A stretch of DNA of 64,000 nucleotides from positions 124,001 through 188,000 of the forward strand of contig JAFZKP010000047.1 of assembly GCA_017553625.1 (NCBI GenBank). The letters are read 5' to 3'. Source of the stretch: Bacteroidales bacterium. Lineage in GTDB: Bacteria > Bacteroidota > Bacteroidia > Bacteroidales > F082. A program made the position numbers and the translations under genes. Below, in pieces: positions 1 to 64,000 of the stretch. The stretch's first letter is position 1; each line of letters begins with the position of its first letter. The notes beneath the pieces were generated by a model. That model was not told the DNA's origin. It made no database searches and saw only the letters and a program-made list of their open reading frames with translations.

Positions 1-296
1 AGCACCTCATGATCGGTGTCAAGAAGGGCGCTATGACAGCAGAACAGGCAGAGGTCAAATTCCAGACATGGATGAAGGAAAAAGAAGCCAAGTTAGCTCA
101 GGAAGTCAAGGCCAAGGTCGAGAAGAGCAGAGCTGACCAGAAGGCAAGAATCGAAGCAGAGAGCAAGGTCAATGCAGCACGCGCTGAAGCCATCGCCAAG
201 AAACAGGCAGAAGCAGCAGCCGCGGCAGCAGCTGAAACAGCCGAAGCGACAGAAGAGGCTCCAGCAGCAGAAGAAACACCAGCTACCGAAGCTTAA
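1..296 (+). CDS. rpsP: 30S ribosomal protein S16, C-terminal part (5' end outside window)
   Basis: This is the end of a reading frame that is open at base 1; the first ATG at 9 is internal. The visible part has the S16 C-terminal end (LMIGVKKGAMTAEQAEVKF) followed by a long Lys/Glu/Ala-rich helical tail ending in Ala/Glu/Thr repeats. Bacteroidetes S16 proteins are known for such a tail, so its presence also supports the taxonomic placement. S16 is a primary binder of 16S rRNA in 30S assembly. A strong terminator follows at 322-352, so this is probably the last gene of its transcript. The ribosomal core domain cannot be checked because it lies outside the window. Confidence 0.88.
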   Translation, partial: HLMIGVKKGAMTAEQAEVKFQTWMKEKEAKLAQEVKAKVEKSRADQKARIEAESKVNAARAEAIAKKQAEAAAAAAAETAEATEEAPAAEETPATEA

Positions 297-321
297 TCGT
301 TTCGAAAGATTCAAAAACAAC

Positions 322-352
322 AAAAGGACGTCGAATTTCGGCGTCTTTTTTA
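322..352 (+). terminator. Rho-independent terminator of rpsP
   Basis: An 8-bp stem (327-334 pairing with 338-345, one G-T pair) with a 3-nt loop is followed by six T (346-351). It lies 30 bp after the rpsP stop codon. Confidence 0.85.
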
Positions 353-360
353 TTTTACTC

Positions 361-452
361 TCTCGCAGATATCGCAGAAAACGCAGAAATGTTTATCCCT
401 CTTTCTTCCACATGGATTTAGTTCGCTGACGCTTACAGATTTCGCAGATAGG
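361..452. repeat. CGCAGA-rich interspersed repeat tract
   Basis: Intergenic DNA with repeated short words (TCGCAGATATCGCAGAAAACGCAGA, then TTCGCAGAT). It is non-coding and lies between the rpsP terminator and the bracket repeat at 457. No function is assigned. Confidence 0.4.
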
Positions 453-456
453 AACT

Positions 457-498
457 CGTCATTTCGACCGAAGCACAGCGGAGTGGAGAAATCTCAAA
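457..498 (+). repeat. Interspersed repeat family A, copy 1 (left island bracket)
   Basis: Starts CGTCATTTCGACCGAAGC and ends GTGGAGAAATCTCAAAC with a variable middle. Copies 2 (12174-12219) and 3 (15496-15534) are in the opposite orientation. The ATTTC...GAAAT ends make it imperfectly palindromic. Copies 1 and 2 bracket the accessory island as inverted repeats. Confidence 0.75.
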
Positions 499-510
499 CA
501 TTATTTATTA

Positions 511-972
511 TTAAAAAGTTGTTTCTGTGAACTTTTTCCCTATTTCATGGATTTTCTCTAAAATCTCTTTTTCTCGTTCTTTTGAAGGTTTCTTAAAACC
601 ATTAATATAGTTTCGCAAAAGTGTTGCGTTGATTCCTGCCAGTTTAGCAAATTCTGTGATATTTATTTCTTTGTGAATAAGAAAAAACCTTTGAAATGCT
701 GAGGGCTCGGCATCTTCATAAAGAAAGCTTTCGAAGCTGACATCAACATCGAGATTTCGCCAATGAATACCGTCATAACCGAAAGAAAAAGCATTTTTCT
801 CCTCATCTGAGGCTTCTTTCAGTTTCTGATACCACAGCAGTGACTGTTTGTAAACATTACCGTTTTCATCTTCTCCGACGAGATGCTCATCGTCGAACCA
901 AATCTTTGTTATTTTCATTTTCGCAACCGAATTTTTCATAGTTCCCATCAACGTGAACGTGTATTGGTTCAT
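511..972 (-). CDS. DUF2442 protein with C-terminal helix-turn-helix
   Basis: 153 residues. The N-terminal half matches the DUF2442 pattern (KITKIWFDDEHL, then SLLWYQKL, then GIHWRNLDVDVSFESFL). The C-terminal half carries an XRE-like helix-turn-helix (ITEFAKLAGINATLLRNYI, then KKPSKEREKEI). Proteins of this type are small probable DNA-binding proteins, often near toxin-antitoxin or restriction genes; their exact job is unknown. A -7 box (1054-1061) lies about 80 bp upstream, so the gene probably has its own promoter. In-frame ATGs at 939 and 918 are possible; the family often begins near MKITK, so the true start may be 918. It is the last gene of the island. Confidence 0.75.
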   Translation of the reverse strand: MNQYTFTLMGTMKNSVAKMKITKIWFDDEHLVGEDENGNVYKQSLLWYQKLKEASDEEKNAFSFGYDGIHWRNLDVDVSFESFLYEDAEPSAFQRFFLIHKEINITEFAKLAGINATLLRNYINGFKKPSKEREKEILEKIHEIGKKFTETTF

Positions 973-1053
973 GTTCTCTTGAATAAAAGAAGAACGAGAA
1001 TCCGTAAAATCTAAAAATTTCAGGCATATAAACTCTAATTTTTAATCCCGCTG

Positions 1054-1061
1054 CAAAGATA
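1054..1061 (-). promoter_or_regulatory. -7 box (TATCTTTG) for the DUF2442 gene
   Basis: Minus-strand TATCTTTG, a full match to the Bacteroidetes TAnnTTTG box, about 80 bp upstream of the ATG at 972. No clear -33 box was identified. Confidence 0.55.
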
Positions 1062-1153
1062 GGAATTATTTTTGATACCTGAAATAATTTTTAAAATTTT
1101 TTTTACAATTCAATTGACAATCAATAATTCATATTGATGTATATAAAACAAAA

Positions 1154-1182
1154 AAACATCTGCCATTTTGCAGCAGATGTTT
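1154..1182 (-). terminator. Inverted repeat after the PLD gene, probable terminator; shares the island IR word
   Basis: Perfect 10-bp inverted repeat (1154-1163 and 1173-1182) around a 9-nt spacer CATTTTGCA. On the minus strand it is followed directly by a T run, as expected of a terminator for the operon ending at 1206. The inner arms and spacer are nearly the same as the promoter inverted repeats at 9622-9646 and 12104-12128, so it may also be a binding site. It has no -7 box at the 6-bp spacing seen at those sites. Confidence 0.6.
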
Positions 1183-1205
1183 AGGATTAATTATGAGAAC
1201 TCACA

Positions 1206-1718
1206 TTATACGATTGGATCCGAACAGAAGTCTTTTCGTTTGCATTTTTGGCATTCGCTGCCTCGCCATACTTTGTCGAACTCCTCAATTGCTGCATCCA
1301 GGATTTGTGGCTCATCGGTAAGGATGCCAGATTCAAAGTTACGTCTGGTGTCTGCTTTCATTCCCATGCCAGCACCGGTGAGGTTGGCGCTACCGATATA
1401 GCAGATTTCCATATCGATGATGATAATTTTGAAATGAACTCGCGGACACATTACACGCTCAAGGTGCTGAATGAGATTTGGATATCGGTCGAAATCGTCC
1501 CTGAAGTTTTGTCCGGGTTCTTTGGCATGGATGAGACGCACCTCAACTCCCTTTCCTATCAAATCGGATATAACTCCAAGAAAAGGCTTTTCCTTTTTGC
1601 CTTTCAGGATGTAAAGATCCTTGATATCGGCAGTGCCAATCCACAGGGTGTGCTTGGCTTTAGAGGCAAGGTCAAGCACAGTGGTGTAGTGGTCGGAGTC
1701 GGAGATGAAAGAGAGCAT
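1206..1718 (-). CDS. Phospholipase D-like nuclease domain protein
   Basis: 170 residues with one complete HKD motif: H95, K97, D102, then G109-S110-A-N112 (HxKx4Dx6GSxN). Single-HKD proteins of this size usually act as dimers and are often nucleases (Nuc/BfiI type); some are phospholipases. The C-terminus carries three cysteines (C156, C159, C165) in CQKCKRKDFC, possibly a metal site. There is no signal peptide, so it should be cytoplasmic. It lies 38 bp after the second DUF262 gene, in the same direction, and ends just before the terminator-like repeat at 1154-1182, so it is probably the last gene of the operon. The nuclease role is inferred from the motif and the neighbours. Confidence 0.78.
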   Translation of the reverse strand: MLSFISDSDHYTTVLDLASKAKHTLWIGTADIKDLYILKGKKEKPFLGVISDLIGKGVEVRLIHAKEPGQNFRDDFDRYPNLIQHLERVMCPRVHFKIIIIDMEICYIGSANLTGAGMGMKADTRRNFESGILTDEPQILDAAIEEFDKVWRGSECQKCKRKDFCSDPIV

Positions 1719-1756
1719 GCAAATTGAAAAACAATAGATTTTGTTGATTAGTCGAT

Positions 1757-4210
1757 TTACGGCAGTTTATTCAACAACGAATTTACATCTGTTTCAATTC
1801 TATTAACATAATCTTGAATATCACATTGTGTTTTAACCTCTTTGTAGTTGTATTTTATTCTACAAATCCACCCATTGGCTTTATATTCATCTGCAATGGG
1901 ATTAATTATTACAGAACGCAATTCTTCTGATTCTTTTATACCAACCCGCAAATCACCATTCGGACTAAACTCGTATACAAAATCATATTCATTAGTACCT
2001 TTTTGAATCTCCCTCTTGACTAATAGCGTACCACCCCAATGATATTTTGTGGAACCCACCAAATTTGTTTGCTCACAATTATAGTTTTTAACTAATTCAT
2101 TGATTATTTCATCTCTATAACTATCTACCAATATCCAGTCATACCATGATTTGGGTCTGTATACATAGTAACAATCTTGCCAGTAGTGCGCAAACCTTAT
2201 TGCGCCATTTTCCTGCATCCAATTTTGTAGAGTTGCATTTTTGTACAATTCCTCATGCATTTTAGTTTCAAATGGATTGGATGTATTTGACATTGTTGAA
2301 TCCAAGGCTGTAACTGAATTTAATGTTTGTAACAACGATGATTCGTCAGCTAAAGAACACCAAGAGCACAATGCTTTTCGGACTATATCGTCAGATGCTA
2401 GCATTTTTTTTAGATAATGCTCTTTCTCGTCACTATCGGTAAAACATCTATCTTTTATTTGCTCAAAATCTGTATATTGGCTAATAAGTGCACGAAGGAG
2501 GATGTGATCGGTGCGATATTTATCGTTAATCCCCCTGTCATTAAATAAAAGATTGGCAATTTGAACACGATGCTTAAATTCAGCAACACTCATGTCTGAA
2601 GATATTAAGAAACCAACTGAACCTTTAAAGAATAGATGTTTCTCTGCTTCAATAAAGGCTTCTTCCCATTTCGGGTCTAATTTAATGAATCTGATTTTTA
2701 TGCGCTCTTCCTCAACTGCATTCTTAGAAGAAGCGGATGTAATCGAATTTGGAAATTTTGAATAGATATCATCAGAATACGTCTCTAGTTCTTTAATCAA
2801 TTCTAAAACACCAATGGCACTTCCCCAACTATCAATATCTGTATTTTCAACTATGTTCCAAACTACACGCATCCATTGTGCAAATTTATCTGTATCAAAA
2901 TTTTCATTCTTTTTCAAATAAGCATATACACCATAAAGCACAACTCGTTGAGATTGTGTGATACCTTTCTCTACTAAAAAACGGGCTTCCATATTGTTCC
3001 ATGAGGCTTTTGCCTTCTCAAATATGACTTTGGTATTAGAAGAGAATCTATCAATTATTTGTTCAAAATTATGGATGCTATCTATGTTCAATAAAGACTC
3101 AAATGGTTTTAGTTCATTGAAACTGTTTTCTTTTTCAAAGAACTTAAAATAATCCTCTTTGTCAATTTCTTTGTTGGTTAAAGATGAATTAAAAATGTAT
3201 TCAAATAAAAAATATCTATAAAACAGACTTAACAACAATGGATCAACTAATTTGTCGGTAGGGTTATCACTGTTTTTATTATAGTCTTTTGTTATATCCC
3301 AGAGCATGTTGGTCCATTCATTATCAATTTTGTTCGAAAATACCATATAATATGGCATTTTACGACCGTTATAATCAACAAATTTTGACTTATCTTGTGG
3401 ATTGAAAGACTCTCCGTTATCTTTCATCCAGCCTATTAAATCAGCCTTAAAATTTTCGAATTCAGTTAATTGTTTGCCACGGGCATTCATCTTGATATAC
3501 AAATCGTCAGAAAGACCGAAGTCTTTCAATGGCAATTGATAGAAAACTATTACATTATTTTCCGTAAGAATTTTCCAATATTCGTCAAAAGTTTCTTTAT
3601 TAGTGCAATTGAAAATTTCTTCCAATCCGTCGACTATGTCGTTGCCTTTTTCGTCATTAATTTCAGTTCCGCCAAGCATTCTTAGCATCGATTGGATTGT
3701 CGGGTCTTGCTTCCATGCAGAATAGAACCACGTGCGGCTTGTGATATACTCAACAACCTTTCTATCTCCTTTTGTTGATACATATCCTTGGTAATCATTG
3801 AAGTTCTCAGGTTTGCACAGATTCTCACAAAACTCGCGTGACGAAATGCGAGTTTCGTATGTGAATTTTTTAAGCGTTTCACAAACATTTTCATTCAAAT
3901 TGCCCGACATTAATGCGACATACCAATGCAAAAGCCATAAAGTGGTCAAACGTTGCTGACCATCAAGCGGACTTAATTTGTCGTTCTCTACTGAACCATA
4001 GACAAAATCAAGTTTCATCTCAGTTTTTTCTTTTTCTTTCAAAGCATTGTCCAAAGCATCCTTTAAGTCCGTAAGAAAACTCTTTCGCAGATACTCTTTA
4101 CCCAATCTTCCTTGTGCATAATCGCGTTGAATGATTGGAATTTCTATTGTGTTGTCTGTAAGAAATTTCCAGAAAGTAGTTTTCTGTGCATTTGTATTAT
4201 TGTTGCTCAT
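1757..4210 (-). CDS. DUF262 domain protein (GmrS-like), second of a pair
   Basis: 817 residues. The N-terminal DUF262 (ParB/sulfiredoxin-like) domain shows IPIIQRDYAQGR at 24-35 and LDGQQRLTTLW around 82-92, then KMNARGKQLTEFENFKADL further on. In GmrSD and SspE the DGQQR motif belongs to an NTP-hydrolysing module that controls a nuclease. No HNH (DUF1524) signature is evident in the C-terminal half, so this partner may sense or regulate while the upstream partner cuts. Its start overlaps the end of the upstream DUF262 gene by 14 bp, which suggests translational coupling and equimolar subunits. AT-rich relative to the housekeeping genes. A defence role is inferred. Confidence 0.82.
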   Translation of the reverse strand: MSNNNTNAQKTTFWKFLTDNTIEIPIIQRDYAQGRLGKEYLRKSFLTDLKDALDNALKEKEKTEMKLDFVYGSVENDKLSPLDGQQRLTTLWLLHWYVALMSGNLNENVCETLKKFTYETRISSREFCENLCKPENFNDYQGYVSTKGDRKVVEYITSRTWFYSAWKQDPTIQSMLRMLGGTEINDEKGNDIVDGLEEIFNCTNKETFDEYWKILTENNVIVFYQLPLKDFGLSDDLYIKMNARGKQLTEFENFKADLIGWMKDNGESFNPQDKSKFVDYNGRKMPYYMVFSNKIDNEWTNMLWDITKDYNKNSDNPTDKLVDPLLLSLFYRYFLFEYIFNSSLTNKEIDKEDYFKFFEKENSFNELKPFESLLNIDSIHNFEQIIDRFSSNTKVIFEKAKASWNNMEARFLVEKGITQSQRVVLYGVYAYLKKNENFDTDKFAQWMRVVWNIVENTDIDSWGSAIGVLELIKELETYSDDIYSKFPNSITSASSKNAVEEERIKIRFIKLDPKWEEAFIEAEKHLFFKGSVGFLISSDMSVAEFKHRVQIANLLFNDRGINDKYRTDHILLRALISQYTDFEQIKDRCFTDSDEKEHYLKKMLASDDIVRKALCSWCSLADESSLLQTLNSVTALDSTMSNTSNPFETKMHEELYKNATLQNWMQENGAIRFAHYWQDCYYVYRPKSWYDWILVDSYRDEIINELVKNYNCEQTNLVGSTKYHWGGTLLVKREIQKGTNEYDFVYEFSPNGDLRVGIKESEELRSVIINPIADEYKANGWICRIKYNYKEVKTQCDIQDYVNRIETDVNSLLNKLP

Positions 4211-6188
4211 TTTTATCTTCGTTTTGATTGTTAGACGAATCCGTTACTCCAAACTCTTCCAATGTATTGAGAATATTTTGCCTGTAAGCCTTTGCATCTG
4301 GTTTTGTCCAATAATTGTAATTAGTCAAAACTGGAGTGTAATACTTCAAAAAAATATTCTTGGTACACAGAGGAATAAATGCGGTTTTCGCTTTTACTTC
4401 TTTTCCAACACTTAATTTGCTTTGATTATTTTCTCTTTTGATTTTAGGTATAGGCAACTCAACCCCTCTGTCTTTACCTATAATAATACGTCGCTTGGCA
4501 GCAAAGATTGAGTTGCCATAGCTGCGGTTTGTTGAAAAATCCAAAAGCGTAAAATTCCACACTTGGTTCTTTTCTTCATCCGACAGTGAATCTTTGACTT
4601 TCTTCGTATATTCATTGAAATCACTCCAATTTGGGGCATTAGGGTCATTGATAAATGCTTCAATTTTTTTCTGAATATCATCGTTGACGGAAAGATAAAT
4701 GTTCAGCAAAAATTCATTTTGTGAATCTTTATCACTCATATCGTTCTCTGAGTTCGAGTCTATATGCTCTACGTCCCATTTCTCTTTTTTGAATAGATGA
4801 AATGGAAATTTGTAGAACACTGGAAGTTCATACTCTTTTTTGTTTGTGAAATCTTTGCTCTGGTTTATTATGGTTTGAATATTATGTAACAACAGCAATG
4901 GTCGGCATTGTGTTTTCGGAGAACCGCTTATTTCATACTGCTTGTTCAAATCTTTGCAGTCTTTAATTGTATCCTTGATTTTCTTTTTCAAAGCTTCAAT
5001 AAATTCTATCTTTGTGCTTTTATCTCTCCAAATCTTCACTAATTCAGCTACAGATTGATTGTATTCCACCAAATATCCCACATAGTGATACAACTCCAAA
5101 TCGTTGAACCACTCTTGGAATGTCTGGAAATATTTCTTCACTTCTTTCCAACAATCTTCAATCTTTGGCTGAACTTTATTTCCTTGTTTGAAGTATTCAT
5201 AGAAATAGCGGAAAGTTTTGTATTCGTCTGTCCCGATAGATTCCAAAAGTTTTTCAGACAATCGCATAGCATTTTGCTCGCATATCAAATCGAAGATGAA
5301 GTCGATTCGAGTAGGTCGGTCGTAACCATTTTCGTGAAGGAAAAGCCAAAACTCTTCGTTTTGCAATGTGTATTCAATGTTATCCCACTCGCTGGCAATT
5401 TCTTGTTGACGAAGACGTAAATGGTTGCCATCTTCATTGCCAAAATTTGAACGATTGAGAAACAACGCTTTGATAAGTTCGGCATTGGTTAGCGAAATTT
5501 TACCAATGTTTAGACGCGTGAAAACTTTTATTGAATCAGTTTCTTCGGTTTCGTACCAAATAAATTTCACATTATCTAGAAGAATTTTTTTAAAAGCTTC
5601 TTTATCTTTTTCACCAAACCATTTTTTTATGGTTACAAATGCTACAAATAAATGATAGAAATCTATGTTGTCCCAACTCTTTTTCTTATTATTTTCCACG
5701 CCAACTATTTCCTTAAACTTTGCATTCGCTTCCTCATTATTATTGATTGAACAATCATCAATTCCAATAATTTTATCAAGAAACTCTCTGAAATCATTTC
5801 TCGTTTCATAGGATAGTGTATATTGCTTATCTCCTTCACGATTAAGGATGAACAATATGATGAACAATATTATGAATATCGTCGTTAATCGCTGTTGACC
5901 ATCAATGACCTCCCAAGAGCCTTTTAGTAATGATTTGACATCTTCAATGGTGTTTGCCGATTTTATTTGAGTAAGTATATCTTCTTCTCTGCTTTTTACA
6001 ACTAAAGGTTGTAGACAATAGAACTCACCATTGCGTTTGTCATTCTTTTGAGAAAACTCCCAAATATCATTCAGCAAATCTTTTACTTGCTGCTCTGTCC
6101 ATCTGTATCCTCGCTGATACGATGGAATAAAGAACTTCATTCCAAGAAGTTCGCCAACCGATTTGATTTCTATCTTCTTCTCTCCCAT
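4197..6188 (-). CDS. DUF262-DUF1524 (HNH) protein, GmrSD-type
   Basis: 663 residues. The DUF262 module shows PSYQRGYRW at 22-30 and DGQQR at 96-100, then FTRLNIGKISLTNAELIKA. The C-terminal DUF1524 HNH-like module shows WDVEHIDSNSEND (His near residue 474) and, about 70 residues later, NFTLLDFSTNRSYGN, the usual Asn-rich second half. This is the domain order of GmrSD type IV restriction enzymes and of SspE: an NTPase module plus an HNH nuclease. It lacks a nearby methylase or phosphorothioation genes. It is the fifth gene of the probable operon and overlaps the next gene by 14 bp. The target (modified phage DNA or something else) cannot be read from the sequence. Confidence 0.85.
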   Translation of the reverse strand: MGEKKIEIKSVGELLGMKFFIPSYQRGYRWTEQQVKDLLNDIWEFSQKNDKRNGEFYCLQPLVVKSREEDILTQIKSANTIEDVKSLLKGSWEVIDGQQRLTTIFIILFIILFILNREGDKQYTLSYETRNDFREFLDKIIGIDDCSINNNEEANAKFKEIVGVENNKKKSWDNIDFYHLFVAFVTIKKWFGEKDKEAFKKILLDNVKFIWYETEETDSIKVFTRLNIGKISLTNAELIKALFLNRSNFGNEDGNHLRLRQQEIASEWDNIEYTLQNEEFWLFLHENGYDRPTRIDFIFDLICEQNAMRLSEKLLESIGTDEYKTFRYFYEYFKQGNKVQPKIEDCWKEVKKYFQTFQEWFNDLELYHYVGYLVEYNQSVAELVKIWRDKSTKIEFIEALKKKIKDTIKDCKDLNKQYEISGSPKTQCRPLLLLHNIQTIINQSKDFTNKKEYELPVFYKFPFHLFKKEKWDVEHIDSNSENDMSDKDSQNEFLLNIYLSVNDDIQKKIEAFINDPNAPNWSDFNEYTKKVKDSLSDEEKNQVWNFTLLDFSTNRSYGNSIFAAKRRIIIGKDRGVELPIPKIKRENNQSKLSVGKEVKAKTAFIPLCTKNIFLKYYTPVLTNYNYWTKPDAKAYRQNILNTLEEFGVTDSSNNQNEDKNEQQ

Positions 6189-6226
6189 TATATATGCAAT
6201 TATTGATAATTTGGTGGTATGTCAAT

Positions 6227-6568
6227 CTAACTTCTTCTACTCCAGCTTCTTCCGCCGTTGGTTGAATAGTATAATCCTTTGCTTGTGTTTGCGAGTAGTT
6301 CTTTGCCTCCGTCGGCTAAGCTGCGGAAATCGCCACAGGATGAGCCGGAGTAACGAGGACTCCAAGAACGGCCACCATTGGTCGAATAGTAAACGCCTTT
6401 TGAAGTGACAGCAAGCAATTCGTTGCCGTATGCCATTAGTTCGATAAATGTTCCGCAAGATGAGCCAGAATAACGAGGGCTCCATGAGCGGCCACCGTTG
6501 GTTGAATACTCAACTCCTTTTGGAGAGACTCCAAGCATTTCCGTTCCGTTGTTAATCAGTTGAGGCAT
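6227..6568 (-). CDS. Small BNR/Asp-box-like repeat protein
   Basis: 113 residues made of three near-identical units of about 40 residues. Each has YYSTNGGRSWS (in the first, EYSTNGGRSWS), which resembles the bacterial neuraminidase repeat SxDxGxTW, followed by PRYSGSSCG and ELLA-TSKG. Three units are too few for a closed beta-propeller, so it may oligomerise or be a truncated family member. No signal peptide is seen, unlike secreted BNR glycosidases. It sits 12 bp after the RhuM-Fic gene and 38 bp before the DUF262 pair, so it is probably co-transcribed. The repeats make copy-number change by recombination plausible. Function is unknown. Confidence 0.6.
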   Translation of the reverse strand: MPQLINNGTEMLGVSPKGVEYSTNGGRSWSPRYSGSSCGTFIELMAYGNELLAVTSKGVYYSTNGGRSWSPRYSGSSCGDFRSLADGGKELLANTSKGLYYSTNGGRSWSRRS

Positions 6569-6580
6569 AATATTTAGTTT

Positions 6581-7579
6581 TTAATTGTTTCTTTGGTTTA
6601 TCAAATTCACCACTACCTTCACCATCACATCTTTTTCTTCGGGTTTGCTTTCAGCTATCATGAGAGTGAGGGCTACGAGGGTATTATCGGCGATACGCTT
6701 TGAGCCGTCTTCGCGGTAGAGGATGCCGTTGTTGTTGAGGAACCACAGGAAGAGTGTGGCGGCGATGCGCTTGTTGCCGTCGCTGAAGGAGTGATTCTTG
6801 ATAACGAGATAGAGGAGCGTTGCTGCTTTTTCCTCTACACTAGGGTATAATTCCACACCACCGAAGGTTTGATAGATTTGACCGATAGAGCTCTTGAAGG
6901 AATCGTCTTTTTCGTTGCCGAAAAGGACTGAACCGCCAAATTTTTCACGTAACTGGTTAATCTCTGCCATTGCATTTTCGTAGGTGGCATGGAAGTGTTC
7001 TTCCTTGGTAGTTTTCTCGATGGTTAGACGCTGATAGTCGTAATTGTCCAACGTGTCGAGAGCATATGTGTAGTCGGTGACAACCTCAAAAAGGGCGTTG
7101 GTTTCGTCGTTGGATAGTAACTGCTGGTTTTGGATAGTACGACCAAGCATGCCGACCAGCTGACGCAATTCTCCTATTTGATTGCGACGGATTCGTTCGT
7201 TGACAACGTAACCTTTAATCAAGTATTCTTTCAAAACTTTGTTTGCCCATTGACGGAACTGCACGCCTCGTTGACTCTTGACACGATAACCGACAGAAAT
7301 AATAACATCGAGGTTATAAAGCACAAGTTCTTTATTTTGCGTTTTCCCTTTAATTGCGCCATGTTGAGTGGTGTGTGCAAAATTTGCACATACCACTTTT
7401 CGATCTAGTTCACCTTCTTTAAAAACGTTGTTTATATGACGTGAAATGTCAGATCTGTCTTTCTGGAACAAATCAGCCATTTGGGCTTGTGAAAGCCATA
7501 CTGTTTCGTTCTCTACACGAACATCGATAGCTGTTTGTCCGTTGTCGGTTTGATAAATTACGATTTGATTCTCTTCCAT
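6581..7579 (-). CDS. RhuM-family / Doc-like Fic protein
   Basis: 332 residues. The N-terminal half is the RhuM (virulence protein) type, with VWLSQAQMADLFQKDRSDISRHI, which looks like a helix-turn-helix, and YNLDVIISVGYRVKSQRG. The C-terminal half is a Fic/Doc domain with H263-S-F-S-D-G-N-K-R271. HxFx(D/N)xNKR is the Doc form; P1 Doc phosphorylates EF-Tu, whereas HPFxEGNGR Fic proteins AMPylate. A toxin role is therefore plausible. No Phd-like antitoxin gene is adjacent, so the RhuM half or another operon member may restrain it. RhuM-Fic proteins are often found within restriction or defence loci. Third gene of the probable operon, 19 bp after the exonuclease gene. Confidence 0.85.
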   Translation of the reverse strand: MEENQIVIYQTDNGQTAIDVRVENETVWLSQAQMADLFQKDRSDISRHINNVFKEGELDRKVVCANFAHTTQHGAIKGKTQNKELVLYNLDVIISVGYRVKSQRGVQFRQWANKVLKEYLIKGYVVNERIRRNQIGELRQLVGMLGRTIQNQQLLSNDETNALFEVVTDYTYALDTLDNYDYQRLTIEKTTKEEHFHATYENAMAEINQLREKFGGSVLFGNEKDDSFKSSIGQIYQTFGGVELYPSVEEKAATLLYLVIKNHSFSDGNKRIAATLFLWFLNNNGILYREDGSKRIADNTLVALTLMIAESKPEEKDVMVKVVVNLINQRNN

Positions 7580-7581
7580 AG

Positions 7582-7611
7582 TTATAATATTTCTAAAATT
7601 ATAATATTTCT
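7582..7611. repeat. 13-bp direct repeat at the exonuclease/RhuM-Fic junction
   Basis: TTATAATATTTCT occurs at 7582-7594 and 7599-7611, 17 bp apart. The second copy forms the last codons and stop of the exonuclease gene; the first lies in the gap before the RhuM-Fic ATG. It may be a small local duplication. Confidence 0.4.
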
Positions 7612-8090
7612 CTTGCTATCCACGCGCAAGCTTCAGCATCGGCCAGGGCATGGTGATGATTCTCCAAATTATATCCGCAAGCATCCGCTACGGTTTGTAG
7701 TTGGTGGTTTTCCAAATCAGGAAGCTTTTTACGAGATGCACAAAGAGTGTCGTAGAACTCATAGTCGGGATAAGTCATCTGATAGACTCGGAACACCGCT
7801 TTTAGGCATCCTTCATCAAACGGACTGTTATGCGCCACCAGTGGCAAACCTTCGATGAGCGGCTCAATCTTTTCCCAAACGTATGGGAATACTGGAGCAT
7901 CGTCGGTGTCATTTTGACACAGGCCGTGAACTTCAGAACACCAGTAATTGTAATAGTTTGGCTCGGGTTGGATCAGCGAATAAAACGAATCGACTATCTC
8001 ACCGTTACGAACGATTACAACACCAACAGAACAAACCGAAGTGCGCTCGTTATTGGCTGTTTCAAAATCAATGGCTGCAAAGTCTTTCAT
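7599..8090 (-). CDS. DnaQ-like 3'-5' exonuclease (DEDDh)
   Basis: 163 residues, a stand-alone exonuclease domain. ExoI is D8-F-E10 (AAIDFETAN), ExoII is around NSPFDEG (D92), and ExoIII is HHHALADAEA with H146 and D151, so the DEDDh catalytic set appears complete. It should remove nucleotides from the 3' end of DNA or RNA. Its ATG overlaps the stop codon of the WYL gene (TAATG), a sign of translational coupling, so it is likely made together with the regulator. Some defence systems use DEDDh proteins as effectors or processing nucleases. Here that is inferred from context only. Confidence 0.85.
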   Translation of the reverse strand: MKDFAAIDFETANNERTSVCSVGVVIVRNGEIVDSFYSLIQPEPNYYNYWCSEVHGLCQNDTDDAPVFPYVWEKIEPLIEGLPLVAHNSPFDEGCLKAVFRVYQMTYPDYEFYDTLCASRKKLPDLENHQLQTVADACGYNLENHHHALADAEACAWIAREIL

Positions 8091-8992
8091 TACTTTTCCT
8101 CCTTATATTTGTTCCACATGCGCTTGATTTTACCGGCCATCTCTTTGCGAAGCCAAACAGGTTCAATGACTTCCATATCTTCACCATTCCAAAGCAACTC
8201 TTGTTGGAAATCGAAAGTTGGACGGAGGAAATAGGTAAAGATACTATATTCATCGTTACGCTCGACTTCTTTTTGAGATTCGTGAAGAGGCAAATCGCGA
8301 ATATAGTTGGCTTGACCCCAGTTGACTTTTAGTTTGACTGATTGCTTGTCGATATTAGAGAGGGGAAACATTCCAAAACAGCCACTAAAGAATTCATCAG
8401 CATCCCAGTCTTTGGGCATGACAAAAGTTTCCTCTTTTTTCGTTAGGCTGACAATACGATCGAGAGAATAAACGCGTCGTGTGTCGCTTTGCCCAATCAT
8501 GTACCAACGTTGACGGAATAGTTTGATACAAAGAGGAATGACGTTGAAAGAGCTGTCTTCGTCTCGCCAATAACTGTGATATGTGATGTTGAGAAGATTA
8601 TTTCCTTTCATGGCCTCGATAATTGTTTGAAGATATTCTTGGCCAGAAGGAACGTTTTCTAAAAATATACGGTCTTTAAGTTGTTTGTTTTCCATAATAA
8701 GATTGCTTACGGAGATGGTGCTGAGCAGCCAACTCCGTAAGCCTCCATTTTTGATATCATCGACATTTTCGATGTAATAGTGGTAGCCTCCTCTGCGTTC
8801 GCATTGGATATCGATACCAAATATTACTTCCACCTCATTTCGCCAAGTGTTGAATGTTCGTTTGGGGATTTCAACGCCTTCGCTAATGTCATCATCAAGC
8901 CATTTTTTGTTGATGTCCTCAAAGGAAATATACTTGTTCTTGTAGATTGTTTCAACAAGCCAGACGTATTTGTTAAGGAGGTTAATCGACAT
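8090..8992 (-). CDS. WYL-domain transcriptional regulator
   Basis: About 300 residues from MSINLLNKYVW. An N-terminal winged-helix-like region (PKRTFNTWRNEVEVIFGIDI) is followed by a WYL domain: NITYHSYWRDEDSSFNVIP, KLFRQRWYMIGQSDTRRVYSLDRI, and the usual C-terminal extension (FWL-type region ending EMAGKIKRMW). WYL regulators sense ligands, often nucleic acids or nucleotides, and frequently control defence loci. The start at 8992 is chosen over the ATG at 9010 because a full -7 box at 9008-9015 would place the latter upstream of transcription. It is the first gene of the proposed operon and is coupled to the exonuclease gene. It may act on the island's inverted-repeat promoters, but its own promoter lacks that repeat. 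Confidence 0.85.
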   Translation of the reverse strand: MSINLLNKYVWLVETIYKNKYISFEDINKKWLDDDISEGVEIPKRTFNTWRNEVEVIFGIDIQCERRGGYHYYIENVDDIKNGGLRSWLLSTISVSNLIMENKQLKDRIFLENVPSGQEYLQTIIEAMKGNNLLNITYHSYWRDEDSSFNVIPLCIKLFRQRWYMIGQSDTRRVYSLDRIVSLTKKEETFVMPKDWDADEFFSGCFGMFPLSNIDKQSVKLKVNWGQANYIRDLPLHESQKEVERNDEYSIFTYFLRPTFDFQQELLWNGEDMEVIEPVWLRKEMAGKIKRMWNKYKEEK

Positions 8993-9007
8993 AATGAATA
9001 ATTTTTG

Positions 9008-9015
9008 CAAATATA
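9008..9015 (-). promoter_or_regulatory. -7 box (TATATTTG) of the WYL-led operon
   Basis: Minus-strand TATATTTG, a full match to TAnnTTTG, 15 bp upstream of the ATG at 8992. It implies a very short leader. It would drive the seven-gene operon down to 1206. Confidence 0.6.
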
Positions 9016-9037
9016 ATAAAAAAGAAAGGATAAGAAA

Positions 9038-9565
9038 CTATTTTCCGAAAATCATATCTTTTTTAATGTTTTCGACTGCCTCATCGACAATGGCATCCCA
9101 CAAAGAGCTATCCTCCAATTCATCAACCGGGATGTATTGCTGATAACGCTTGAGGAAATCGAGAGAGTAGATTTCTTCTTCACGCCAGTGGCCGTTGATA
9201 AGTTTTGCCCAATCCCAGCGGTCGATGTATTTGTCGATCATTTCGTATGACAGCTTGAGATCACTATTGTCGGATAATTCCTGCCAATCCCAAAAATCTT
9301 TATATCTTTCGATGATTTCGGGGGATAAAAGCAATTCGTTGGATGTTCGAGAGAGTTGTTTCCAATCAATCTCATTTTTCCAGCGGTCGAGCATTTCGGT
9401 TGTCCAGTTGATTTCACGATTGTCGGAGATTTCATGCCAGTCGAGTTCGTGCCAGTACTGGTGAATCATGTCGTTTGTTAAAGCAAATTCAGAAGAAATT
9501 CTTTTCATTGCTTCTTTCTTGACTTGCTTTTTGAGCAAAGCTTCAATGGTATTGTTTGTTTCCAT
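9038..9565 (-). CDS. Tryptophan-rich repeat protein of unknown function
   Basis: About 175 residues from METNNTIEALL. The middle consists of three or four degenerate units of about 30 residues with the pattern W-W-(E/K)-(I/L)-S-x-N...(S/T)-x-E-(M/I)-(I/L)-(D/E)-(K/R)-(Y/W)-x-(D/N), e.g. EIDWKQLSRTSN, WDWQELSDNSDL and DKYIDRWDWAKL. Such DWxxLSxN repeats occur in uncharacterised Bacteroidetes proteins and suggest a helical repeat solenoid for binding. There is no signal peptide. It is a single-gene unit with an island-type inverted-repeat promoter at 9608-9646. The ATG at 9589 is rejected in favour of 9565, where the repeat family region begins sooner after the promoter. Function unknown. Confidence 0.65.
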   Translation of the reverse strand: METNNTIEALLKKQVKKEAMKRISSEFALTNDMIHQYWHELDWHEISDNREINWTTEMLDRWKNEIDWKQLSRTSNELLLSPEIIERYKDFWDWQELSDNSDLKLSYEMIDKYIDRWDWAKLINGHWREEEIYSLDFLKRYQQYIPVDELEDSSLWDAIVDEAVENIKKDMIFGK

Positions 9566-9607
9566 AGTGTAAATATAACAGTAATACAATAATTTTAATT
9601 AACGATG

Positions 9608-9646
9608 CAAAGAAATGATAAGGATATGCCATTTTGTAGCAGAAGT
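9608..9646 (-). promoter_or_regulatory. Island promoter module 2: -7-like box plus degenerate inverted repeat
   Basis: On the minus strand an inverted-repeat site (9622-9646, spacer 9630-9638 CATTTTGTA on the plus strand) is followed after exactly 6 bp by TTTCTTTG (9608-9615). The geometry is identical to that at 10350-10371 and 12090-12111. The arms are degenerate here: the inner three base pairs and one more match. The downstream gene starts 43 bp away at 9565. Confidence 0.55.
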
Positions 9647-9659
9647 TTAAAATATTTCG

Positions 9660-10328
9660 TTAAACATTACATATCAGATTCGCCCATGCTTCGTGAACGT
9701 AGGTATAGGTAGTCATCTGAAGAACATCGGGGAAACTGTAACCATGCTCGTTGAGTAGATCCCAAAGAGAATAGCATGGTTTGATGTCGGGGGCCATGAA
9801 AAATGATGCCCTGATGGACTCTCGCCAACCTTCGTCGTAAGCGGAGAAACCTTCCCCGCAACACTCAAAAATATCAAAGTCAAACAATGAGAAGGCATCA
9901 ATAATTTTTATCATTCTGTTCCAATTTGAGCCGTAATAATCATCATCTTCAAGGGGTTGCAACTGAGGACTTTCTTCATCATGCCGGTAAACCAAATGGC
10001 TATATAGCGTATAGTTATTGTCGATTTCTTTTAGTTTTTTGTACATATCAATATGTTTGACAATCATGTTTTTTTCAATGGATTCCAACTTACTATTGAT
10101 TTCAGAAAGTCTTACATAATCAGTCGCATTGAAATGAAGTTCAAACAGACGGTCGAGGATGTCGGCTCTTTCTTCTATTTTAGGTCTGATTCGGTTTTTA
10201 TTGCCAAGATTAAAAATTTTTTCGCCATCATCATATTTATAGGCGAGTTTTTCCATGTCCCACTCACACTGTTTGAGCATCTCGCGGAGGATGTCTGGAT
10301 TAGTTTCTTTGCGAATAAGTCTGTTCAT
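9660..10328 (-). CDS. Hypothetical protein in the island
   Basis: 222 residues from MNRLIRKETNPDILREML. I do not recognise the family. It is acidic and mostly helical, with a region around LRQ/KLKEIDNNYTLY that may form a coiled coil, and a C-terminal half containing FDIFECCGEGFSAYDEGWRES and TTYTYVHEAW. No signal peptide or membrane segment. The longer reading frame from 10400 is rejected because its start would overlap the ATPase gene end and lie upstream of the promoter box at 10350-10357; that extension also looks non-coding (hydrophobic, Cys-rich). It lies directly downstream of the AAA+ gene and carries its own copy of the inverted-repeat promoter, so the two are probably co-regulated. 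Confidence 0.6.
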   Translation of the reverse strand: MNRLIRKETNPDILREMLKQCEWDMEKLAYKYDDGEKIFNLGNKNRIRPKIEERADILDRLFELHFNATDYVRLSEINSKLESIEKNMIVKHIDMYKKLKEIDNNYTLYSHLVYRHDEESPQLQPLEDDDYYGSNWNRMIKIIDAFSLFDFDIFECCGEGFSAYDEGWRESIRASFFMAPDIKPCYSLWDLLNEHGYSFPDVLQMTTYTYVHEAWANLICNV

Positions 10329-10349
10329 GATATAATAAATTTTACAATA

Positions 10350-10390
10350 CAAAGAAAACACCAAGATGTGCCAAATCACTGCACATCTTG
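10350..10390 (-). promoter_or_regulatory. Island promoter module 3: -7-like box plus perfect inverted repeat
   Basis: Perfect 10-bp inverted repeat (10362-10371 CAAGATGTGC, 10381-10390 GCACATCTTG) with a 9-nt spacer. Counting the inner 8-bp arms, a TTTCTTTG box (10350-10357) follows after exactly 6 bp on the minus strand. The ATG at 10328 is 21 bp further on. The repeat begins 6 bp after the ATPase stop codon, so it could also attenuate or terminate that transcript, but it has no adjoining T run. Confidence 0.65.
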
Positions 10391-10396
10391 AAATAA

Positions 10397-12058
10397 TCAC
10401 TTTACAAATCCGATTTTTCCAGTCACCCTCTGCCCTAACCGTTCGTTATCGCAATGCGACATAAGGGTTTCGAGAGAAATAGAGTCTTCGCCATGCAGAA
10501 TGCCATCGATGGCATAATGACGTGCGATGTTCTCAATCTGACCTCCGCTGAAGTCATACTTTTTAGCCAAAGCAGTAATATCAGAATCGCTGAGCGACGG
10601 CAACATCTCATGCCAAATACTCATACGCGCTTCCAACGATGGTTTGTTGAACTTGATCTTGTAAAGAAAACGACGCTCAAAAGCCTTGTCCATATTCTGC
10701 GCAAGATTTGTCGTGGCAATCATTATACCGTTAAGCGTTTCCATCTCCTGAAGGATAATGTTTTGAATGGAATTCTCCATCTTGTCAACTGCACGTTCAG
10801 CCCCCTCTTTCCTTTTCCCAATGATGGCATCAGCCTCGTTGAAAAGCAATATTGGCGTAATGTCCATCTTTTCGGCCTTCATACGATACGTGTCAAACAA
10901 ATGCTTGATATTTTTCTCGCTCTCGCCCACCCATGCACTCTTGATTTCTGGAATATTTACCTGCATTATATTTCGACCAGTCTGTCTTGCGAGCTGTAAA
11001 ACTGTTTCCGTCTTACCCGTACCTGGCGCACCATAAAATAAACAAGTGAAACCACTACGATAGCCTTGCTCTTTCAAACGCGAACATATTTCTTTGTAAT
11101 GCTTCTCCTCCAACAATTGGCGCAAATTCTCAACTTGAGAGTTAACTTCCATATCATAGAAAAGCTGTTTAGGTGTAATCTCCTGATGTTTGATAAGGTT
11201 CCCTCCCGATTTATCTTGATTCATCGAAGCCAAATTAAGTTCGGGGAAAAGCATTTGTTTCGCCAACCAAGTCATACGATAAAATTCTCGATTCACAAAA
11301 CCCTCTTCATTATTAAACTCAATCATCTTTGTCTCCTGCAAGATATGCGTTCCGTTTGTAAGCCTTGATTTTAACATACTTTTTTCAAAACTTCTATCAT
11401 AAAGGAAAACCAAATCATGTGTTCCGATGTTGTCATCGTTGTTGTTCACAAACAGATGCGAAAACAGCACCAGTAATATCTCGTCTTTTTCAGAAAACTG
11501 GAAACTTTTCAGTTTTTGTACGAAAACAAGGTGTTTATTGTTTTCCAGTAAATCTTGAATACGCTGTTTGGTCAATTCGTATGTAAGCTCGTCATCCTCA
11601 CGCATCTGAAATATTTCATCAAACATACCAAACAAATCATATATACTCAAACCAGATAATTTTCTTGGTACAAATTCCTCATCTTTTCTAAATGAATCGA
11701 TAGTTTCCATTGGTACTCGGTAGGTAATTTTACTACCTGAGCGACTACAATGAATCATACCGCGCTGTTCCAAACCTTCAATATCATTCATGAAACGAAT
11801 TATTCTCGTCATACTACAGTCGAGATGTTTAGCGAAATCACTGATTGTGATACTCATGTCGCTGCTGTTGTCGATGAAGAGAGCCATCATTATGCTTTGC
11901 TCTTTAGTAAGATTCATCTTTTTAGAAATGTAATTCAGGGGCCTTGCAGCTTTCTTATAAAAATCCGCATCCAAGTGTGAATCCTTAGACAATTCCACAA
12001 TTTTCTCAACCGCTGAAAGCAAGTCCATTTTCTTGGCAGATTTCTTAATTGTTTCCAT
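10397..12058 (-). CDS. AAA+ ATPase with N-terminal winged-helix region
   Basis: 553 residues. Residues about 45-115 look like a winged helix (ITISDFAKHLDCSMTRIIRF, then GSKITYRV as the wing). The C-terminal third is a classical AAA+ module: Walker A GAPGTGKTE near residue 343, WVGESEKNI, a Walker B-like ILLFNEADAI, sensor-1 MIATTNLAQNMD, and arginine-finger ERRF. The Walker B acidic pair is N-E instead of the usual D-E; the catalytic Glu is kept. This resembles Bacteroidetes DNA-associated or protease-like AAA ATPases without assigned function. Substrate is unknown. It is transcribed alone from an inverted-repeat promoter (12090-12128). The winged helix makes it one candidate binder of the repeated site. 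It is the first gene of the island after clpB. Confidence 0.8.
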   Translation of the reverse strand: METIKKSAKKMDLLSAVEKIVELSKDSHLDADFYKKAARPLNYISKKMNLTKEQSIMMALFIDNSSDMSITISDFAKHLDCSMTRIIRFMNDIEGLEQRGMIHCSRSGSKITYRVPMETIDSFRKDEEFVPRKLSGLSIYDLFGMFDEIFQMREDDELTYELTKQRIQDLLENNKHLVFVQKLKSFQFSEKDEILLVLFSHLFVNNNDDNIGTHDLVFLYDRSFEKSMLKSRLTNGTHILQETKMIEFNNEEGFVNREFYRMTWLAKQMLFPELNLASMNQDKSGGNLIKHQEITPKQLFYDMEVNSQVENLRQLLEEKHYKEICSRLKEQGYRSGFTCLFYGAPGTGKTETVLQLARQTGRNIMQVNIPEIKSAWVGESEKNIKHLFDTYRMKAEKMDITPILLFNEADAIIGKRKEGAERAVDKMENSIQNIILQEMETLNGIMIATTNLAQNMDKAFERRFLYKIKFNKPSLEARMSIWHEMLPSLSDSDITALAKKYDFSGGQIENIARHYAIDGILHGEDSISLETLMSHCDNERLGQRVTGKIGFVK

Positions 12059-12089
12059 AATGATTCCTTTCCATTATTAAATTTCGAGG

Positions 12090-12128
12090 CAAATTTAGGC
12101 CGCACATGTGCCATTTTATTGCACATGT
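12090..12128 (-). promoter_or_regulatory. Island promoter module 4: TAAATTTG box plus inverted repeat
   Basis: Inverted repeat ACATGTGC (12104-12111) / GCACATGT (12121-12128) with spacer CATTTTATT. After exactly 6 bp, minus-strand TAAATTTG (12090-12097) is a full TAnnTTTG box. The ATPase ATG lies 32 bp downstream. The repeat covers the place where a -33 box should be and no TTG is seen there, which fits regulator-dependent promoter use. Confidence 0.7.
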
Positions 12129-12140
12129 TAAAAAACGACA

Positions 12141-12177
12141 AAAAAAACATCCACAGCTTTTAAAACTATGGATGTTT
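12141..12177 (-). terminator. Rho-independent terminator of clpB
   Basis: On the minus strand a 10-bp stem (12166-12175 with 12148-12157, one G-T pair) and an AT-rich loop are followed by seven T (12141-12147), downstream of the clpB stop codon. Confidence 0.8.
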
Positions 12178-12219
12178 GAGATTTCTCCACTACGCCTTAC
12201 GGCTTCGGTCGAAATGACG
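12174..12219 (-). repeat. Interspersed repeat family A, copy 2 (right island bracket)
   Basis: Reverse complement of the element at 457-498: shares the CGTCATTTCGACCGAAGC end and the GTGGAGAAATCTCAAAC end, with a 4-bp longer middle. It lies just after clpB, partly against its terminator. Confidence 0.75.
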
Positions 12220-12224
12220 GATTG

Positions 12225-14306
12225 TTAGTTCTTGAAAACCAACCCGTTTCCGTCGAAATCAACCGTAATCGGCTTGTCTTTGTTGACCTTGTCGGCGATG
12301 ATCATGCGCGAGAGTTCGTTGAGTATTTCACGCTGCATCATACGTTTCACTGGACGAGCGCCGTATTGCGGGTCGTAGCTGATCTTTGCCATGTACTTCA
12401 TTGCAGCATCGGTCATGTTGATGTCGATGCCGTTAGGTTTGAGCATCTCTTTGACTTTGTTGAACTGCATTGCGACAACGCTAACTATCTGTTCCTCAGT
12501 GAGTTGCTTGAACACGATAATGTCGTCGATACGGTTCAGGAACTCAGGTCTGAAGTGACTACGCAAATCATTTTCTGGCACGTTAGATGTCATGATGATG
12601 ATGGTGTTCTTGAAGTCCACCAGACGACCTTTGTTGTCGGTAAGACGGCCATCGTCCAAGACCTGCAGCAAGATGTTGAACACGTCAGGATGTGCCTTTT
12701 CAATCTCGTCGAGAAGCACCACCGAATATGGCTTACGACGCACTGCCTCAGTGAGTTGGCCACTCTCTTCGTAGCCCACATATCCTGGAGGCGCACCAAT
12801 CAAACGCGACACGGTGTGACGCTCCTGATACTCCGACATATCGATACGTACCATGTTGTTCTCATTGTCGAACAAAAACTCCGCCAAAGCCTTTGCCAGC
12901 TCGGTCTTACCGACGCCAGTGGTTCCCAAGAATATGAACGAGCCAATTGGTCGTTTCGAGTCCTGCAAGCCTGCCCTACTCCTTCTGATAGCATCGGAAA
13001 CAGCGGCGATAGCATCGTCTTGTCCAACGACACGTTTATGCAGCTCTGTCTCAAGGTTCAAAAGTTTTTCACGTTCGCTTTGCATCATCTTATGAACCGG
13101 AATGCCAGTCCAACGTGAGACGATTTCAGCCACATCGTCGGCAGAGACTTCCTCGTCAACCAATGGGTTATCTCCCTGAACCTTAATGAGTTGCTCTTTC
13201 GCTTTGGCAATAGCGGCCTCCGACTCGGCAATCTTACCGTAACGCAGTTCGGCGACCTTGCCGTAGTTGCCTTCACGTTCAGCAACCGTTGCCTGATATT
13301 TGTAGTTCTCGATATTCTGTTTCTCTTTCTGAATCTTCTCCACAAACCCACGCTCGGTCTCCCAACGCATGCGAATGCTCTGGCGTTCCTTATCCAATTC
13401 GTTGATAGTCTTGGTCAATTCCTCGACTTTCTTCTTGTCGTTTTCTCGTTTGATAGCCTCGCGCTCGATCTCAAGCTGACGAATCTTACGCTGCACGTCT
13501 TCGAGTTCCTCTGGAACCGAGTTTATCTGCAAACGCAATCTCGAAGCCGCCTCATCAATCAAATCGATAGCCTTATCAGGCAAGAAACGGTCGGAAATGT
13601 AACGAATTGACAAATCCACTGCTGCAATGATAGCCTCATCAAGGATTCGCACCTGATGATGCGTCTCGTATTTCTCTTTCAGACCACGCAAAATCGATAT
13701 TGCCGACTGCTCGTCAGGCTCGTCGATCATCACAATCTGGAAACGACGCTCCAGAGCCTTATCCTGCTCGAAATATTTCTGATATTCGTTGAGGGTTGTA
13801 GCACCGATAGCACGCAACTCACCTCTTGCCAAAGCCGGTTTCAGAATGTTTGCCGCATCCATTGCGCCCTGACCTCCGCCAGCGCCCACCAAAGTATGAA
13901 TCTCATCGATGAAAAGTATCACCTCGCCTTCGCTTTCGACCACCTCTTTGATGACCGATTTCAGACGTTCCTCGAACTCGCCCTTGTACATTGCGCCTGC
14001 GATAAGTGCACCCATATCAAGGGAATACACCTTCTTCGACTTCAGGTTTTCAGGTACGTCGCCGCTCACGATACGCTGCGCCAAGCCCTCTGCAATTGCC
14101 GTCTTACCAACGCCCGGCTCACCTATTAATATAGGGTTGTTTTTGGTGCGTCGCGACAAGATTTGAAGCACTCGACGAATCTCCTCGTCACGACCGATAA
14201 CCGGGTCAAGTTTGCCTTTATCGGCAAGAGCGTTGAGGTTTCGCGCAAACCTGTCCAAAGCCTTCTCCTGTCCGTTTTGCTGATTGTTAAACTGGTTGTT
14301 ATTCAT
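12225..14306 (-). CDS. clpB: ClpB-type disaggregase lacking the N-terminal domain
   Basis: 693 residues, against about 860 usual. It begins with an Asn/Gln-rich linker, then NBD1 ([48 protein letters not shown]), the coiled-coil M domain (about residues 260-380, including [20 protein letters not shown]), and NBD2 ([42 protein letters not shown]). The amino-terminal substrate-binding domain is absent. This is genuine: an in-frame TAG lies 15 bp upstream and a strong Shine-Dalgarno sits at 14315-14321. The loop between TSNV and RPEFLNR is also short. With DnaK it should solubilise aggregates; E. coli naturally makes a similar short ClpB from an internal start. Transcribed alone, with direct repeats upstream (14375-14407). 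Confidence 0.92.
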
Positions 14307-14314
14307 TGTTTTTT

Positions 14315-14321
14315 CTCCTTT
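14315..14321 (-). promoter_or_regulatory. Strong Shine-Dalgarno of clpB
   Basis: Minus-strand AAAGGAG, 8 bp before the ATG at 14306. Such strong sites were not seen before the other genes here. It fixes the short N-terminus of ClpB. Confidence 0.75.
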
Positions 14322-14369
14322 CTATTGTTTTGCCCAAATAGCATCAAAAAATAATCCAAATGATAAAAT

Positions 14370-14407
14370 CGGAAATTTTGACATGATTTCCGCCATTTTG
14401 ACATGAT
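14370..14407 (-). promoter_or_regulatory. Tandem 13-bp direct repeats upstream of clpB
   Basis: ATTTTGACATGAT occurs at 14375-14387 and 14395-14407, a 20-bp period (about two helical turns). A 6-bp inverted repeat CGGAAA...TTTCCG frames the first copy. It lies 70-100 bp upstream of clpB and is a possible regulator-binding site for a stress gene. No known site was matched. Confidence 0.45.
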
Positions 14408-14410
14408 ATT

Positions 14411-14443
14411 TATTGGACAGGATTAACAAGATTAACAGGATGT
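14411..14443. repeat. Short interspersed repeat (GGATTAACAAGATTAACAGG)
   Basis: Repeated word GATTAACA in GGATTAACAAGATTAACAGG, in the gap between the divergent clpB and T9SS genes. It has the look of an interspersed repeat; no second full copy was seen in this window. Confidence 0.3.
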
Positions 14444-14501
14444 TTTTGACTATCACAAGACAATATTTTTATATTTCGAGCATTAATATAGAAATTTTTA
14501 T

Positions 14502-14509
14502 TATTTTTG
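14502..14509 (+). promoter_or_regulatory. -7 box (TATTTTTG) for the T9SS type B protein
   Basis: Full TAnnTTTG match 19 bp before the ATG at 14528. Confidence 0.55.
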
Positions 14510-14527
14510 CAAATTAAACATTTTGGA

Positions 14528-15466
14528 ATGAAAAAACTGTCTTCGACATATAGATTTATCATATTAGTATTTGCTATCTTATTCTCTTTCAATGAGATAA
14601 ACGCACAAAGCAGATTTAACATTCATCACGAGCAACTCAAATACACTTGTTCAAACGGTGAAAACGCTGAATTAAGAGTCTGGGCTTCTGATGACAACAA
14701 CAGCAGTGCAACATATAAATACAAGTGGCTTGGTGATAATATAAAACCAATTCAATTGTCGGAAAACAACCAACATGTTATTGGATTAAAAGCTTACACA
14801 AACTATGTTTTGGAAGTCACACAGATGATAAGCCTCAATGATAGCGTTGTTCAGATTGATACAATCCAGCTAAAAGCTTATCCGAATCCTACTATCGAGA
14901 TTTCTTCTGACCCGCAAGATACAGTCTATCTTGATAATCCTTACGTTACGTGGTGGTTCACTCTTAATCCAAATCCACACGACTCAATTATTGAAATATC
15001 CAATTTTTTCTGGGAGTTTGAAGGTTATGAACAGACTTTCACCGATGAGAGACCGACAGTGACTTATTCCGAAACAGAAAACGACCACACCATCACGAAG
15101 CTTCATGTCACAAGCGATTATGGCTGTGACACGACATATACCGACAACCACCTCTGGATTCTGCCGGTAAAGCTTAAGATTCCGAACATTTTCACTCCAA
15201 ACGGCGACGGCGTCAATGATTATTTTGAAATTGGCTATGGTGACGAAGGAAAGCCTATAAATGACCTGAACGACTATTTCTTGAGTCATAAACTGACGGT
15301 AATCAACAGATGGGGACGTGTTATTTATGAATCAAAGGATTACAAGAACGACTGGGATGGCGGAAGTCTCCCCGACGGCACGTATTTCTATGTTTTGGAA
15401 TGCAAGGGCAAGACTCAGGATTACAGGTATCAGGGAAGTGTAATGATTTGGAATTCAGGGAGATAA
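14528..15466 (+). CDS. Secreted protein with T9SS type B (gliding-type) C-terminal domain
   Basis: 312 residues from MKKLSSTYRFIILVF. It has a Sec signal peptide ending near NAQS. The middle shows Ig/PKD-like beta structure (YTCSNGENAEL, KYKWLGDNI, ETENDHTITKLHVTSDYGCDTTY). The last 85 residues are the gliding-motility-associated type B sorting domain: KIPNIFTPNGDGVND, LTVINRWGRVIYES, NDWDGG, LPDGTYFYVL. Such proteins are exported by the type IX system to the surface. The ATG at 14507 is rejected because the signal peptide begins at 14528 and the -7 box (14502-14509) overlaps it. Ligand or role unknown. Confidence 0.85.
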   Translation: MKKLSSTYRFIILVFAILFSFNEINAQSRFNIHHEQLKYTCSNGENAELRVWASDDNNSSATYKYKWLGDNIKPIQLSENNQHVIGLKAYTNYVLEVTQMISLNDSVVQIDTIQLKAYPNPTIEISSDPQDTVYLDNPYVTWWFTLNPNPHDSIIEISNFFWEFEGYEQTFTDERPTVTYSETENDHTITKLHVTSDYGCDTTYTDNHLWILPVKLKIPNIFTPNGDGVNDYFEIGYGDEGKPINDLNDYFLSHKLTVINRWGRVIYESKDYKNDWDGGSLPDGTYFYVLECKGKTQDYRYQGSVMIWNSGR

Positions 15467-15495
15467 ATCCACCAATAAATTAACAATGATGGCCG

Positions 15496-15534
15496 AGGAT
15501 TTCTCCACTCCGTTACACTCCGGTCGAAATGACA
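15496..15534 (-). repeat. Interspersed repeat family A, copy 3
   Basis: Same ends as the copies at 457-498 and 12174-12219 (ATTTCTCCACT ... GGTCGAAATGAC), with a different middle. It lies between the T9SS type B gene and the DUF1573 gene. Confidence 0.7.
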
Positions 15535-15558
15535 ACAAAAAGATGAAATGTTAAAAAC

Positions 15559-16008
15559 ATGAAAAAGGTATTATATATAGTATTTCTTGCAGTTTTGATG
15601 TGGTCTTGCGGAAATGACGAAAACAAGATAAATACGGGTTTGGTGAACAATCCGGCGTCTGCGCAAGGAAACTCAAACAGCAAAGAGCCTAAGATCGAGT
15701 TTGTCGTAACTGACCATGATTTCGGCAAGATGATTCAGGGAGAGCAGGTGTCTTTTTCTTATAAATTCACGAATACAGGCAACGCTCCATTGATTATTAG
15801 CGCCGTCGAGAAGACCTGCGGATGCACCGATACAAGATTCCCGAAAGACCCAATAAAACCTGGTGAAAGCGGTGCCATAAGCATCACTTACGACAGCAAG
15901 GGTCACAAGGGTTTTCAAAACAAACGCATAATCGTAAAGGCGAACACCAACCCTTCCGAAACAATTTTGAAATTCAAGGCAAGAGTTGAGACGGTCGACA
16001 CATTTTAA
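15559..16008 (+). CDS. DUF1573 lipoprotein
   Basis: 149 residues. A lipoprotein signal (LAVLMWSC, Cys17) is followed by a short linker and one DUF1573 immunoglobulin-like domain: HDFGKMIQGEQVSFSYKFTN, GNAPLIISAVEKTCGCT, IKPGESGAISITYDSKG. DUF1573 proteins are common Bacteroidetes envelope proteins of unknown function. It stands before yajC, ybbR and coaE, a conserved Bacteroidetes gene order that usually begins with nusB; here nusB is about 26 kb away (41768-42730). Confidence 0.88.
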   Translation: MKKVLYIVFLAVLMWSCGNDENKINTGLVNNPASAQGNSNSKEPKIEFVVTDHDFGKMIQGEQVSFSYKFTNTGNAPLIISAVEKTCGCTDTRFPKDPIKPGESGAISITYDSKGHKGFQNKRIIVKANTNPSETILKFKARVETVDTF

Positions 16009-16046
16009 ATCTTAAATTTTGAATTATAAATCTTAAATAATTAAAT

Positions 16047-16370
16047 ATGAACACATTAAACATGTTTTTACTTGATGCCCCAGCACCGGGACAACCAGGA
16101 GGCAGCTGGTCAAGTCTTTTGTTAATTGTGGTGATTTTCGTCATTTTCTGGCTGTTTATCATCCGTCCACAGAACAAGAAACAAAAAGAAGCACAGAGAT
16201 TCCGTGAATCATTGCAGAAAGGCGACAAAGTCATCACCATTGGCGGAATCCATGGAAAAATCGACGAAGTCAAGGCTACGACAGCCATCGTCACCATCGA
16301 CAACAATGTGAAAATCGAGATAGAAAAGTCCGCTTTGGTCGGAGATCCGAGCCAATTAGGTCAAGCATAA
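16047..16370 (+). CDS. yajC: Sec translocon accessory protein YajC
   Basis: 107 residues. A Gly/Pro-rich start is followed by one membrane helix (SLLLIVVIFVIFWLFII), then the family signature RPQNKKQKEAQRFRESLQKGDKVITIGGIHGKI. YajC associates with SecDF in the inner membrane. It follows the DUF1573 gene by 38 bp and precedes the ybbR gene by 26 bp, so all are probably co-transcribed with coaE. Confidence 0.93.
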   Translation: MNTLNMFLLDAPAPGQPGGSWSSLLLIVVIFVIFWLFIIRPQNKKQKEAQRFRESLQKGDKVITIGGIHGKIDEVKATTAIVTIDNNVKIEIEKSALVGDPSQLGQA

Positions 16371-16396
16371 TATCTTAAATCAACACTTTAAGTGAA

Positions 16397-17335
16397 ATGG
16401 CAAAAGACGAACAGAATCAGAGTCTTAGACGTTTCAGCGGAATGGTAATATTCATACTGATCGCCACTTTGTTATGGTTAATAATAAAGCTATCAGACAC
16501 TTATACTGTTACATCGCCTTTTGCCATTCATTTTGTCGAAGTTCCAGCCGACCACCTCGTCATGAACGACTCAAAAGTGTCGGCAACAATGACGACAACA
16601 GGGTTCAAACTCCTGAATTATTACTTCAAAACCAAATCAAACCGAAAGATTGAAATCTCTCTGAAAGAGGTAAAATACAGGAAATTCGACACCAACAGGT
16701 ATTCCATAAACGGGCGTTTCGTGGAGGAGAAAATAGCCGAATTCATGTCGACAAATCCAAACGATGTCAAGCTTACCGATGAAAACGTCTATTTTTCAAT
16801 GAGTACGCTCGCCTCGAAAAGAGTGAAAATCGTTCCGAAAACAAATATCACTTTCGAGAAACAATACAATTTTTACGGTGAGCCTGTTGCAACACCAGAC
16901 TCCATCACCGTGTACGGTTCAGCTGATAACATCAACAACATCAACGAAGTACACACAGAAACCATCAACAGGAAGAATGTCCATCAAAACATAAACACGA
17001 GTGCCAAAATCGACTTGGCAGAAGGTTTTTACGCCGACTTCGACCATGTTGACATTTCAATAAGCGTGGAGAAGTTCACGGAAGCGGAAGTTGTAGTGCC
17101 TATTGGCATTCCCGAGAATCTAAAACTTCATCTTTACCCGAACAAAGCGAGCATTAGGTATATCGTGGCGATGAAAGACTATGCCATCATCAACAGTCTC
17201 TCATTCAAGGCTGAAATTGACACTACCAACATGTTTTTCAACGATTTTCTGCCTGTAAAACTGGTTTTGTACCCAAACAACACCCAGATTATTAAGGTCG
17301 ATCCGAAAGAGGTTGAATACATTATCATCCAGTAA
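16397..17335 (+). CDS. YbbR-like domain membrane protein
   Basis: 312 residues. One N-terminal membrane helix (GMVIFILIATLLWLIIKLS) anchors extracytoplasmic YbbR-type repeats: FAIHFVEVPADHLVM and later VRIVPKTNITFEKQYNFYGEPVATPDSITVYGSADNINNI, a typical YbbR strand pattern. In Firmicutes YbbR (CdaR) regulates the diadenylate cyclase; in Bacteroidetes the role is not established. It sits between yajC and coaE and ends 1 bp before the GTG start of coaE. Confidence 0.82.
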   Translation: MAKDEQNQSLRRFSGMVIFILIATLLWLIIKLSDTYTVTSPFAIHFVEVPADHLVMNDSKVSATMTTTGFKLLNYYFKTKSNRKIEISLKEVKYRKFDTNRYSINGRFVEEKIAEFMSTNPNDVKLTDENVYFSMSTLASKRVKIVPKTNITFEKQYNFYGEPVATPDSITVYGSADNINNINEVHTETINRKNVHQNINTSAKIDLAEGFYADFDHVDISISVEKFTEAEVVVPIGIPENLKLHLYPNKASIRYIVAMKDYAIINSLSFKAEIDTTNMFFNDFLPVKLVLYPNNTQIIKVDPKEVEYIIIQ

Positions 17336-17336
17336 A

Positions 17337-17915
17337 GTGAAAAAGATTGGAATCACCGGCAATATCGGCAGCGGAAAGAGTTTCGTCTGCAAGATTTTCG
17401 AAAGCCTTGGCATCCCCGTGTTTTATTCCGACGACGAGACAAAGAAACTTTATCTTATTCCTTCCGTAAAAGAATTGATAATCAACAGATTCGGACAAGA
17501 AGTGTATTTCGTTGACGGCACATTAAACAAGAAGCTCCTCTCCTACCATCTTTTCAAAAACGAGGAAGCTATGAAATTCATCGAATCGGTGCTCTATCCC
17601 GCTCTGAATCAACACTTTGACGAATGGTGCGAGCAACAGAAATCGCCTTATGTCTTGTACGAGTCGGCAATACTTTTTGAAAAGAATTACGGCAAGTATT
17701 TCGACAAGATAATTTTTGTCTCAGCATCAGAAGACATTCGTTTACAGCGAGTTATGAAACGCGACGATTGTTCTGAGGAAAATGTCCGTTCAAGGATGCG
17801 TTTGCAGTTAAGCGAAGATTTGAAGATTTCAAAAGCAGATTTCGTGATTTACAACGACGGCATCAAAGCTGTCGAGCCTCAAGTTGAAGCAATCAATAAG
17901 CTTCTATGTTGCTGA
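17337..17915 (+). CDS. coaE: Dephospho-CoA kinase
   Basis: 192 residues from a GTG at 17337, giving VKKIGITGNIGSGKS, which matches the usual family start; the ATG at 17313 would add eight residues and overlap ybbR. The P-loop is GNIGSGKS, followed by FYSDDETKKLY and a lid region MKRDDCSEENVRSRM. It catalyses the last step of CoA synthesis, ATP-dependent phosphorylation of the 3'-hydroxyl of dephospho-CoA. Its last 23 bp overlap the end of the convergent fucosidase gene. Confidence 0.92.
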   Translation: MKKIGITGNIGSGKSFVCKIFESLGIPVFYSDDETKKLYLIPSVKELIINRFGQEVYFVDGTLNKKLLSYHLFKNEEAMKFIESVLYPALNQHFDEWCEQQKSPYVLYESAILFEKNYGKYFDKIIFVSASEDIRLQRVMKRDDCSEENVRSRMRLQLSEDLKISKADFVIYNDGIKAVEPQVEAINKLLCC

Positions 17916-19317
17916 TACACAGCGGTCCACGGCTCTCATCGAAATAAATAATCAGCTTATCAAGTTCTACAGGGTCGAAGCGCACGATGCGTTTGTAACC
18001 AACTGTTGTTGTGGTGTCATAGGTGCGAATCGGGAAATACTCGCCGTCGAGAGCACCTTCAAGATAAAACGTCTTCACCCTCTGCCCCAGTTTCACGTAC
18101 TCCTGAATCATCACACGGCTCATAGTCACAGGCTTATCCATTGAAAATGAGATGGTTCCGTATGGATAGTCGTCATTTGTCGCCCAAAACGTCTCCGAAT
18201 CCCCGTCATTGACTTTTGAAGCGGAATAACTGCTGCCGCGCTCATCGTCGGCTCTAACTTTTGCATCAGCCAGAAGATTGTGATTCAATTCGTTAGATAT
18301 TCTATTATAAAACTCCACAGCACGTGCCGAATCAATCGGATGAATTTTCCCGTCAAGGGCAACCGGAAAATTAAGCAACAGATTAGCATTACGACCGACG
18401 CTTTTGTAATAAATGTCGCAAAGTTCATCAACAGTTTTCACCTTGTTATCCTCGCTTTCATGATAAAACCAACCCGGACGTATCGATACATCGACCTCGG
18501 CAGGAAGCCATTCAGTGCCGTTTTCAGCACCGAAAGTATTGATTCTCAAGTCAGTTTGACTTAATATTTGAGGCGCGTTACACCAGTTTGTTGCGCCTGC
18601 AAAACCTTTCTCGTTGCCAACCCAGCGCACCGTCTGATAAGGTCCGCCGAAAATCATTGCGTCAGGATGTTTTGAAAGCACTGTTTCCTTAGCGCGTTGA
18701 TAATCATAGTAGTTATCCGGGTCGATGGAACGCGTTTCGTTTGCGCCGCCATAGTATCCGTTGCCTCCGTTTGCACCGTCGAACCAAAATTCGAACAGCG
18801 GTCCATAATTACTCGTAAGCTCTTGAATCTGTTGATGATACGTTTCGACATACTCAAGAAAAGCGTATCTTGCGTTGTTTCTGTCCCAAGGCGAGCAATA
18901 TATTCCGAACTTCAGTCCATGTTTGCGGCAAGCGTCGGAAAACTCTTTCACAAGGTCGCCTTTGCCGTCTTTATATGGAGAGTTGCTGATATTGTAATCC
19001 GTTGATTTTGTTTGCCAAAGACAGAAACCGTCATGGTGTTTTGCTGTAAGGATAACGCCTTTCATTCCACAGTTTTTCAATGTTTGGACCCATTGCTCGC
19101 AGTCGAGGTTTTCAGGATTGAAAGTTGACGCAGGAGTGTCACCATAACCCCACTCAAGGTCGTTGAAAGTGTTCAAACCGAAATGAACAAAGGCGTACAT
19201 TTCAAGTTGTTGCCATGCAAGCTGACTCTCTGTCGGCACTGGATAAACCGGCGACGGGGCTTTGGTGCAGGAAGCCAAAACAAGCGTTATTATCGGAATT
19301 AAAATTATCTTTTTCAT
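17893..19317 (-). CDS. GH29 alpha-L-fucosidase, lipoprotein
   Basis: 474 residues from MKKIILIPIITLVLASC, a lipoprotein signal. The GH29 barrel shows YAFVHFGLNTFNDLEWGYGD, GVILTAKHHDGFCLW, and the nucleophile Asp180 in FEFWFDGANG. After the barrel comes an F5/8-type carbohydrate-binding-like domain (SETFWATNDDYPYGTISFSM...YIFDES). It should release fucose from host-type glycans at the cell surface or in the periplasm. The longer ORF from 19359 is rejected because the lipoprotein signal and -7 box (19322-19329) set the start. It is next to the glycan salvage genes, though divergent from them. The 3' end overlaps coaE by 23 bp. Confidence 0.9.
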   Translation of the reverse strand: MKKIILIPIITLVLASCTKAPSPVYPVPTESQLAWQQLEMYAFVHFGLNTFNDLEWGYGDTPASTFNPENLDCEQWVQTLKNCGMKGVILTAKHHDGFCLWQTKSTDYNISNSPYKDGKGDLVKEFSDACRKHGLKFGIYCSPWDRNNARYAFLEYVETYHQQIQELTSNYGPLFEFWFDGANGGNGYYGGANETRSIDPDNYYDYQRAKETVLSKHPDAMIFGGPYQTVRWVGNEKGFAGATNWCNAPQILSQTDLRINTFGAENGTEWLPAEVDVSIRPGWFYHESEDNKVKTVDELCDIYYKSVGRNANLLLNFPVALDGKIHPIDSARAVEFYNRISNELNHNLLADAKVRADDERGSSYSASKVNDGDSETFWATNDDYPYGTISFSMDKPVTMSRVMIQEYVKLGQRVKTFYLEGALDGEYFPIRTYDTTTTVGYKRIVRFDPVELDKLIIYFDESRGPLCISNIEAY

Positions 19318-19321
19318 TTTG

Positions 19322-19329
19322 CAAAAATA
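19322..19329 (-). promoter_or_regulatory. -7 box (TATTTTTG) for the fucosidase
   Basis: Full TAnnTTTG match 4 bp upstream of the ATG at 19317. If used, the transcript would be nearly leaderless. Confidence 0.45.
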
Positions 19330-19362
19330 AAATTTTTTCTTGCATTTCTGAAAAATCATTCC

Positions 19363-19370
19363 TAATTTTG
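19363..19370 (+). promoter_or_regulatory. -7 box (TAATTTTG) for the T9SS adhesin-like gene
   Basis: Full TAnnTTTG match, 43 bp before the ATG at 19414, divergent from the fucosidase promoter. A palindromic TTAATTAATTATCG-type AT tract lies between box and gene. Confidence 0.5.
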
Positions 19371-19413
19371 TAGGTTAATTAATTATCGTAATTAATCTTA
19401 AAAATTTATAGAA

Positions 19414-21891
19414 ATGAGAAAACTTTACTTGACGCTTTTAGCATTGTTAATCAGCACGATGGCCTTTTCGCAAGTCATTGTGGATGAAGGATTTGAGATA
19501 GGTAACACTGTAGGAGAAACGCCAGTGGGCTGGATTTGCAGCGACAACGGCTGGAAAGCCGGCATCACCATTCCAGACGACAACGAAGCCCGCGGACGCA
19601 AGCCTCATACCGGCGACTGGTACATGTATGCCACCTACAACACCGATGTCTGGACATATAAGCAAATCAGTGTGACATCAGGCGAATACTATCGCGTGTC
19701 GTTCTGGTATTCCACTTGGCATGTCGACCATTTTAACCTGGAAGTCAAAGCAGGTGCAAGTGCCAACCCTTCAGCCATGACGGTAACAGTGGTTCCGCAA
19801 TTCATCGTTGACAACGAAGAGTATCAACAGGCTTCTGCGGTGTTTCAGGCTACAAGCACAGGAAACTTCTACGTAGGATTCCACAGCACGGCCACCAACA
19901 TGCCTTGGTATCTGTCGATTGACGACGTCGTTATCGAACACACCGCCCAGTATTATTTCGACTTGGAGCAACTCACTCCTGACACAACTGTTTACTTCGG
20001 CGAATCGGCTTATCTCCGTTTCTTGCTCAGCAACACTGGAGAGCAGTCTGATACTTACCAGTTTGCAAATACAAGTTCATTGCCGATCGAGTTTTATCAA
20101 AACGGCTCACAGGTCAGTCAGGTAGCTTTACCATATAACACATCTGTTGAGTTGGTTGCAAAAGCGACTTTGCCGATGAATCTTACCAACAACCAGACGC
20201 TGCACGCCACTTTCAATGTGACATCTGCACATTCAGCACCGGCACAGTCGGCAGATTATACAATCACAGCCATACAGCCATTCAGTTCTTTCCCATTGAT
20301 GGAAGGCTTTGAAAATGCGACATTCCCTCCGGCGGGATGGCAGAACGTCGCCACAAACGGCACCTACGTCTTTGACCGCAGGACATCCAACGACTGGCCG
20401 GCCTGCACACCACACGACGAGAGCTCGGCGATGGCTCGCTATTACTGCTACACCAATCCGGCAGGCAGCAAATGCTCATTGATTTCACCGAAGATGCAGC
20501 TCAGCGCGACAGACAACACCGTCCGTTACTGGATTTTCCGCAACTACAATAACAATATCATGGGTCCGGACAGAATCAACGTGTACTACTCCCCGACCAC
20601 CAACACCGCGGACGGCATCTTGCTCGGCACAGTGCATCGCAACACCATGCTTGAGCCTGTTGTCGGCGAAAACAGCGACTGGTACGAAATCAGCTATACG
20701 TTCGACAGCCCTGAAGGCTATGGATTCATTATTTTTGAAGGAGAAAGCGGCTACGGCTGGAACCTCTGCATCGACGATATTTACATCAACTCGACATCGG
20801 TAGATAACAACCCGCCGACAGTCGTGTCACTACAAGGCACACAGACCTGGGCAGACACCGAGATGGACATCACTTTAAGAATCTATGACGAGTCGGACGT
20901 TCCGAACCAGATGCAAGCCACATATACCATTGGCGGTCAGTCGCATGACATCACATTGACAAAGTCATCGAAGTCTAACTACGATTTCACGGCGACATTG
21001 CCTGCGCAGCCGAACCATACCACTGCAAGCATCATTTTCCATCTTGCCGATGTTCTTGGTCACACTGCCGATTCCGACCCATACGAACTGCATTGGGACT
21101 GGCAGGCTCCTGTCCTTCTCGAAGGCTTTGAGGGTCAGCAGTTTCCTCCAGCGGGCTGGTCGATAGAATCGCTCAACATGAGCTGGTTCACATGGTACAG
21201 GGCAAGCGCCGAATGGGCAACGACATACTTCGGCGAAGAATACCATGTCATCCCACCACAAGGCACGAAGATGGCAGCTCTTGAATGGGACGAGTCGGAG
21301 GAATGGGGACCGCAGGACGAGGCTCTCGTCACTCCGTTGATAGCAATCAGCCGCCCGTCTGTGCTGACTTTCGAGACATCATGCGTGTATGGTATTCCAG
21401 ATTATCAAGACCATTACGAAGTTGATGTTTTGAACACCAACACAGGCTCATGGACCACACTCTGGGACGGTGTCTACCAGCCTCAAATGCTCAACAACTT
21501 CGACGAACCTGTAAGCATCGATTTGTCAGAGTACCAAGGCTCAAACATCAGATTGAGATGGCGCGGTCGCAACAACGGCACGGACATTTTGACTTATTCT
21601 TGGTTTATCGACAAGGTGAAAGTTGTTGCTACAGACACAATCGACTGCGTAAATGAGTTCTCACTCAAATCAGAGATTTACCCGAATCCTGTCAATAACA
21701 CATTGACAATCAGCGCAGAAGAAGATATTCAGAGCATCAGCATCTACAACATTCTTTCCGTCAAGGTGATGGAGATGGCAATTAACAACAAGGAAGCCGT
21801 CCTCGACCTGTCGAACCTTGAAGCTGGTGTTTACATGATTGAGATTTTGGGTAAAAACGAAAAGAGCATCAAGACATTTATCAAGAAATGA
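19414..21891 (+). CDS. Secreted choice-of-anchor J / cleaved adhesin-type protein, T9SS type A
   Basis: 825 residues with a Sec signal peptide (LYLTLLALLISTMAFSQ). Three jelly-roll, MAM-like choice-of-anchor J modules begin with EGFE: VDEGFEIGNTVGETPVGW, MEGFENATFPPAGW and LEGFEGQQFPPAGW. A beta-sandwich linker (VVSLQGTQTWADTEMDITLR) separates the last two. The last 80 residues are a type A sorting domain (EIYPNPVNNTLTI, SIYNILSVKV, LSNLEAGVYMIEI, KTFIKK). It should be surface-exposed after T9SS export and may bind glycans or proteins. It overlaps galK by 4 bp (ATGA), so this surface protein is tied to the sugar operon. Confidence 0.85.
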   Translation: MRKLYLTLLALLISTMAFSQVIVDEGFEIGNTVGETPVGWICSDNGWKAGITIPDDNEARGRKPHTGDWYMYATYNTDVWTYKQISVTSGEYYRVSFWYSTWHVDHFNLEVKAGASANPSAMTVTVVPQFIVDNEEYQQASAVFQATSTGNFYVGFHSTATNMPWYLSIDDVVIEHTAQYYFDLEQLTPDTTVYFGESAYLRFLLSNTGEQSDTYQFANTSSLPIEFYQNGSQVSQVALPYNTSVELVAKATLPMNLTNNQTLHATFNVTSAHSAPAQSADYTITAIQPFSSFPLMEGFENATFPPAGWQNVATNGTYVFDRRTSNDWPACTPHDESSAMARYYCYTNPAGSKCSLISPKMQLSATDNTVRYWIFRNYNNNIMGPDRINVYYSPTTNTADGILLGTVHRNTMLEPVVGENSDWYEISYTFDSPEGYGFIIFEGESGYGWNLCIDDIYINSTSVDNNPPTVVSLQGTQTWADTEMDITLRIYDESDVPNQMQATYTIGGQSHDITLTKSSKSNYDFTATLPAQPNHTTASIIFHLADVLGHTADSDPYELHWDWQAPVLLEGFEGQQFPPAGWSIESLNMSWFTWYRASAEWATTYFGEEYHVIPPQGTKMAALEWDESEEWGPQDEALVTPLIAISRPSVLTFETSCVYGIPDYQDHYEVDVLNTNTGSWTTLWDGVYQPQMLNNFDEPVSIDLSEYQGSNIRLRWRGRNNGTDILTYSWFIDKVKVVATDTIDCVNEFSLKSEIYPNPVNNTLTISAEEDIQSISIYNILSVKVMEMAINNKEAVLDLSNLEAGVYMIEILGKNEKSIKTFIKK

Positions 21892-23039
21892 TGGATATAA
21901 AAGCTATAAAAGACAAGTTCAACTCGTTGTTTGGCAACGAGTTACGACTTTACACCTCACCAGGTCGCGTGAATCTGATCGGCGAACACACCGACTACAA
22001 CGGAGGTTTTGTGTTTCCCGGAGCCATCGACAAAGGCATATATGCAGCAATAAATCCTAACGGAACAGACAAAATCAGAGTCTACTCCATTGACTATCAG
22101 GCAATGAGTGAGTTCGGGATGCGTGAGGATGATGCGCCAAAAGAAGCTTGGGCGAGATATATCTTCGGCGTGGTGAGAGAGATGCAGAAGCGCGGTTTTG
22201 AGCCGAAGGGCTTCGACGCTGTGTTTGCCGGCGACGTGCCGCTTGGAGCAGGGATGTCATCGTCAGCAGCGTTGGAAAGCACTTTCGCATTCGCGTTGAA
22301 CGACATTTATAAATTAGGTATCGACAAGTTTGAGCTTGCACGAATCGGGCAGTCGACCGAGCACAACTACTGCGGCGTTAAATGCGGCATCATGGACCAG
22401 TTCGCCTCCATTTTCGGCAAGAAAGGCCATCTCATGCGCCTCAACTGCGCCACTATGGAGTTTGAATACTTCCCGTTTGACCCGAAAGGATATAAGGTCG
22501 TTTTGCTTGATACCGTCGTGAAACACGAGTTGGCATCTTCGGCATACAACAAACGCCGTGAGTCATGCGAAAACGCGTGCGCCCACATTGCAGCAAAGCA
22601 TCCGGAAGTGAAATATCTCAGCGATGCCACAATACAGATGCTCGACGAGGTTAAAAACGAGATTTCTAACGAGGATTACATGCGTGCCAAGTACGTCATC
22701 GGCGAGAAGCAACGTGTTTTGGACGTTTGCGACGCTTTGGAGAAAGGCGATTACGAGACGGTCGGCGACCGCATGTATGGCACGCATCATGGCATGAGCA
22801 AGGAATATGAAGTGAGCTGCGACGAGCTCGATTTCCTGAACGATATAGCAAAGGAATGCGGTGTCACAGGCTCGCGCGTGATGGGTGGCGGTTTCGGCGG
22901 TTGCACGATAAACCTTGTAAAAGAGAATTTATACGATAAGTTCATTGCAACAGCAAAAGAGAGATTCAATAAGAGATTCGGACATGAGCCGAAAGTGTAC
23001 AATGTCATCATTTCTGACGGAGCACGTCGCATAGAATGA
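21888..23039 (+). CDS. galK: Galactokinase
   Basis: 383 residues of the GHMP kinase family. The galactokinase signature PGRVNLIGEHTDYNGGFV is near the start, the ATP-binding loop is VPLGAGMSSSAALE, and the C-terminal motif is GSRVMGGGFGGCTINLV. It phosphorylates galactose at C1 (Leloir pathway). Its start overlaps the preceding secreted protein gene by 4 bp, and it is followed by a sugar nucleotidyltransferase and an MFS hexose transporter. Galactose released from host glycans is the likely substrate; the context suggests mixed galactose/hexosamine salvage. Confidence 0.95.
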   Translation: MMDIKAIKDKFNSLFGNELRLYTSPGRVNLIGEHTDYNGGFVFPGAIDKGIYAAINPNGTDKIRVYSIDYQAMSEFGMREDDAPKEAWARYIFGVVREMQKRGFEPKGFDAVFAGDVPLGAGMSSSAALESTFAFALNDIYKLGIDKFELARIGQSTEHNYCGVKCGIMDQFASIFGKKGHLMRLNCATMEFEYFPFDPKGYKVVLLDTVVKHELASSAYNKRRESCENACAHIAAKHPEVKYLSDATIQMLDEVKNEISNEDYMRAKYVIGEKQRVLDVCDALEKGDYETVGDRMYGTHHGMSKEYEVSCDELDFLNDIAKECGVTGSRVMGGGFGGCTINLVKENLYDKFIATAKERFNKRFGHEPKVYNVIISDGARRIE

Positions 23040-23044
23040 AGCCC

Positions 23045-23071
23045 GTAGGTGCAACACAGCGTTGCGCGTAC
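23045..23071. repeat. Palindromic repeat, GTAGG...CGTACAGGAT type, copy 1
   Basis: Imperfect 11-bp stem (GTAGGTGCAAC / GTTGCGCGTAC) with a 5-nt loop, followed by AGGAT. The element at 24003-24030 has the same outer ends and the same AGGAT flank. It lies in the leader of the nucleotidyltransferase gene. Confidence 0.6.
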
Positions 23072-23106
23072 AGGATGAGATGAAAAAATTATTAAAAGTT
23101 ATAAAA

Positions 23107-24006
23107 ATGAAGCCAACATTATTAGTTTTAGCAGCTGGAATGGGCTCGCGGTATGGAGCCCTGAAGCAGATGGACGGTGTGGGTCCAAACAATGAAGCGA
23201 TTCTGGATTATTCGATTTATGACGCAAAGCGCGCAGGTTTCGGCAAGGTCGTTTTCGTTATCAGGAAAGATTTTGCAGAAGCGTTCGAGAAAATCAACAA
23301 CAGCGAAAAGTTCGGAATCCCTGTAGAGTATGTGTATCAAGGTCTTGAGTGCATTCCGGAAGGCTACAAAGTGCCTGAAGGACGTGTTAAGCCTTGGGGA
23401 ACAGGCCACGCCGTTTTGATGGCAGCCAACGTGATTCACGAACCCTTCGCAGTCATCAACGCCGACGATTTCTACGGCAAAGAGGCATACGAAGTCCTTG
23501 CGAAATATTTGATGGAATGTGAAGGAAAAACCGGTGCTTACTCGATGGTCGCCTACAAACTGAAGAACACCTTGTCGGATTTCGGGACAGTATCAAGAGG
23601 CGTGTGCACAAGCAACAGATGCAACTATCTCCAGACAATCGTGGAGCGCACTTCTATTGCAAAGACAGCGGAAGGCGCAGCTTACACTGACGAAACAGGC
23701 GAGCACTCCCTCCCACTCGACACCCTCGTTTCGATGAACTTCTTCGGTTTTACACCTGATTTCTTGGGTTATCTTGAGGCAGGTTTCAAAGAGTTTTTGG
23801 ACGGTCCAGCTCAGACAAACATCAAAGCCGAGTTTTATATTCCTTTGATGGTCAATAATTTAATCAACGCAAAGAAGGCAAAATTGAAAGTCTTGTCGAG
23901 TGATGCTGTTTGGTTTGGCGTAACATACAAAGAGGATAAGCCAGATGTCGTTAAAAAGATTCAGAATCTTATTGACAAAAACGTGTACCCGAAAAATTTA
24001 TGGTAG
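23107..24006 (+). CDS. Sugar-1-phosphate nucleotidyltransferase-like protein
   Basis: 299 residues from MKPTLLVLAAGMGSRYGALKQ; the ATG at 23062 would put the palindrome at 23045-23071 in the coding region. The Rossmann-like NTP-transferase start LAAGMGSRYG, VFVIRKDF, and the metal-binding NADDFYG are present. Between galK and a hexose transporter, and with a NahK-like kinase nearby, it may make a UDP-sugar from galactose-1-P, GlcNAc-1-P or GalNAc-1-P; the substrate is not shown by the sequence. Its stop codon lies inside a palindromic repeat. Confidence 0.85.
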   Translation: MKPTLLVLAAGMGSRYGALKQMDGVGPNNEAILDYSIYDAKRAGFGKVVFVIRKDFAEAFEKINNSEKFGIPVEYVYQGLECIPEGYKVPEGRVKPWGTGHAVLMAANVIHEPFAVINADDFYGKEAYEVLAKYLMECEGKTGAYSMVAYKLKNTLSDFGTVSRGVCTSNRCNYLQTIVERTSIAKTAEGAAYTDETGEHSLPLDTLVSMNFFGFTPDFLGYLEAGFKEFLDGPAQTNIKAEFYIPLMVNNLINAKKAKLKVLSSDAVWFGVTYKEDKPDVVKKIQNLIDKNVYPKNLW

Positions 24007-24030
24007 GGACAAGGCATGCCTTGTCCGTAC
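24003..24030. repeat. Palindromic repeat overlapping the stop codon, GTAGG...CGTACAGGAT type, copy 2
   Basis: A 20-bp perfect palindrome (GGACAAGGCATGCCTTGTCC) within GTAG...GTAC ends, followed by AGGAT. Its GTAG supplies the TAG stop codon (24004-24006) of the nucleotidyltransferase gene. Confidence 0.75.
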
Positions 24031-24056
24031 AGGATATTAAATAAAGAATAAAAATT

Positions 24057-25346
24057 ATGGCAGAAAAAGCTAAACAATGGGGTGCAATCATAGTGATGAT
24101 AGCCCTCTTCGCGATGATAGCCTTCGTTACAAACCTCTGTTCACCGATGGCAGTTATCGTGAAAAACCAGTATGGAGCGAGCAATTTCCTTTCGCAGATT
24201 GGAAATTACGGCAACTTCATCGCCTATCTCGTCATGGGTATTCCTTCGGGCATGCTCCTCAAGAGATACGGCTATAAAAAGACCGCGCTTATTGCATTGG
24301 CAGTAGGTATTGTTGGCATTTTGGTGCAATGGGCATCAGGCTGGGCAGGCTTCGGTGTGTATCTTATCGGCGCGTTCATCGCGGGATTCTGCATGTGCAT
24401 GCTCAACACTGTCGTCAACCCAATGCTTAACTTACTTGGAGGCGGTGGCAACAAAGGCAACCAACTCATCCAGATTGGTGGTGTGTTCAACTCAGCGGCA
24501 GCTGTTGCGGTATATATCATCATGGGAGCACTCATCGGAGAGGCGACAAAAGCTAAGATTTCCGACGCCACCCCTGCCCTAATGATCGCTCTCGCCATCT
24601 TCGTCATCGGATTCATCGTGATTCTCTTCACAAAGATTGAAGAACCAGTGCAGCCTGCTGAGGTGAAATCGGAGGTGAAAGACAAATACAGCGCTTTCTC
24701 GTTCCGTCATTTCAAACTCGGCATCCTTGCCATCTTCCTTTATGGCGGAATTGAAGTAGGAACGCCAACTTACATCATGCAATACCTCACAGCAACTCCT
24801 GATGCCACGACACCTGGAATCGGCATGATGGGTCACATGGCAGGTCTGATAGTAGCAGTTTATTGGTTGATGATGTTAATCGGTCGTTTTGTGGGCGGCG
24901 CCATAGGTGGAAAAGTTTCCTCAAAGGCAATGGTGACAACGGTTTCCATCGCCTCGATAGTGCTTGTTTTGTTCGGTATGTTCGCCCCGACTGACATCAT
25001 GGTCAAGGTTCCTGGCATCGACTGGGCTAATACGGCAGTAGTATGGGAGCAAGTTCCTGTTGGTATTTTCGCATTCATCCTTGTCGGTCTCTGCACCTCT
25101 GTGATGTGGGGCGCAATCTTCAACCTCGCCACCGAAGGTCTCGGCAAATATACCGCGATGGCATCGGGCATCTTCATGACAATGGTGTTCGGCTTCGCCA
25201 TCATGGTCGGTTTGCAAGGTCTTGTCGCCGACTGGACTGGCAGCTACATGACGAGCTACGTTGTGGTGTTGTTCTGCGCAGCATATATCTTGTACTATGC
25301 GCTGTTAGGACACAAAAATGTGAACAAGGATATTCCTACGGAATAA
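24057..25346 (+). CDS. MFS hexose transporter, FucP/GluP-like
   Basis: 429 residues with about 12 membrane segments. It begins MAEKAKQWGAIIVMIALFAM and shows MGIPSGMLLKRYGYKKTAL, an MFS loop between helices 2 and 3, and NTVVNPMLNLLGGGGNKGN, a FucP/GluP-type motif. The fucose/glucose-galactose porter group imports hexoses by proton symport. It follows the nucleotidyltransferase and galK, so galactose or related sugars are likely substrates; fucose is another possibility given the adjacent GH29. Two inverted palindromes at its 3' end may terminate transcription from both sides. Confidence 0.9.
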   Translation: MAEKAKQWGAIIVMIALFAMIAFVTNLCSPMAVIVKNQYGASNFLSQIGNYGNFIAYLVMGIPSGMLLKRYGYKKTALIALAVGIVGILVQWASGWAGFGVYLIGAFIAGFCMCMLNTVVNPMLNLLGGGGNKGNQLIQIGGVFNSAAAVAVYIIMGALIGEATKAKISDATPALMIALAIFVIGFIVILFTKIEEPVQPAEVKSEVKDKYSAFSFRHFKLGILAIFLYGGIEVGTPTYIMQYLTATPDATTPGIGMMGHMAGLIVAVYWLMMLIGRFVGGAIGGKVSSKAMVTTVSIASIVLVLFGMFAPTDIMVKVPGIDWANTAVVWEQVPVGIFAFILVGLCTSVMWGAIFNLATEGLGKYTAMASGIFMTMVFGFAIMVGLQGLVADWTGSYMTSYVVVLFCAAYILYYALLGHKNVNKDIPTE

Positions 25347-25349
25347 TAC

Positions 25350-25375
25350 GTAGGGGCGAATTATCATTCGCCCTA
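25350..25375. repeat. Palindromic GGGGCGAAT repeat, copy 1
   Basis: GTAGGGGCGAAT / ATTCGCCCTA stem with a TATC loop, 4 bp after the MFS stop codon. A second copy in inverted orientation is at 25387-25411. Probably acts as a terminator. Confidence 0.7.
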
Positions 25376-25386
25376 ATATTATCAAA

Positions 25387-25411
25387 GGGGGCGAATAATA
25401 ATTCGCCCCTA
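25387..25411. repeat. Palindromic GGGGCGAAT repeat, copy 2
   Basis: GGGGGCGAAT / ATTCGCCCC stem with AATA loop, inverted relative to the copy at 25350-25375. It lies between the convergent ends of the MFS and kinase genes. Confidence 0.7.
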
Positions 25412-25415
25412 ATTT

Positions 25416-26438
25416 TTATAATTTCATTTCCGCACGTTCAAATAATCGCCACTGCGCTTTTGTGCGGACTAGATTATGTTCTGGATATTTGATTTTATAA
25501 TAGGTGTCGCCGTTGATATAATCGGCTAAGAAGCGGACAGTTTGCATGTATGGAAACAACATCGCCGCGTATGGAAGGTTTTCTTTTTCAATTGGAAGGA
25601 GGAAACCTTTTGTGCCTTCAAGATAGCCTTTTGTGAATGCCTTGAAAATCTCCATATTGAAATCGATGTTGTCAAGATTCGGGTCGTCTTCAGCACCAGT
25701 ATTGGCGGCAGTACGCAAGAAATCACCGTAATCGGAGAAGACAAAACTTGGCATAACAGTATCCAAATCGATGATACACAGCACGTTGCCATCTTTGTCA
25801 AAAAGCATGTTATTGACTTTAGTATCGCAATGGCAGACACGTTTCGGGAGTTTCCCTTCACGGAAAAGCCGCTCGCCAATAGTCATTTTCTCCTCACGTT
25901 TGAAAATCTCGTCGAGATAATACCGAACTTCTTTAACGCGTCCCACCCTATCTTCCGCCACGGCATCACGAAGCTGTTTCAAACGGAATTCGATGTTATG
26001 GAAATCTGGAATTATCTCGCCAAGAGGCTCTTTCATATCTGAAAGAAGCGACTCAAACTCACCAAAAGATTTGCCTGCAATATATGAATATTCAGGGGTA
26101 ACTGCTTGATATGTAATCGAATCTGGCACAAACACCATCACACGCCAAAATTTTTTGCCGTCAAAATGATAGAGTTTCCCATTTTTAGCAGAAATGAATT
26201 GCAACGTATTTTTATTTTTCTTACGAAGATGTGTTGTCACCTTATTAATATTATCCATGAGCATATCGACATCCTGAAAAATCGCGTTGTTGATTCGCTG
26301 AAGCACATATTTGGGCTTTTCAAAACCATCTACAAACACCTTGTAAGTATCATTAATCAACCCCTCACCCATCGGCTTCACATCTGCTATATTTTCATTG
26401 ATTTCAAACTTTGAGACAATTTCTTTCAGATTTTCCAT
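25416..26438 (-). CDS. APH-family sugar kinase, NahK-like (N-acetylhexosamine 1-kinase)
   Basis: 340 residues of the aminoglycoside-phosphotransferase/NahK fold. The catalytic Brenner motif is HCDTKVNNMLFD, with the following metal site IIDLDTVMPSF; the N-terminal part has GEGLINDTYKVF and YVLQRINNAIF, also typical of NahK-like proteins. NahK phosphorylates GlcNAc and GalNAc at C1, feeding a nucleotidyltransferase. The neighbours (GH109, nucleotidyltransferase, galK) fit that use. Convergent with the MFS gene and separated from it by two palindromes. The exact sugar is inferred. Confidence 0.8.
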   Translation of the reverse strand: MENLKEIVSKFEINENIADVKPMGEGLINDTYKVFVDGFEKPKYVLQRINNAIFQDVDMLMDNINKVTTHLRKKNKNTLQFISAKNGKLYHFDGKKFWRVMVFVPDSITYQAVTPEYSYIAGKSFGEFESLLSDMKEPLGEIIPDFHNIEFRLKQLRDAVAEDRVGRVKEVRYYLDEIFKREEKMTIGERLFREGKLPKRVCHCDTKVNNMLFDKDGNVLCIIDLDTVMPSFVFSDYGDFLRTAANTGAEDDPNLDNIDFNMEIFKAFTKGYLEGTKGFLLPIEKENLPYAAMLFPYMQTVRFLADYINGDTYYKIKYPEHNLVRTKAQWRLFERAEMKL

Positions 26439-26520
26439 GGCAAAAATTTTTTGTAAAATTAGAAAAAAATAGTGAACGTATGGATTTTTTTTCTATTTTT
26501 ACATTTCAAATTTCATCATC

Positions 26521-27942
26521 ATGAAAAACAAGACTTTAACCATTACAATTTACGCGATAATGATGCTTTTCGTCATCGCGATGAGCGGTTGCAAATGCGA
26601 CAGCAATAACGGGAAAAACTACAAGATTGAGGACAATGTAATAGTCTTTGACGAACCACAACGTGTTGACGATCAGACAAGTATGCTACAGTTTGCCGCC
26701 GAGCCGATTCAGAATGTAAGAATAGGATTCATCGGAGTCGGGATGCGCGGCTACGATGCAGTTTACCGTATGACATTCATCGACGGCGTTGAGATTGTGG
26801 CTTTGTGCGACCTCGTTCCTGAAAAAGTCGAGCAGGTTCAGAAAGAGATTCTTGAAGCCAAAGGGCTGCCGAGAGCCGCTGAATATGTTGGAGAAACGGC
26901 ATATCAACAACTCTGTGAACGTGACGACATCGACCTCGTTTACATCTGCACGAACTGGCAGACACACGTCCCGATGGCGGTTTATGCGATGCAGCACGGC
27001 AAACACGTAGCGGTTGAAGTCCCTGCAGCCACTTCGGTCGAGGATTGCTGGAAACTCGTCGACGTATCCGAACAGACCCGAAAACACTGCATGATGCTTG
27101 AAAACTGCTGCTACGACTTCTTCGAGATGACGGCTCTTAACATGGCAAAACAAGGCATGTTCGGCGAGGTGATTCACGCTGAAGGCGCTTATATCCACAA
27201 TTTGGAGCCGTATTGGCATGAGTATCAAAACAACTGGCGTCTCGAATTCAATCAGAACCATAGCGGCGACGTGTACGCCACTCACGGTCTCGGACCAATC
27301 TGCCAAGTGTTGGACATCCACCGCGGCGACAGGATGGAATATCTTGTCTCGATGAGCACGCCATCTTACAACGGCAAGAAAATCGCCAAGGAGATGATGG
27401 GTACAGAAGATTTTGCCAACGGCGACATGACCACCACCATGATTCAGACAAACGATGGCAAAACCATCTTGATTGAGCACAATGTCTACACCTACAGGCC
27501 ATACAACAGACTTTACCAACTCACTGGAACAGAAGGCTTTGCGAATAAATATCCTATCGAAGGATTCACGCTTATGGATAAGAATCTGCCTGAAGGATTT
27601 CTTGCAGAAGGCCAGCATCTCAACGTTCACGGCTTTGTACCAAAAGAGGTTCGCGAAAAAATCATGACGGAATACCTCCACCCTATCGCAAAGGAAATCG
27701 AGGACAAAGCCAAGGAAGTGGGCGGTCACGGTGGCATGGACTTCATCATGGATTACCGCTTGATTTACTGTCTGCAGAACGGTCTCCCGCTTGACGAGGA
27801 TGTTTACGACGCTGCCGAGTGGTCATGCATAGGCGAGCTGACGGCAGCATCAATAGAAAACCACGGAATGCCAGTGAAAATGCCTGATTTTACAAGAGGT
27901 GACTGGAATAAAGTTAAAGGTTATAAACATGCAATGAAATAA
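26521..27942 (+). CDS. GH109 family protein (NAD-dependent alpha-N-acetylgalactosaminidase-like)
   Basis: 473 residues. A lipoprotein signal (MLFVIAMSGC) is followed by a Gfo/Idh Rossmann fold (RIGFIGVGMRGYDAVYR, ALCDLVPEKVE). The catalytic region shows HLEPYWHEY-like INLEPYWHEYQNNW, NHSGDVYATHGLGPI, and GGHGGMDFIMDYRL, features I associate with GH109, a group that cleaves alpha-GalNAc by an NAD-dependent redox mechanism. It may trim mucin-type or blood-group A glycans. It is divergent from the NahK-like kinase gene and co-located with a GH29 fucosidase, which supports a host-glycan salvage role. Other Gfo/Idh functions remain possible. Confidence 0.85.
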   Translation: MKNKTLTITIYAIMMLFVIAMSGCKCDSNNGKNYKIEDNVIVFDEPQRVDDQTSMLQFAAEPIQNVRIGFIGVGMRGYDAVYRMTFIDGVEIVALCDLVPEKVEQVQKEILEAKGLPRAAEYVGETAYQQLCERDDIDLVYICTNWQTHVPMAVYAMQHGKHVAVEVPAATSVEDCWKLVDVSEQTRKHCMMLENCCYDFFEMTALNMAKQGMFGEVIHAEGAYIHNLEPYWHEYQNNWRLEFNQNHSGDVYATHGLGPICQVLDIHRGDRMEYLVSMSTPSYNGKKIAKEMMGTEDFANGDMTTTMIQTNDGKTILIEHNVYTYRPYNRLYQLTGTEGFANKYPIEGFTLMDKNLPEGFLAEGQHLNVHGFVPKEVREKIMTEYLHPIAKEIEDKAKEVGGHGGMDFIMDYRLIYCLQNGLPLDEDVYDAAEWSCIGELTAASIENHGMPVKMPDFTRGDWNKVKGYKHAMK

Positions 27943-27954
27943 GCCATAATGTAA

Positions 27955-27984
27955 TAGCCATTAGAAAATCATAACTAATGGCTA
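27955..27984 (+). terminator. Hairpin after the GH109 gene
   Basis: Perfect 10-bp inverted repeat TAGCCATTAG (27955-27964) / CTAATGGCTA (27975-27984) with a 10-nt AT loop, 13 bp after the stop codon. No clean T run follows, so termination is only likely. Confidence 0.5.
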
Positions 27985-28025
27985 ATAGCTAAAATAAAAA
28001 ATTTCTAAACTAAAAATAAATCATC

Positions 28026-28571
28026 ATGAAAAAGAAATTCGTATGTCCAATTTGCGGCTTCGTTTATGAAGGAGAAGAAGCTCCTGAAAGATGCCCACAG
28101 TGCAAACAGGTTGTTGAATGGAAGGTCCTCGATGAGGGTGCAAAACTCAATTTCGTGACCGAACACGTCGTCGGTATTGCCAAAGGCACCGGCGATGACA
28201 TGATTAAGGATTTGAACGCCCATTTCATGGGAGAAGCAACCGAGGTTGGTATGTATCTCGCCATGAGCCGTCAGGCCGACCGTGAGGGTTATCCTGAGAT
28301 TGCTGAGGCTTTCAGACGTTACGCTTTTGAAGAGGCTGACCACTGCGCCAAGTTCGCTGAATTGCTCGGTGATGTCGTTTGGGACACCAAGACCAACCTC
28401 GAGAAACGTATGGTTGCCGAATGCGGCGCCTGCGAGGATAAGATGCGCATCGCCCGCGTGGCAAAAGAGCGTAACCTCGATGCTATCCACGACACAGTTC
28501 ACGAGATGGCAAAAGACGAGGCACGTCACGGCAAAGGATTTGAAGGACTGTATAACAGATACTTCAAATAG
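28026..28571 (+). CDS. Reverse rubrerythrin
   Basis: 181 residues. A rubredoxin-like iron site comes first (CPICG at 9-13 and CPQC near 27), followed by a ferritin-like diiron domain with E-x-x-E/H ligands ([46 protein letters not shown]). This order is the reverse of classical rubrerythrin. These proteins reduce hydrogen peroxide in anaerobes. It fits an anaerobic gut-type organism. Octamer repeats fill the gap to the convergent PPDK-like gene. Confidence 0.93.
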
Positions 28572-28572
28572 T

Positions 28573-28667
28573 TATTCAGTTAACCAGTTAGTCAGTTAAT
28601 CAGTTTTAATTAAACAACTGAACAACTGACTAACTGAACAACTGAATAACTGAATAACTGAATAACT
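28573..28667. repeat. Octamer tandem/inverted repeat tract (AACTGAAT type), tract 1
   Basis: The left half has GTTAnnCA units (GTTATTCA, GTTAACCA, GTTAGTCA, GTTAATCA); the right half has AACTGAnn units (AACTGAAC, AACTGACT, three AACTGAAT). The halves are complementary around a TTTTAATTAAA centre, so the tract can form a long hairpin. It lies between convergent genes and may terminate both. Confidence 0.8.
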
Positions 28668-28672
28668 GTAAA

Positions 28673-31600
28673 CTAATAATTATACCCGTTTCCTATTTTC
28701 ATCTTTTCGGTGGCATAATGTCCCAAATACACCAAACCAAGATTTCCATCGATAGCAATCTTATCTCCTGCCTGTAGTTTATGACCGTTCAGTTCGGCGC
28801 AATGTTTCTCGTCGTCGACCATCAGCTCGATACAGCTCACCACACACACTTTTCCGAGACGCACTGCGGTGACAGCAGCATGTGATGTCGCACCACCTCG
28901 TGCCGTGAGCAAGCCATCGGTGTCGAAAATCAGACCGATGTCGTCAGGGACGGTGTCAGGACGCACAAGGAGCACATTATCATCTGGATATTTCGCGCGT
29001 AACATCTTGATATCGTTTTCATTAAACGCCACAAGACCGTTCATCGCGCCACCGCCGATGCCCATGCCACGACCTATCTGGTTCATCTCCTGAGGCGACT
29101 GCACAAAAGCGTTCACGGTGTTTTCAAGTTTCAAATCTTGGTCGCGAATCTGCAAGATATGGAAATCTTCAGGCTTGTCGGACTCGAACGTAAACTCCAT
29201 CTCCTGAGGGGCGTAGCCGAGGTCTTCGGTCAAGGTCTTCGCAATCGAATAAATCTTCTTGTAAATCTCAGGCAACGCTGTCTGCATCGAAGGACCGTCA
29301 AGGTTCGCCGCTTTACGCTGCGTCTCGCCTATCGGCAACGGCTTCACGAGTCCGCCAACGATATCTTCGCCCTGGCTGCGCATGGTAAAGTCACCATACA
29401 GATGCACGCCCGGACGCTCACGATGCGGATTCTGGGTGAACACCACGCCAGTGCCCGACACCTCACTGATGTTTCCGTAAATCATCTGCTGAACGATGAC
29501 TGCCGTTCCCCAGTTTTCCGAAATGCTGAGATGTCTGCGATATGCCAAAGCACGCTCTGAATTCCATGAGTCGAACACCATGTTCACGCAATCGACAATC
29601 TGCTTAAACGGGTCTTGTTCGAGCACAACACCGTGGTTTTCAAGGATTTTCTTATATGAATACGCCATCTCCCGCATTTGTCCAGCATCGAAATCCACTT
29701 TCTGCTTGACATCATAAATCGTCTTAAATGTGTTGATTTCTTCATCGAAAACGTCGCGATGGATGCCTTTTGCCATGCCCCAGCTCTGCAGGAAACGACG
29801 GTACGAATCCCAGATAGCCCATGATTTTGAAGGGTCTTCAGCGATTTTTTCAACTAACTCGTCATTCAATCCAACATTCAAAAACGTGTCCATTGCGCCA
29901 GGCATAGAGATGGCGGTACCCGAACGCACCGAGACGAGCAACGGAGCTTCCGCGTTGTTGAACTTGCGCCCGCTGATATTCTCAAGCTCAGCCATATATT
30001 GTTTCAGCATCCCATGAATCTCGGTACGAAGCTCTGGAATAGTGTTGATGGTCTCGTTTCTACGGAAAGCCTCAGTTGTGATGACAAATCCAGGAGGCAC
30101 CGGCATTCCCTTCAAATAAAGGGTCTTCAGATTGTTCGCCTTGTTACCGATAAACACCTGGTTGTCCATCTTCGGCGTCGGCTCCCAGAACTGACTTATC
30201 AGCAGCTCTGAATTATACGTCATTATATCGCTGATGAGCTTCGGGTCAAGCGTTGACTCCATGGTTCTCAACGAGTTAAGAATCCTTCCAATAAAATTGT
30301 CGAGAGGCTGCATCAGGAATGCGTCCGACAGCAAGTCACGATGAAACTCCTCCGATTTCTTGCTTATCAAAGCCGCCATATCCCGCTCGCTGAGCTTGTT
30401 TTCAGCATCGAAAAGCTGCGGAATCACTATCTTCAGCGGATATTCGTACGATTTTATGAAGAATTTTATGATGATACGGCGCACGTCTTCGGCAATGAAC
30501 TGGAAAATGTTGATATACTGACCGAACGAGAAGCTTCGCGATGTCAAACTGTAACGCAGCATGTCAAGTTTCGAGTTGAAACTCTGGTTGGTGATGCCGT
30601 CAAGCGCAAGACCGTCGCGGAAATAGCTTAAAATCCTGTATATCTGATTCAACGTACGTTCGGAGATATATTCAAGATTGATGCTCTGCACCACCTTCTC
30701 CATGAGTTGCGTGGCGACACGTTCAAGCCTGAAAGTCAAGCCCATAGCCTCGAACTTGTTCTCGCGATAAGTGCCGTACATCGACGGAATCCCGATGGCG
30801 ATGTGGCGTTTGTGATAGATATTTTCCCACCCTTCGCTCTGTTCCGGATTGAAAATGATGCTCTTCAACTTCTCCATGAAGGCATAAATCATCGTTATCG
30901 ATTTGTTCAAATCCTTTGATTTATAAGCTTTTTCGAACTCATCAATCTCGTTGTCAGAAATAAACGGATAGTTGCGCAGATAAGCGAAAATATTGACTGA
31001 CTCGAAGCTGTATTTCTCACGCAGATAAGCGTACAAATCGCGGGTATCCATAAGGCGAAGATGCTCACGGTCATATATTTCCCCATCAAGGTTGATGCGG
31101 TCAGCCGCCTTTTTGATAAGATTTTCAAAATCGTCGCGTGAAAGCATCAGAACGTCCTCTGGATTGAGGCTCGAAATCTCGCACATAGTCTGCACAAGGT
31201 TGTGAATATGAACGAAATACTCGCTCTCCATGTCGATTGCTTCAAACACGTTTTTCGGCAAAATAGGCTTCAAATCCATCAAATTGCCGTCGCTCCAGAA
31301 TTTGAACACATCGAAAGTGAGCGCAATGAGTGTGTTGTTGCTCTCGGTATGCACCTGCTTCCTCAAAAAATGCACAAGCTTGTCCTGACGCAACCCTATC
31401 TCATCCATATTTGTCGTGACATTACGAATCTCGCCCTCCGCCCCTATCTCGTTGAAATACACAGGGAATATGCGTGAAAGCTGCTTTACCTTTTTATAAT
31501 AAGGAGTGATATTGGAGTTCAGAATCTTCGTGATTTCCCTTTGGAAAAGATCCGTGTCGCTCAGGAAAATACCGCCAAGTTTGAGGTTGACAATCAATGA

Positions 31601-32815
31601 TGAAAGCAGCTTCTCCAACGGCGTTTTAGAGTATTCGATAAGTTCAAGCCATACTCTAATATTCTTGATATGGTCTTTATTTACTGACAGTTGCCAGTCC
31701 TCGTTCACAAAAACATTGCCTGGCGTGACAAAACCGAACTCGATGAGTCGTTTTTCGAAATGATTCACGATTTCTTTCATCTCAGTGGTATCCACATCGA
31801 TGATTTTCTTGCCCAAAGTCAGTTGGAAATCAAGCACCGCCGAAGTATAATTCTTGCGCAACTCTCTTGCAAGGTCAAAAATAGTGTCGATGAAAGGAAT
31901 CAGTTCGTTTTGCGGCATCTCATCGATGGCGTCGCGCATCATGCGGTCCATGTTCCAAATCAGGCGTTCACGCTGGCTCTCCATACCAGGAATGTGCAGC
32001 AGGAAAAACACATAATGGAACTTTGTAACAAAATGCGGAAACAGCCTCTCGGATTCAGTAAAACGCTTCGCAACCTGCTCAAAATGAGGCAATTCCGCCA
32101 AAGCATCCCACGACCGAGCATTGTTCAGATTCATTTTCAACTCACAGAAATAAGGCTCGCCAACCTCATCGACAATCACATTCTTCTCCTCGTCGGAAAG
32201 GATAATCGCATTGTCAGCGACCCATTGTTCAACATCCGAAGTCGTCTGCCAATAACGATAATTCTCCAGAAGCATCATTCTCAACAGATTACAAGCCGAC
32301 TCACTGAATTGTGAATCCTTCGCGACGTTATCCAAATAACGCTCAGCATGTTTCGTGGCAAGGATGTAGCAATCTTTATTCCCTTCAAATTTATCTGTCA
32401 AGATATTGAAAACCAATTCAATAAGAATCGAATGCTTAGACGACTTTGTTATCACCAAATTGGCAAACTCCATCAAAGTGATGACGATGTTCAGACGAAG
32501 TTTCAACGCGACCTCGGGTTTCAAGAGGCTGCGCATCATTTCAAGAGGCAGTTTCAGAGTGTCGGCAGGGACATCGTCGCGGGTGTAGAACCAGAAATCG
32601 TCCATCAGAATCTTTCTCAGCTCCTCAGTCACGAAAGTGTGATTCGACAGCGGATGATGGTACTCGGTGATGCACTCCGACGCACGTTTGTTTATGCCGA
32701 AATAATTGGCGCTCAACGCTATAAACGCCTTATACTCTTCTGGAATGAAAATATCCTTATAACGCGTCTGGGCTAAGTTAGCCTCCAATGCCTGTGATTT
32801 GAAAGTCTCGCTCAT
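28673..32815 (-). CDS. Giant PPDK-like ATP-grasp/phosphohistidine protein without PEP barrel
   Basis: 1380 residues from MSETFKSQALEAN. The first 870 or so residues match nothing I recognise. From about 885 comes a PPDK_N ATP-grasp region (NKANNLKTLYLKGMPVPPGF, LVSVRSGTAISMPGAMDT, VVFTQNPHRERPG, SQGEDIVGG). Near the C-terminus is the phosphohistidine domain with GGATSHAAVTAVRLGK (His near 1311). The protein ends about 70 residues later, so the TIM-barrel PEP-binding domain of PPDK/PEP synthase is absent. It must transfer phosphate to another acceptor, as rifampicin phosphotransferase and glucan water dikinases do. The start at 32815 is set by the -7 box (32835-32842); the longer ORF from 33058 crosses the divergent promoter. 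Confidence 0.82.
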   Translation of the reverse strand: MSETFKSQALEANLAQTRYKDIFIPEEYKAFIALSANYFGINKRASECITEYHHPLSNHTFVTEELRKILMDDFWFYTRDDVPADTLKLPLEMMRSLLKPEVALKLRLNIVITLMEFANLVITKSSKHSILIELVFNILTDKFEGNKDCYILATKHAERYLDNVAKDSQFSESACNLLRMMLLENYRYWQTTSDVEQWVADNAIILSDEEKNVIVDEVGEPYFCELKMNLNNARSWDALAELPHFEQVAKRFTESERLFPHFVTKFHYVFFLLHIPGMESQRERLIWNMDRMMRDAIDEMPQNELIPFIDTIFDLARELRKNYTSAVLDFQLTLGKKIIDVDTTEMKEIVNHFEKRLIEFGFVTPGNVFVNEDWQLSVNKDHIKNIRVWLELIEYSKTPLEKLLSSLIVNLKLGGIFLSDTDLFQREITKILNSNITPYYKKVKQLSRIFPVYFNEIGAEGEIRNVTTNMDEIGLRQDKLVHFLRKQVHTESNNTLIALTFDVFKFWSDGNLMDLKPILPKNVFEAIDMESEYFVHIHNLVQTMCEISSLNPEDVLMLSRDDFENLIKKAADRINLDGEIYDREHLRLMDTRDLYAYLREKYSFESVNIFAYLRNYPFISDNEIDEFEKAYKSKDLNKSITMIYAFMEKLKSIIFNPEQSEGWENIYHKRHIAIGIPSMYGTYRENKFEAMGLTFRLERVATQLMEKVVQSINLEYISERTLNQIYRILSYFRDGLALDGITNQSFNSKLDMLRYSLTSRSFSFGQYINIFQFIAEDVRRIIIKFFIKSYEYPLKIVIPQLFDAENKLSERDMAALISKKSEEFHRDLLSDAFLMQPLDNFIGRILNSLRTMESTLDPKLISDIMTYNSELLISQFWEPTPKMDNQVFIGNKANNLKTLYLKGMPVPPGFVITTEAFRRNETINTIPELRTEIHGMLKQYMAELENISGRKFNNAEAPLLVSVRSGTAISMPGAMDTFLNVGLNDELVEKIAEDPSKSWAIWDSYRRFLQSWGMAKGIHRDVFDEEINTFKTIYDVKQKVDFDAGQMREMAYSYKKILENHGVVLEQDPFKQIVDCVNMVFDSWNSERALAYRRHLSISENWGTAVIVQQMIYGNISEVSGTGVVFTQNPHRERPGVHLYGDFTMRSQGEDIVGGLVKPLPIGETQRKAANLDGPSMQTALPEIYKKIYSIAKTLTEDLGYAPQEMEFTFESDKPEDFHILQIRDQDLKLENTVNAFVQSPQEMNQIGRGMGIGGGAMNGLVAFNENDIKMLRAKYPDDNVLLVRPDTVPDDIGLIFDTDGLLTARGGATSHAAVTAVRLGKVCVVSCIELMVDDEKHCAELNGHKLQAGDKIAIDGNLGLVYLGHYATEKMKIGNGYNY

Positions 32816-32834
32816 AATATTTAAATATTCAATG

Positions 32835-32842
32835 CAAAAATA
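32835..32842 (-). promoter_or_regulatory. -7 box (TATTTTTG) for the PPDK-like gene
   Basis: Full TAnnTTTG match 19 bp upstream of the ATG at 32815. Divergent from the box at 32875-32882. Confidence 0.55.
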
Positions 32843-32874
32843 ACAAATTTTCATTAAAAATTTTAAAAATTTAA

Positions 32875-32882
32875 TATCTTTG
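32875..32882 (+). promoter_or_regulatory. -7 box (TATCTTTG) for the MORN gene
   Basis: Full TAnnTTTG match 20 bp before the ATG at 32903. Confidence 0.6.
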
Positions 32883-32902
32883 CACAAAGAAAAACTCGCA
32901 TC

Positions 32903-34345
32903 ATGGACACTATAGACTACCGCAATCAGGCGTTCGAGCTGTATGATACAGACATGGAAAAAGCCGTAAAATACTTCACCCGTGCCGCAAACCACAAGGA
33001 CATCCCTTCGGCGGTGGCGTTGGCTGCTTATTATTATGAAGAACAATACGACGAACAAAAAGCCAAGGAATGGCTTGAAAAAGCTATAGACTGGTTTGAA
33101 AAGACCGGCAAGCCCGAAGAATATGCGCCTTATATCGGAAGCTGTTATTATTTGAGAGGTCTCATAAACGAGGACACGGCTCCTTATCTTGCGGCAATCG
33201 ATTTCGCCGATGCATTAGACTACGACAACACAGATGCGCTCATCCATCTTGGAAAACTGGCATACAAAGGCTATGAATCGCCCACTGGCGAACCAGAGAT
33301 TAATAAAGCGCTGGAATACTGGAAATATGGAATGGAACTCCAAAATGAGGAATGCGCCAGACTCTACGAGGAACATAAAATGGAACTGGTACCTGAAGGT
33401 TCTGTGAAAAAGGTTTTTAAAGAAGGCACCTATACCGGACAACTTAACGAACAAGGGCTTCCTCACGGCAACGGCCACATGGACTACAAACTCAACGGTT
33501 ATTGGGGCGATTATTACGGTGAATGGCGCGACGGAAAACGCTGCGGAAAAGGCAAATACAAACAGTTTAACAAAGCCGGCGCCGCACGTCATTCATATGA
33601 ATACATCGGAGAATGGCTCGACGACAAAGAACACGGTCAAGGCAAGTCGACAAAGGTCGACGAGGTGGGTATACACCTCAGCTCCATCACGGAAGAATAC
33701 ACCGGAGAGTTCCGCGACGGCAAGGGAAACGGACAGGGAGTGCTTCTTAAAAGCAGCTACGACGGCGAGTTCAGCGGCGCATCCGACTGCTTCGAAGGAG
33801 AGTTTCAAAACGGCGGTCTTTGCGGACACGGCACATGCCACTACGCCAACGGCAATGTCTACGAAGGCGAGTTCGTTGGCAACAGGAAACATGGACACGG
33901 CGTTTACACCTATGCCGACGGACTCGTGATAGAAGGCAACTGGGACTACGACGAGCTGGATTATGACAGCTTCCAATGCAAACCCGCATCGAAAACCCCA
34001 ACATGTGTAATCAGCACGTTCGACAAAGGCTTCGACTTCAGTCATGGTGCAACATTCCTCGTCATGACAAAAGTCGGCGACATCAAGAACAGCGACGCCA
34101 TACTCCTAAAACAAGGCTACAGATTCGACCCTGACGAAACGCTGATAAAAGTCATTGAGATTAACGGCGACAGCGTGACATACGAAGTTGACAAGCTGTA
34201 TTTCGACGACAAGGAGAGCCACATTGACACCATCCGTCGCGGTGAAAAAAAATCATATAAAAGCGAGAGAGACGCTTGTGCTACAATATACGACGAAGAC
34301 TATGACTACACCATCGTTCACGAGATAACGATAGTGTGCAGATGA
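32903..34345 (+). CDS. Sel1-like/MORN repeat protein
   Basis: 480 residues, no signal peptide. The N-terminal 170 residues are Sel1/TPR-like helical repeats (AVKYFTRAANHKDIPSAVALAAYYY, KAKEWLEKAIDWF). Residues about 180-370 hold six or seven MORN-type repeats (YTGQLNEQGLPHGNG, YYGEWRDGKRCGKGKY, YIGEWLDDKEHGQGK, YTGEFRDGKGNGQG, YEGEFVGNRKHGHGVY). The C-terminal 110 residues are unassigned. MORN repeats often bind lipids or proteins. Two scaffold-like modules suggest a cytoplasmic binding role, function unknown. Confidence 0.78.
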   Translation: MDTIDYRNQAFELYDTDMEKAVKYFTRAANHKDIPSAVALAAYYYEEQYDEQKAKEWLEKAIDWFEKTGKPEEYAPYIGSCYYLRGLINEDTAPYLAAIDFADALDYDNTDALIHLGKLAYKGYESPTGEPEINKALEYWKYGMELQNEECARLYEEHKMELVPEGSVKKVFKEGTYTGQLNEQGLPHGNGHMDYKLNGYWGDYYGEWRDGKRCGKGKYKQFNKAGAARHSYEYIGEWLDDKEHGQGKSTKVDEVGIHLSSITEEYTGEFRDGKGNGQGVLLKSSYDGEFSGASDCFEGEFQNGGLCGHGTCHYANGNVYEGEFVGNRKHGHGVYTYADGLVIEGNWDYDELDYDSFQCKPASKTPTCVISTFDKGFDFSHGATFLVMTKVGDIKNSDAILLKQGYRFDPDETLIKVIEINGDSVTYEVDKLYFDDKESHIDTIRRGEKKSYKSERDACATIYDEDYDYTIVHEITIVCR

Positions 34346-34376
34346 TTTTGACAACAATTATTAAAAAAATTTCAAA

Positions 34377-35462
34377 ATGAAAACTCGCAACTTTTTACTA
34401 ATCACGATTTTAACGATACTCTTCGGCGGACGTTGCTTCGCTCAGATCCAGACATTCGAATGGCAGAATGTGCAAAGACAATATTTGGTAAGAACTCCTG
34501 AGAATTACGAGTCGCTGCCAGTGATGTTTTTCCTGCATGGCTTGGGCGACAACATCACACGATGCGACCAGGAATTCAACTTCACGCAAGTCGCGGAAGA
34601 CTTCGGCTGGATGGTTGTCATCCCGCAGGCACTTAATGAAGGCTACGGTTCGATGTGGAACGCAGGTCTCACCGCCAGCACCACCAACGACTCTGGTTTC
34701 CTGATGGCGCTCCTCGACAGTCTGGCAGTGCAATATCCAGTAAATCAAGACAGTATCTTCTTCACAGGATTTTCAATGGGCGGTTTCATGTCGCACCGGA
34801 TGGCAATAGAACACGGCGACCGCATCAACGCAGCAGCTCCTGTAAGCGGACTAATAACCACTTATATGGCAAATCACACCGCCGCGGCTCCTGTCAGATT
34901 GCTTGACATTCATGGGACAAACGACCCTGTCGTGGGCTACGACGGCGGCTCGGAATATTTTGGATACCAACTTGGACTCAGCGTTGACAACATCCTCAAC
35001 TATTGGAAAAATGCCAACGGATGCGCCACCGAGCCAGTCATCGACACTTTGCCTGACACGCAAAACGACGGGTTAAGGTTTGTTCAGTATGTTTATCCTG
35101 GTACTAAGGAGCTACGCCATATCAAGGTCATCGGTGGCAACCATACCTGGTATCATTCTGATAGTCAATATGATATTGGATACATGAAGTATATCCACGA
35201 CTTCTTCACAGGAAAAAACGCATATGATAAAGTCAATAATCCGGCCACTGGAAGTCTGAATATTTATCCGAATCCCACTTCAGGTGACATCATTATTGAA
35301 TTGGACTCCCCCACCACTATTGAAGTCGTTGACATTCAAGGACGGACAATCTTACAAGAACAGTTTGAGACTGGAGTCGGAGTGCTTAATCTGCATGGAA
35401 TCCAAAGCGGCGTTTATTTTGTGAAAGGCAACGGAGTCACTGAAAAATTCATTAGATATTAG
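34377..35462 (+). CDS. Secreted alpha/beta-hydrolase (PHB depolymerase/feruloyl esterase-like), T9SS type A
   Basis: 361 residues with a Sec signal peptide (LLITILTILFGGRCFAQ). The hydrolase shows LPVMFFLHGLGDN, nucleophile elbow GFSMGGFMSH, a possible acid in DIHGTNDPVVGY, and His in GGNHTWYHS. This resembles the LpqC/esterase-D group that cleaves ester bonds on polysaccharides or short polyesters. The last 75 residues are a type A sorting domain (LNIYPNPTSGDI, GVYFVKGNG). It is therefore probably exported to the surface. Its end overlaps the convergent MGMT gene by 11 bp. Confidence 0.85.
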   Translation: MKTRNFLLITILTILFGGRCFAQIQTFEWQNVQRQYLVRTPENYESLPVMFFLHGLGDNITRCDQEFNFTQVAEDFGWMVVIPQALNEGYGSMWNAGLTASTTNDSGFLMALLDSLAVQYPVNQDSIFFTGFSMGGFMSHRMAIEHGDRINAAAPVSGLITTYMANHTAAAPVRLLDIHGTNDPVVGYDGGSEYFGYQLGLSVDNILNYWKNANGCATEPVIDTLPDTQNDGLRFVQYVYPGTKELRHIKVIGGNHTWYHSDSQYDIGYMKYIHDFFTGKNAYDKVNNPATGSLNIYPNPTSGDIIIELDSPTTIEVVDIQGRTILQEQFETGVGVLNLHGIQSGVYFVKGNGVTEKFIRY

Positions 35463-35976
35463 AACCTTCCATATCAAGCAGGTAGGTTTTCTTCACTAAT
35501 CCGCCACTGTAACCCTTTAGGTTTCCGTTGTTTCCAATAATGCGGTGACATGGAACTATGATGTTTATCGCATTCAGAGCACAGGCGTTTGCAACGGCAC
35601 GGGCGGTCTCAGGATCTCCAAGACGCTGTGCAATATCGCCATACGAAACGGTAGTACCGTAAGGTATCGTCAGAAGCTCGCTCCAAACGCTTTTTTGAAA
35701 ATCGGTGCCAACAAAAAGCAACGGGACGTTAAACTCCCGGCTTTTGTTCCAAAAATAATCGTTAAGCTGTTGCCGCGCCATCTCAATAACATCGTTTGTG
35801 CCATTCTCCACAAAACGTGCCGACAGCGTTCTCTGTAGTCTGTAATCAATTAATCTTTGGTTTTTACAGTCAACCCATCTGCAAAGGCAAAGATTCTCGC
35901 CATACGAGCCAAACATCAACTCCCCGCAAGGGAAATAGTAACGTTTGACAAAGATGGAGTCCCTGCTTTTCATCAT
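35452..35976 (-). CDS. ogt: Methylated-DNA-protein-cysteine methyltransferase
   Basis: About 174 residues from MMKSRDSIFV. The active-site motif is IIVPCHRIIG with the nucleophilic Cys; before it come FQKSVWSELLTIPYGTTVSYGDIA and RAVANACALN, the helix-turn-helix region that flips the base. It repairs O6-methylguanine by suicide transfer. The start at 35976 rather than 36021 is chosen because a -7 box (35998-36005) lies between. Transcribed divergently from the Nudix gene. Confidence 0.9.
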   Translation of the reverse strand: MMKSRDSIFVKRYYFPCGELMFGSYGENLCLCRWVDCKNQRLIDYRLQRTLSARFVENGTNDVIEMARQQLNDYFWNKSREFNVPLLFVGTDFQKSVWSELLTIPYGTTVSYGDIAQRLGDPETARAVANACALNAINIIVPCHRIIGNNGNLKGYSGGLVKKTYLLDMEGSNI

Positions 35977-35997
35977 GTTCAATGTCCATTTAAAAAG

Positions 35998-36005
35998 CAA
36001 ATATA
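35998..36005 (-). promoter_or_regulatory. -7 box (TATATTTG) for the MGMT gene
   Basis: Full TAnnTTTG match 21 bp upstream of the ATG at 35976; it excludes the ATG at 36021. Confidence 0.55.
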
Positions 36006-36070
36006 GAGTTTTTTTCAACACGAATTATCACAAATTTTCATAAATTTAATGAAATCTCATGTTAAAATCT

Positions 36071-36078
36071 TAATTTTG
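36071..36078 (+). promoter_or_regulatory. -7 box (TAATTTTG) for the Nudix gene
   Basis: Full TAnnTTTG match 19 bp before the ATG at 36098. Confidence 0.5.
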
Positions 36079-36097
36079 CAGTCTTAAAAGAAGAAGT

Positions 36098-36529
36098 ATG
36101 GCATTTACGTATGATTATCCAAGACCAGCGGTCACTGCTGACTGCGTGGTGGTTACGAAGGGGAAAGAGCCTCAGGTGCTTCTGATTCAGCGTGGCAAAG
36201 AGCCGTTCAAAGGCTGTTGGGCGTTCCCAGGCGGTTTCATGAACATGGACGAGACCGCGGAACAATGCGCCATTCGCGAACTCGAAGAGGAAACAGGATT
36301 GAAAGTGACTGAAATCCATCAAATCGGAGTATATTCGAAAGTCGACCGCGACCCTCGCGGACGCACCGTCACCATGGCCTATTTCGCCGTCATCGACTAT
36401 CCCCGAAAAGTAAAAGGCCTTGACGATGCCGCCAAAGCACAATGGTTTCCTCTGTCGGCGCTGCCGAAACTGGCTTTCGACCATGAAGACATCATGACTG
36501 ACGCCATGAAACTCATCCAACAACTCTAA
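36098..36529 (+). CDS. Nudix hydrolase
   Basis: 143 residues. The Nudix box is GGFMNMDETAEQCAIRELEEETGL in outline (G-x5-E-x7-REUxEExGU), with the core REL-EEETG present. The N-terminal VTADCVVVTKGKEPQVLLIQRGKEPFKGCWAFPGG is typical of ADP-ribose or NADH pyrophosphatase-like Nudix proteins. The substrate cannot be assigned from sequence. Transcribed alone before gap. Confidence 0.88.
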   Translation: MAFTYDYPRPAVTADCVVVTKGKEPQVLLIQRGKEPFKGCWAFPGGFMNMDETAEQCAIRELEEETGLKVTEIHQIGVYSKVDRDPRGRTVTMAYFAVIDYPRKVKGLDDAAKAQWFPLSALPKLAFDHEDIMTDAMKLIQQL

Positions 36530-36568
36530 AATATTTTAAAAATCACTTCATCATTCCAATAAAATTTA

Positions 36569-36576
36569 TATCTTTG
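36569..36576 (+). promoter_or_regulatory. -7 box (TATCTTTG) for gap
   Basis: Full TAnnTTTG match 45 bp before the ATG at 36621. No clear TTG at -33. Confidence 0.6.
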
Positions 36577-36620
36577 CGGATTGATTTTAAGAATATTAAA
36601 AATATTAAATTTTCGATAAT

Positions 36621-37628
36621 ATGGAAAAAATTAAAGTAGGTATCAACGGTTTCGGTCGTATCGGCCGCAACGTTTTCCGCATCTGCTGCGAGCGCCCTAA
36701 CCTCGAAGTGGTGGGCATCAACGACCTCACAAGCACAAAGGTTCTGGCACATCTTCTGAAATACGACTCAACACAGGGCAAATTCCCTGGCACAGTAGAT
36801 TTCGACGAGACAGCCTTGATAGTCAACGGCGTACGCGTCCCTGTAACAGCCGAGCGCGCCCCTATCAACATCAAATGGGCTAAGACTCCAGACGTGGTTG
36901 TAGAGTCAACAGGTATCTTCCGCTCAAAGGAAAGCGCAAAAGGCGGTTACGGCGACCACCTCAAGAACGGCGCCAAGAAAGTCATCCTTTCAGCCCCTTC
37001 AAAAGATAAAATCGACGCAACAATCGTTGTCGGCGTCAACAACAACGAACTCACCGACGAGATAGAATGCGTATCAAACGCTTCTTGCACAACAAACTGC
37101 CTCGCCCCTGTCGCCAAAGTCTTGAACGACCGCTTCGGCATCGAACAGGGTTACATCACAACAATCCACAGCTACACCAACGACCAGGTGATTCTCGACG
37201 GCCCACACAGCGACCTTCGCCGTGCACGTTCAGCCGCCATGTCACAGATTCCGACAACAACAGGTGCAGCAAAGGCAGTGGGTATCGTCATCCCTGACCT
37301 CAACGGCAAGCTCGACGGCATCGCAGTGCGCGTCCCTACCCCGACAGGCTCACTCGTCGACCTCGTGTGCACACTGAAGACAGAAGCCACAAAGGAACAA
37401 ATCAACGCCGCCATGAAAGAAGCCGCTGAAGGCCCGATGAAAGGCGTCCTCGAATACACAGAAGACCCTATCGTGAGCTGCGACATCATCCACAACCCAC
37501 ACTCATCAATCTTCGATGCAGACAGCACCATGGTGATGGGCAAGATGGTTAAGATTTTGTCATGGTACGACAACGAATGGGGTTATTCAAACCGCATGGT
37601 CGACCTCATCGAAATGATGAAATACTAA
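36621..37628 (+). CDS. gap: Glyceraldehyde-3-phosphate dehydrogenase, type I
   Basis: 335 residues. NAD-binding [30 protein letters not shown], the catalytic Cys in [14 protein letters not shown], and [12 protein letters not shown] near the end are the full set for class I GAPDH. It oxidises glyceraldehyde-3-phosphate with NAD and phosphate in glycolysis. Codon use is strongly biased compared with the island genes, as expected of a highly expressed gene. A strong bidirectional terminator follows. Confidence 0.97.
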
Positions 37629-37632
37629 AAAT

Positions 37633-37665
37633 AAAAAAGCTCAGCGTTTGCTGAGCTTTTTTTTT
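37633..37665 (+). terminator. Bidirectional terminator between gap and the lpxD-like gene
   Basis: GCTCAGC / GCTGAGC stem (37639-37645 and 37650-37656, 4-nt loop), with an A run before and a T run after it. It serves gap on the plus strand and probably the lpxD-like gene on the minus strand, whose stop codon lies within its edge. Confidence 0.85.
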
Positions 37666-38602
37666 ATTTGATTTTGTTAATCAAATCCGGCAGCATTCTC
37701 ACGCACGCCATCTCTCTCCACTTCTTCTTGGCTTCCATGGCTGGCATTCCGAAGTATGTCACACCAGGTTCAGTGTCCTTATCGACAGCTGTGTAGGCCA
37801 AAACCGTTGTGCCTTCAGCAATGACGAGGTCTTTGTTGATTGCCGACATTGACCAGATAGAAACGTTGTCCTTCACTCTTGAAACTCCGCCGATGGCGCA
37901 ATGTGCTCCGAGGAAGCAGTTCTTGCCAACCTTGGCGTCGTGTCCCACCTGGACATGGTTGTCAGTCTTGGTGCCTCTGCCAATCACGGTGTCGCTTGTG
38001 ACTCCGATGTCGATGGCGCACAAGGCTCCGATTTCTACATCGTCTTCAATAACGACCCTGCCGCATGACTCGAACTTCACCTGACGGTCTTTGCCGCGAT
38101 GCTGGAAATAACAGGCATCAGCCGCGATGACAGTACCGCTGTTGATGATGACGTTGTCACCGATGACAGTCCAATTGTTGATGGTCACGTTGGCGTGAAT
38201 GATGCAGTTCTTGCCGATTTTCACATGCTCTGCCACGAATGCGCCCGGCTGGATGACTGTACCCTCGCCGATTTCGGCTTTCGGGCTCACCATCGCTGTA
38301 GCAGGTTCGAATCTGCGATACGACAAGATAATCTTGTTGAACGCGTCGAACGGGCAGTCGTGGACGATGAGTGTCTTACCCTCCGGGCATTCCACATCAG
38401 CAGTGTTGATGATGATGGTTGTTGCCGCAGAGCTCAGCACTCTTTGATAATATTTCGGATGATCGACAAATGTGATGTCACCTGCCTCCACCTCATGGAG
38501 CTCGTTAAGCCCCGTGATTGTGCGGTTGGCATCGCCGATAATCTTGGTAGCGCCAATAAAATCAGCAATACATTTGACGGTCGTTGCTGGTTCGATTCTC
38601 AT
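37664..38602 (-). CDS. LpxD-like left-handed beta-helix acyltransferase
   Basis: 312 residues. An N-terminal LpxD-type domain (ITFVDHPKYYQRVLSSAATT) is followed by hexapeptide repeats of a left-handed beta helix (VIQPGAFVAEHVKIGKNCIIHANVTI, GVTSDTVIGRGTKTDNHVQVGH, NCFLGAHCAIGG). LpxD acylates UDP-3-O-acyl-glucosamine at N2 in lipid A synthesis. The length is shorter than standard LpxD (about 345), so it may be a second paralogue of uncertain substrate. It follows efp with a 1-bp gap. Confidence 0.82.
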   Translation of the reverse strand: MRIEPATTVKCIADFIGATKIIGDANRTITGLNELHEVEAGDITFVDHPKYYQRVLSSAATTIIINTADVECPEGKTLIVHDCPFDAFNKIILSYRRFEPATAMVSPKAEIGEGTVIQPGAFVAEHVKIGKNCIIHANVTINNWTVIGDNVIINSGTVIAADACYFQHRGKDRQVKFESCGRVVIEDDVEIGALCAIDIGVTSDTVIGRGTKTDNHVQVGHDAKVGKNCFLGAHCAIGGVSRVKDNVSIWSMSAINKDLVIAEGTTVLAYTAVDKDTEPGVTYFGMPAMEAKKKWREMACVRMLPDLINKIK

Positions 38603-38603
38603 A

Positions 38604-39170
38604 TTATTCTCTTACTCTTTCTGTGTATTCACCTGTGCGGGTGTCAACTCTAATCTTATCGCCTGTGTTGATGAACAACGGCACTCTTACCTTTGCGCCT
38701 GTCTCAACGGTGGCCTCTTTCATAGCGTTGGTTGCAGTGTTGCCCTTCTCGCCCGGCTCTGTGTATGTAACCTCAAGAACAGTCTTCACTGGAAGTTCAG
38801 CGAAAAGGACTGAATCTGTCGATGTGTCGAAAACAACGTCGCAAATATCGCTTTCCTTAAGGAAATCAACACCTGTAATAAGATCTTTCATAAGAGGAAT
38901 CTGCTCGTAGTCTTCCTGATTCATGAAAATATAGTCATCACCTTCTTTGTAAAGGTACTGATACTGACGATGTTCAACACGAACGTCTTCAAGTTTTTCA
39001 CCGATATCAAAACGACGCTCCAATGTGCGGCCGTCAACTACGCTCTTCAGCTTGATACGCATGATAGTGTTACCCTTGCCTGGTTTCACATGCTGGAAAT
39101 CAACGCAAAAATAAAGTTTACCATCCATTCTGATGCAGCTTCCGATCTTAATGTCTTGTGAGTTAATCAT
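38604..39170 (-). CDS. efp: Elongation factor P
   Basis: 188 residues with the three KOW/OB domains of EF-P. The modifiable loop is HVKPGKGNTI with Lys32 at its tip. KLEDVRVEHRQYQYLY and the C-terminal TGAKVRVPLFINTGDKIRVDTRTGEY fit. EF-P rescues ribosomes stalled at polyproline. No epmA/epmB/earP gene is visible nearby. Its promoter box is at 39212-39219, so efp and the lpxD-like gene form a unit. Confidence 0.97.
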   Translation of the reverse strand: MINSQDIKIGSCIRMDGKLYFCVDFQHVKPGKGNTIMRIKLKSVVDGRTLERRFDIGEKLEDVRVEHRQYQYLYKEGDDYIFMNQEDYEQIPLMKDLITGVDFLKESDICDVVFDTSTDSVLFAELPVKTVLEVTYTEPGEKGNTATNAMKEATVETGAKVRVPLFINTGDKIRVDTRTGEYTERVRE

Positions 39171-39211
39171 ATTACGTATTTTTATAAGTTACTAAAAAAC
39201 AAAAATCGGCG

Positions 39212-39219
39212 CAAAGATA
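39212..39219 (-). promoter_or_regulatory. -7 box (TATCTTTG) for efp
   Basis: Full TAnnTTTG match 41 bp upstream of the ATG at 39170, between DUF721 and efp. Confidence 0.6.
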
Positions 39220-39230
39220 CAAAATATTTT

Positions 39231-39521
39231 TTATATTATAACAATATCTGTTAAAATTTCCTTTTCCGCCTTTGAATTAAGCTTTTTCAACAGCATCGAC
39301 TTGGCGTAAACAAGCTCATTTCTTAATGAATCGGCATCGACTTTTACGTAAAAAACGCCGTTTCTGATGCTTGTTTTCAAAGTATGGGATGCGATGAACT
39401 CCCCGACGATGTCTTTCCACGAGTCGAGAATCCTCTGCTCATCCAAAGCGTTATCTCTATGGTTTTCATGATAAAACGCCTTTATCATATCGCCCAAAGT
39501 CGTCAGATTCGGATCACTCAT
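39231..39521 (-). CDS. DUF721 (DciA-like) protein
   Basis: 96 residues. The DUF721 pattern is present: LDEQRILDSWKDIVGEFIASHT and GVFYVKVDADSLRNELVYAKSML. DUF721/DciA proteins are proposed to help load the replicative helicase in bacteria without DnaC/DnaI. It follows recF with an 8-bp overlap, a typical Bacteroidetes arrangement. Confidence 0.88.
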   Translation of the reverse strand: MSDPNLTTLGDMIKAFYHENHRDNALDEQRILDSWKDIVGEFIASHTLKTSIRNGVFYVKVDADSLRNELVYAKSMLLKKLNSKAEKEILTDIVII

Positions 39522-40623
39522 CGCCTTTAATTTTTCCTTGTTTCACTTCAAAAATCTTGTGCGTGCCTTCGATGTTGTCAAGCAGATATTGAATCCTCTG
39601 TCGTTGGGTGTCGGAAATAAAAACCTGACCGAAATGGTCGTTGCCAACAAGTTTCACGAGCTGTGCCACCCTGTTGTCGTCCAACTTGTCAAAAATGTCA
39701 TCCAGAAGCAGAATCGGCTTGAACCCGACTTTGTGATAGTTGAAATCAAACTGGGCAAGTTTCACCGCCACCACAAACGACTTCTGCTGTCCCTGCGAGC
39801 CAAATTTCTTAACCAAATGATTATCAATAAGAAAATTCAAGTCATCCTTATGGATTCCAACATTGGTGTAAGATGAATACCTGTCTTTTTCCTGACTTTC
39901 CTGAAGCAGCTGCTCCATCGGTTTCTCGTGCAAAGCACTTTCATAAACGATATCCACTTTCTCAGAAGTGCCAGAAACGATATCGTAATATTTCTGGAAA
40001 ATCGGCATAAAATCCTGCAGAAACGCCTTTCTTTTCTCATAAATCGGCGTGGCGTAACGTACAAGCTGCTCGTCCCAAAGCGCCAGCAGGCTCGCGTCAA
40101 AATAACGGTTCTCCCAAAACTGCTTCAACTGTGTGTTGCGTTGCGCAAGCACCTTATTATATTGCAATAAATCGCCAAGATACACTGAGTCAAACTGCGA
40201 AATCACTCCGTCGATGAACTTGCGTCTCAGGTCGCTACCGTCGTTAATCAAATCGCGGTCGTAAGGCGAAATCATCACAAGCGGAATCTTCCCGATATGG
40301 TCGGCCAGTCGCTCATACTCTTTCTTATTGCATTTAATCGACTTTTTCGCGCCTTCCTTCTGCACACAAGAAATCGTCTCTGTCTCGTCGTTATCGGTCA
40401 CGAAATCGCCGTGAATCGCAAAGAAATCCTCACCATGACGGATGTTCTGCCTGTCGGTGGTCGTGAAATAGCTTTTGCAGAAAGCAAGATAATATATCGC
40501 ATCTAAAATATTGGTCTTCCCCGCCCCGTTATGTCCCACAAAACAATTGATTTTCTCCGAGAACCGCATGTCCGCAGACTCGAAGTTCTTGAAATTCGTC
40601 AACTTTAACTCTTTGAGAAACAT
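39514..40623 (-). CDS. recF: DNA replication and repair protein RecF
   Basis: 369 residues, an SMC-like ATPase. Walker A is GHNGAGKTN near the start (NCFVGHNGAGKTNILDAIYYLAF), the signature region is GSQGQQKSFVVAVKLAQF, and Walker B is PILLLDDIFDKLDDNR. RecF loads RecOR/RecA at gaps. It starts 1 bp after the porQ stop codon and overlaps DUF721 by 8 bp, so porQ-recF-DUF721 is probably one transcript. Confidence 0.95.
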   Translation of the reverse strand: MFLKELKLTNFKNFESADMRFSEKINCFVGHNGAGKTNILDAIYYLAFCKSYFTTTDRQNIRHGEDFFAIHGDFVTDNDETETISCVQKEGAKKSIKCNKKEYERLADHIGKIPLVMISPYDRDLINDGSDLRRKFIDGVISQFDSVYLGDLLQYNKVLAQRNTQLKQFWENRYFDASLLALWDEQLVRYATPIYEKRKAFLQDFMPIFQKYYDIVSGTSEKVDIVYESALHEKPMEQLLQESQEKDRYSSYTNVGIHKDDLNFLIDNHLVKKFGSQGQQKSFVVAVKLAQFDFNYHKVGFKPILLLDDIFDKLDDNRVAQLVKLVGNDHFGQVFISDTQRQRIQYLLDNIEGTHKIFEVKQGKIKGDE

Positions 40624-41679
40624 TTAATTGCTCTTTTTCGTGAAACGGTCCAGATTTGTCGTGATGGTGATGTAGTTTGGAGAGCCGTACACGTGCATTT
40701 CAGAACGCGAATAGTTGATACTGAGTTTCCATATATTTATTCCGACGCCGTATGCGAAGCCGCACATCCCCTTGGCTGTCGGGGTTTTGAGGTTCTGTCT
40801 CATTCCGTAATTGTACGAAGCCCTCAAAACGAGGTTCTTCCCGATATAAAACTCGCCACCGAACACAATATGTCTCATCAGATTGTCGGCAAACTTAGCG
40901 GCATCACTTTTCTCCCTCACCGTGCCTGTAATAGCGTCATAATTGCCTTCCAAATCAAGCGGATCGTCATACGACAAGTCCCATTTCTGAATGTTCTCGT
41001 ATGTTATGTTGAACAAAAACGGCACGTGGTCGAGACGTTTGGCAACGCCTGCCGCCATCCTGAACGGGAGTTTGTTTCTGCTGCCTTCAAAATTGGAATA
41101 CAGCTCGTAGCCGATGTTTCTTGCAACCGCCATGAACATCCATCCGTTGTCAGCCCTGTAGCTTCCAGCCACGTCGACTGCAACCGCGAATGTCTTAAAC
41201 TGTTCATACTGAATGCCTGCGAACTTCACGCTGGCACCAATGCTCCAATGCGGCGTAAGCTGGCGTCCCCAACCCACCATTAAATTGTAATCCGACGGCG
41301 AGAATGTTCCACCGTCGACATTTCCGCTCTCATCAGCATATTTGAAGGTTCCGTAGTTGTGGAACTGAATAGTTCCCGCAAAACTTCCTATATTCTCAAA
41401 AGTGCGTCCGTATTGGGCGGTCATGAAATTGATTCCAGCGTAATAATTGACGTACGACAGCGCCATCGCATTGTGCATGTCGCTGTTAATCAATGAAGGA
41501 TTGTAAATTCCAAGCTGTATGTCGGAATCGTAAATCGCAAGCGGCGTGTTACCCAATGCCGCCACCCTCGCCGAGTTTGTGGCATCAAGGAAACCGTATG
41601 CGCCGTTTGATGTTTGTCCTTGAAAATCAACGACAAACAACATCATTACGACTACCGATAACAGCTTTTTTATCTTCAT
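40624..41679 (-). CDS. porQ: Type IX secretion system protein PorQ
   Basis: 351 residues. A signal peptide (LLSVVVMMLFVVDFQGQ) is followed by an outer-membrane beta-barrel: SARVAALGNTPLAIYDSD, LGIYNPSLINSDMHNAMALSYVNYYAGINFM, VGWGRQLTPHWSIGASVKFAGIQYE. PorQ works with PorU, PorV and PorZ in the T9SS attachment complex that processes C-terminal sorting domains. It is consistent with the four T9SS substrates in this window. Transcribed with recF and DUF721 from a box at 41703-41710. Confidence 0.88.
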   Translation of the reverse strand: MKIKKLLSVVVMMLFVVDFQGQTSNGAYGFLDATNSARVAALGNTPLAIYDSDIQLGIYNPSLINSDMHNAMALSYVNYYAGINFMTAQYGRTFENIGSFAGTIQFHNYGTFKYADESGNVDGGTFSPSDYNLMVGWGRQLTPHWSIGASVKFAGIQYEQFKTFAVAVDVAGSYRADNGWMFMAVARNIGYELYSNFEGSRNKLPFRMAAGVAKRLDHVPFLFNITYENIQKWDLSYDDPLDLEGNYDAITGTVREKSDAAKFADNLMRHIVFGGEFYIGKNLVLRASYNYGMRQNLKTPTAKGMCGFAYGVGINIWKLSINYSRSEMHVYGSPNYITITTNLDRFTKKSN

Positions 41680-41702
41680 TTATATCATCAACGCTATTTT
41701 GT

Positions 41703-41710
41703 CAAATTTA
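41703..41710 (-). promoter_or_regulatory. -7 box (TAAATTTG) for porQ-recF
   Basis: Full TAnnTTTG match 23 bp upstream of the ATG at 41679. Confidence 0.5.
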
Positions 41711-41732
41711 TTATATAAATCTCAAATTTCTC

Positions 41733-41769
41733 AAACTGATTAACTGATTAACTGAATAACTGAACAACT
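41733..41769. repeat. Octamer repeat tract 2 (AACTGAnn)
   Basis: Units AACTGATT, AACTGATT, AACTGAAT and AACTGAAC in tandem, between the porQ promoter and the end of nusB. Same units as at 28573-28667 and 56056-56166. Confidence 0.75.
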
Positions 41770-42730
41770 ATTTATCAAGCATTCCAATCCCCATTTTCGC
41801 GATTTTTCCGCTTTCTGTAAGCTTTTTCGCCAGTTTGTCAAGGATTCCGTTGACGAAAATCTTGCTCTTCGGGGTGCTGAAATACTTCGAAATCTCAATG
41901 TATTCGTTCATCGTGACCTTTACAGGAATGAACGGGAAGCAGACGAATTCGGTGAGAGCCATCTTCAGAATAATCATGTCCATCAGGCAGATACGCTCTT
42001 TTTCCCAGTTGTTGGTATTTTCGGCGATAAGCTTTCCGAACTCCTCGTCATGCTTGATGGTCTCGCGGAACAGCTCCTGAATGAATCTCTCGTCGGCGTT
42101 CGCCTCCACCGTGTCGGTCTTGTAAATCGTAGGCAGCTTGCTGTAAACGTCAAAGTTCTTCATCTTGCTGAAAAACTCGATAAGCATTGAGCTAACCAAA
42201 TGATAATCATCACAGAAATAAATGCTCTTATCTTCGTAAAAGTCTTGAAGCACGTCCAAATCCGCGAAATAATTCGCCACCATTGTGACGATAAACTTGC
42301 GGTCGTTGGCGAAATTGTCGGTTTTATCCGCCATGTATTTCTTGTATTCCGGTGCGTCTTTCATCATGGTGTAGTATTTTTTCACCACATCCTGATGGTC
42401 GTCAGCCCAGTTAATCTTCAACGCAGCCTCCTGTTTCTTGAAATCCACATTATCCTCTATCACTTTGAGAAGCCTGTTGTTGACATATTTCATATTCGGG
42501 TGCAAATCCTCGTAAGTCGGAATGTATTTATGCTTGTTTTCAGTGATTTTATTCTCAGCAAAACGTTTGGTTTCAACGAGAAACGAAAGCTGCCAGATAA
42601 AAAGCTCGTACAACTTTTCGATGCTCTCAAGCAGATTCTTAATTCCGTTGTTAATGTTGGTCTCACCTGACTCAAGATAAGCGTAGAGTGCTTGTAACAC
42701 CTTGATTCTCAAAAATCTTCTATTCAACAT
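41768..42730 (-). CDS. nusB: Transcription antitermination protein NusB
   Basis: 320 residues, the long Bacteroidetes form. The N-terminal RRFLRIKVLQALYAYLESG and C-terminal VKVTMNEYIEISKYFSTPKSKIFVNGILDKL are the RNA-binding and NusE-binding ends of NusB, with a helical insertion between them. It binds boxA with NusE for rRNA antitermination. In Bacteroidetes it usually stands with the DUF1573-yajC-ybbR-coaE cluster, but here that cluster is at 15.5-17.9 kb. Confidence 0.93.
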   Translation of the reverse strand: MLNRRFLRIKVLQALYAYLESGETNINNGIKNLLESIEKLYELFIWQLSFLVETKRFAENKITENKHKYIPTYEDLHPNMKYVNNRLLKVIEDNVDFKKQEAALKINWADDHQDVVKKYYTMMKDAPEYKKYMADKTDNFANDRKFIVTMVANYFADLDVLQDFYEDKSIYFCDDYHLVSSMLIEFFSKMKNFDVYSKLPTIYKTDTVEANADERFIQELFRETIKHDEEFGKLIAENTNNWEKERICLMDMIILKMALTEFVCFPFIPVKVTMNEYIEISKYFSTPKSKIFVNGILDKLAKKLTESGKIAKMGIGMLDK

Positions 42731-42761
42731 GATCTTTAATTAAACAATGATTTTCAAATTG

Positions 42762-42769
42762 CAAATATA
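42762..42769 (-). promoter_or_regulatory. -7 box (TATATTTG) for nusB
   Basis: Full TAnnTTTG match 31 bp upstream of the ATG at 42730. Confidence 0.55.
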
Positions 42770-42776
42770 CAAAAAA

Positions 42777-44735
42777 TTAACGTTTATGCAACATTCTGAA
42801 CAAGATATTAAAATCTTTTAGAACGGTATAGTCGCGGGCGTACATCACATTAAGCTGCCCGCGCGCCTCGTCGTCGATATCTTCAGACACTATAGAAGCG
42901 GGATTGTAAACACCTTTCTTTATCTCTGGAAGTCGTTGACCGTCAATGGATTCCACAGGACAATAGCCAACCCAGGAGTATCCGCGGAAAAGGACTCTGA
43001 AACAATCGCCGAGGAACTTGACCGGTTTTCTAATAAACCATGCCACAAAAACCCAGAAAACGATTCCGAAAAACGACAATGAAAAGTCGAGAAGACGCTT
43101 CTTTCTTCTGTTCGGCACCGTGTTAATTGTCCGAATATCAACGGTATAGAGGTCTCCTCTCGTATTTATCGAGTTGCTTCCGATGATTGAAAGCGTGTCG
43201 ACTGGCGCGATCTTGTAGTCAAGGTTGCTCGCATGCCATTCCACCATCTTGTCAATTATCTCCTGATGCGTGATGTCTTTTGAGCAGAAAATTATCTCCG
43301 TGATTTTGTAAATTGTGATGATGTCAGGCACCTGAGTGAGGTTGCCGAGATAGTTTTCCGGCACCTCGAAACCGTTTGTCGGGGCAACCAGACCGATGAA
43401 ATCTGGTTTTATCGAAGTGCTCTTCAAAAGCTGTTCAACGCGCTTTGTCTCATCTGAATTTCCAATCACAATAAAGCGTTTTTTGGCATTTTTACCATAT
43501 TGGAAATCAGCGAGTTTTAGTATATAACCTAAAGTTCTACTTAAAGTCATTTGAAGAGCCATCCAGATGGTTCCGAAGAGTATCAACGCCCTCGAAAACC
43601 TTAGACTCGTCGGCAGCAAAGCGTAAAGAACAAGTATCAGAACGCTTCCAATCATCACGCCGCCCGCCGACGGATATATTCTGTACGGCTTGTCGTAACC
43701 GCCAGTAAAATAAGCCGTTATAAGCCAGGCAAGCATATAGAATGGCAAGATTATCGTAAACAGAGGCGTTATCGGATACGAGCCGATGCCGTCATAAATC
43801 ATGTAATGTCCCCAATAATAGCTTATTGCGGCAAGACCTGCATAGCCTACTGTGAAATCGATGAGTGGCATGTAAATCTTGCCCAGAAACTGCGACATCA
43901 GCGCGAGGAAAGCCCTGAAATATATGGCGAAATTGATGAAAAACGAGAACAGTCTTGCGCGTTGCTGCCCGAAATGTTTCTTTGCAAAAATCTCCATCGC
44001 CTTGTAAAATACAAGCACGTAGTTGACACTTGTCTTCTTGGTGCTCTCCCCTTTATAATGGATGATACGCGTCTCAGGGAAATAATAGTTTTTATAACCC
44101 GCCAGAGTGATTCGGTACGAAAGGTCAATGTCCTCGCCATACATAAAAAACGTCTCGTCAAGAAGTCCGCATTTGTCAAGGGTTTCACGACGCATCAGCA
44201 TATAGGCTCCTGCCAAAATATCCACCGGATTCACTTCATTTTCAGGGAGATAGCCGAGATGGTATTTCGAAAAGCGTTTCGAGTGCGGGAACAGCTTGGA
44301 AAGCCCGAAAATCTTATAGAAAGCAGTCATCGGGGTCGGCAGTCCGCGCTTTGACTCTGGCAAGAACTGACCTTTTCCGTCGACCATCTTCACACCGAGA
44401 CCGCCAGCATCAGGATGCGAATCCATGAAACTGATGCATTTGCTGAAAGTGTCGTCCTCGACAACAGTGTCTGGATTCAGAAGCAGCACATATTGTCCCG
44501 TGGAAATCCTAATCGCCTGATTATTAGCCTTTGCGAAGCCCACGTTGTCTTTGTTGGCAATGACTTTCACTTCCGGAAACTTCGCCGCAAGCATCTTAAG
44601 AGAGCCGTCAACGGAATTGTTGTCAACGACAAACACCTCTCCCTCAATGCCTTGCATCGCTCTTCGTACCGAATAGAGGCATTGCTCAAGGAAATGCTCC
44701 ACGTTGTAGTTGACTATAACGACCGACAGTTTCAT
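42777..44735 (-). CDS. GT2 glycosyltransferase fused to a sugar-phosphate-transferase-like membrane region
   Basis: 652 residues from MKLSVVIVNYNVEHF. The first 270 are a rhamnosyltransferase-type GT2 (VFVVDNNSVDGS, DNVGFAKANNQAI, LLLNPDTVVEDD, MYGEDIDLSYRI). Then come several membrane helices, a Rossmann-like CoA-binding_3 region (KRFIVIGNSDETKRVEQLLKS), and a shortened sugar-transferase tail (RRKKRLLDFSLSFFGIVF, SWVGY). Such fusions act in O-antigen or capsule synthesis. The start at 44735, not 44756, is set by a -7 box at 44754-44761. Confidence 0.85.
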   Translation of the reverse strand: MKLSVVIVNYNVEHFLEQCLYSVRRAMQGIEGEVFVVDNNSVDGSLKMLAAKFPEVKVIANKDNVGFAKANNQAIRISTGQYVLLLNPDTVVEDDTFSKCISFMDSHPDAGGLGVKMVDGKGQFLPESKRGLPTPMTAFYKIFGLSKLFPHSKRFSKYHLGYLPENEVNPVDILAGAYMLMRRETLDKCGLLDETFFMYGEDIDLSYRITLAGYKNYYFPETRIIHYKGESTKKTSVNYVLVFYKAMEIFAKKHFGQQRARLFSFFINFAIYFRAFLALMSQFLGKIYMPLIDFTVGYAGLAAISYYWGHYMIYDGIGSYPITPLFTIILPFYMLAWLITAYFTGGYDKPYRIYPSAGGVMIGSVLILVLYALLPTSLRFSRALILFGTIWMALQMTLSRTLGYILKLADFQYGKNAKKRFIVIGNSDETKRVEQLLKSTSIKPDFIGLVAPTNGFEVPENYLGNLTQVPDIITIYKITEIIFCSKDITHQEIIDKMVEWHASNLDYKIAPVDTLSIIGSNSINTRGDLYTVDIRTINTVPNRRKKRLLDFSLSFFGIVFWVFVAWFIRKPVKFLGDCFRVLFRGYSWVGYCPVESIDGQRLPEIKKGVYNPASIVSEDIDDEARGQLNVMYARDYTVLKDFNILFRMLHKR

Positions 44736-44753
44736 TATCATTCTTAAAAAGCG

Positions 44754-44761
44754 CAAAGATA
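44754..44761 (-). promoter_or_regulatory. -7 box (TATCTTTG) for the GT2 gene
   Basis: Full TAnnTTTG match 18 bp upstream of the ATG at 44735; it overlaps and excludes the ATG at 44756. Confidence 0.6.
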
Positions 44762-44808
44762 CGCAAATTATTATTGCCGTGATTTATAATTTTATAAAAT
44801 AATTTCAT

Positions 44809-44816
44809 TATTTTTG
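44809..44816 (+). promoter_or_regulatory. -7 box (TATTTTTG) for the formyltransferase-like gene
   Basis: Full TAnnTTTG match 13 bp before the ATG at 44830, divergent from the box at 44754-44761. Confidence 0.6.
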
Positions 44817-44829
44817 CGCTTTATTTGCG

Positions 44830-46503
44830 ATGGAAGAGCTAAAAAGGAAGATTCGGTTTGGTGTTATGGTCGACGGCGACACTGTCGAGCAATGGCAGTT
44901 TGATACTATCAAATTGTTGATTGACAATGACATAGAACTCGCTTTGATTATTAAAAACGGTAACGAGACGAAGCCATACAAGTCGTTTGGAGATAAGATG
45001 ATTCATTATCCATATCGACAGATTCTGTTCAGGATTTGGCATAGATTTTGGTTTAAACCGGAAGCTAAACGCCGCACGTCTTTTGCAGAGATGTGCCATG
45101 GCACGTCTATTCCTGTCGAAATGACCGTTATCCCAATAATCAAAGGCATTTCCACGTATTTCAAACCAGAAGACGTTGAAAAAATAAAGGCATTTGACCT
45201 CGATTTTATACTACGTTTCGGTTTTGACATCATTCGAGGTGATGTCTTGACGAGTGCAAGATACGGAATCTGGTCGTTCCACCATGATGATGAACGTGTT
45301 GTGCGCGGCGGTCCCCCCGGATTCTGGGAGTTCATGCGCGACATTCCGAGAAACGGAGTTATATTGCAACAACTGACCGACGAATTGGATAAAGGTCTGA
45401 TTCTCAAGAGAATACAACTTGACACGGTGTTACACTCATACAAATTCAATCTTAACAGGTTGTTGGAAGAATCAGTTTTCATGCCTTTACAGGTTGCCAA
45501 AGAACTGATTGTCAACGGAAAACTTGAGCCGGAACTGTCACAATCGAAGGCACCGATACAGCATCCGCCACGTAACTTCATGATGCTCAAATATTTCTGG
45601 CTGTGTTTATGGCGCAAGGTTGTTTTCCATTGGAATTATTATTTCCGGCAAGAAGATTGGAATGTGGGATATTGCATGCACCCATTTGAGACGGATTTTC
45701 ATCAGTCTTTACAGTCAACTATCCATTGGTTAAAACCGCCGAAATCAGACTACTTCGCCGACCCGTTCATTATCACGACCAAGGACGACACATATTTGTT
45801 TTTCGAATGGTTTTCGAACAAAAACGGCAAAGCAGACCTCGCTGTGGCAAAGAAATCGGAAAATTTCGAAGTTTATCACAAGATTACAGATTTCCCAGAA
45901 CACAGGTCCTACCCTTTTGTATTTGAATATCAAGACGTTATATATTGCATTCCTGAGGCAAACAAAACGAACAGGGTATCATTGTATCGTTTCGTAGAGA
46001 CGTGGCATGGCGCGTCTCTACAATGGGATTGTGATTTATTGCATGGATATTTCGTTGATTCAACATTATATCATCACAACGACGGCAGATGGTATCTGTT
46101 CACGACACCGCAAAACCAGGCTCACACCCACCTATTATTATTTGTTGCCGACGACCTGCGCGGTCCTTACCGTCCGCATTACAATAACCCCGTCAAGGTG
46201 GATTGCCATAGCGCTAGACCGGCTGGAAAGATAACAAAAACAGATGGAGAATTGGTTCGTCCGGCGCAAAACAGCACCCGACACTATGGTGAAAGTATAA
46301 CTTTAAATAAGATAATTAAACTAAATGAATATCAATATATTGAAAAAGAAGTAAAAGAAATAAAACCAGACAATAATTGGTCGTACAATAAAGGTGTTCA
46401 CACGCTCAACAGCGATGGCGACATTACCGTGTTTGATGCCAAAAGGTTCACGTTCACTTTGACAGGATTTTGTCAACAAATCAGACAACGATTTAAACAT
46501 TAA
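44830..46503 (+). CDS. Formyltransferase-like / GIPC-transferase-N-like protein carrying two palindrome-encoded inserts
   Basis: 557 residues. The N-terminal part is a formyl-transferase-like domain (LDFILRFGFDIIRGDVLTSARYGIWSFHHDDE and RGGPPGFWEFM). The C-terminal part (FADPFIITTKDDTYLFFEWFSNKNGKADLAV, YPFVFEYQDVIYCIPEA, VDSTLYHHNDGRWYLFTTP) resembles the beta-propeller-like N-terminal domain of glucosamine inositolphosphorylceramide transferases. It lies between a glycosyltransferase and a flippase, so it likely modifies a polysaccharide. The palindromes at 45085-45112 and 45994-46021 are translated in the same frame as AEMCHGTSI and VETWHGASL. The second is an evident insertion between YRF and QWDCDLLHG. 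Confidence 0.8.
   Translation: MEELKRKIRFGVMVDGDTVEQWQFDTIKLLIDNDIELALIIKNGNETKPYKSFGDKMIHYPYRQILFRIWHRFWFKPEAKRRTSFAEMCHGTSIPVEMTVIPIIKGISTYFKPEDVEKIKAFDLDFILRFGFDIIRGDVLTSARYGIWSFHHDDERVVRGGPPGFWEFMRDIPRNGVILQQLTDELDKGLILKRIQLDTVLHSYKFNLNRLLEESVFMPLQVAKELIVNGKLEPELSQSKAPIQHPPRNFMMLKYFWLCLWRKVVFHWNYYFRQEDWNVGYCMHPFETDFHQSLQSTIHWLKPPKSDYFADPFIITTKDDTYLFFEWFSNKNGKADLAVAKKSENFEVYHKITDFPEHRSYPFVFEYQDVIYCIPEANKTNRVSLYRFVETWHGASLQWDCDLLHGYFVDSTLYHHNDGRWYLFTTPQNQAHTHLLLFVADDLRGPYRPHYNNPVKVDCHSARPAGKITKTDGELVRPAQNSTRHYGESITLNKIIKLNEYQYIEKEVKEIKPDNNWSYNKGVHTLNSDGDITVFDAKRFTFTLTGFCQQIRQRFKH
45085..45112. repeat. Palindrome family B, copy 1, degenerate, inside a coding sequence
   Basis: Centred on the perfect 12-bp palindrome GTGCCATGGCAC. 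It matches the family B copies at 22 of 28 positions as I align them. Translated as AEMCHGTSI in frame within 44830-46503. Confidence 0.55.
45994..46021. repeat. Palindrome family B, copy 2, inside a coding sequence
   Basis: GTAGAGACG / CGTCTCTAC perfect 9-bp outer stem with TGGCATGGCG between. It is in frame and codes for VETWHGASL. Same family as 49021-49048. Confidence 0.8.
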
Positions 46504-46506
46504 GAT

Positions 46507-47832
46507 ATGATAAAGAAAATCTTCGGCACATTCGGCACGCGTGTTCTCAACGCCATCTGCGGTTTCATCACGCTGTGGTTCGCCTCGCATTATCTCGGCG
46601 CAGAAGCTTGGGGTGTGTGCGGCATTGTGCTTCTCGACGTGTCGTTGCTTCTCATCGGCGTTGAGCTTCTTGCCGGAAGCGGTCTTGTTTATTTCACGCC
46701 ACGGAAATCGTACCGCACGCTGTTCAAGATTTCATACATCTGGTCGGCTCTCATTGTAGCTTTTTACGCGCTGATGATATATCTCTTCTCTTTCATTCCC
46801 GAGAGTTTCAGCCATCATTTCTCAAAATTTTTCGGCGAAAGCGCGGAGTTCATCCCAGAAGGCTATCACTGGATGGTGTTGCTTATTGTTTTTGTTTACA
46901 GTCTGCACAATTTCAACCTCACCACCATGCTCGGCAAAGAGCGCGTCGGAACAAACAACATGTTGTTTATCATACAGTTCATGACCCAGATGTGCTCGAT
47001 GCTGGTGTATATTTTCGTTTTCGACATCCGCAACGCCGACGCTGCAGTTTATTCTTTCCTAACAGGTTACACAGTAAGCTATCTGTGCGGTTTGACACAG
47101 ATTTGGCCTTACCTGAAGGAAAAAGGCGACGATTCGGTTATCGGCACGGTGAAGGAGATGTTCAAATTCGGCAGTATAATACAGCTTTCCACATTGGTTT
47201 CGATGTTAAACCGCAGGCTCAGCTTCCTAATTATCAAAGGATTCTGGGGTGATGCGCCTGTCGGGGTGTTCAACGCGGCGACACAGGTGTCGGAATCGCC
47301 GAAGATGATAGGACACAGCATCGCCATGGTGCAGTTTTCTAAAATAAGCAATTTGAACGACAACGACTTAGCTGCAAAAATCACTGTTCAGCTCTTGAAG
47401 ACCGCCACCATACTGACAGCGATTTGCATATTCATTGTCTGCATCATCCCGACGAGCGTTTATTCATGGCTTTTCACCAAAGATTTCGCCGCGATGCGCA
47501 TGGTGATGGTCGCCTTGGCGCCCGGCGTTGTCTTTATGGCGATGCACATGGTCTTCAGCCATTATTTCTCAGGCATCAACAAACCGCAGCACAATCTTTA
47601 CGCCGCTTTAGTAGGACTGGCTGTAACTATTCCGTCGCTTTACCTTTTGATTCCAACGTTCGGGATGGTCGGCGCCGGTATCTCCGCCTCACTGACCAAC
47701 TTCGGAATAATCACCTATCAGTGGGTTATCTTCAAGAAACTCAGCAAAACATCGGTCAAGAAGCTTCTTGTGACGAAAGAAGACATCAAAATGCTGATTG
47801 CCGGAATAAAAGACATGGTTATAAACCATTAG
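46507..47832 (+). CDS. Oligosaccharide flippase (Wzx/PST family)
   Basis: 441 residues with about 12-14 membrane segments. The start MIKKIFGTFGTRVLNAICGFITLWFASHYLGAEAWG and the mid-protein repeat (FKFGSIIQLSTLVSMLNRRLSFLII) are typical of MOP-superfamily polysaccharide transporters. It should flip lipid-linked glycan repeat units across the inner membrane. It starts 3 bp after the formyltransferase-like gene, so the two are probably one operon with the GT2 gene divergent. Confidence 0.88.
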   Translation: MIKKIFGTFGTRVLNAICGFITLWFASHYLGAEAWGVCGIVLLDVSLLLIGVELLAGSGLVYFTPRKSYRTLFKISYIWSALIVAFYALMIYLFSFIPESFSHHFSKFFGESAEFIPEGYHWMVLLIVFVYSLHNFNLTTMLGKERVGTNNMLFIIQFMTQMCSMLVYIFVFDIRNADAAVYSFLTGYTVSYLCGLTQIWPYLKEKGDDSVIGTVKEMFKFGSIIQLSTLVSMLNRRLSFLIIKGFWGDAPVGVFNAATQVSESPKMIGHSIAMVQFSKISNLNDNDLAAKITVQLLKTATILTAICIFIVCIIPTSVYSWLFTKDFAAMRMVMVALAPGVVFMAMHMVFSHYFSGINKPQHNLYAALVGLAVTIPSLYLLIPTFGMVGAGISASLTNFGIITYQWVIFKKLSKTSVKKLLVTKEDIKMLIAGIKDMVINH

Positions 47833-47843
47833 TTTTACAATGG

Positions 47844-47885
47844 TTATTCCTTCACGATTCTTTCGGTGTATTCCTTGCCGTCTAA
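47844..47885 (-). pseudogene. Possible gene-end remnant (DGKEYTERIVKE)
   Basis: On the minus strand an open stretch encodes LDGKEYTERIVKE and then a stop, with a stop codon just upstream. It looks like a C-terminus of a lost gene. Nearby DNA at 47889-47920 (GACTGTCCTAAAAAGG...) has an IS-end-like look. Very short; could be chance. Confidence 0.25.
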
Positions 47886-47938
47886 TTAATGACTGTCCTA
47901 AAAAGGGGAAGTTTACACTGTGGTAAAAATCATTCGCT

Positions 47939-48847
47939 TCATAAAACTAGTAATGTTTCACATTTGGTATTATTAGAGCCATATAATAAAACATAATACA
48001 CTCCTTTGGGAAACATGCTAATGTCAATGGTTTTTTCCGCCTCATTCATAATGTCATGATACAACATTCTGCCAAAAGAGTCGAAAATCTCAATTGTTTC
48101 ACAAATTTGATCACCATGCTTAATGGAAACAACGTCCCGCGTTGGATTAGGATACACCCATACATCAGCCACATGATCTTCTGGTACATCCCAATAGTTT
48201 ATAACACATTCGTCATAATTCGGGTTATCCCAACACAATACCCCGTCCTCATAATAGCACAGCATTTCTGTTGTCATCGGGTAATAGAAGGGGTTGACAG
48301 GATTGTTTCTCGTACCACTGAAAGGGAATCCCAATTCACTGCCCATTCCTTCTATCCAAACCTCGGTTAAGTCGGCATTTGTCTCATAATGAAGATGAAA
48401 AACACGCCTTTCATCATCATTAATAATGGTGTCGGTCACAGCATCCAACACCAATCCCGTCTCGTTGTTTTCAAGTTGAACGTACGCAGTATCACCAATA
48501 TTCAATTTCCAATCATATATAAGGTATTCTTCCGAAACCTGTTTCCAATTGTTGATTTTTCTCATGAAAACCTTACCATCTTCCTCACGGTACATGCCAT
48601 AAGAAATCCCAACAATATCACCACTATCACAATACAGCATCTTGTAAACGTACCCATTATATTGTGCATACTGATTAAAATAAAAGATGATGGTGCTGGG
48701 TTGTATTGTCGTCGATGTGGGGGTAGTATAAACGTTCCATTGCTGACCTGTTTGATAAACGCCAGGTTGGGAATATGCATGATAAGACTCGGAAAAAGTC
48801 AACAGAGCCGACAGAAAAACAAAGCTCTTTAGTGTAAATGTTTTCAT
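47939..48847 (-). CDS. Secreted hypothetical protein with T9SS type A sorting domain
   Basis: 302 residues with a Sec signal peptide (FVFLSALLTFSESYHAYSQ). The middle has no family I recognise; it contains W/Y-rich beta segments (GVYQTGQQWNVYTTP, YLIYDWKLNIGDTAYVQLEN). The last 75 residues are a type A sorting domain: DVWVYPNPTRDVVSI, ETIEIFDSFGRMLYH, DISMFPKGVYYVLL. It is likely exported to the surface. The -7 box is at 48886-48893. No role can be assigned. Confidence 0.75.
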   Translation of the reverse strand: MKTFTLKSFVFLSALLTFSESYHAYSQPGVYQTGQQWNVYTTPTSTTIQPSTIIFYFNQYAQYNGYVYKMLYCDSGDIVGISYGMYREEDGKVFMRKINNWKQVSEEYLIYDWKLNIGDTAYVQLENNETGLVLDAVTDTIINDDERRVFHLHYETNADLTEVWIEGMGSELGFPFSGTRNNPVNPFYYPMTTEMLCYYEDGVLCWDNPNYDECVINYWDVPEDHVADVWVYPNPTRDVVSIKHGDQICETIEIFDSFGRMLYHDIMNEAEKTIDISMFPKGVYYVLLYGSNNTKCETLLVL

Positions 48848-48885
48848 AATTCGAAGTGTTTAAGTTATTAAATATGTATCATTGG

Positions 48886-48893
48886 CAAATTTA
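48886..48893 (-). promoter_or_regulatory. -7 box (TAAATTTG) for the T9SS hypothetical gene
   Basis: Full TAnnTTTG match 38 bp upstream of the ATG at 48847. Confidence 0.55.
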
Positions 48894-49020
48894 TAAAATT
48901 TTTTAATAAAACATGGAGATTTGAGGAAATTTTTTAGGGGGGTGGTTGATTATCAATGTTTTATAAACATAAAACTGGATTTTAACAATTTTTAACATTT
49001 CCCGCACATAAAACGACGAC

Positions 49021-49048
49021 GTAGAGACGCGCCATGGCACGTATCTAC
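49021..49048. repeat. Palindrome family B, copy 3, intergenic
   Basis: GTAGAGACG...CGTATCTAC ends around GCGCCATGGCAC; nearly perfect palindrome. The same family occurs inside a coding sequence at 45085 and 45994. Confidence 0.75.
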
Positions 49049-49171
49049 AGAACGAAATCGGTTCAACTGCGCATTGCCGGTCTTATAGAGGGCTGCTGCT
49101 CCACAACGGGCTCGGGCTGCTTCACACAGGAGAGAAGCAGTGCTGAAAACTTTACAAATAACAATGTCAGG

Positions 49172-50068
49172 CTAATATTTCTTTTTAGGCTGGTATGCCG
49201 TGATAATCACCGCGCCGAGAATCAACACGATACCGATTGCGAGACGCAAACCGAAAGCCTCGTTGAATACGAAAATTCCGATTAATACGGCTGTCAAAGG
49301 CTCCAAAGCGCCGAGGATTGCTGTCGGCGTGGCTCCCACATATTTCGAAGCGTAAACCATCAGTACGAGCGACAAAGTGGCAGGGACAACAGCGAGCCAT
49401 ACGGAGTAAAACCAGCTCACGGCATTATGCGGAAGCTTCAACGGATTTCCGGTAAGCCAGGCAAACACCGCCATTCCGATAGCGCAATAAAGCACCACGT
49501 AGAAATTAATCTTAAACGACGACATCTCAAGCGGGCAACGGTTCACCACGATGATGTAAATGGCGTAAGTGAGAGCCGAAACGAGCACCAGAATCACGCC
49601 AAGGGTGTCCAAAGCGCCTCCGGCATCGCTCCAATAAAGCAAAAGCACGCCCACAAGCGACAAAACTATGGCGATTATAGTCTTGAATCCTGCTTTCTCC
49701 TTGAAAAACAAGCCCATTATCACCGCCGTCATGATGGGATATGTGAACAGAAGCGTTGATGCCACTCCCGCCGCGATGTATTTGAAGCTGAAATACAGCG
49801 TCATCGAAGAAGCTGTGAAAAGCAAGCCGAGGGCAGTAAGAGTGCCGAACTCCTTTTTAGTCACTTTCAGGTGTTCCTTTCTGACAATCAATATGATAGA
49901 GATGATAATCCATGCCATGCTGAAACGGCTGAACAGCACGGAATTGGTGTTCATGCCCTGCTCATAAAGCTTCAGCGCGCCAAGCGGGTTCGTGCCGTAA
50001 AACACAGCCGCGAGGATACCGCAAATCGTGCCGAAAACTTTCTTGTTTGAAGTTATTTTGTTATCCAT
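49172..50068 (-). CDS. EamA-family (DMT) transporter
   Basis: 298 residues from MDNKITSNKKVFGTICGILAAVFYG. Ten membrane helices in two EamA halves, each with the pattern LGxxxA-PxxTAxxxGxxxxE: FTYPIMTAVIMGLFFKE and GALEPLTAVLIGIFVFNE. Members export metabolites or amino acids; the substrate is unknown. The ATG at 50179 is rejected because the region upstream of 50068 is the divergent parE promoter. Confidence 0.9.
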   Translation of the reverse strand: MDNKITSNKKVFGTICGILAAVFYGTNPLGALKLYEQGMNTNSVLFSRFSMAWIIISIILIVRKEHLKVTKKEFGTLTALGLLFTASSMTLYFSFKYIAAGVASTLLFTYPIMTAVIMGLFFKEKAGFKTIIAIVLSLVGVLLLYWSDAGGALDTLGVILVLVSALTYAIYIIVVNRCPLEMSSFKINFYVVLYCAIGMAVFAWLTGNPLKLPHNAVSWFYSVWLAVVPATLSLVLMVYASKYVGATPTAILGALEPLTAVLIGIFVFNEAFGLRLAIGIVLILGAVIITAYQPKKKY

Positions 50069-50109
50069 AATTAATTTCAAAAAAACGTGCAAAAATATGA
50101 TTTTTTTAT

Positions 50110-50117
50110 TATCTTTG
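50110..50117 (+). promoter_or_regulatory. -7 box (TATCTTTG) for parE
   Basis: Full TAnnTTTG match 21 bp before the ATG at 50139; it excludes the ATG at 50028. Confidence 0.6.
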
Positions 50118-50138
50118 CGCAAAGAATTTTTTGAGAAC

Positions 50139-52064
50139 ATGGCGGAAGAAATTATTGAGAGCAACGCATTGGAAGACAACGAGTTAGATTTTACAACATC
50201 TGTTAATCCTGTCGACTACAACGATGATGCCATCCAGCATCTTTCGTGGAATGAGCATATCCGCAAGCGTCTTGGCATGTACATCGGCAAGGCTGGCGAC
50301 GGCTCGGCTCACGACGACGGAATATATATCCTCCTGAAAGAAATCGTCGACAACAGCATCGACGAGTTCAACATGGGGGCTGGAAAGACAATTGAAATCA
50401 ACATCAACGACGGCAAGGTGCGCGTGCGCGACTACGGGCGCGGCATCCCTCTCGCCTCCCTCAAGGACTGCATGGGACAGATGAACACCGGCGGAAAATA
50501 CAACACCGGCGCGTTCAAGAAGTCGGTCGGTCTCAACGGCGTGGGCGCCAAAGCCACCAACGCAGCTTCATCATATTTCCGCGCACAGGCGTTCCGCGAC
50601 GGCATGACAAAAGTCGTCGAGTTCTCAAAAGGCGAACTGCTGTCAGAGTCGGAAATAATGCCGACAGACCAGAAAAACGGCACCGAGATAACATTCGTCC
50701 CGGATGCAGAGCTGTTCGGAAACTACCATTTCCTTATGGAATACGTCGACGAGATGGTGTGGAACTACGCCTTCCTCAACAGCGGTCTCTCTTTGATTCT
50801 CAACGGACAGAAATATCAGGCTAAAAACGGTCTCCTCGACCTGCTGACACGCAAAATAGGCAAGCTCGAGACATGCGCCTACCCTATCATTCATATCAAA
50901 GAAGGCGACTTCGAATGCGCGTTCACTCATTCCAACGTCACATCCAACGAAGAGTATTTCCCGTTCGCCAACGGTCAGTACAACCCTCTCGGCGGCACGC
51001 ATCTTAACGTGTTTCGCGAGGCTATTGCCAAGACAATCAGAGAGTTCTACAACAAAGATTACGAGATTTCCGACATCCGCAGCTCATTCATCGCTTCGTT
51101 GTCGATAAAAGTCGACGAACCGGAGTTTGAGGGTCAGACAAAGACGAAATTCTCGTCGAACTACATGGACAAGGAAAGCGAGACGACCATCAGGATGTAC
51201 ATCACCGACATCATCAAGAGGCATTTCGACAAGTTCCTGCACATGAACAGCGACGTGGCGGAATCTCTGATGCGCAAGATCATCCAGAACGAGAAGGAGC
51301 GCAAAGGCATGGCAAACATCAAGAAACTTGCACGCGAGAGTGCCAAGAAAGTCAGCCTAAACAACCGTAAGCTCCGCGACTGCCGCATCCACTACAACAC
51401 CAACCAGGAGAAACGACTCGAGTCGACGCTGTTCATCACCGAGGGCGACAGTGCGTCGGGAAGCATCACCAAGAGCCGCGACGCACAGACACAAGCGGTG
51501 TTCAGCCTTCGCGGAAAACCGCTCAACTGCTATGGCCTGACAAAGAAAATCGTTTACGAAAACGAAGAGTTCAACCTCTTGCAGGCTGCGCTCAACATCG
51601 ACGAAAGCATTGAGAATCTGAGATATAACAACATCGTCATCGCCACCGATGCCGATGTCGACGGCATGCACATCCGCCTTCTGATGCTCACGTTCTTCCT
51701 GCAGTTCTACCCCGACGTCGTGCGCGGCGGACATCTTTACATTTTACAAACGCCGTTGTTCCGCGTAAGAAACAAGAAAGAGACAAGATACTGCTACACT
51801 GACGAAGAGCGTGTCGACGCCATCAAATCACTCGGCGCGCATCCTGAAATCACCCGATTCAAAGGTCTTGGCGAAATCTCACCCGACGAGTTCAGCTATT
51901 TCATCGGTCCGAACATGCGCCTTGAGCCAATCATCCTGCGCCACGACATGACGATTCCTGAACTTTTGAAATATTACATGGGAAAGAACACCGACCAGCG
52001 TCAGAAGTTCATCATTGATAATCTGAGAGTTGAAGACGACTCGAATATCGACAAATTAGATTAA
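50139..52064 (+). CDS. parE: DNA topoisomerase IV subunit B
   Basis: 641 residues from MAEEIIESN. GHKL ATPase motifs (EIVDNSIDEFNMGAG, DYGRGIPLASLKDCMGQMNTGGKY, GLNGVGAKATNA), the toprim EGDSASGSI and DADVDGMHIRLLMLTFFLQFYP region, and FKGLGEISPDEF support a GyrB/ParE protein. The length and motif set fit the Bacteroidetes ParE. A parC partner is not adjacent in this window; the next gene is on the opposite strand. TopoIV decatenates daughter chromosomes. Confidence 0.93.
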   Translation: MAEEIIESNALEDNELDFTTSVNPVDYNDDAIQHLSWNEHIRKRLGMYIGKAGDGSAHDDGIYILLKEIVDNSIDEFNMGAGKTIEININDGKVRVRDYGRGIPLASLKDCMGQMNTGGKYNTGAFKKSVGLNGVGAKATNAASSYFRAQAFRDGMTKVVEFSKGELLSESEIMPTDQKNGTEITFVPDAELFGNYHFLMEYVDEMVWNYAFLNSGLSLILNGQKYQAKNGLLDLLTRKIGKLETCAYPIIHIKEGDFECAFTHSNVTSNEEYFPFANGQYNPLGGTHLNVFREAIAKTIREFYNKDYEISDIRSSFIASLSIKVDEPEFEGQTKTKFSSNYMDKESETTIRMYITDIIKRHFDKFLHMNSDVAESLMRKIIQNEKERKGMANIKKLARESAKKVSLNNRKLRDCRIHYNTNQEKRLESTLFITEGDSASGSITKSRDAQTQAVFSLRGKPLNCYGLTKKIVYENEEFNLLQAALNIDESIENLRYNNIVIATDADVDGMHIRLLMLTFFLQFYPDVVRGGHLYILQTPLFRVRNKKETRYCYTDEERVDAIKSLGAHPEITRFKGLGEISPDEFSYFIGPNMRLEPIILRHDMTIPELLKYYMGKNTDQRQKFIIDNLRVEDDSNIDKLD

Positions 52065-52073
52065 CGCGTCATT

Positions 52074-53219
52074 TTAAAACGCCATTTCCTTGATTTCCCC
52101 GACATTGTGGTTTTCAAACAATGTACGCATTGATTTGCTAATCGTGTCTCTCTGACTTCTTTCTTTGACTGTCAAAAGTGAGTCGGGCTCATTCAAAGGA
52201 AGGACACGATAATTGTGACTGAAACCGTTATCATGCGGACGACTCACCCAATACGGGATAAATCCGCAATCGCTAAGCATTGTCAATGAATCGTTTTTGA
52301 CAAAGTCAAGACGAACCATATAACCGCCGTATGTATTAGGCATCGACTGGTTACTAATGAAGTTTCCAAGGGAATACGCCACGAAATTGCCGCCATCGTT
52401 GAGAAGTTCCATCGGCTGCGCCACATGCGGATGACTTCCCACCACATGGTCCACGCCATTGTCGAGTAACCACTTAGCCATCATTTGCTGTTCCTCTGAC
52501 GGCAACGACTGATATTCAATGCCCCAATGCGGCAAGGCGATTATCACATCCGGATTCATCTCACGCGCTTTGAGCAAATCTTCAGCTATGACAATCGTAT
52601 CCATCATATTCACGATGTTGGGTTCTTCAGCGACAAGTCCGTTTGTGCCGTATGTAAAATTAAGGAAAGCCACACGTATTCCATTGAATTCCAAAAGGAA
52701 AGGATAATAATAACTACGATCATCTTTGTCCAAATATGTTCCCATTCGAGGCACATCCAAAGAATCCAAAATCTTAATCGTACGCTCCAATCCATGTTTT
52801 CCGCTGTCAAGACAATGGTTGTTTGCCGTAAGAATGATGTCAATACCGGCATCTACAATCGCTTGAAGATACTCGTCAGGAGCGCTGAATCTCGGATAAC
52901 CCGCGTATGGTTTTCCGCCAAGCGTAACCTCAAAATTGCCGATTGCCACATCTGCTTTCTCAAAAACATGTTTTACACGCTCAAAGCACTCGTCATAGTT
53001 ATATGAGCCGTCAGGTCGCGCTGCAGCTTGAATCTGAGGACCGTGCTGCATGAAGTCGCCCGCTATTAAAATGCTCAGACTGTCAATATGCATTTCAGGA
53101 GCCATCTCAACATTTTCGTTCTTTGCCAAACGCGAATTGCCGCCGCAGTTACAGGAATACAAGGCAACAAACGAAACGCTTATCACAAAAAATATCAGAA
53201 ACCTGTTTTTAGCCTTCAT
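52074..53219 (-). CDS. CapA-family metallophosphatase-like lipoprotein
   Basis: 381 residues from MKAKNRFLIFFVISVSFVALYSC, a lipoprotein signal. The PGA_cap fold shows LIAGDFMQHGPQ, VAIGNFEVTLGG, DIILTANNHCLDSGKHG, ALPHWGIEYQ, and VVGSHPHVAQP with the metal ligands D, N, H and H. CapA proteins are linked to poly-gamma-glutamate export in Bacillus, but in Bacteroidetes the role is uncharacterised. It starts 9 bp after the nnrD stop codon, so it is probably in the same transcript. Confidence 0.9.
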   Translation of the reverse strand: MKAKNRFLIFFVISVSFVALYSCNCGGNSRLAKNENVEMAPEMHIDSLSILIAGDFMQHGPQIQAAARPDGSYNYDECFERVKHVFEKADVAIGNFEVTLGGKPYAGYPRFSAPDEYLQAIVDAGIDIILTANNHCLDSGKHGLERTIKILDSLDVPRMGTYLDKDDRSYYYPFLLEFNGIRVAFLNFTYGTNGLVAEEPNIVNMMDTIVIAEDLLKAREMNPDVIIALPHWGIEYQSLPSEEQQMMAKWLLDNGVDHVVGSHPHVAQPMELLNDGGNFVAYSLGNFISNQSMPNTYGGYMVRLDFVKNDSLTMLSDCGFIPYWVSRPHDNGFSHNYRVLPLNEPDSLLTVKERSQRDTISKSMRTLFENHNVGEIKEMAF

Positions 53220-53227
53220 AACAATCA

Positions 53228-54085
53228 TTATTTATTTTGCAGAGAAAGGAACGCCTTCCCCAAATTCCTTGAAATATCGCTCGCTATAAGCGACTCCATG
53301 CCGTTTTCTGCTGCAGCGATGTCGCCAGCCTTACCGTGAATGAAAACACCCAACAATGCAGCTTCCTCCGGTGTATATCTTTGAGCCAGAAGCGACAATA
53401 TAATTCCTGTGAGCACGTCGCCGCTGCCCGCCGTAGCCATCCCGGGATTTCCAGTCGAATTGAAAAAACATTTGCCATCGGGGATTGATATTGACGTATT
53501 TGCTCCTTTCAAGACAATGATAATCTTGAACTTTTGCGACATCTCTCTTTGAAGTTCAACACGTTGCTCCTTACTTTCACATACTCCGAACAAACGTTCA
53601 AACTCCTTGACATGAGGCGTGATAATAGTTTTTTCAGGCAATAACGGCAGCCATGTCTTGTTTTCCGAAATGATATTCAAGGCATCAGCGTCAAGCACCA
53701 AAGGCACATGGCTTTCTTGTATAAGATGTTTCAAGGCATCAGCTGTTTCCTTTGCCTTGCCAAGACCAGGTCCCACCCCTATCGCGCTATAATTTTGCAA
53801 ATCAGGAAGTTGCGAAAAACAATTCTCCGATTTGTCGATGCTTATCATTGCTTCAGGAAGATAAACCTGCAATGGGAAAACGGCAGATTTCGGCAGATGT
53901 GTTGTAAGCAGCCCTGCTCCTGCCCGCAGGCACGATTCCGATGCCAACAACGCTGCTCCCGTCTTCCCAGTCGAGCCCGCAATAAGAAGCGCATGCCCGT
54001 AAGTGCCTTTGTGCGAGTCTTTCTCCCTTTTGTGAAGCAGCGGTTTCACAAAATCCGCATCGACAATTGTACCCTGAATATTCAT
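53228..54085 (-). CDS. nnrD: ADP-dependent NAD(P)H-hydrate dehydratase
   Basis: 285 residues from MNIQGTIVDADFV. The CARKD/YjeF C-domain shows KGTYGHALLIAGSTGKTGAALLA, IGVGPGLG, LVLDADALNII, ITPHVKEFERLFG, and NPGMATAGSGDVLTGIILSLLAQ. It repairs hydrated NAD(P)H. Bacteroidetes commonly fuse NnrE (epimerase) and NnrD, whereas only the dehydratase is here; the epimerase must lie elsewhere, if present. Head-to-head with rlmD. Confidence 0.92.
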   Translation of the reverse strand: MNIQGTIVDADFVKPLLHKREKDSHKGTYGHALLIAGSTGKTGAALLASESCLRAGAGLLTTHLPKSAVFPLQVYLPEAMISIDKSENCFSQLPDLQNYSAIGVGPGLGKAKETADALKHLIQESHVPLVLDADALNIISENKTWLPLLPEKTIITPHVKEFERLFGVCESKEQRVELQREMSQKFKIIIVLKGANTSISIPDGKCFFNSTGNPGMATAGSGDVLTGIILSLLAQRYTPEEAALLGVFIHGKAGDIAAAENGMESLIASDISRNLGKAFLSLQNK

Positions 54086-54109
54086 CGTTTTATTTTTCTG
54101 CAAAGATAA

Positions 54110-54125
54110 TATTTTTGTATTTTTG
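54110..54125 (+). promoter_or_regulatory. Tandem -7 boxes for rlmD
   Basis: TATTTTTG occurs twice in direct succession (54110-54117 and 54118-54125), immediately before the ATG at 54130. Either would give a very short or no leader. Confidence 0.5.
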
Positions 54126-54129
54126 CAGC

Positions 54130-55557
54130 ATGAAAAAAATTAAGCAACCGCAATATATTGAAGACGTCGAGATTATCGACGCAGGTTCTGAAGGCATGAG
54201 CATAGCCAAGCCTGATGAGAAAGTTGTATTTATCCCGTTCGGAGCACCAGGCGACATCGTTGACATTCAAGTGTTTAAGAAGAAATCCAATTGCTTCGAC
54301 GGCAAAATTTTAAACATAAAAAAAGAGTCCGACAAACGTGTCAAGCCAGTTTGCCAACATTTCGGCTTATGCGGAGGCTGCAAATGGCAACACCTTGATT
54401 ATCAATGGCAGCTGTATTACAAACAGAAACAGATAAAAGACAATTTCGACCGCATAGGCAAGATTGAATATCCTGAAATGCGACCGATTTTGGGCTGCGA
54501 GAAACAATATTACTATCGCAATAAGCTCGAATACAGCTTCTCAAACCGCAAATGGCTCACCGACGGCGCTCCAGCCGGCACTTACGGCGAAGAGGATTGT
54601 AAAGGATTTGGATACCACTTGCCGAGCTTGTTCGACCGCGTCATCGACATCGAGCACTGCTACCTGCAAGCCGATCCGTCGAACGACATACGATTGTTTA
54701 TCAAAGACTTTACCATGAGACACAAGCTCTCATACCATAACGTGAGAGCCCACGAAGGCACCATGCGCAACGTCATCATCCGGTGCAACGGCAAAGGCGA
54801 GTTCATGGTCATAGTCATCATCAACGAGGAAAACGAAATCGTAAGAAATGAGCTCTTCCCTGCCCTCTCGGCGAAGTTCCCGCAAATCATTTCAATGATG
54901 CTCGTCATCAACTCGAAGTTCAACGACACCATTTCAGACTTGCCGTTTGAATGCATAAAGGGCGAGCCATATCTCGTCGAGACGATGAAGTCACCGCGTC
55001 CAGGCTTCGACGACTTGAAGTTCCGTGTCGGACCAGTTTCATTCTTCCAGACCAATGTGTATCAGGCTGAAAGGCTTTACAAGGCTGCTTTCGACCTCGC
55101 TGACGTGAAAGGCGACGAGCTGATGTACGACCTCTACACCGGAACAGGCACTATCGCCCTGTATTTCTCACGTTTCGTGAAGCAAGTGGTCGGCATTGAA
55201 TACGTCGAAGAAGCCATCGTCGACGCTAAAATCAACGAGCAGTTCAACAATATAACGAACACCAAGTTCTTTGCAGGCGACATGGCGAAGGTTCTCACCG
55301 ACGAGTTCATAGCTGAAAACGGCAAACCAGACTTTATCGTCACAGACCCGCCGCGTGCCGGAATGGCAGAGAAAGTCATCGAACAACTGAAGAAGATTAA
55401 AGCAAAGAAAATAGTTTACGTAAGCTGTAATCCAGCCACGCAAGCCCGTGATTTGCAATTACTTGATGATTTGTATGCTGTAAAAGCGGTGCAGCCCGTC
55501 GATATGTTTCCGCACACACAGCACGTCGAAAACGTGGTGTTACTTGAACTGAGATAG
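54130..55557 (+). CDS. rlmD: 23S rRNA (uracil-C5)-methyltransferase, RlmD/RumA-like
   Basis: 475 residues from MKKIKQPQYIEDVEI. The TRAM domain (SIAKPDEKVVFIPFGAPGD) is followed by a Cys cluster for an Fe-S site (CQHFGLCGGCKWQHL). The methyltransferase has LMYDLYTGTGTIALYFS, TDPPRAGM and VYVSCNPATQARD with the catalytic Cys. The family modifies U1939 or related uridines of 23S rRNA. The stop region overlaps the end of convergent aroK by 18 bp. A start at 54130 agrees with the promoter boxes. Confidence 0.88.
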   Translation: MKKIKQPQYIEDVEIIDAGSEGMSIAKPDEKVVFIPFGAPGDIVDIQVFKKKSNCFDGKILNIKKESDKRVKPVCQHFGLCGGCKWQHLDYQWQLYYKQKQIKDNFDRIGKIEYPEMRPILGCEKQYYYRNKLEYSFSNRKWLTDGAPAGTYGEEDCKGFGYHLPSLFDRVIDIEHCYLQADPSNDIRLFIKDFTMRHKLSYHNVRAHEGTMRNVIIRCNGKGEFMVIVIINEENEIVRNELFPALSAKFPQIISMMLVINSKFNDTISDLPFECIKGEPYLVETMKSPRPGFDDLKFRVGPVSFFQTNVYQAERLYKAAFDLADVKGDELMYDLYTGTGTIALYFSRFVKQVVGIEYVEEAIVDAKINEQFNNITNTKFFAGDMAKVLTDEFIAENGKPDFIVTDPPRAGMAEKVIEQLKKIKAKKIVYVSCNPATQARDLQLLDDLYAVKAVQPVDMFPHTQHVENVVLLELR

Positions 55558-56055
55558 ATAATCCAAAATCTCGTCGATATTCAAATTTTCACCTTTGACG
55601 ATGAAATTCGCCTGCTCATAAATCGGCAGACGCGAATTATAATGGTTTTCAATGTATTGGCGCAGTTCCTCCTCCGACTTTCCATACACCAGCGGACGTT
55701 TGCGTTTCGCATTCATAATCCTGTGAAACGCCGTCAAAGGACTCACTTTTACAAAAACTGTCAGTCCGTTGTCGTTCATCCACTGCATATTATCGAAAAA
55801 ACAAGGGGTTCCACCTCCTGTTGAGACAACAATCCCATGCTTCTCCCCTGTCTTTTTTAATATTTCCGATTCAAACTTCCTGAAATAATCCTCACCGTAT
55901 TTGTCAAAAAAATCCTGAACGCTGATATGATATTTCTCCTCGAACAAATCATCGGTGTCGAAAGGCTCATAACCCAGTCGCGCCGCCAACTTCCGTGAAA
56001 TGGACGACTTTCCGGAACACATATAACCGATAATGTATATTCTGTCTGGTAACAT
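55540..56055 (-). CDS. aroK: Shikimate kinase
   Basis: 171 residues. P-loop GYMCSGKSSISRKLA, DTDDLFEEKY (substrate site), VVSTGGGTPCF, and the lid RKRPLVYG with R-LPIYEQA. It phosphorylates shikimate in aromatic amino-acid synthesis. It lies after an octamer-repeat tract that separates it from yidC. Its end overlaps rlmD by 18 bp. Confidence 0.94.
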   Translation of the reverse strand: MLPDRIYIIGYMCSGKSSISRKLAARLGYEPFDTDDLFEEKYHISVQDFFDKYGEDYFRKFESEILKKTGEKHGIVVSTGGGTPCFFDNMQWMNDNGLTVFVKVSPLTAFHRIMNAKRKRPLVYGKSEEELRQYIENHYNSRLPIYEQANFIVKGENLNIDEILDYLSQFK

Positions 56056-56166
56056 TCTTCAGTTATTCAGTTGTTCAGTTATTCAGTTGTTCAGTTGTCT
56101 TTTAACTGATTAACTGACTAACTGATTAACTGACTAACTGACTAACTGATTTGATTAACTGGTCAA
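56056..56166. repeat. Octamer tandem/inverted repeat tract 3
   Basis: Alternating TTATTCAG / TTGTTCAG units on the left and AACTGATT / AACTGACT units on the right. Complementary halves, so a long hairpin can form. It lies between the yidC end and the aroK start. Confidence 0.8.
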
Positions 56167-58095
56167 CTATTTACGGCGTTGCATCTGTTGCTGTTGTCTC
56201 TGCATCTCTTCCAACCTTTTCTGGAATCCGGATTTCTTCACAGGCTTCTGCTTAGCCAGCTCGATTTTCTTGCGTAACTTATTGTCATCCAAGAAGATTC
56301 TGAACAGATACATCTGAAGGAATGTGATAATGTTAACAAGCATGTAGTAATAGCTCAAACCTGCCGAATAGCTGTTAAACAAGCCAAGGAACATAATAGG
56401 CATGAGATACATCATGACCTTCATTCCCTTCATGCCCTGCTGGTTTGTTGCAGCCATCTGCTTGTTATTGATATAGGTGTAAAGAATCGTCGTGACGGTC
56501 ATCAACAATGTGAACAAACTGACGTGGTCGCCGTAGAACGGGATATTGAAGCCGAGGTCGAGAACGCTGTCGTATGTCGAGAGGTCGTCAGCCCAAAGGA
56601 ACGGCTGTTGGCGAAGCTCGATACTCGAAGGGAAGAATCTGAATATTGCCCACAAAATAGGCAGCTGCAACAGCATCGGCAGGCATCCAGAGGTCGGATT
56701 GGCTCCGGCTTTTCTGTAAAGTTCCATCACCGCCTGCTGTTTCTTCATGTTGTCCTCCTCCTTCGGATATTTCGCGTTAATCTCGTCAACTTCAGGCTTC
56801 AGGACACGCATCTTCGCCGTCGACTGATACGATTTGAACGCAAACGGCATCAAAGCCAGTTTGATGATAATCGTAAGCACAAGAATCACGATACCGTAGT
56901 TCCATCCGTAGCTGCCAAGCCAGTTGAACACATTGACAACGATATATCTGTTAATCCAACCGACGAACTTACCGCCAAGAGGAATCTGCTTGTCGAGGTC
57001 CAATTCGTACGAATCCATGATTTTCAAGCTGTTAGGACCGAAATAGAACTGCATCGGGATAGTGTTGCTCTGCGCAAAGCCGTCAAATGGAACGTCAACG
57101 GATGCGTACATCGTTTTGAGATAACGAGGATTCTTCGCCCTGATATCGGTCTTCATTCCGATAACAGCCGAATTGAAGCTTTCCTTCGCAATCAACGAAT
57201 AGCTGAAGAAACGTTGCTTAAAAGAGAGCCATTTGATGTTTGAGCGAAGCTCTTTCTCATCGTCTTTCTCTCCCCCGCGGTTTCCGCTAAGTGATTCAAC
57301 ATCATCGCTTAAGAACTTGTAATAAACGTTCGAGCCATTGTAACGGTCAACGGCTTTCTCCTGTTTCAAAAGGTCTGCATACCAGTCAATAGTAATGAAG
57401 TTGGTGTTTGATGCAATCACATTTCTCATGTTGACTGTCTTCACGTCAAAACCAATCATGTATTCGTCTTTCGTGACCGTGTATGCGAATTCGATATATT
57501 CCTCAAGGTTTAACTCTTCCGAATAATTGTCGGTAAACGCCCTCAAGCTGAATGTCAACGGCTCGTCATTAACGACCAAAGGCTTTTCACCATTATATGG
57601 CTCACCATTGATATATGGCTTGAAGAATAATTCAATAGTATTGATATTTTTGCCAGCTGCGAAAAACGACAGATTGAATTTTGTGGTGTTCTCGTCAAAG
57701 CCAATCAGCGGAAGCGAATCCCATGTCACATAGTCTTTCAGTTCAACTGTTTTGACAAACGCGCCTTTTGATGTCAAAGTCATTTTCAAGACATCGTTCT
57801 CGATTGTCCAATTCTGCTCCTCACCTGTCGCAACTGATGCAAAAACGCCGTATCTGTCACGGGCAGCCATGTTTGCTTCCTCGTTGTTTGCCTGAGCGAG
57901 AGCCTGTTCCGACATCTTCTGAGCCTCGGCAAAACGTATCGAGTCCTGGATGTAACGGTTTCTGTTGGCACGATAAATTGAGTCCTGGATATGTCTTTGT
58001 CTCTCAATTTCCTCTTTCGATGGAGTCATCCAGATCGACCAGGCGACCATCACCAAAATGATAAGGATAATTCCAGTAAGTGTATTTTTATTCAT
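56167..58095 (-). CDS. yidC: Membrane protein insertase YidC
   Basis: 642 residues. N-terminal membrane anchor (TLTGIILIILVMVAWSIWM), a periplasmic beta domain (60-370), and the conserved insertase core (KMRVLKPEVDEINAKYPKEEDNMKKQQAVMELYRKAGANPTSGCLP in outline, then LFNSYSAGLSYYYMLVNIITF). The C-terminus is rich in Gln and Arg. It inserts inner-membrane proteins with or without Sec. Promoter box at 58120-58127. Confidence 0.97.
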   Translation of the reverse strand: MNKNTLTGIILIILVMVAWSIWMTPSKEEIERQRHIQDSIYRANRNRYIQDSIRFAEAQKMSEQALAQANNEEANMAARDRYGVFASVATGEEQNWTIENDVLKMTLTSKGAFVKTVELKDYVTWDSLPLIGFDENTTKFNLSFFAAGKNINTIELFFKPYINGEPYNGEKPLVVNDEPLTFSLRAFTDNYSEELNLEEYIEFAYTVTKDEYMIGFDVKTVNMRNVIASNTNFITIDWYADLLKQEKAVDRYNGSNVYYKFLSDDVESLSGNRGGEKDDEKELRSNIKWLSFKQRFFSYSLIAKESFNSAVIGMKTDIRAKNPRYLKTMYASVDVPFDGFAQSNTIPMQFYFGPNSLKIMDSYELDLDKQIPLGGKFVGWINRYIVVNVFNWLGSYGWNYGIVILVLTIIIKLALMPFAFKSYQSTAKMRVLKPEVDEINAKYPKEEDNMKKQQAVMELYRKAGANPTSGCLPMLLQLPILWAIFRFFPSSIELRQQPFLWADDLSTYDSVLDLGFNIPFYGDHVSLFTLLMTVTTILYTYINNKQMAATNQQGMKGMKVMMYLMPIMFLGLFNSYSAGLSYYYMLVNIITFLQMYLFRIFLDDNKLRKKIELAKQKPVKKSGFQKRLEEMQRQQQQMQRRK

Positions 58096-58119
58096 ATAAT
58101 GTATTTTTCAAACGAGCTG

Positions 58120-58127
58120 CAAAAATA
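58120..58127 (-). promoter_or_regulatory. -7 box (TATTTTTG) for yidC
   Basis: Full TAnnTTTG match 24 bp upstream of the ATG at 58095, between rpoD and yidC. Confidence 0.55.
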
Positions 58128-58134
58128 CAAAATA

Positions 58135-59001
58135 TTAATCATCATTTAACACATGCTGCAAACTTTTTTTCGAGCGCATTCTGAGTTTTTTAAGCGCTTT
58201 ATCCTTCACCTGGCGCACACGTTCGCGGGTCATATCCATCATATATCCGATTTCCTCAAGAGTGTAGCCGTGGCTCGACTCGAGACCGAAATAATAGACG
58301 ATAATCTGCCGCTCCTTCTCGCTAAGAATTGACAATGAACGCTTTATCTCCGCCGATTCAGTCTGTGAAATAATCTCTTTGTCGGCATTGTAGTTATCCT
58401 CAGGCACAACAGTGTCAATAAATGTCATGTCATCATCGTTGGAGACAGGCGCATCCATCGAGATTTCCTTTGAGTTTATCTTCAAGATGGCCTCGATTTT
58501 GTCTTCCGCCATATCAAGCTCATCGGCAATCTCTTTTGTTGTAGGCTTGCGCTGATACAGCTGTTCGAGATACGAAGCGGTCTTCTTCACCCTGCTCAGG
58601 AATCCCACCTGATTAAGCGGAAGCCGCACCATCCTCGACTGCTCCGCCACCGCCTGCAGAATCGCCTGACGAATCCACCACACGGCGTAGGAAATGAACT
58701 TGAAACCTTTCGTTTCATCGAAACGTTGTGCGGCTTTTATAAGTCCCACATTGCCTTCGTTAATCAAATCTGCAAGGCTAAGTCCCTGATTTTGATACTG
58801 TTTTGCAACAGAAACCACAAATCGCAGGTTTGAACGCACAAGTTTGTCGAGAGCAATCTGGTCACCCTGTTTGATTCTTTGTGCCAGTTCCACTTCCTCA
58901 TCCGGAGAAATCATGGGCTCTTTAGCGATATCCACGAGATATTTGTCAAGAGCCCCTTGCTCACGGTTGGTAATTGATTTAGAAATCTTTAATTGTCTCA
59001 T
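58135..59001 (-). CDS. rpoD: Primary RNA polymerase sigma factor
   Basis: 288 residues. Region 1.2 (YLVDIAKEPMISPDEEVELAQ), region 2 (DLINEGNVGLIKAAQRFDETKGFKFISYAVWWIRQAI), region 3 and region 4 (GYTLEEIGYMMDMTRERVRQVKDKALKKLR) are present; region 1.1 is absent, as in Bacteroidetes sigma-ABfr. This factor would recognise the TAnnTTTG boxes noted throughout the window. It is separated from the following yidC gene by 39 bp and from degP by 41 bp. Confidence 0.96.
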   Translation of the reverse strand: MRQLKISKSITNREQGALDKYLVDIAKEPMISPDEEVELAQRIKQGDQIALDKLVRSNLRFVVSVAKQYQNQGLSLADLINEGNVGLIKAAQRFDETKGFKFISYAVWWIRQAILQAVAEQSRMVRLPLNQVGFLSRVKKTASYLEQLYQRKPTTKEIADELDMAEDKIEAILKINSKEISMDAPVSNDDDMTFIDTVVPEDNYNADKEIISQTESAEIKRSLSILSEKERQIIVYYFGLESSHGYTLEEIGYMMDMTRERVRQVKDKALKKLRMRSKKSLQHVLNDD

Positions 59002-59042
59002 TTTTAAAATTTTTCATAATCTGTTATACAATTTCTATCTGA

Positions 59043-60398
59043 TTAGTTTCGATAGAATTCAAATATTGTCAGCCATTCGCCTTTTGTGTCGGTGGCTTCG
59101 ATACGAGTCTTGCCGTTACGGCTGTTATTCAACGCCGTATTAAGTTCCTTCTCGCTGCTAACTTTCTGATTATTAACAGACAAGATGATAAAATCGTCAT
59201 TCACGCCCTTGCGTTTCAGCACGCCGTCCCTCACTTCCACAATCTTCAGACCGTAATTCTTTTTGATTTTATTTTGAAGGTCTTGTGAAAGCGGTTCGAC
59301 AACGATGCCCAAAGTCTCATTGTAGAACGACTCCCCGCCTTTAATCAGGCTTTCCGTCCCGTGCATGTTTGTCAAAGTAACAGGAATTGACATCTCTTGC
59401 TTGCCGCGCAAAATCTTCACGTTCACCTTGTCACCTGGACGATACTGCCCCATCGCGCCGTTGAGTTGTGCCCTTGTGTCAACAGACAATCCATTGATAC
59501 TCAATATAATATCTCCCGATTTAATTCCAGCCTTTGAACCCGCTCCAGTATCATAAACGCCAGAAACGTAAACGCCGGAAAGCATCTTCAAACCTTTCTC
59601 CTGAGCAAACTCTTCAGTGATTTCATTGACAGCCAAGCCGAGATAAGCGCGCTGCAATGAACCGTACTGCAAGAAGTCCTCCACCACTTTTTTGGCGATA
59701 TTTGAAGGAATTGCGAACGAATAACCTTCATAACTTCCTGTGCGTGAAGCGATTGCAGCATTTATTCCGATAAGGTTGCCGTTTATATCTACAAGAGCAC
59801 CACCACTGTTTCCAGGATTTACGGCAGCGTCAGTCTGGATAAACGACTCAATTGTTCCCTCACCTAAAATATTGATATCCCTTGCCTTAGCACTCACGAT
59901 ACCAGCAGTAACTGTTGAAGTCAGGTTAAAAGGATTACCCACAGCGAGAACCCATTCGCCAACGCGAACCTTGTCAGAATCACCGAAAGTGAGATATTCC
60001 AAGCCTTTGGCGTCAACTTTAATCAAAGCGATATCGGTGTTAGGGTCTTTTCCGACAATGACGGCTTCCCTCTTGTGCTTGTCGTTGAATGTCACCTCAA
60101 TCTTACTTGCGCCGTCAACGACGTGGTTATTTGTGACAATATAACCGTCAGGCGAAATGACAACGCCAGAGCCGAATCCTATTGACACATTGTCAGGCAC
60201 CTGAATCCTTCCACCATACAACTGTTCAAGCAATGGACCGAAAAAATCATAGTAGCTGTTTCCTTTTGTCACAATTTCCGTGCGAATATGAACTACTGTG
60301 TTAACTGTCTTTTCAGCCGCTTCCGCAAAACTATTTCCCTGAGCCCTGCCATTGAGAGCCACAATCAAAATACCGATTAAAAACAATGTCTTTTTCAT
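59043..60398 (-). CDS. degP: DegP/DegQ-type serine protease
   Basis: 451 residues with a signal peptide (LFLIGILIVALNGRAQG). The trypsin-like domain has the triad in VTNNHVVDGA (His), NTDIALIKVD (Asp) and AVNPGNSGGALVD (Ser). One clear PDZ domain (GLKMLSGVYVSGVYDTGAGSKAGIKSGDIIL) is followed by a second, degenerate one (ESLIKGGESF...). It degrades or refolds misfolded periplasmic proteins. Its promoter was not located. Confidence 0.95.
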   Translation of the reverse strand: MKKTLFLIGILIVALNGRAQGNSFAEAAEKTVNTVVHIRTEIVTKGNSYYDFFGPLLEQLYGGRIQVPDNVSIGFGSGVVISPDGYIVTNNHVVDGASKIEVTFNDKHKREAVIVGKDPNTDIALIKVDAKGLEYLTFGDSDKVRVGEWVLAVGNPFNLTSTVTAGIVSAKARDINILGEGTIESFIQTDAAVNPGNSGGALVDINGNLIGINAAIASRTGSYEGYSFAIPSNIAKKVVEDFLQYGSLQRAYLGLAVNEITEEFAQEKGLKMLSGVYVSGVYDTGAGSKAGIKSGDIILSINGLSVDTRAQLNGAMGQYRPGDKVNVKILRGKQEMSIPVTLTNMHGTESLIKGGESFYNETLGIVVEPLSQDLQNKIKKNYGLKIVEVRDGVLKRKGVNDDFIILSVNNQKVSSEKELNTALNNSRNGKTRIEATDTKGEWLTIFEFYRN

Positions 60399-60539
60399 AG
60401 TAAAAAATTATTTGTTCAAGTTTCTTAGTTTATAAACGTCAAATTTTAATTAATCTTATGTGTCAATTAAAATTTTTTACTATTTTTACATCAAAATTCT
60501 TGCCAAATTTCGCATTTGGGCAAATAATTTTTACACTTT

Positions 60540-61346
60540 ATGCAAAATATTGATTATCATAAACTTAGATTTAGCAAATATCATGGTGCGGGCAATGATT
60601 TTGTCATGGTTGACGCGATAAATTTTCCTGTCAGTCTGTCAGACGAAGAAGTGATGAGGATTTGCGACCGCAGGACTGGCGTGGGCGCCGACGGTCTTAT
60701 TATGGTTTTGCCATCTGAAAAATATGATTTCAAAATGAAATACTACAACTGCGACGGTCACGAGAGCACTTTCTGTGGTAACGGCGGAAGATGTATCGCG
60801 GCTTTTGCAGTTGAGCAAGGACTTGTCCCCCAACATATCAAATATGAAGCCATCGACGGAATCCATGAAGCTTTGGTGACAAAGGAATCGGACAACGAGT
60901 ACATGGTTTCGCTCACGATGAGAGACATTGACAGCTATGACATTGACGACAACCGCTTGATTATCAACACAGGTTCACCTCATTATGTGACACGCGTCAA
61001 GAATCTCGACGATTTCGACGTAAGAAAACACGGAGCAGAGATAAGAAACGACAAAAAAATATCCTCTGACGGTGTCAATGTCGATTTCATGGAAATGATT
61101 GACAATCAGATACATATCAGGACTTTTGAACGCGGCGTAGAGGACGAGACGCTTGCATGCGGAACCGGAGTAACAGCATCGGCCATCGCTGCATCGTTAT
61201 GGTTTGGTGGCGACAACATTGACATCAATACGAGAATCGCTAAGCTCAACGTGAGATTTGAGAAATCAGGAAACACTATTAGAAACATCGTGTTATCAGG
61301 TCCTGCGACATATGTTTTCGACGGTTTTTATATCTTTGGCAAATAA
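60540..61346 (+). CDS. dapF: Diaminopimelate epimerase
   Basis: 268 residues. Two catalytic Cys motifs: YNCDGHESTFCGNGGRCIA (Cys in FCGNGGR) and ETLACGTGVTASA. LSKYHGAGNDFVMVD-type start (RFSKYHGAGNDFVMVDAIN). It interconverts LL- and meso-DAP for lysine and peptidoglycan. It begins a four-gene run (dapF, GNAT, mltG, phosphohexomutase) with 1-, 8- and 4-bp overlaps, so the genes are probably co-transcribed. Confidence 0.95.
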   Translation: MQNIDYHKLRFSKYHGAGNDFVMVDAINFPVSLSDEEVMRICDRRTGVGADGLIMVLPSEKYDFKMKYYNCDGHESTFCGNGGRCIAAFAVEQGLVPQHIKYEAIDGIHEALVTKESDNEYMVSLTMRDIDSYDIDDNRLIINTGSPHYVTRVKNLDDFDVRKHGAEIRNDKKISSDGVNVDFMEMIDNQIHIRTFERGVEDETLACGTGVTASAIAASLWFGGDNIDINTRIAKLNVRFEKSGNTIRNIVLSGPATYVFDGFYIFGK

Positions 61347-61873
61347 TGTTCATCAAAAACGACATAGTATCATTGCGCGTAGCTGAACCTAACGACGCCG
61401 ACCTCATCTACCGATGGGAAAACGACATGGATGTCTGGCGCGACAGCGAGACACGCGTGCCCTATTCGATGCGTCAGATCGAACAGTTTTTGCTGAATAA
61501 CAACGACTTGGTTTCAGAAAACCAACTCCGCCTGATGATTGAAAACTCAAATGGCGACGCTGTCGGCTGCATCGACCTTTATGATTACGACGAGTTCAAT
61601 TCACGGGCAGGAATCGGAATCCTTGTTGACAAAGCACATCGTGGCAAAGGATATGCCAGACAAGCCATAGAGTTGTTGCTTGAATATTGTTTTAAAATAC
61701 TGATGCTCAATCAGATATACGTTCTGATATTATCCACCAATGCCGAAAGCGCCAAACTTTTCGAATCAATCGGATTTGTAAAGTGCGGACAAAGGAAACA
61801 ATGGTATAAGACCGAGCACGGATTCGCCGACCAAATTGAATATCAATACATTAACAAACATCAAAATGTATAG
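61346..61873 (+). CDS. GNAT-family N-acetyltransferase
   Basis: 175 residues. RimJ/RimL-type acetyltransferase: VSLRVAEPNDADLIYRWEND, IGILVDKAHRGKGYARQAIELLLEY (acetyl-CoA loop with RGKGYA), and NAESAKLFESIGFVKCGQRKQWY. The substrate is unknown. Its ATG overlaps the stop of dapF (TAATG) and its end overlaps mltG, so it is in the same operon. Confidence 0.9.
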   Translation: MFIKNDIVSLRVAEPNDADLIYRWENDMDVWRDSETRVPYSMRQIEQFLLNNNDLVSENQLRLMIENSNGDAVGCIDLYDYDEFNSRAGIGILVDKAHRGKGYARQAIELLLEYCFKILMLNQIYVLILSTNAESAKLFESIGFVKCGQRKQWYKTEHGFADQIEYQYINKHQNV

Positions 61874-62921
61874 CAGCGGTTCATATTACAGAAGTAAAAG
61901 GAAAAAAGACAGAAAATACAGAAGAGGTATTATTGCCATTCTGTTTGCCGTTGTTATCATCGTGGTTTTTGTTTTCGTCAGGAAATACAACTATCTGACG
62001 ATGTCAGTAATCAAGACCAATGACGGCGGAAACGTTTCACTTTACATCCCGACAGGCTCTGATTTTCAAGATGTCAAGAACATTTTAAACGATTTGGGCG
62101 TATTGAAAAACAAAAATGCCTTTATATGGCTTGCCAAAAGGATGAATTATGACGAAAACGTGCATCCCGGAAGATATGTTTTGACCAACGGCATGACTAA
62201 CCAGCAGCTAATCAACATGTTACGGATGGGCCACCAGACACCTGTAAAAGTTGTTTTCAACAACATGCGAACCGTCGAACAGCTTGCCGGACGCATCAGT
62301 GAGCAAATCGAAGCCGATTCCGCTTCTATTGTCGATGAAATAAGAAACAACGATACGATTGACGCAACATATTTTATACCAAACACTTACGAGTTTTATT
62401 GGAACACCGATGCTGATGACTTCGTAAGGAAGATGATTGCAGAATACAAGGTTTTCTGGAACGATTCAAGAAAGAGAAAGGCAAAAGAGAAACGTCTCAC
62501 TCCAAAACAGGTCAGCATTTTGGCGTCAATTGTCGACAAGGAGACAACGAAAGTGTCGGAAATGCCAATAATCGCTGGCGTTTATCTCAACAGGCTAAAC
62601 AAACGATGGCCGCTCCAAGCCGACCCGACTTTGGTTTACGCGTTAGGTGACTATGGCATCAGAAGGGTTCTGGACGTGCACAAAAAAATCGATTCACCTT
62701 ACAACACATACAAATATCCTGGACTTCCGCCTGGTCCGATCTGCATCCCGTCAATAGCGGCTATTGACGCAGTCTTAAATGCAGAGAAACACAACTATTT
62801 CTATTTCTGCGCCAAGGACGACCTCTCGGGATACCATGTGTTTGCTAAGAATATAACGGAGCATAACAAAAACGCCGACAGATACAGAAGAGCATTAAAC
62901 AAAAACAAAATATACAAATGA
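61866..62921 (+). CDS. mltG: Endolytic murein transglycosylase MltG
   Basis: 351 residues from MYSSGSYYRSKRKKDRKYRR. One N-terminal membrane helix (IIAILFAVVIIVVFVFVRKY) is followed by a LysM-like region and the YceG/MltG core: LASIVDKETTKVSEMPIIAGVYLNRL (catalytic Glu in the DKET motif), LQADPTLVYALG, and SPYNTYKYPGLPPGPICIPS. It cleaves nascent glycan strands. The start at 61866 is used; the ATG at 61836 lies within the GNAT gene. Confidence 0.93.
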   Translation: MYSSGSYYRSKRKKDRKYRRGIIAILFAVVIIVVFVFVRKYNYLTMSVIKTNDGGNVSLYIPTGSDFQDVKNILNDLGVLKNKNAFIWLAKRMNYDENVHPGRYVLTNGMTNQQLINMLRMGHQTPVKVVFNNMRTVEQLAGRISEQIEADSASIVDEIRNNDTIDATYFIPNTYEFYWNTDADDFVRKMIAEYKVFWNDSRKRKAKEKRLTPKQVSILASIVDKETTKVSEMPIIAGVYLNRLNKRWPLQADPTLVYALGDYGIRRVLDVHKKIDSPYNTYKYPGLPPGPICIPSIAAIDAVLNAEKHNYFYFCAKDDLSGYHVFAKNITEHNKNADRYRRALNKNKIYK

Positions 62922-64000
62922 AAGCATTCAAAGCATACGACATCAGAGGAGTTTGGGGCAGCGACCTAAACGAAGAAATAGCATACAGGATCGGATATTT
63001 CCTTCCTGACGTGCTTCCCGCCAAGACATTTTTAGTCGGAAGAGACATGCGTTTGTCGTCAGACAGCGCTTTCGAGCAGCTGACAAAAGGTTTGAACGAC
63101 AGAGGCGTCAATGTGGACAGCGTCGGGCTCTCCACCACCCCGCTCATCTATTGGACGACAGCGAAATACGGCTACGAAGCCTCTGTGATGATTACCGCCT
63201 CACACAACCCGTCAAACCACAACGGATTCAAAATCAGTGCGAAAGACGCGAAACCTGTCGGTTACGACACTGGGCTCAACAAACTCGAGAGACTCGTTGA
63301 GTCAGACACAAAAACTGTGGTTTCAACACAGAGAGGAGTCACAAAAGAAATCGATGTTTATGCCCAATACATTGATTTCCAAAAGCAGTTCCTCGGCGAC
63401 ATAAGCAAATTGAATGTCGCCGTCGACTGCAGCAACGGAGCGTCGAACATTTTCATCAAGAAACTTCTTGGCGACACACCTTATTATATTAATGACACTC
63501 TCGACGGACGATTCCCTGGGCATGAGCCGAACCCTCTCGAAGCCGAAAACCAAGAGCAAATCAAGGAATTGGTTTTGAAGCATAAATGCGACATCGGTCT
63601 TCTCTTCGACGGTGACGCCGACAGAATCACATTCATTGACGAAAAAGGCCAGTTCATCTCCCCAGATTTGATTATCGCATTCTTAGGCAATTATTTCCTT
63701 GGCGAGAAAAAACAGAAAGGCATTGTACTTCAAGACATCAGGTCATCACGAGCCATTCAGGAATATCTCGGCAGGCTTTACGGCGCAAAGGTCGAGACAT
63801 GGCGTGTCGGACGCGCCTACGCTGCCTTGAAGCTCCGTGAGTTAGACGGCTGCTTCGGTGGTGAGCTCGCCGGACATTACTACTTCCGTGACTTCTATTA
63901 TTCCGATTCCGGAATCATGGCGGCGCTTCTCGTGTTGAGGCTTTTAGCACAATTCAAGGGCGAAGGGAAGTGCATGTCGCAGATTATCAGAGAGATATCA
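62918..64000 (+). CDS. Phosphomannomutase/phosphoglucomutase (3' end outside window)
   Basis: 361 codons are visible and the frame is open at 64000. It starts MKAFKAYDIRGVWG at 62918, overlapping the mltG stop by 4 bp. Features of the alpha-D-phosphohexomutase family are present: the catalytic Ser in MITASHNPSNHNGFK, the metal-binding LLFDGDADRITF, and the sugar-binding GGELAGHYYF. It interconverts hexose-6-P and hexose-1-P (mannose or glucose) for nucleotide-sugar synthesis. Typical length is about 450-460 residues, so about 90-100 are missing. It is not a pseudogene as far as visible. Confidence 0.92.
   Translation, partial: MKAFKAYDIRGVWGSDLNEEIAYRIGYFLPDVLPAKTFLVGRDMRLSSDSAFEQLTKGLNDRGVNVDSVGLSTTPLIYWTTAKYGYEASVMITASHNPSNHNGFKISAKDAKPVGYDTGLNKLERLVESDTKTVVSTQRGVTKEIDVYAQYIDFQKQFLGDISKLNVAVDCSNGASNIFIKKLLGDTPYYINDTLDGRFPGHEPNPLEAENQEQIKELVLKHKCDIGLLFDGDADRITFIDEKGQFISPDLIIAFLGNYFLGEKKQKGIVLQDIRSSRAIQEYLGRLYGAKVETWRVGRAYAALKLRELDGCFGGELAGHYYFRDFYYSDSGIMAALLVLRLLAQFKGEGKCMSQIIREIS

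What the first reader, a model, noticed from the sequence alone, without database searches (positions are those of the whole stretch)
9608..12128. Three island genes share one promoter module: 25-bp inverted repeat, exactly 6 bp, -7-like box
At 9608-9646, 10350-10390 and 12090-12128 an inverted repeat (core TGC, 9-nt spacer, GCA; spacer CATTTTnnn in two of three) lies exactly 6 bp upstream of TTTCTTTG, TTTCTTTG and TAAATTTG. Identical spacing at three start sites suggests a common regulator. The repeat covers the -33 position and no TTG is seen there, which fits an activator or a repressor acting over the polymerase. Candidates are the WYL protein and the winged-helix AAA+ ATPase. Calling it an operator is inference.
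Basis: partly seen in the sequence, partly recalled or inferred. Interest (0 to 1): 0.72.

Follow-up and report, generated by a model that had tools for sequence, protein, structure and literature searches.

The report
WYL-linked promoter switch on shuffled cassettes
Many interchangeable genes of some uncultured gut-type Bacteroidales, a good part of them resembling nucleases or repair proteins, sit behind copies of one small promoter switch that is probably read by a WYL-family regulator, so that a changing set of genes could be switched on together.

Summary
Three minus-strand sites (9608-9643, 10350-10385, 12090-12125) share TGC-N7-TGGCA-N15-TTTG, the only exact matches in window and genome. 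Relatives show a general module: palindrome TGTGC-N9-GCACA, then 15 bases to the TTTG of a Bacteroidetes -7 box. It matches in 64 of 99 genus genomes, up to 11 times, at the head of single genes or short gene runs; neighbouring genes change between genomes with the module at the junction. A WYL ortholog is in 37 of 40 genomes with two or more modules; loci picked by WYL position are enriched in the module; a second array type has its own divergent WYL in 4 of 4 loci. Module promoters lack the -33 TTG (2/83 against 54/144) and the WYL protein is nearest the activators PafBC and DriD, so I favour activation. Long hairpin arms in a subset suggest a second role as terminator. Of 13 array contigs, 12 carry no tyrosine recombinase. 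Several genomes do not fit. All evidence is comparative; binding and activation are untested.

The parts
9608..9643 (-). Module 1 (eroded): TCTGC-N9-GCATA, then 15 bases from GCA to TTTG; -7-like box TTTCTTTG at 9608-9615
   Evidence: orthologs of the downstream gene have a module with at most 1 mismatch in 5 of 5 other distinct upstreams
10350..10385 (-). Module 2: TGTGC-AGTGATTTG-GCACA with 10-bp outer arms; -7-like box TTTCTTTG at 10350-10357
12090..12125 (-). Module 3: TGTGC-AATAAAATG-GCACA with 8-bp arms; -7 box TAAATTTG at 12090-12097
   Evidence: also upstream of AAA+ orthologs
9038..9565 (-). Cassette gene behind module 1 (175 aa from its ATG, family F12), no Pfam family above cut-off, no NCBIfam family
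9660..10328 (-). Cassette gene behind module 2 (222 aa, family F27), no Pfam or NCBIfam family
10397..12058 (-). Cassette gene behind module 3: AAA+ ATPase; nearest named models IetA (PADLOC) and IteA (NCBIfam, 97 bits against a cut-off of 510)
8090..8992 (-). WYL-WCX protein: proposed reader of the module; no module at its own start in this genome
7599..8090 (-). DEDDh-type exonuclease gene that follows WYL in many arrays; no module of its own in 32 distinct upstreams
6581..7579 (-). RhuM-Fic fusion (PDC-S23), often a module-carrying cassette elsewhere; no module found here
1206..6568 (-). Rest of the island: BNR mini-protein 6227-6568, two GmrSD_N proteins 4197-6188 and 1757-4210, DrmC-like PLD protein 1206-1718; families that recur in arrays of relatives

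Best explanation
Each module is an operator-promoter. A WYL-family homodimer, usually encoded in one of the arrays of the same genome, binds TGTGC-N9-GCACA, which lies at about -39 to -21 and so covers the place of the -33 element, and recruits RNA polymerase to a -7 box at a fixed distance. Because the promoters lack a -33 element, the regulator most likely activates, in the manner of DriD and SiwR, on a nucleic-acid signal of damage or phage attack bound by its WYL domain. Genes or short gene runs that enter the array stand behind a copy of the module, so a changing set of nuclease, repair and defence-like genes stays under one switch. In many copies the palindrome is extended and followed by a T-rich stretch, and there also serves as terminator of the preceding gene. 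Shown here: module, spacing, its place at gene starts and gene junctions, linkage to WYL, missing -33, link of long arms to an upstream gene. Inferred: binding by WYL, activation, the signal, the terminator function.
For: Exact module in the window, not by chance. 64 of 99 genus genomes match at up to 1 mismatch, 194 hits against 9 with the reversed pattern. Of 131 intergenic modules, 123 have a same-strand ORF start within 220 bp, median 29 bases from TTTG. WYL of at least 50% identity in 37 of 40 genomes with two or more modules and in 28 of 59 others, p 3e-6. Of 36 contigs with two or more listed modules, 22 carry the WYL ortholog, 4 a divergent WYL, 10 none; 9 of these 10 are in genomes with the ortholog elsewhere. 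Test with loci picked by WYL position: 20 loci (305 kb) hold 22 palindromes of spacer 9 with TTTG at 15, in 15 loci, against a mean of 1.09 at other distances and 0-3 for other spacers; without the two loci already in the module list, 18 in 13 of 18. WYL itself has the module in 15 of 37 distinct upstreams, up to 3 of 14 mismatches. Second array type TGTGCAA-N5-TTGCACA with adjacent divergent WYL, 4 of 4. Two motif-found loci of other families have WYL among several looser matches. TTG at -36 to -31 in only 2 of 83. Profile match to PafBC 7e-13 and DriD 1e-11, CapW 0.07, BrxR 0.4. Published analogues: SiwR, activator, 19-bp palindrome spanning -35 to -10 (PMC10693628, passages); DriD, activator, site overlapping -35 at constant distance from -10, poor -35 (PMC12340889, passages).
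Against: No binding, expression or start-site data. Eleven genomes have the WYL ortholog but no module by the pattern; 5 of the 20 WYL-picked loci have none, among them G099, G005 and G090, of the eleven. G071 and G115 have two or more modules and no close WYL; G016 has only the divergent one. 6 of 8 loci outside the genus have no WYL in the stretch fetched. Six distant AAA+ homologs have no module. In the window WYL has no module of its own. The same WYL-picked loci also hold 12 exact palindromes of spacer 7, without the box, unexplained. Module copies are related, so the 83 promoters are not independent (54 distinct cores). A weak promoter that is repressed would also lack -33. Outer arms pair more than shuffled, which a plain operator does not need.
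Confidence: 0.72

Rival explanations
1. The WYL protein is a repressor (BrxR or CapW fashion) that blocks polymerase on the same module and releases it on infection.
For: WYL repressors of defence loci are known: BrxR represses its own promoter through an inverted repeat (PMC9122601, passages). The palindrome covers the polymerase site.
Against: BrxR binds just downstream of its promoter, whereas this site covers about -39 to -21; module promoters lack the -33 TTG that 54 of 144 ordinary promoters have; profile match is far better to PafBC and DriD than to BrxR and CapW.
Confidence: 0.2
2. The element is mainly an intrinsic terminator of the upstream gene, kept at constant distance from the next promoter only by descent. 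(Overlaps with the best explanation, which grants this role to the outer stem.)
For: Stem of 8 or more pairs in 47 of 100 modules that follow a co-directional gene but in 5 of 31 that do not, p 0.003; T-rich stretch after the stem; outer arms pair more than shuffled partners; stable folds at modules 2 and 3 and a common module, weak at module 1.
Against: Modules without a co-directional gene ending within 150 bp keep core and 15-base distance (31 of 131; the scan required both, so this shows that such modules exist, not how many lost them). Variants with no outer stem and few T keep core and distance. A terminator-like hairpin already follows ClpB before module 3. It explains the outer stem, not the core.
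Confidence: 0.12
3. The element is a recombination site of an integron-like or rAID-like cassette system.
For: Co-oriented cassettes change neighbours with the module at the junction: of 6670 pairs of sites 44 share only the upstream flank, 94 only the downstream flank, 11 both, 6215 neither, 306 fell between the cut-offs. rAID arrays are described as co-oriented short genes with conserved intergenic motifs and a tyrosine recombinase (PMC12247911, passages).
Against: Tyrosine recombinase genes (PF00589) occur in all 12 genomes searched, but on 12 of 13 array contigs there is none; the thirteenth, G002:C20, has one about 88 kb away. Contigs are MAG fragments. In both kinds of pair similarity runs through the whole module with no sharp crossover point, as homologous exchange would leave. 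The -7 box and the WYL linkage are not explained. Serine recombinases and transposases were not searched.
Confidence: 0.08
4. The AAA+ ATPase is the regulator of the module.
For: All 20 genus genomes with an AAA+ of at least 58% identity have modules.
Against: 21 of 40 genomes with two or more modules lack it; none of the 20 WYL-picked loci shows it, though 15 have modules. It is itself a module-borne cassette.
Confidence: 0.03

Closest known systems
DriD of Caulobacter crescentus (homodimeric WYL activator)
   Same: WYL-WCX protein; pseudo-palindromic site overlapping the -35 element at a constant distance from the -10 box; promoters with poor -35; several genes under one regulator (PMC12340889, passages); among the best-matching solved structures
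   Different: DriD half-sites ATACGAC-N7-GTCGTAT differ from TGTGC-N9-GCACA; the DriD targets named in the passages are separate chromosomal genes, not a cassette array; phylum and sigma factor differ
SiwR of Mycobacterium smegmatis
   Same: WYL homodimer, activator, 19-bp imperfect palindrome between -35 and -10 (PMC10693628, passages)
   Different: Controls adjacent genes of one operon; no repeated module is mentioned in the passages seen
BrxR / CapW (WYL repressors of BREX and CBASS loci)
   Same: WYL regulator inside a defence-like island, inverted-repeat operator (PMC9122601, passages; CapW from the abstract beginning)
   Different: BrxR has 11-bp repeats with 5-bp spacer, two boxes in its island, the first placed downstream of the promoter; sequence match weak
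rAID arrays of Bacteroidales
   Same: Arrays of co-oriented short genes with conserved intergenic motifs (PMC12247911, passages)
   Different: rAID is defined by a tyrosine recombinase and immunity genes; here no such recombinase at the arrays, and the cassettes that could be named are largely nuclease-, modification- and repair-like
Integrons (attC cassettes)
   Same: Head-to-tail cassettes with a hairpin at each junction (general knowledge; abstract beginnings)
   Different: No tyrosine recombinase at the arrays; a promoter at each module

Membership tests
WYL-family transcription factor (DriD-like homodimeric activator) | WYL domain followed by WCX domain | tested here: met
   Pfam WYL 2.6e-11 and WCX 1.4e-9, both over cut-off
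WYL-family transcription factor (DriD-like homodimeric activator) | N-terminal winged-helix DNA-binding domain | tested here: inconclusive
   No Pfam HTH family matched and the solved-structure matches to WYL proteins begin at about residue 115; the conserved N-terminal region only resembles one by eye; structure prediction never ran
WYL-family transcription factor (DriD-like homodimeric activator) | Pseudo-palindromic site overlapping the -35/-33 element at constant distance from the -10/-7 box | tested here: met
   TGTGC-N9-GCACA with GCA-15-TTTG; that WYL binds it is inferred from linkage
WYL-family transcription factor (DriD-like homodimeric activator) | Target promoters with poor -35/-33 element | tested here: met
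   TTG at -36..-31 in 2 of 83 against 54 of 144
WYL-family transcription factor (DriD-like homodimeric activator) | Activation on binding single-stranded DNA | not testable with these tools
   needs biochemistry; R162, W163, Y164, D178 and R179 are invariant in the 23 aligned sequences, but which residues bind ligand was not mapped here
rAID array | Tyrosine recombinase at the head of the array | tested here: not met
   PF00589 absent from 12 of 13 array contigs, about 88 kb away on the other; contigs are MAG fragments
rAID array | Co-oriented short genes with conserved intergenic motif | tested here: met
   whether the motif equals rAID's could not be compared
Integron | IntI integrase with attI/attC | tested here: not met
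   no tyrosine recombinase at the arrays; attC structure not modelled
BrxR-type repressor locus | 11-bp inverted repeat, 5-bp spacer, downstream of the promoter | tested here: not met
   spacer 9 and upstream position here; BrxR features

The most novel reading that the evidence does not exclude
An integrase-free cassette platform: one 40-bp element is at once the operator of an alarm regulator, the promoter of the next gene, the terminator of the previous gene and the stretch of homology by which genes are exchanged, so that any gene recombined into the array falls automatically under the same WYL switch. Different Bacteroidales lineages run parallel platforms with matched WYL and operator variants.
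Probability: 0.35. Interest if true: 0.82.

Novelty: new variant of a known kind. Interest (0 to 1): 0.64.

Why it matters
The WYL regulators in the papers seen control one operon or a few separate genes. Here a WYL-linked operator-promoter is repeated in front of many exchangeable cassette families of uncultured Bacteroidales, which would let a cell keep a variable defence and repair repertoire quiet until one signal arrives. The module is also a practical tag: genes found behind it, several without any known family, become candidates for defence or repair functions, and the operator can be searched in any genome with a WYL ortholog.

Tried and rejected
Sigma-54 promoter reading of TGGCA: distances do not fit (by eye). 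Sigma-70 boxes: 24 found against a shuffled mean of 19.2, sd 3.6, not clearly above chance. Rfam: no family up to E 0.5 in window 500-12400. The fourth palindrome at about 1156-1180 was dropped as a module because TTTG follows at 8, not 15. The looser own-genome pattern TGTGC-N9-GCACA with 2 mismatches is only slightly above its control (800 against 686) and was not used.

Errors of mine, mended: the first module scan used a consensus one base short, and module marks printed were wrong; only the gene families were kept, and modules were recounted. In some searches the query for the 222-aa gene was translated one base out of frame; those rows are void and were redone. The spacing histogram is circular, because those loci were picked with the spacing; one search uses loci picked by WYL position, of which two (G094:C366, G061:C14) were already in the module list, so one search gives the count without them. 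The near-invariance of the core is partly imposed by the scan. In one search, 14 of 145 matches lay inside predicted genes and were left out. In one search matches that did not start near the query's start, covered under 60% of it or had under 120 bases upstream were dropped. The control total of 9 was counted by hand. Structure prediction of the WYL protein was asked for with alignment A2 and never accepted, so no fold evidence is offered.

Literature: eight searches (for the promoter consensus) of the open-licence PMC library; in the listings and passages seen I found no description of this module or of WYL-controlled cassette arrays in Bacteroidales. Subscription papers are not held, and the first rAID paper was not available. 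Papers were seen as listings, abstract beginnings or passages, none as a whole.
Full report
What is there. On the minus strand of the window three genes start behind the same element. Read 5' to 3' it is TGC-N7-TGGCA, then 15 bases, then TTTG, the 3' half of a Bacteroidetes -7 box (consensus TAnnTTTG at -7 and TTTG near -33, as stated in PMC7366714, passages). The three sites are the only exact matches in the window (shuffles mean 0.02, largest 1) and in the 2.47-Mb assembly. Two have long palindromic arms; the one at 9608-9643 is degraded.

Relatives. Of the loci fetched only because they encode the AAA+ protein, 7 of 7 with 65-69% identity (L005-L011) and one with 45% from another family of the order (L012) have the module upstream of that gene; 6 of 6 with 32-42% (L013-L018) do not. 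A genus-wide pattern search (TGTGC-N7-TGGCACA-N13-TTTG, up to 1 mismatch) matched 64 of 99 genomes, 194 hits against 9 for the reversed pattern; some single hits may be chance. One contig, G029:C31, has 11 in about 20 kb, all in one direction. A narrower pattern in named genomes gave 45 stretches, all with titles of Bacteroidales, Bacteroidia, Porphyromonadaceae or bacterium F082; three titles name ruminant stomachs and many bear RUG names, which I recall as rumen collections. Contig G003:C65 has the same length as a bacterium F082 contig, so the genus is probably that of F082. In a sample of 393 genomes of the order, 6 match an exact pattern at 8 places, control 0.

Anatomy. In 131 intergenic modules the loop is mostly NNNNATTYG and the box mostly TTTCTTTGCA or TATCTTTGCA (the half-sites and TTTG were required by the scan). 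123 of 131 have a same-strand ORF start within 220 bp, at a median of 29 bases. Between successive same-strand modules of 20 regions lie 1 gene in 16 of 57 intervals, 2-4 in 37, more in 4 (mechanical ORFs), so the unit is a gene or a short run. If the final G of TTTG is taken as -4, the half-sites lie at about -39 to -35 and -25 to -21 (inference from the consensus). TTG at -36 to -31 is found in 2 of 83 module promoters and 54 of 144 ordinary ones; module copies are related, so this is stronger as description than as statistics.

Cassettes. Sites were compared pairwise by their flanks (116 sites, 6670 pairs): 44 pairs share the upstream flank only, 94 the downstream flank only, 11 both, 6215 neither, 306 between the cut-offs. 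Upstream-flank similarity ends at the left edge of the module and downstream-flank similarity begins at its right edge, so neighbours change with the module as the fixed junction. Contents by family search: RhuM-Fic (PDC-S23), GmrSD_N pairs, DEDDh exonuclease, DrmC-like PLD, PD-(D/E)XK (PDC-S26), UzuA, Nmad2, Nmad3, HAD_SAK_2, YgjP-type metallopeptidase, AAA_15, FtsK, tubulin/FtsZ-like and MoxR proteins; a uracil-DNA-glycosylase match is just below its cut-off and the vWA matches are below theirs. These are the window's genes plus one representative of 20 families that I chose from the 20 regions; 6 of those 20 had no Pfam match.

Which regulator. In 99 genomes, a WYL protein of at least 50% identity to the window's (partial hits counted) is present in 37 of 40 genomes with two or more modules and 28 of 59 others; an AAA+ of at least 58% in 19 of 40 and 1 of 59 (the WYL listing was cut at its weak end). 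All 20 genomes with that AAA+ have a module, but modules do not imply AAA+. By contig, 26 of 36 module clusters have a WYL gene on the same contig (22 orthologs, 4 divergent), and 9 of the 10 others are in genomes with the ortholog elsewhere (the module list was cut after G030). In 20 loci picked by WYL position (305 kb) there are 22 palindromes of spacer 9 with TTTG at 15, in 15 loci; other distances average 1.09 and other spacers give 0 to 3. Two of these loci were already in the module list; without them it is 18 in 13 of 18. The same loci hold 12 exact palindromes of spacer 7 without the box, which I did not explain. WYL genes carry the module themselves in 15 of 37 distinct upstreams, not in the window. 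A second array type, TGTGCAA-N5-TTGCACA, has a divergent WYL (21-29% identity) beside it in 4 of 4 loci, and in two other families (G385, G217) WYL lies among several looser module matches. Cases that do not fit: eleven genomes with the ortholog and no module by the pattern; 5 of 20 WYL-picked loci without one; G071 and G115 with modules and no close WYL; 6 of 8 order-level loci without WYL in the fetched stretch.

How it probably works. The WYL profile matches PafBC (7e-13) and DriD entries (about 1e-11) far better than CapW (0.07) or BrxR (0.4) (9pfq, 9pfv and 9pga are DriD complexes by PMC12340889). DriD binds a pseudo-palindrome that overlaps the -35 element at a constant distance from the -10 box in promoters with poor -35 and activates when its WYL domain holds single-stranded DNA; SiwR binds a 19-bp palindrome between -35 and -10 and activates under genotoxic stress. 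The module has the same geometry: 19 bp over the -33 position, fixed distance, no -33 element. I therefore commit to activation by a WYL dimer, with repression as the main rival. The signal is inference.

The hairpin. Outer arms pair more often than shuffled partners (related copies). A stem of 8 or more pairs occurs in 47 of 100 modules with a co-directional gene ending within 150 bp and 5 of 31 without (p 0.003), and a T-rich stretch often follows. So the outer stem probably ends the preceding transcript, while core and box belong to the promoter. The array looks like an integron or rAID system, but tyrosine recombinase genes, present in all 12 genomes searched, are absent from 12 of 13 array contigs and about 88 kb away on the other, and no sharp crossover point is seen; exchange by homology through the near-identical modules is the simplest reading, not shown.

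Novelty. Parts are known kinds (WYL activators, defence-like islands, Bacteroidetes promoters). The repeated operator-promoter at the junctions of a shuffling array, with matched WYL and operator variants, was not found in the searches named under Tried and rejected. No wet evidence was available for any step.

Noticed in passing
window 1156-1180 (minus): Perfect hairpin with loop TGCAAAATG followed by a run of T after the PLD-type gene; resembles the module's stem but lacks its spacing, probably a terminator.
   Followed up: partly
window 6227-6568: 113-aa protein of three BNR/Asp-box repeats; 96% identical copy in G070 (L109), 69-77% in G020 and G023.
   Followed up: no
window 1757-6188: Two adjacent GmrSD_N (DUF262) proteins, overlapping by 14 bases; both families recur side by side in L064, L066, L078, L080 and L083.
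   Followed up: no
window 6581-7579; L066, L067, L079, L095: RhuM-Fic fusion 77-84% identical across arrays although neighbours differ; its module often has 16 instead of 15 bases to TTTG with box TATCTTTG.
   Followed up: partly
L180 (G410, another family of the order): AAA+ cassette 58% identical to the window's with its own module; three similar modules 6-8 kb apart in one direction, no WYL found in the 16 kb.
   Followed up: partly
L084-L087: Second array type, TGTGCAA-N5-TTGCACA at the same distance from the -7 box, with a divergent WYL gene beside it; its cassettes were not annotated.
   Followed up: partly
L118-L121: WYL subclade with a changed N-terminal region and a changed palindrome (TATGCCC-N5-GGGCAYA) at its own start: regulator and operator may change together.
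   Followed up: no
L104-L123: Twelve exact TGTGC-N7-GCACA palindromes (both strands counted) without a -7 box at the module distance; nature unknown.
   Followed up: no
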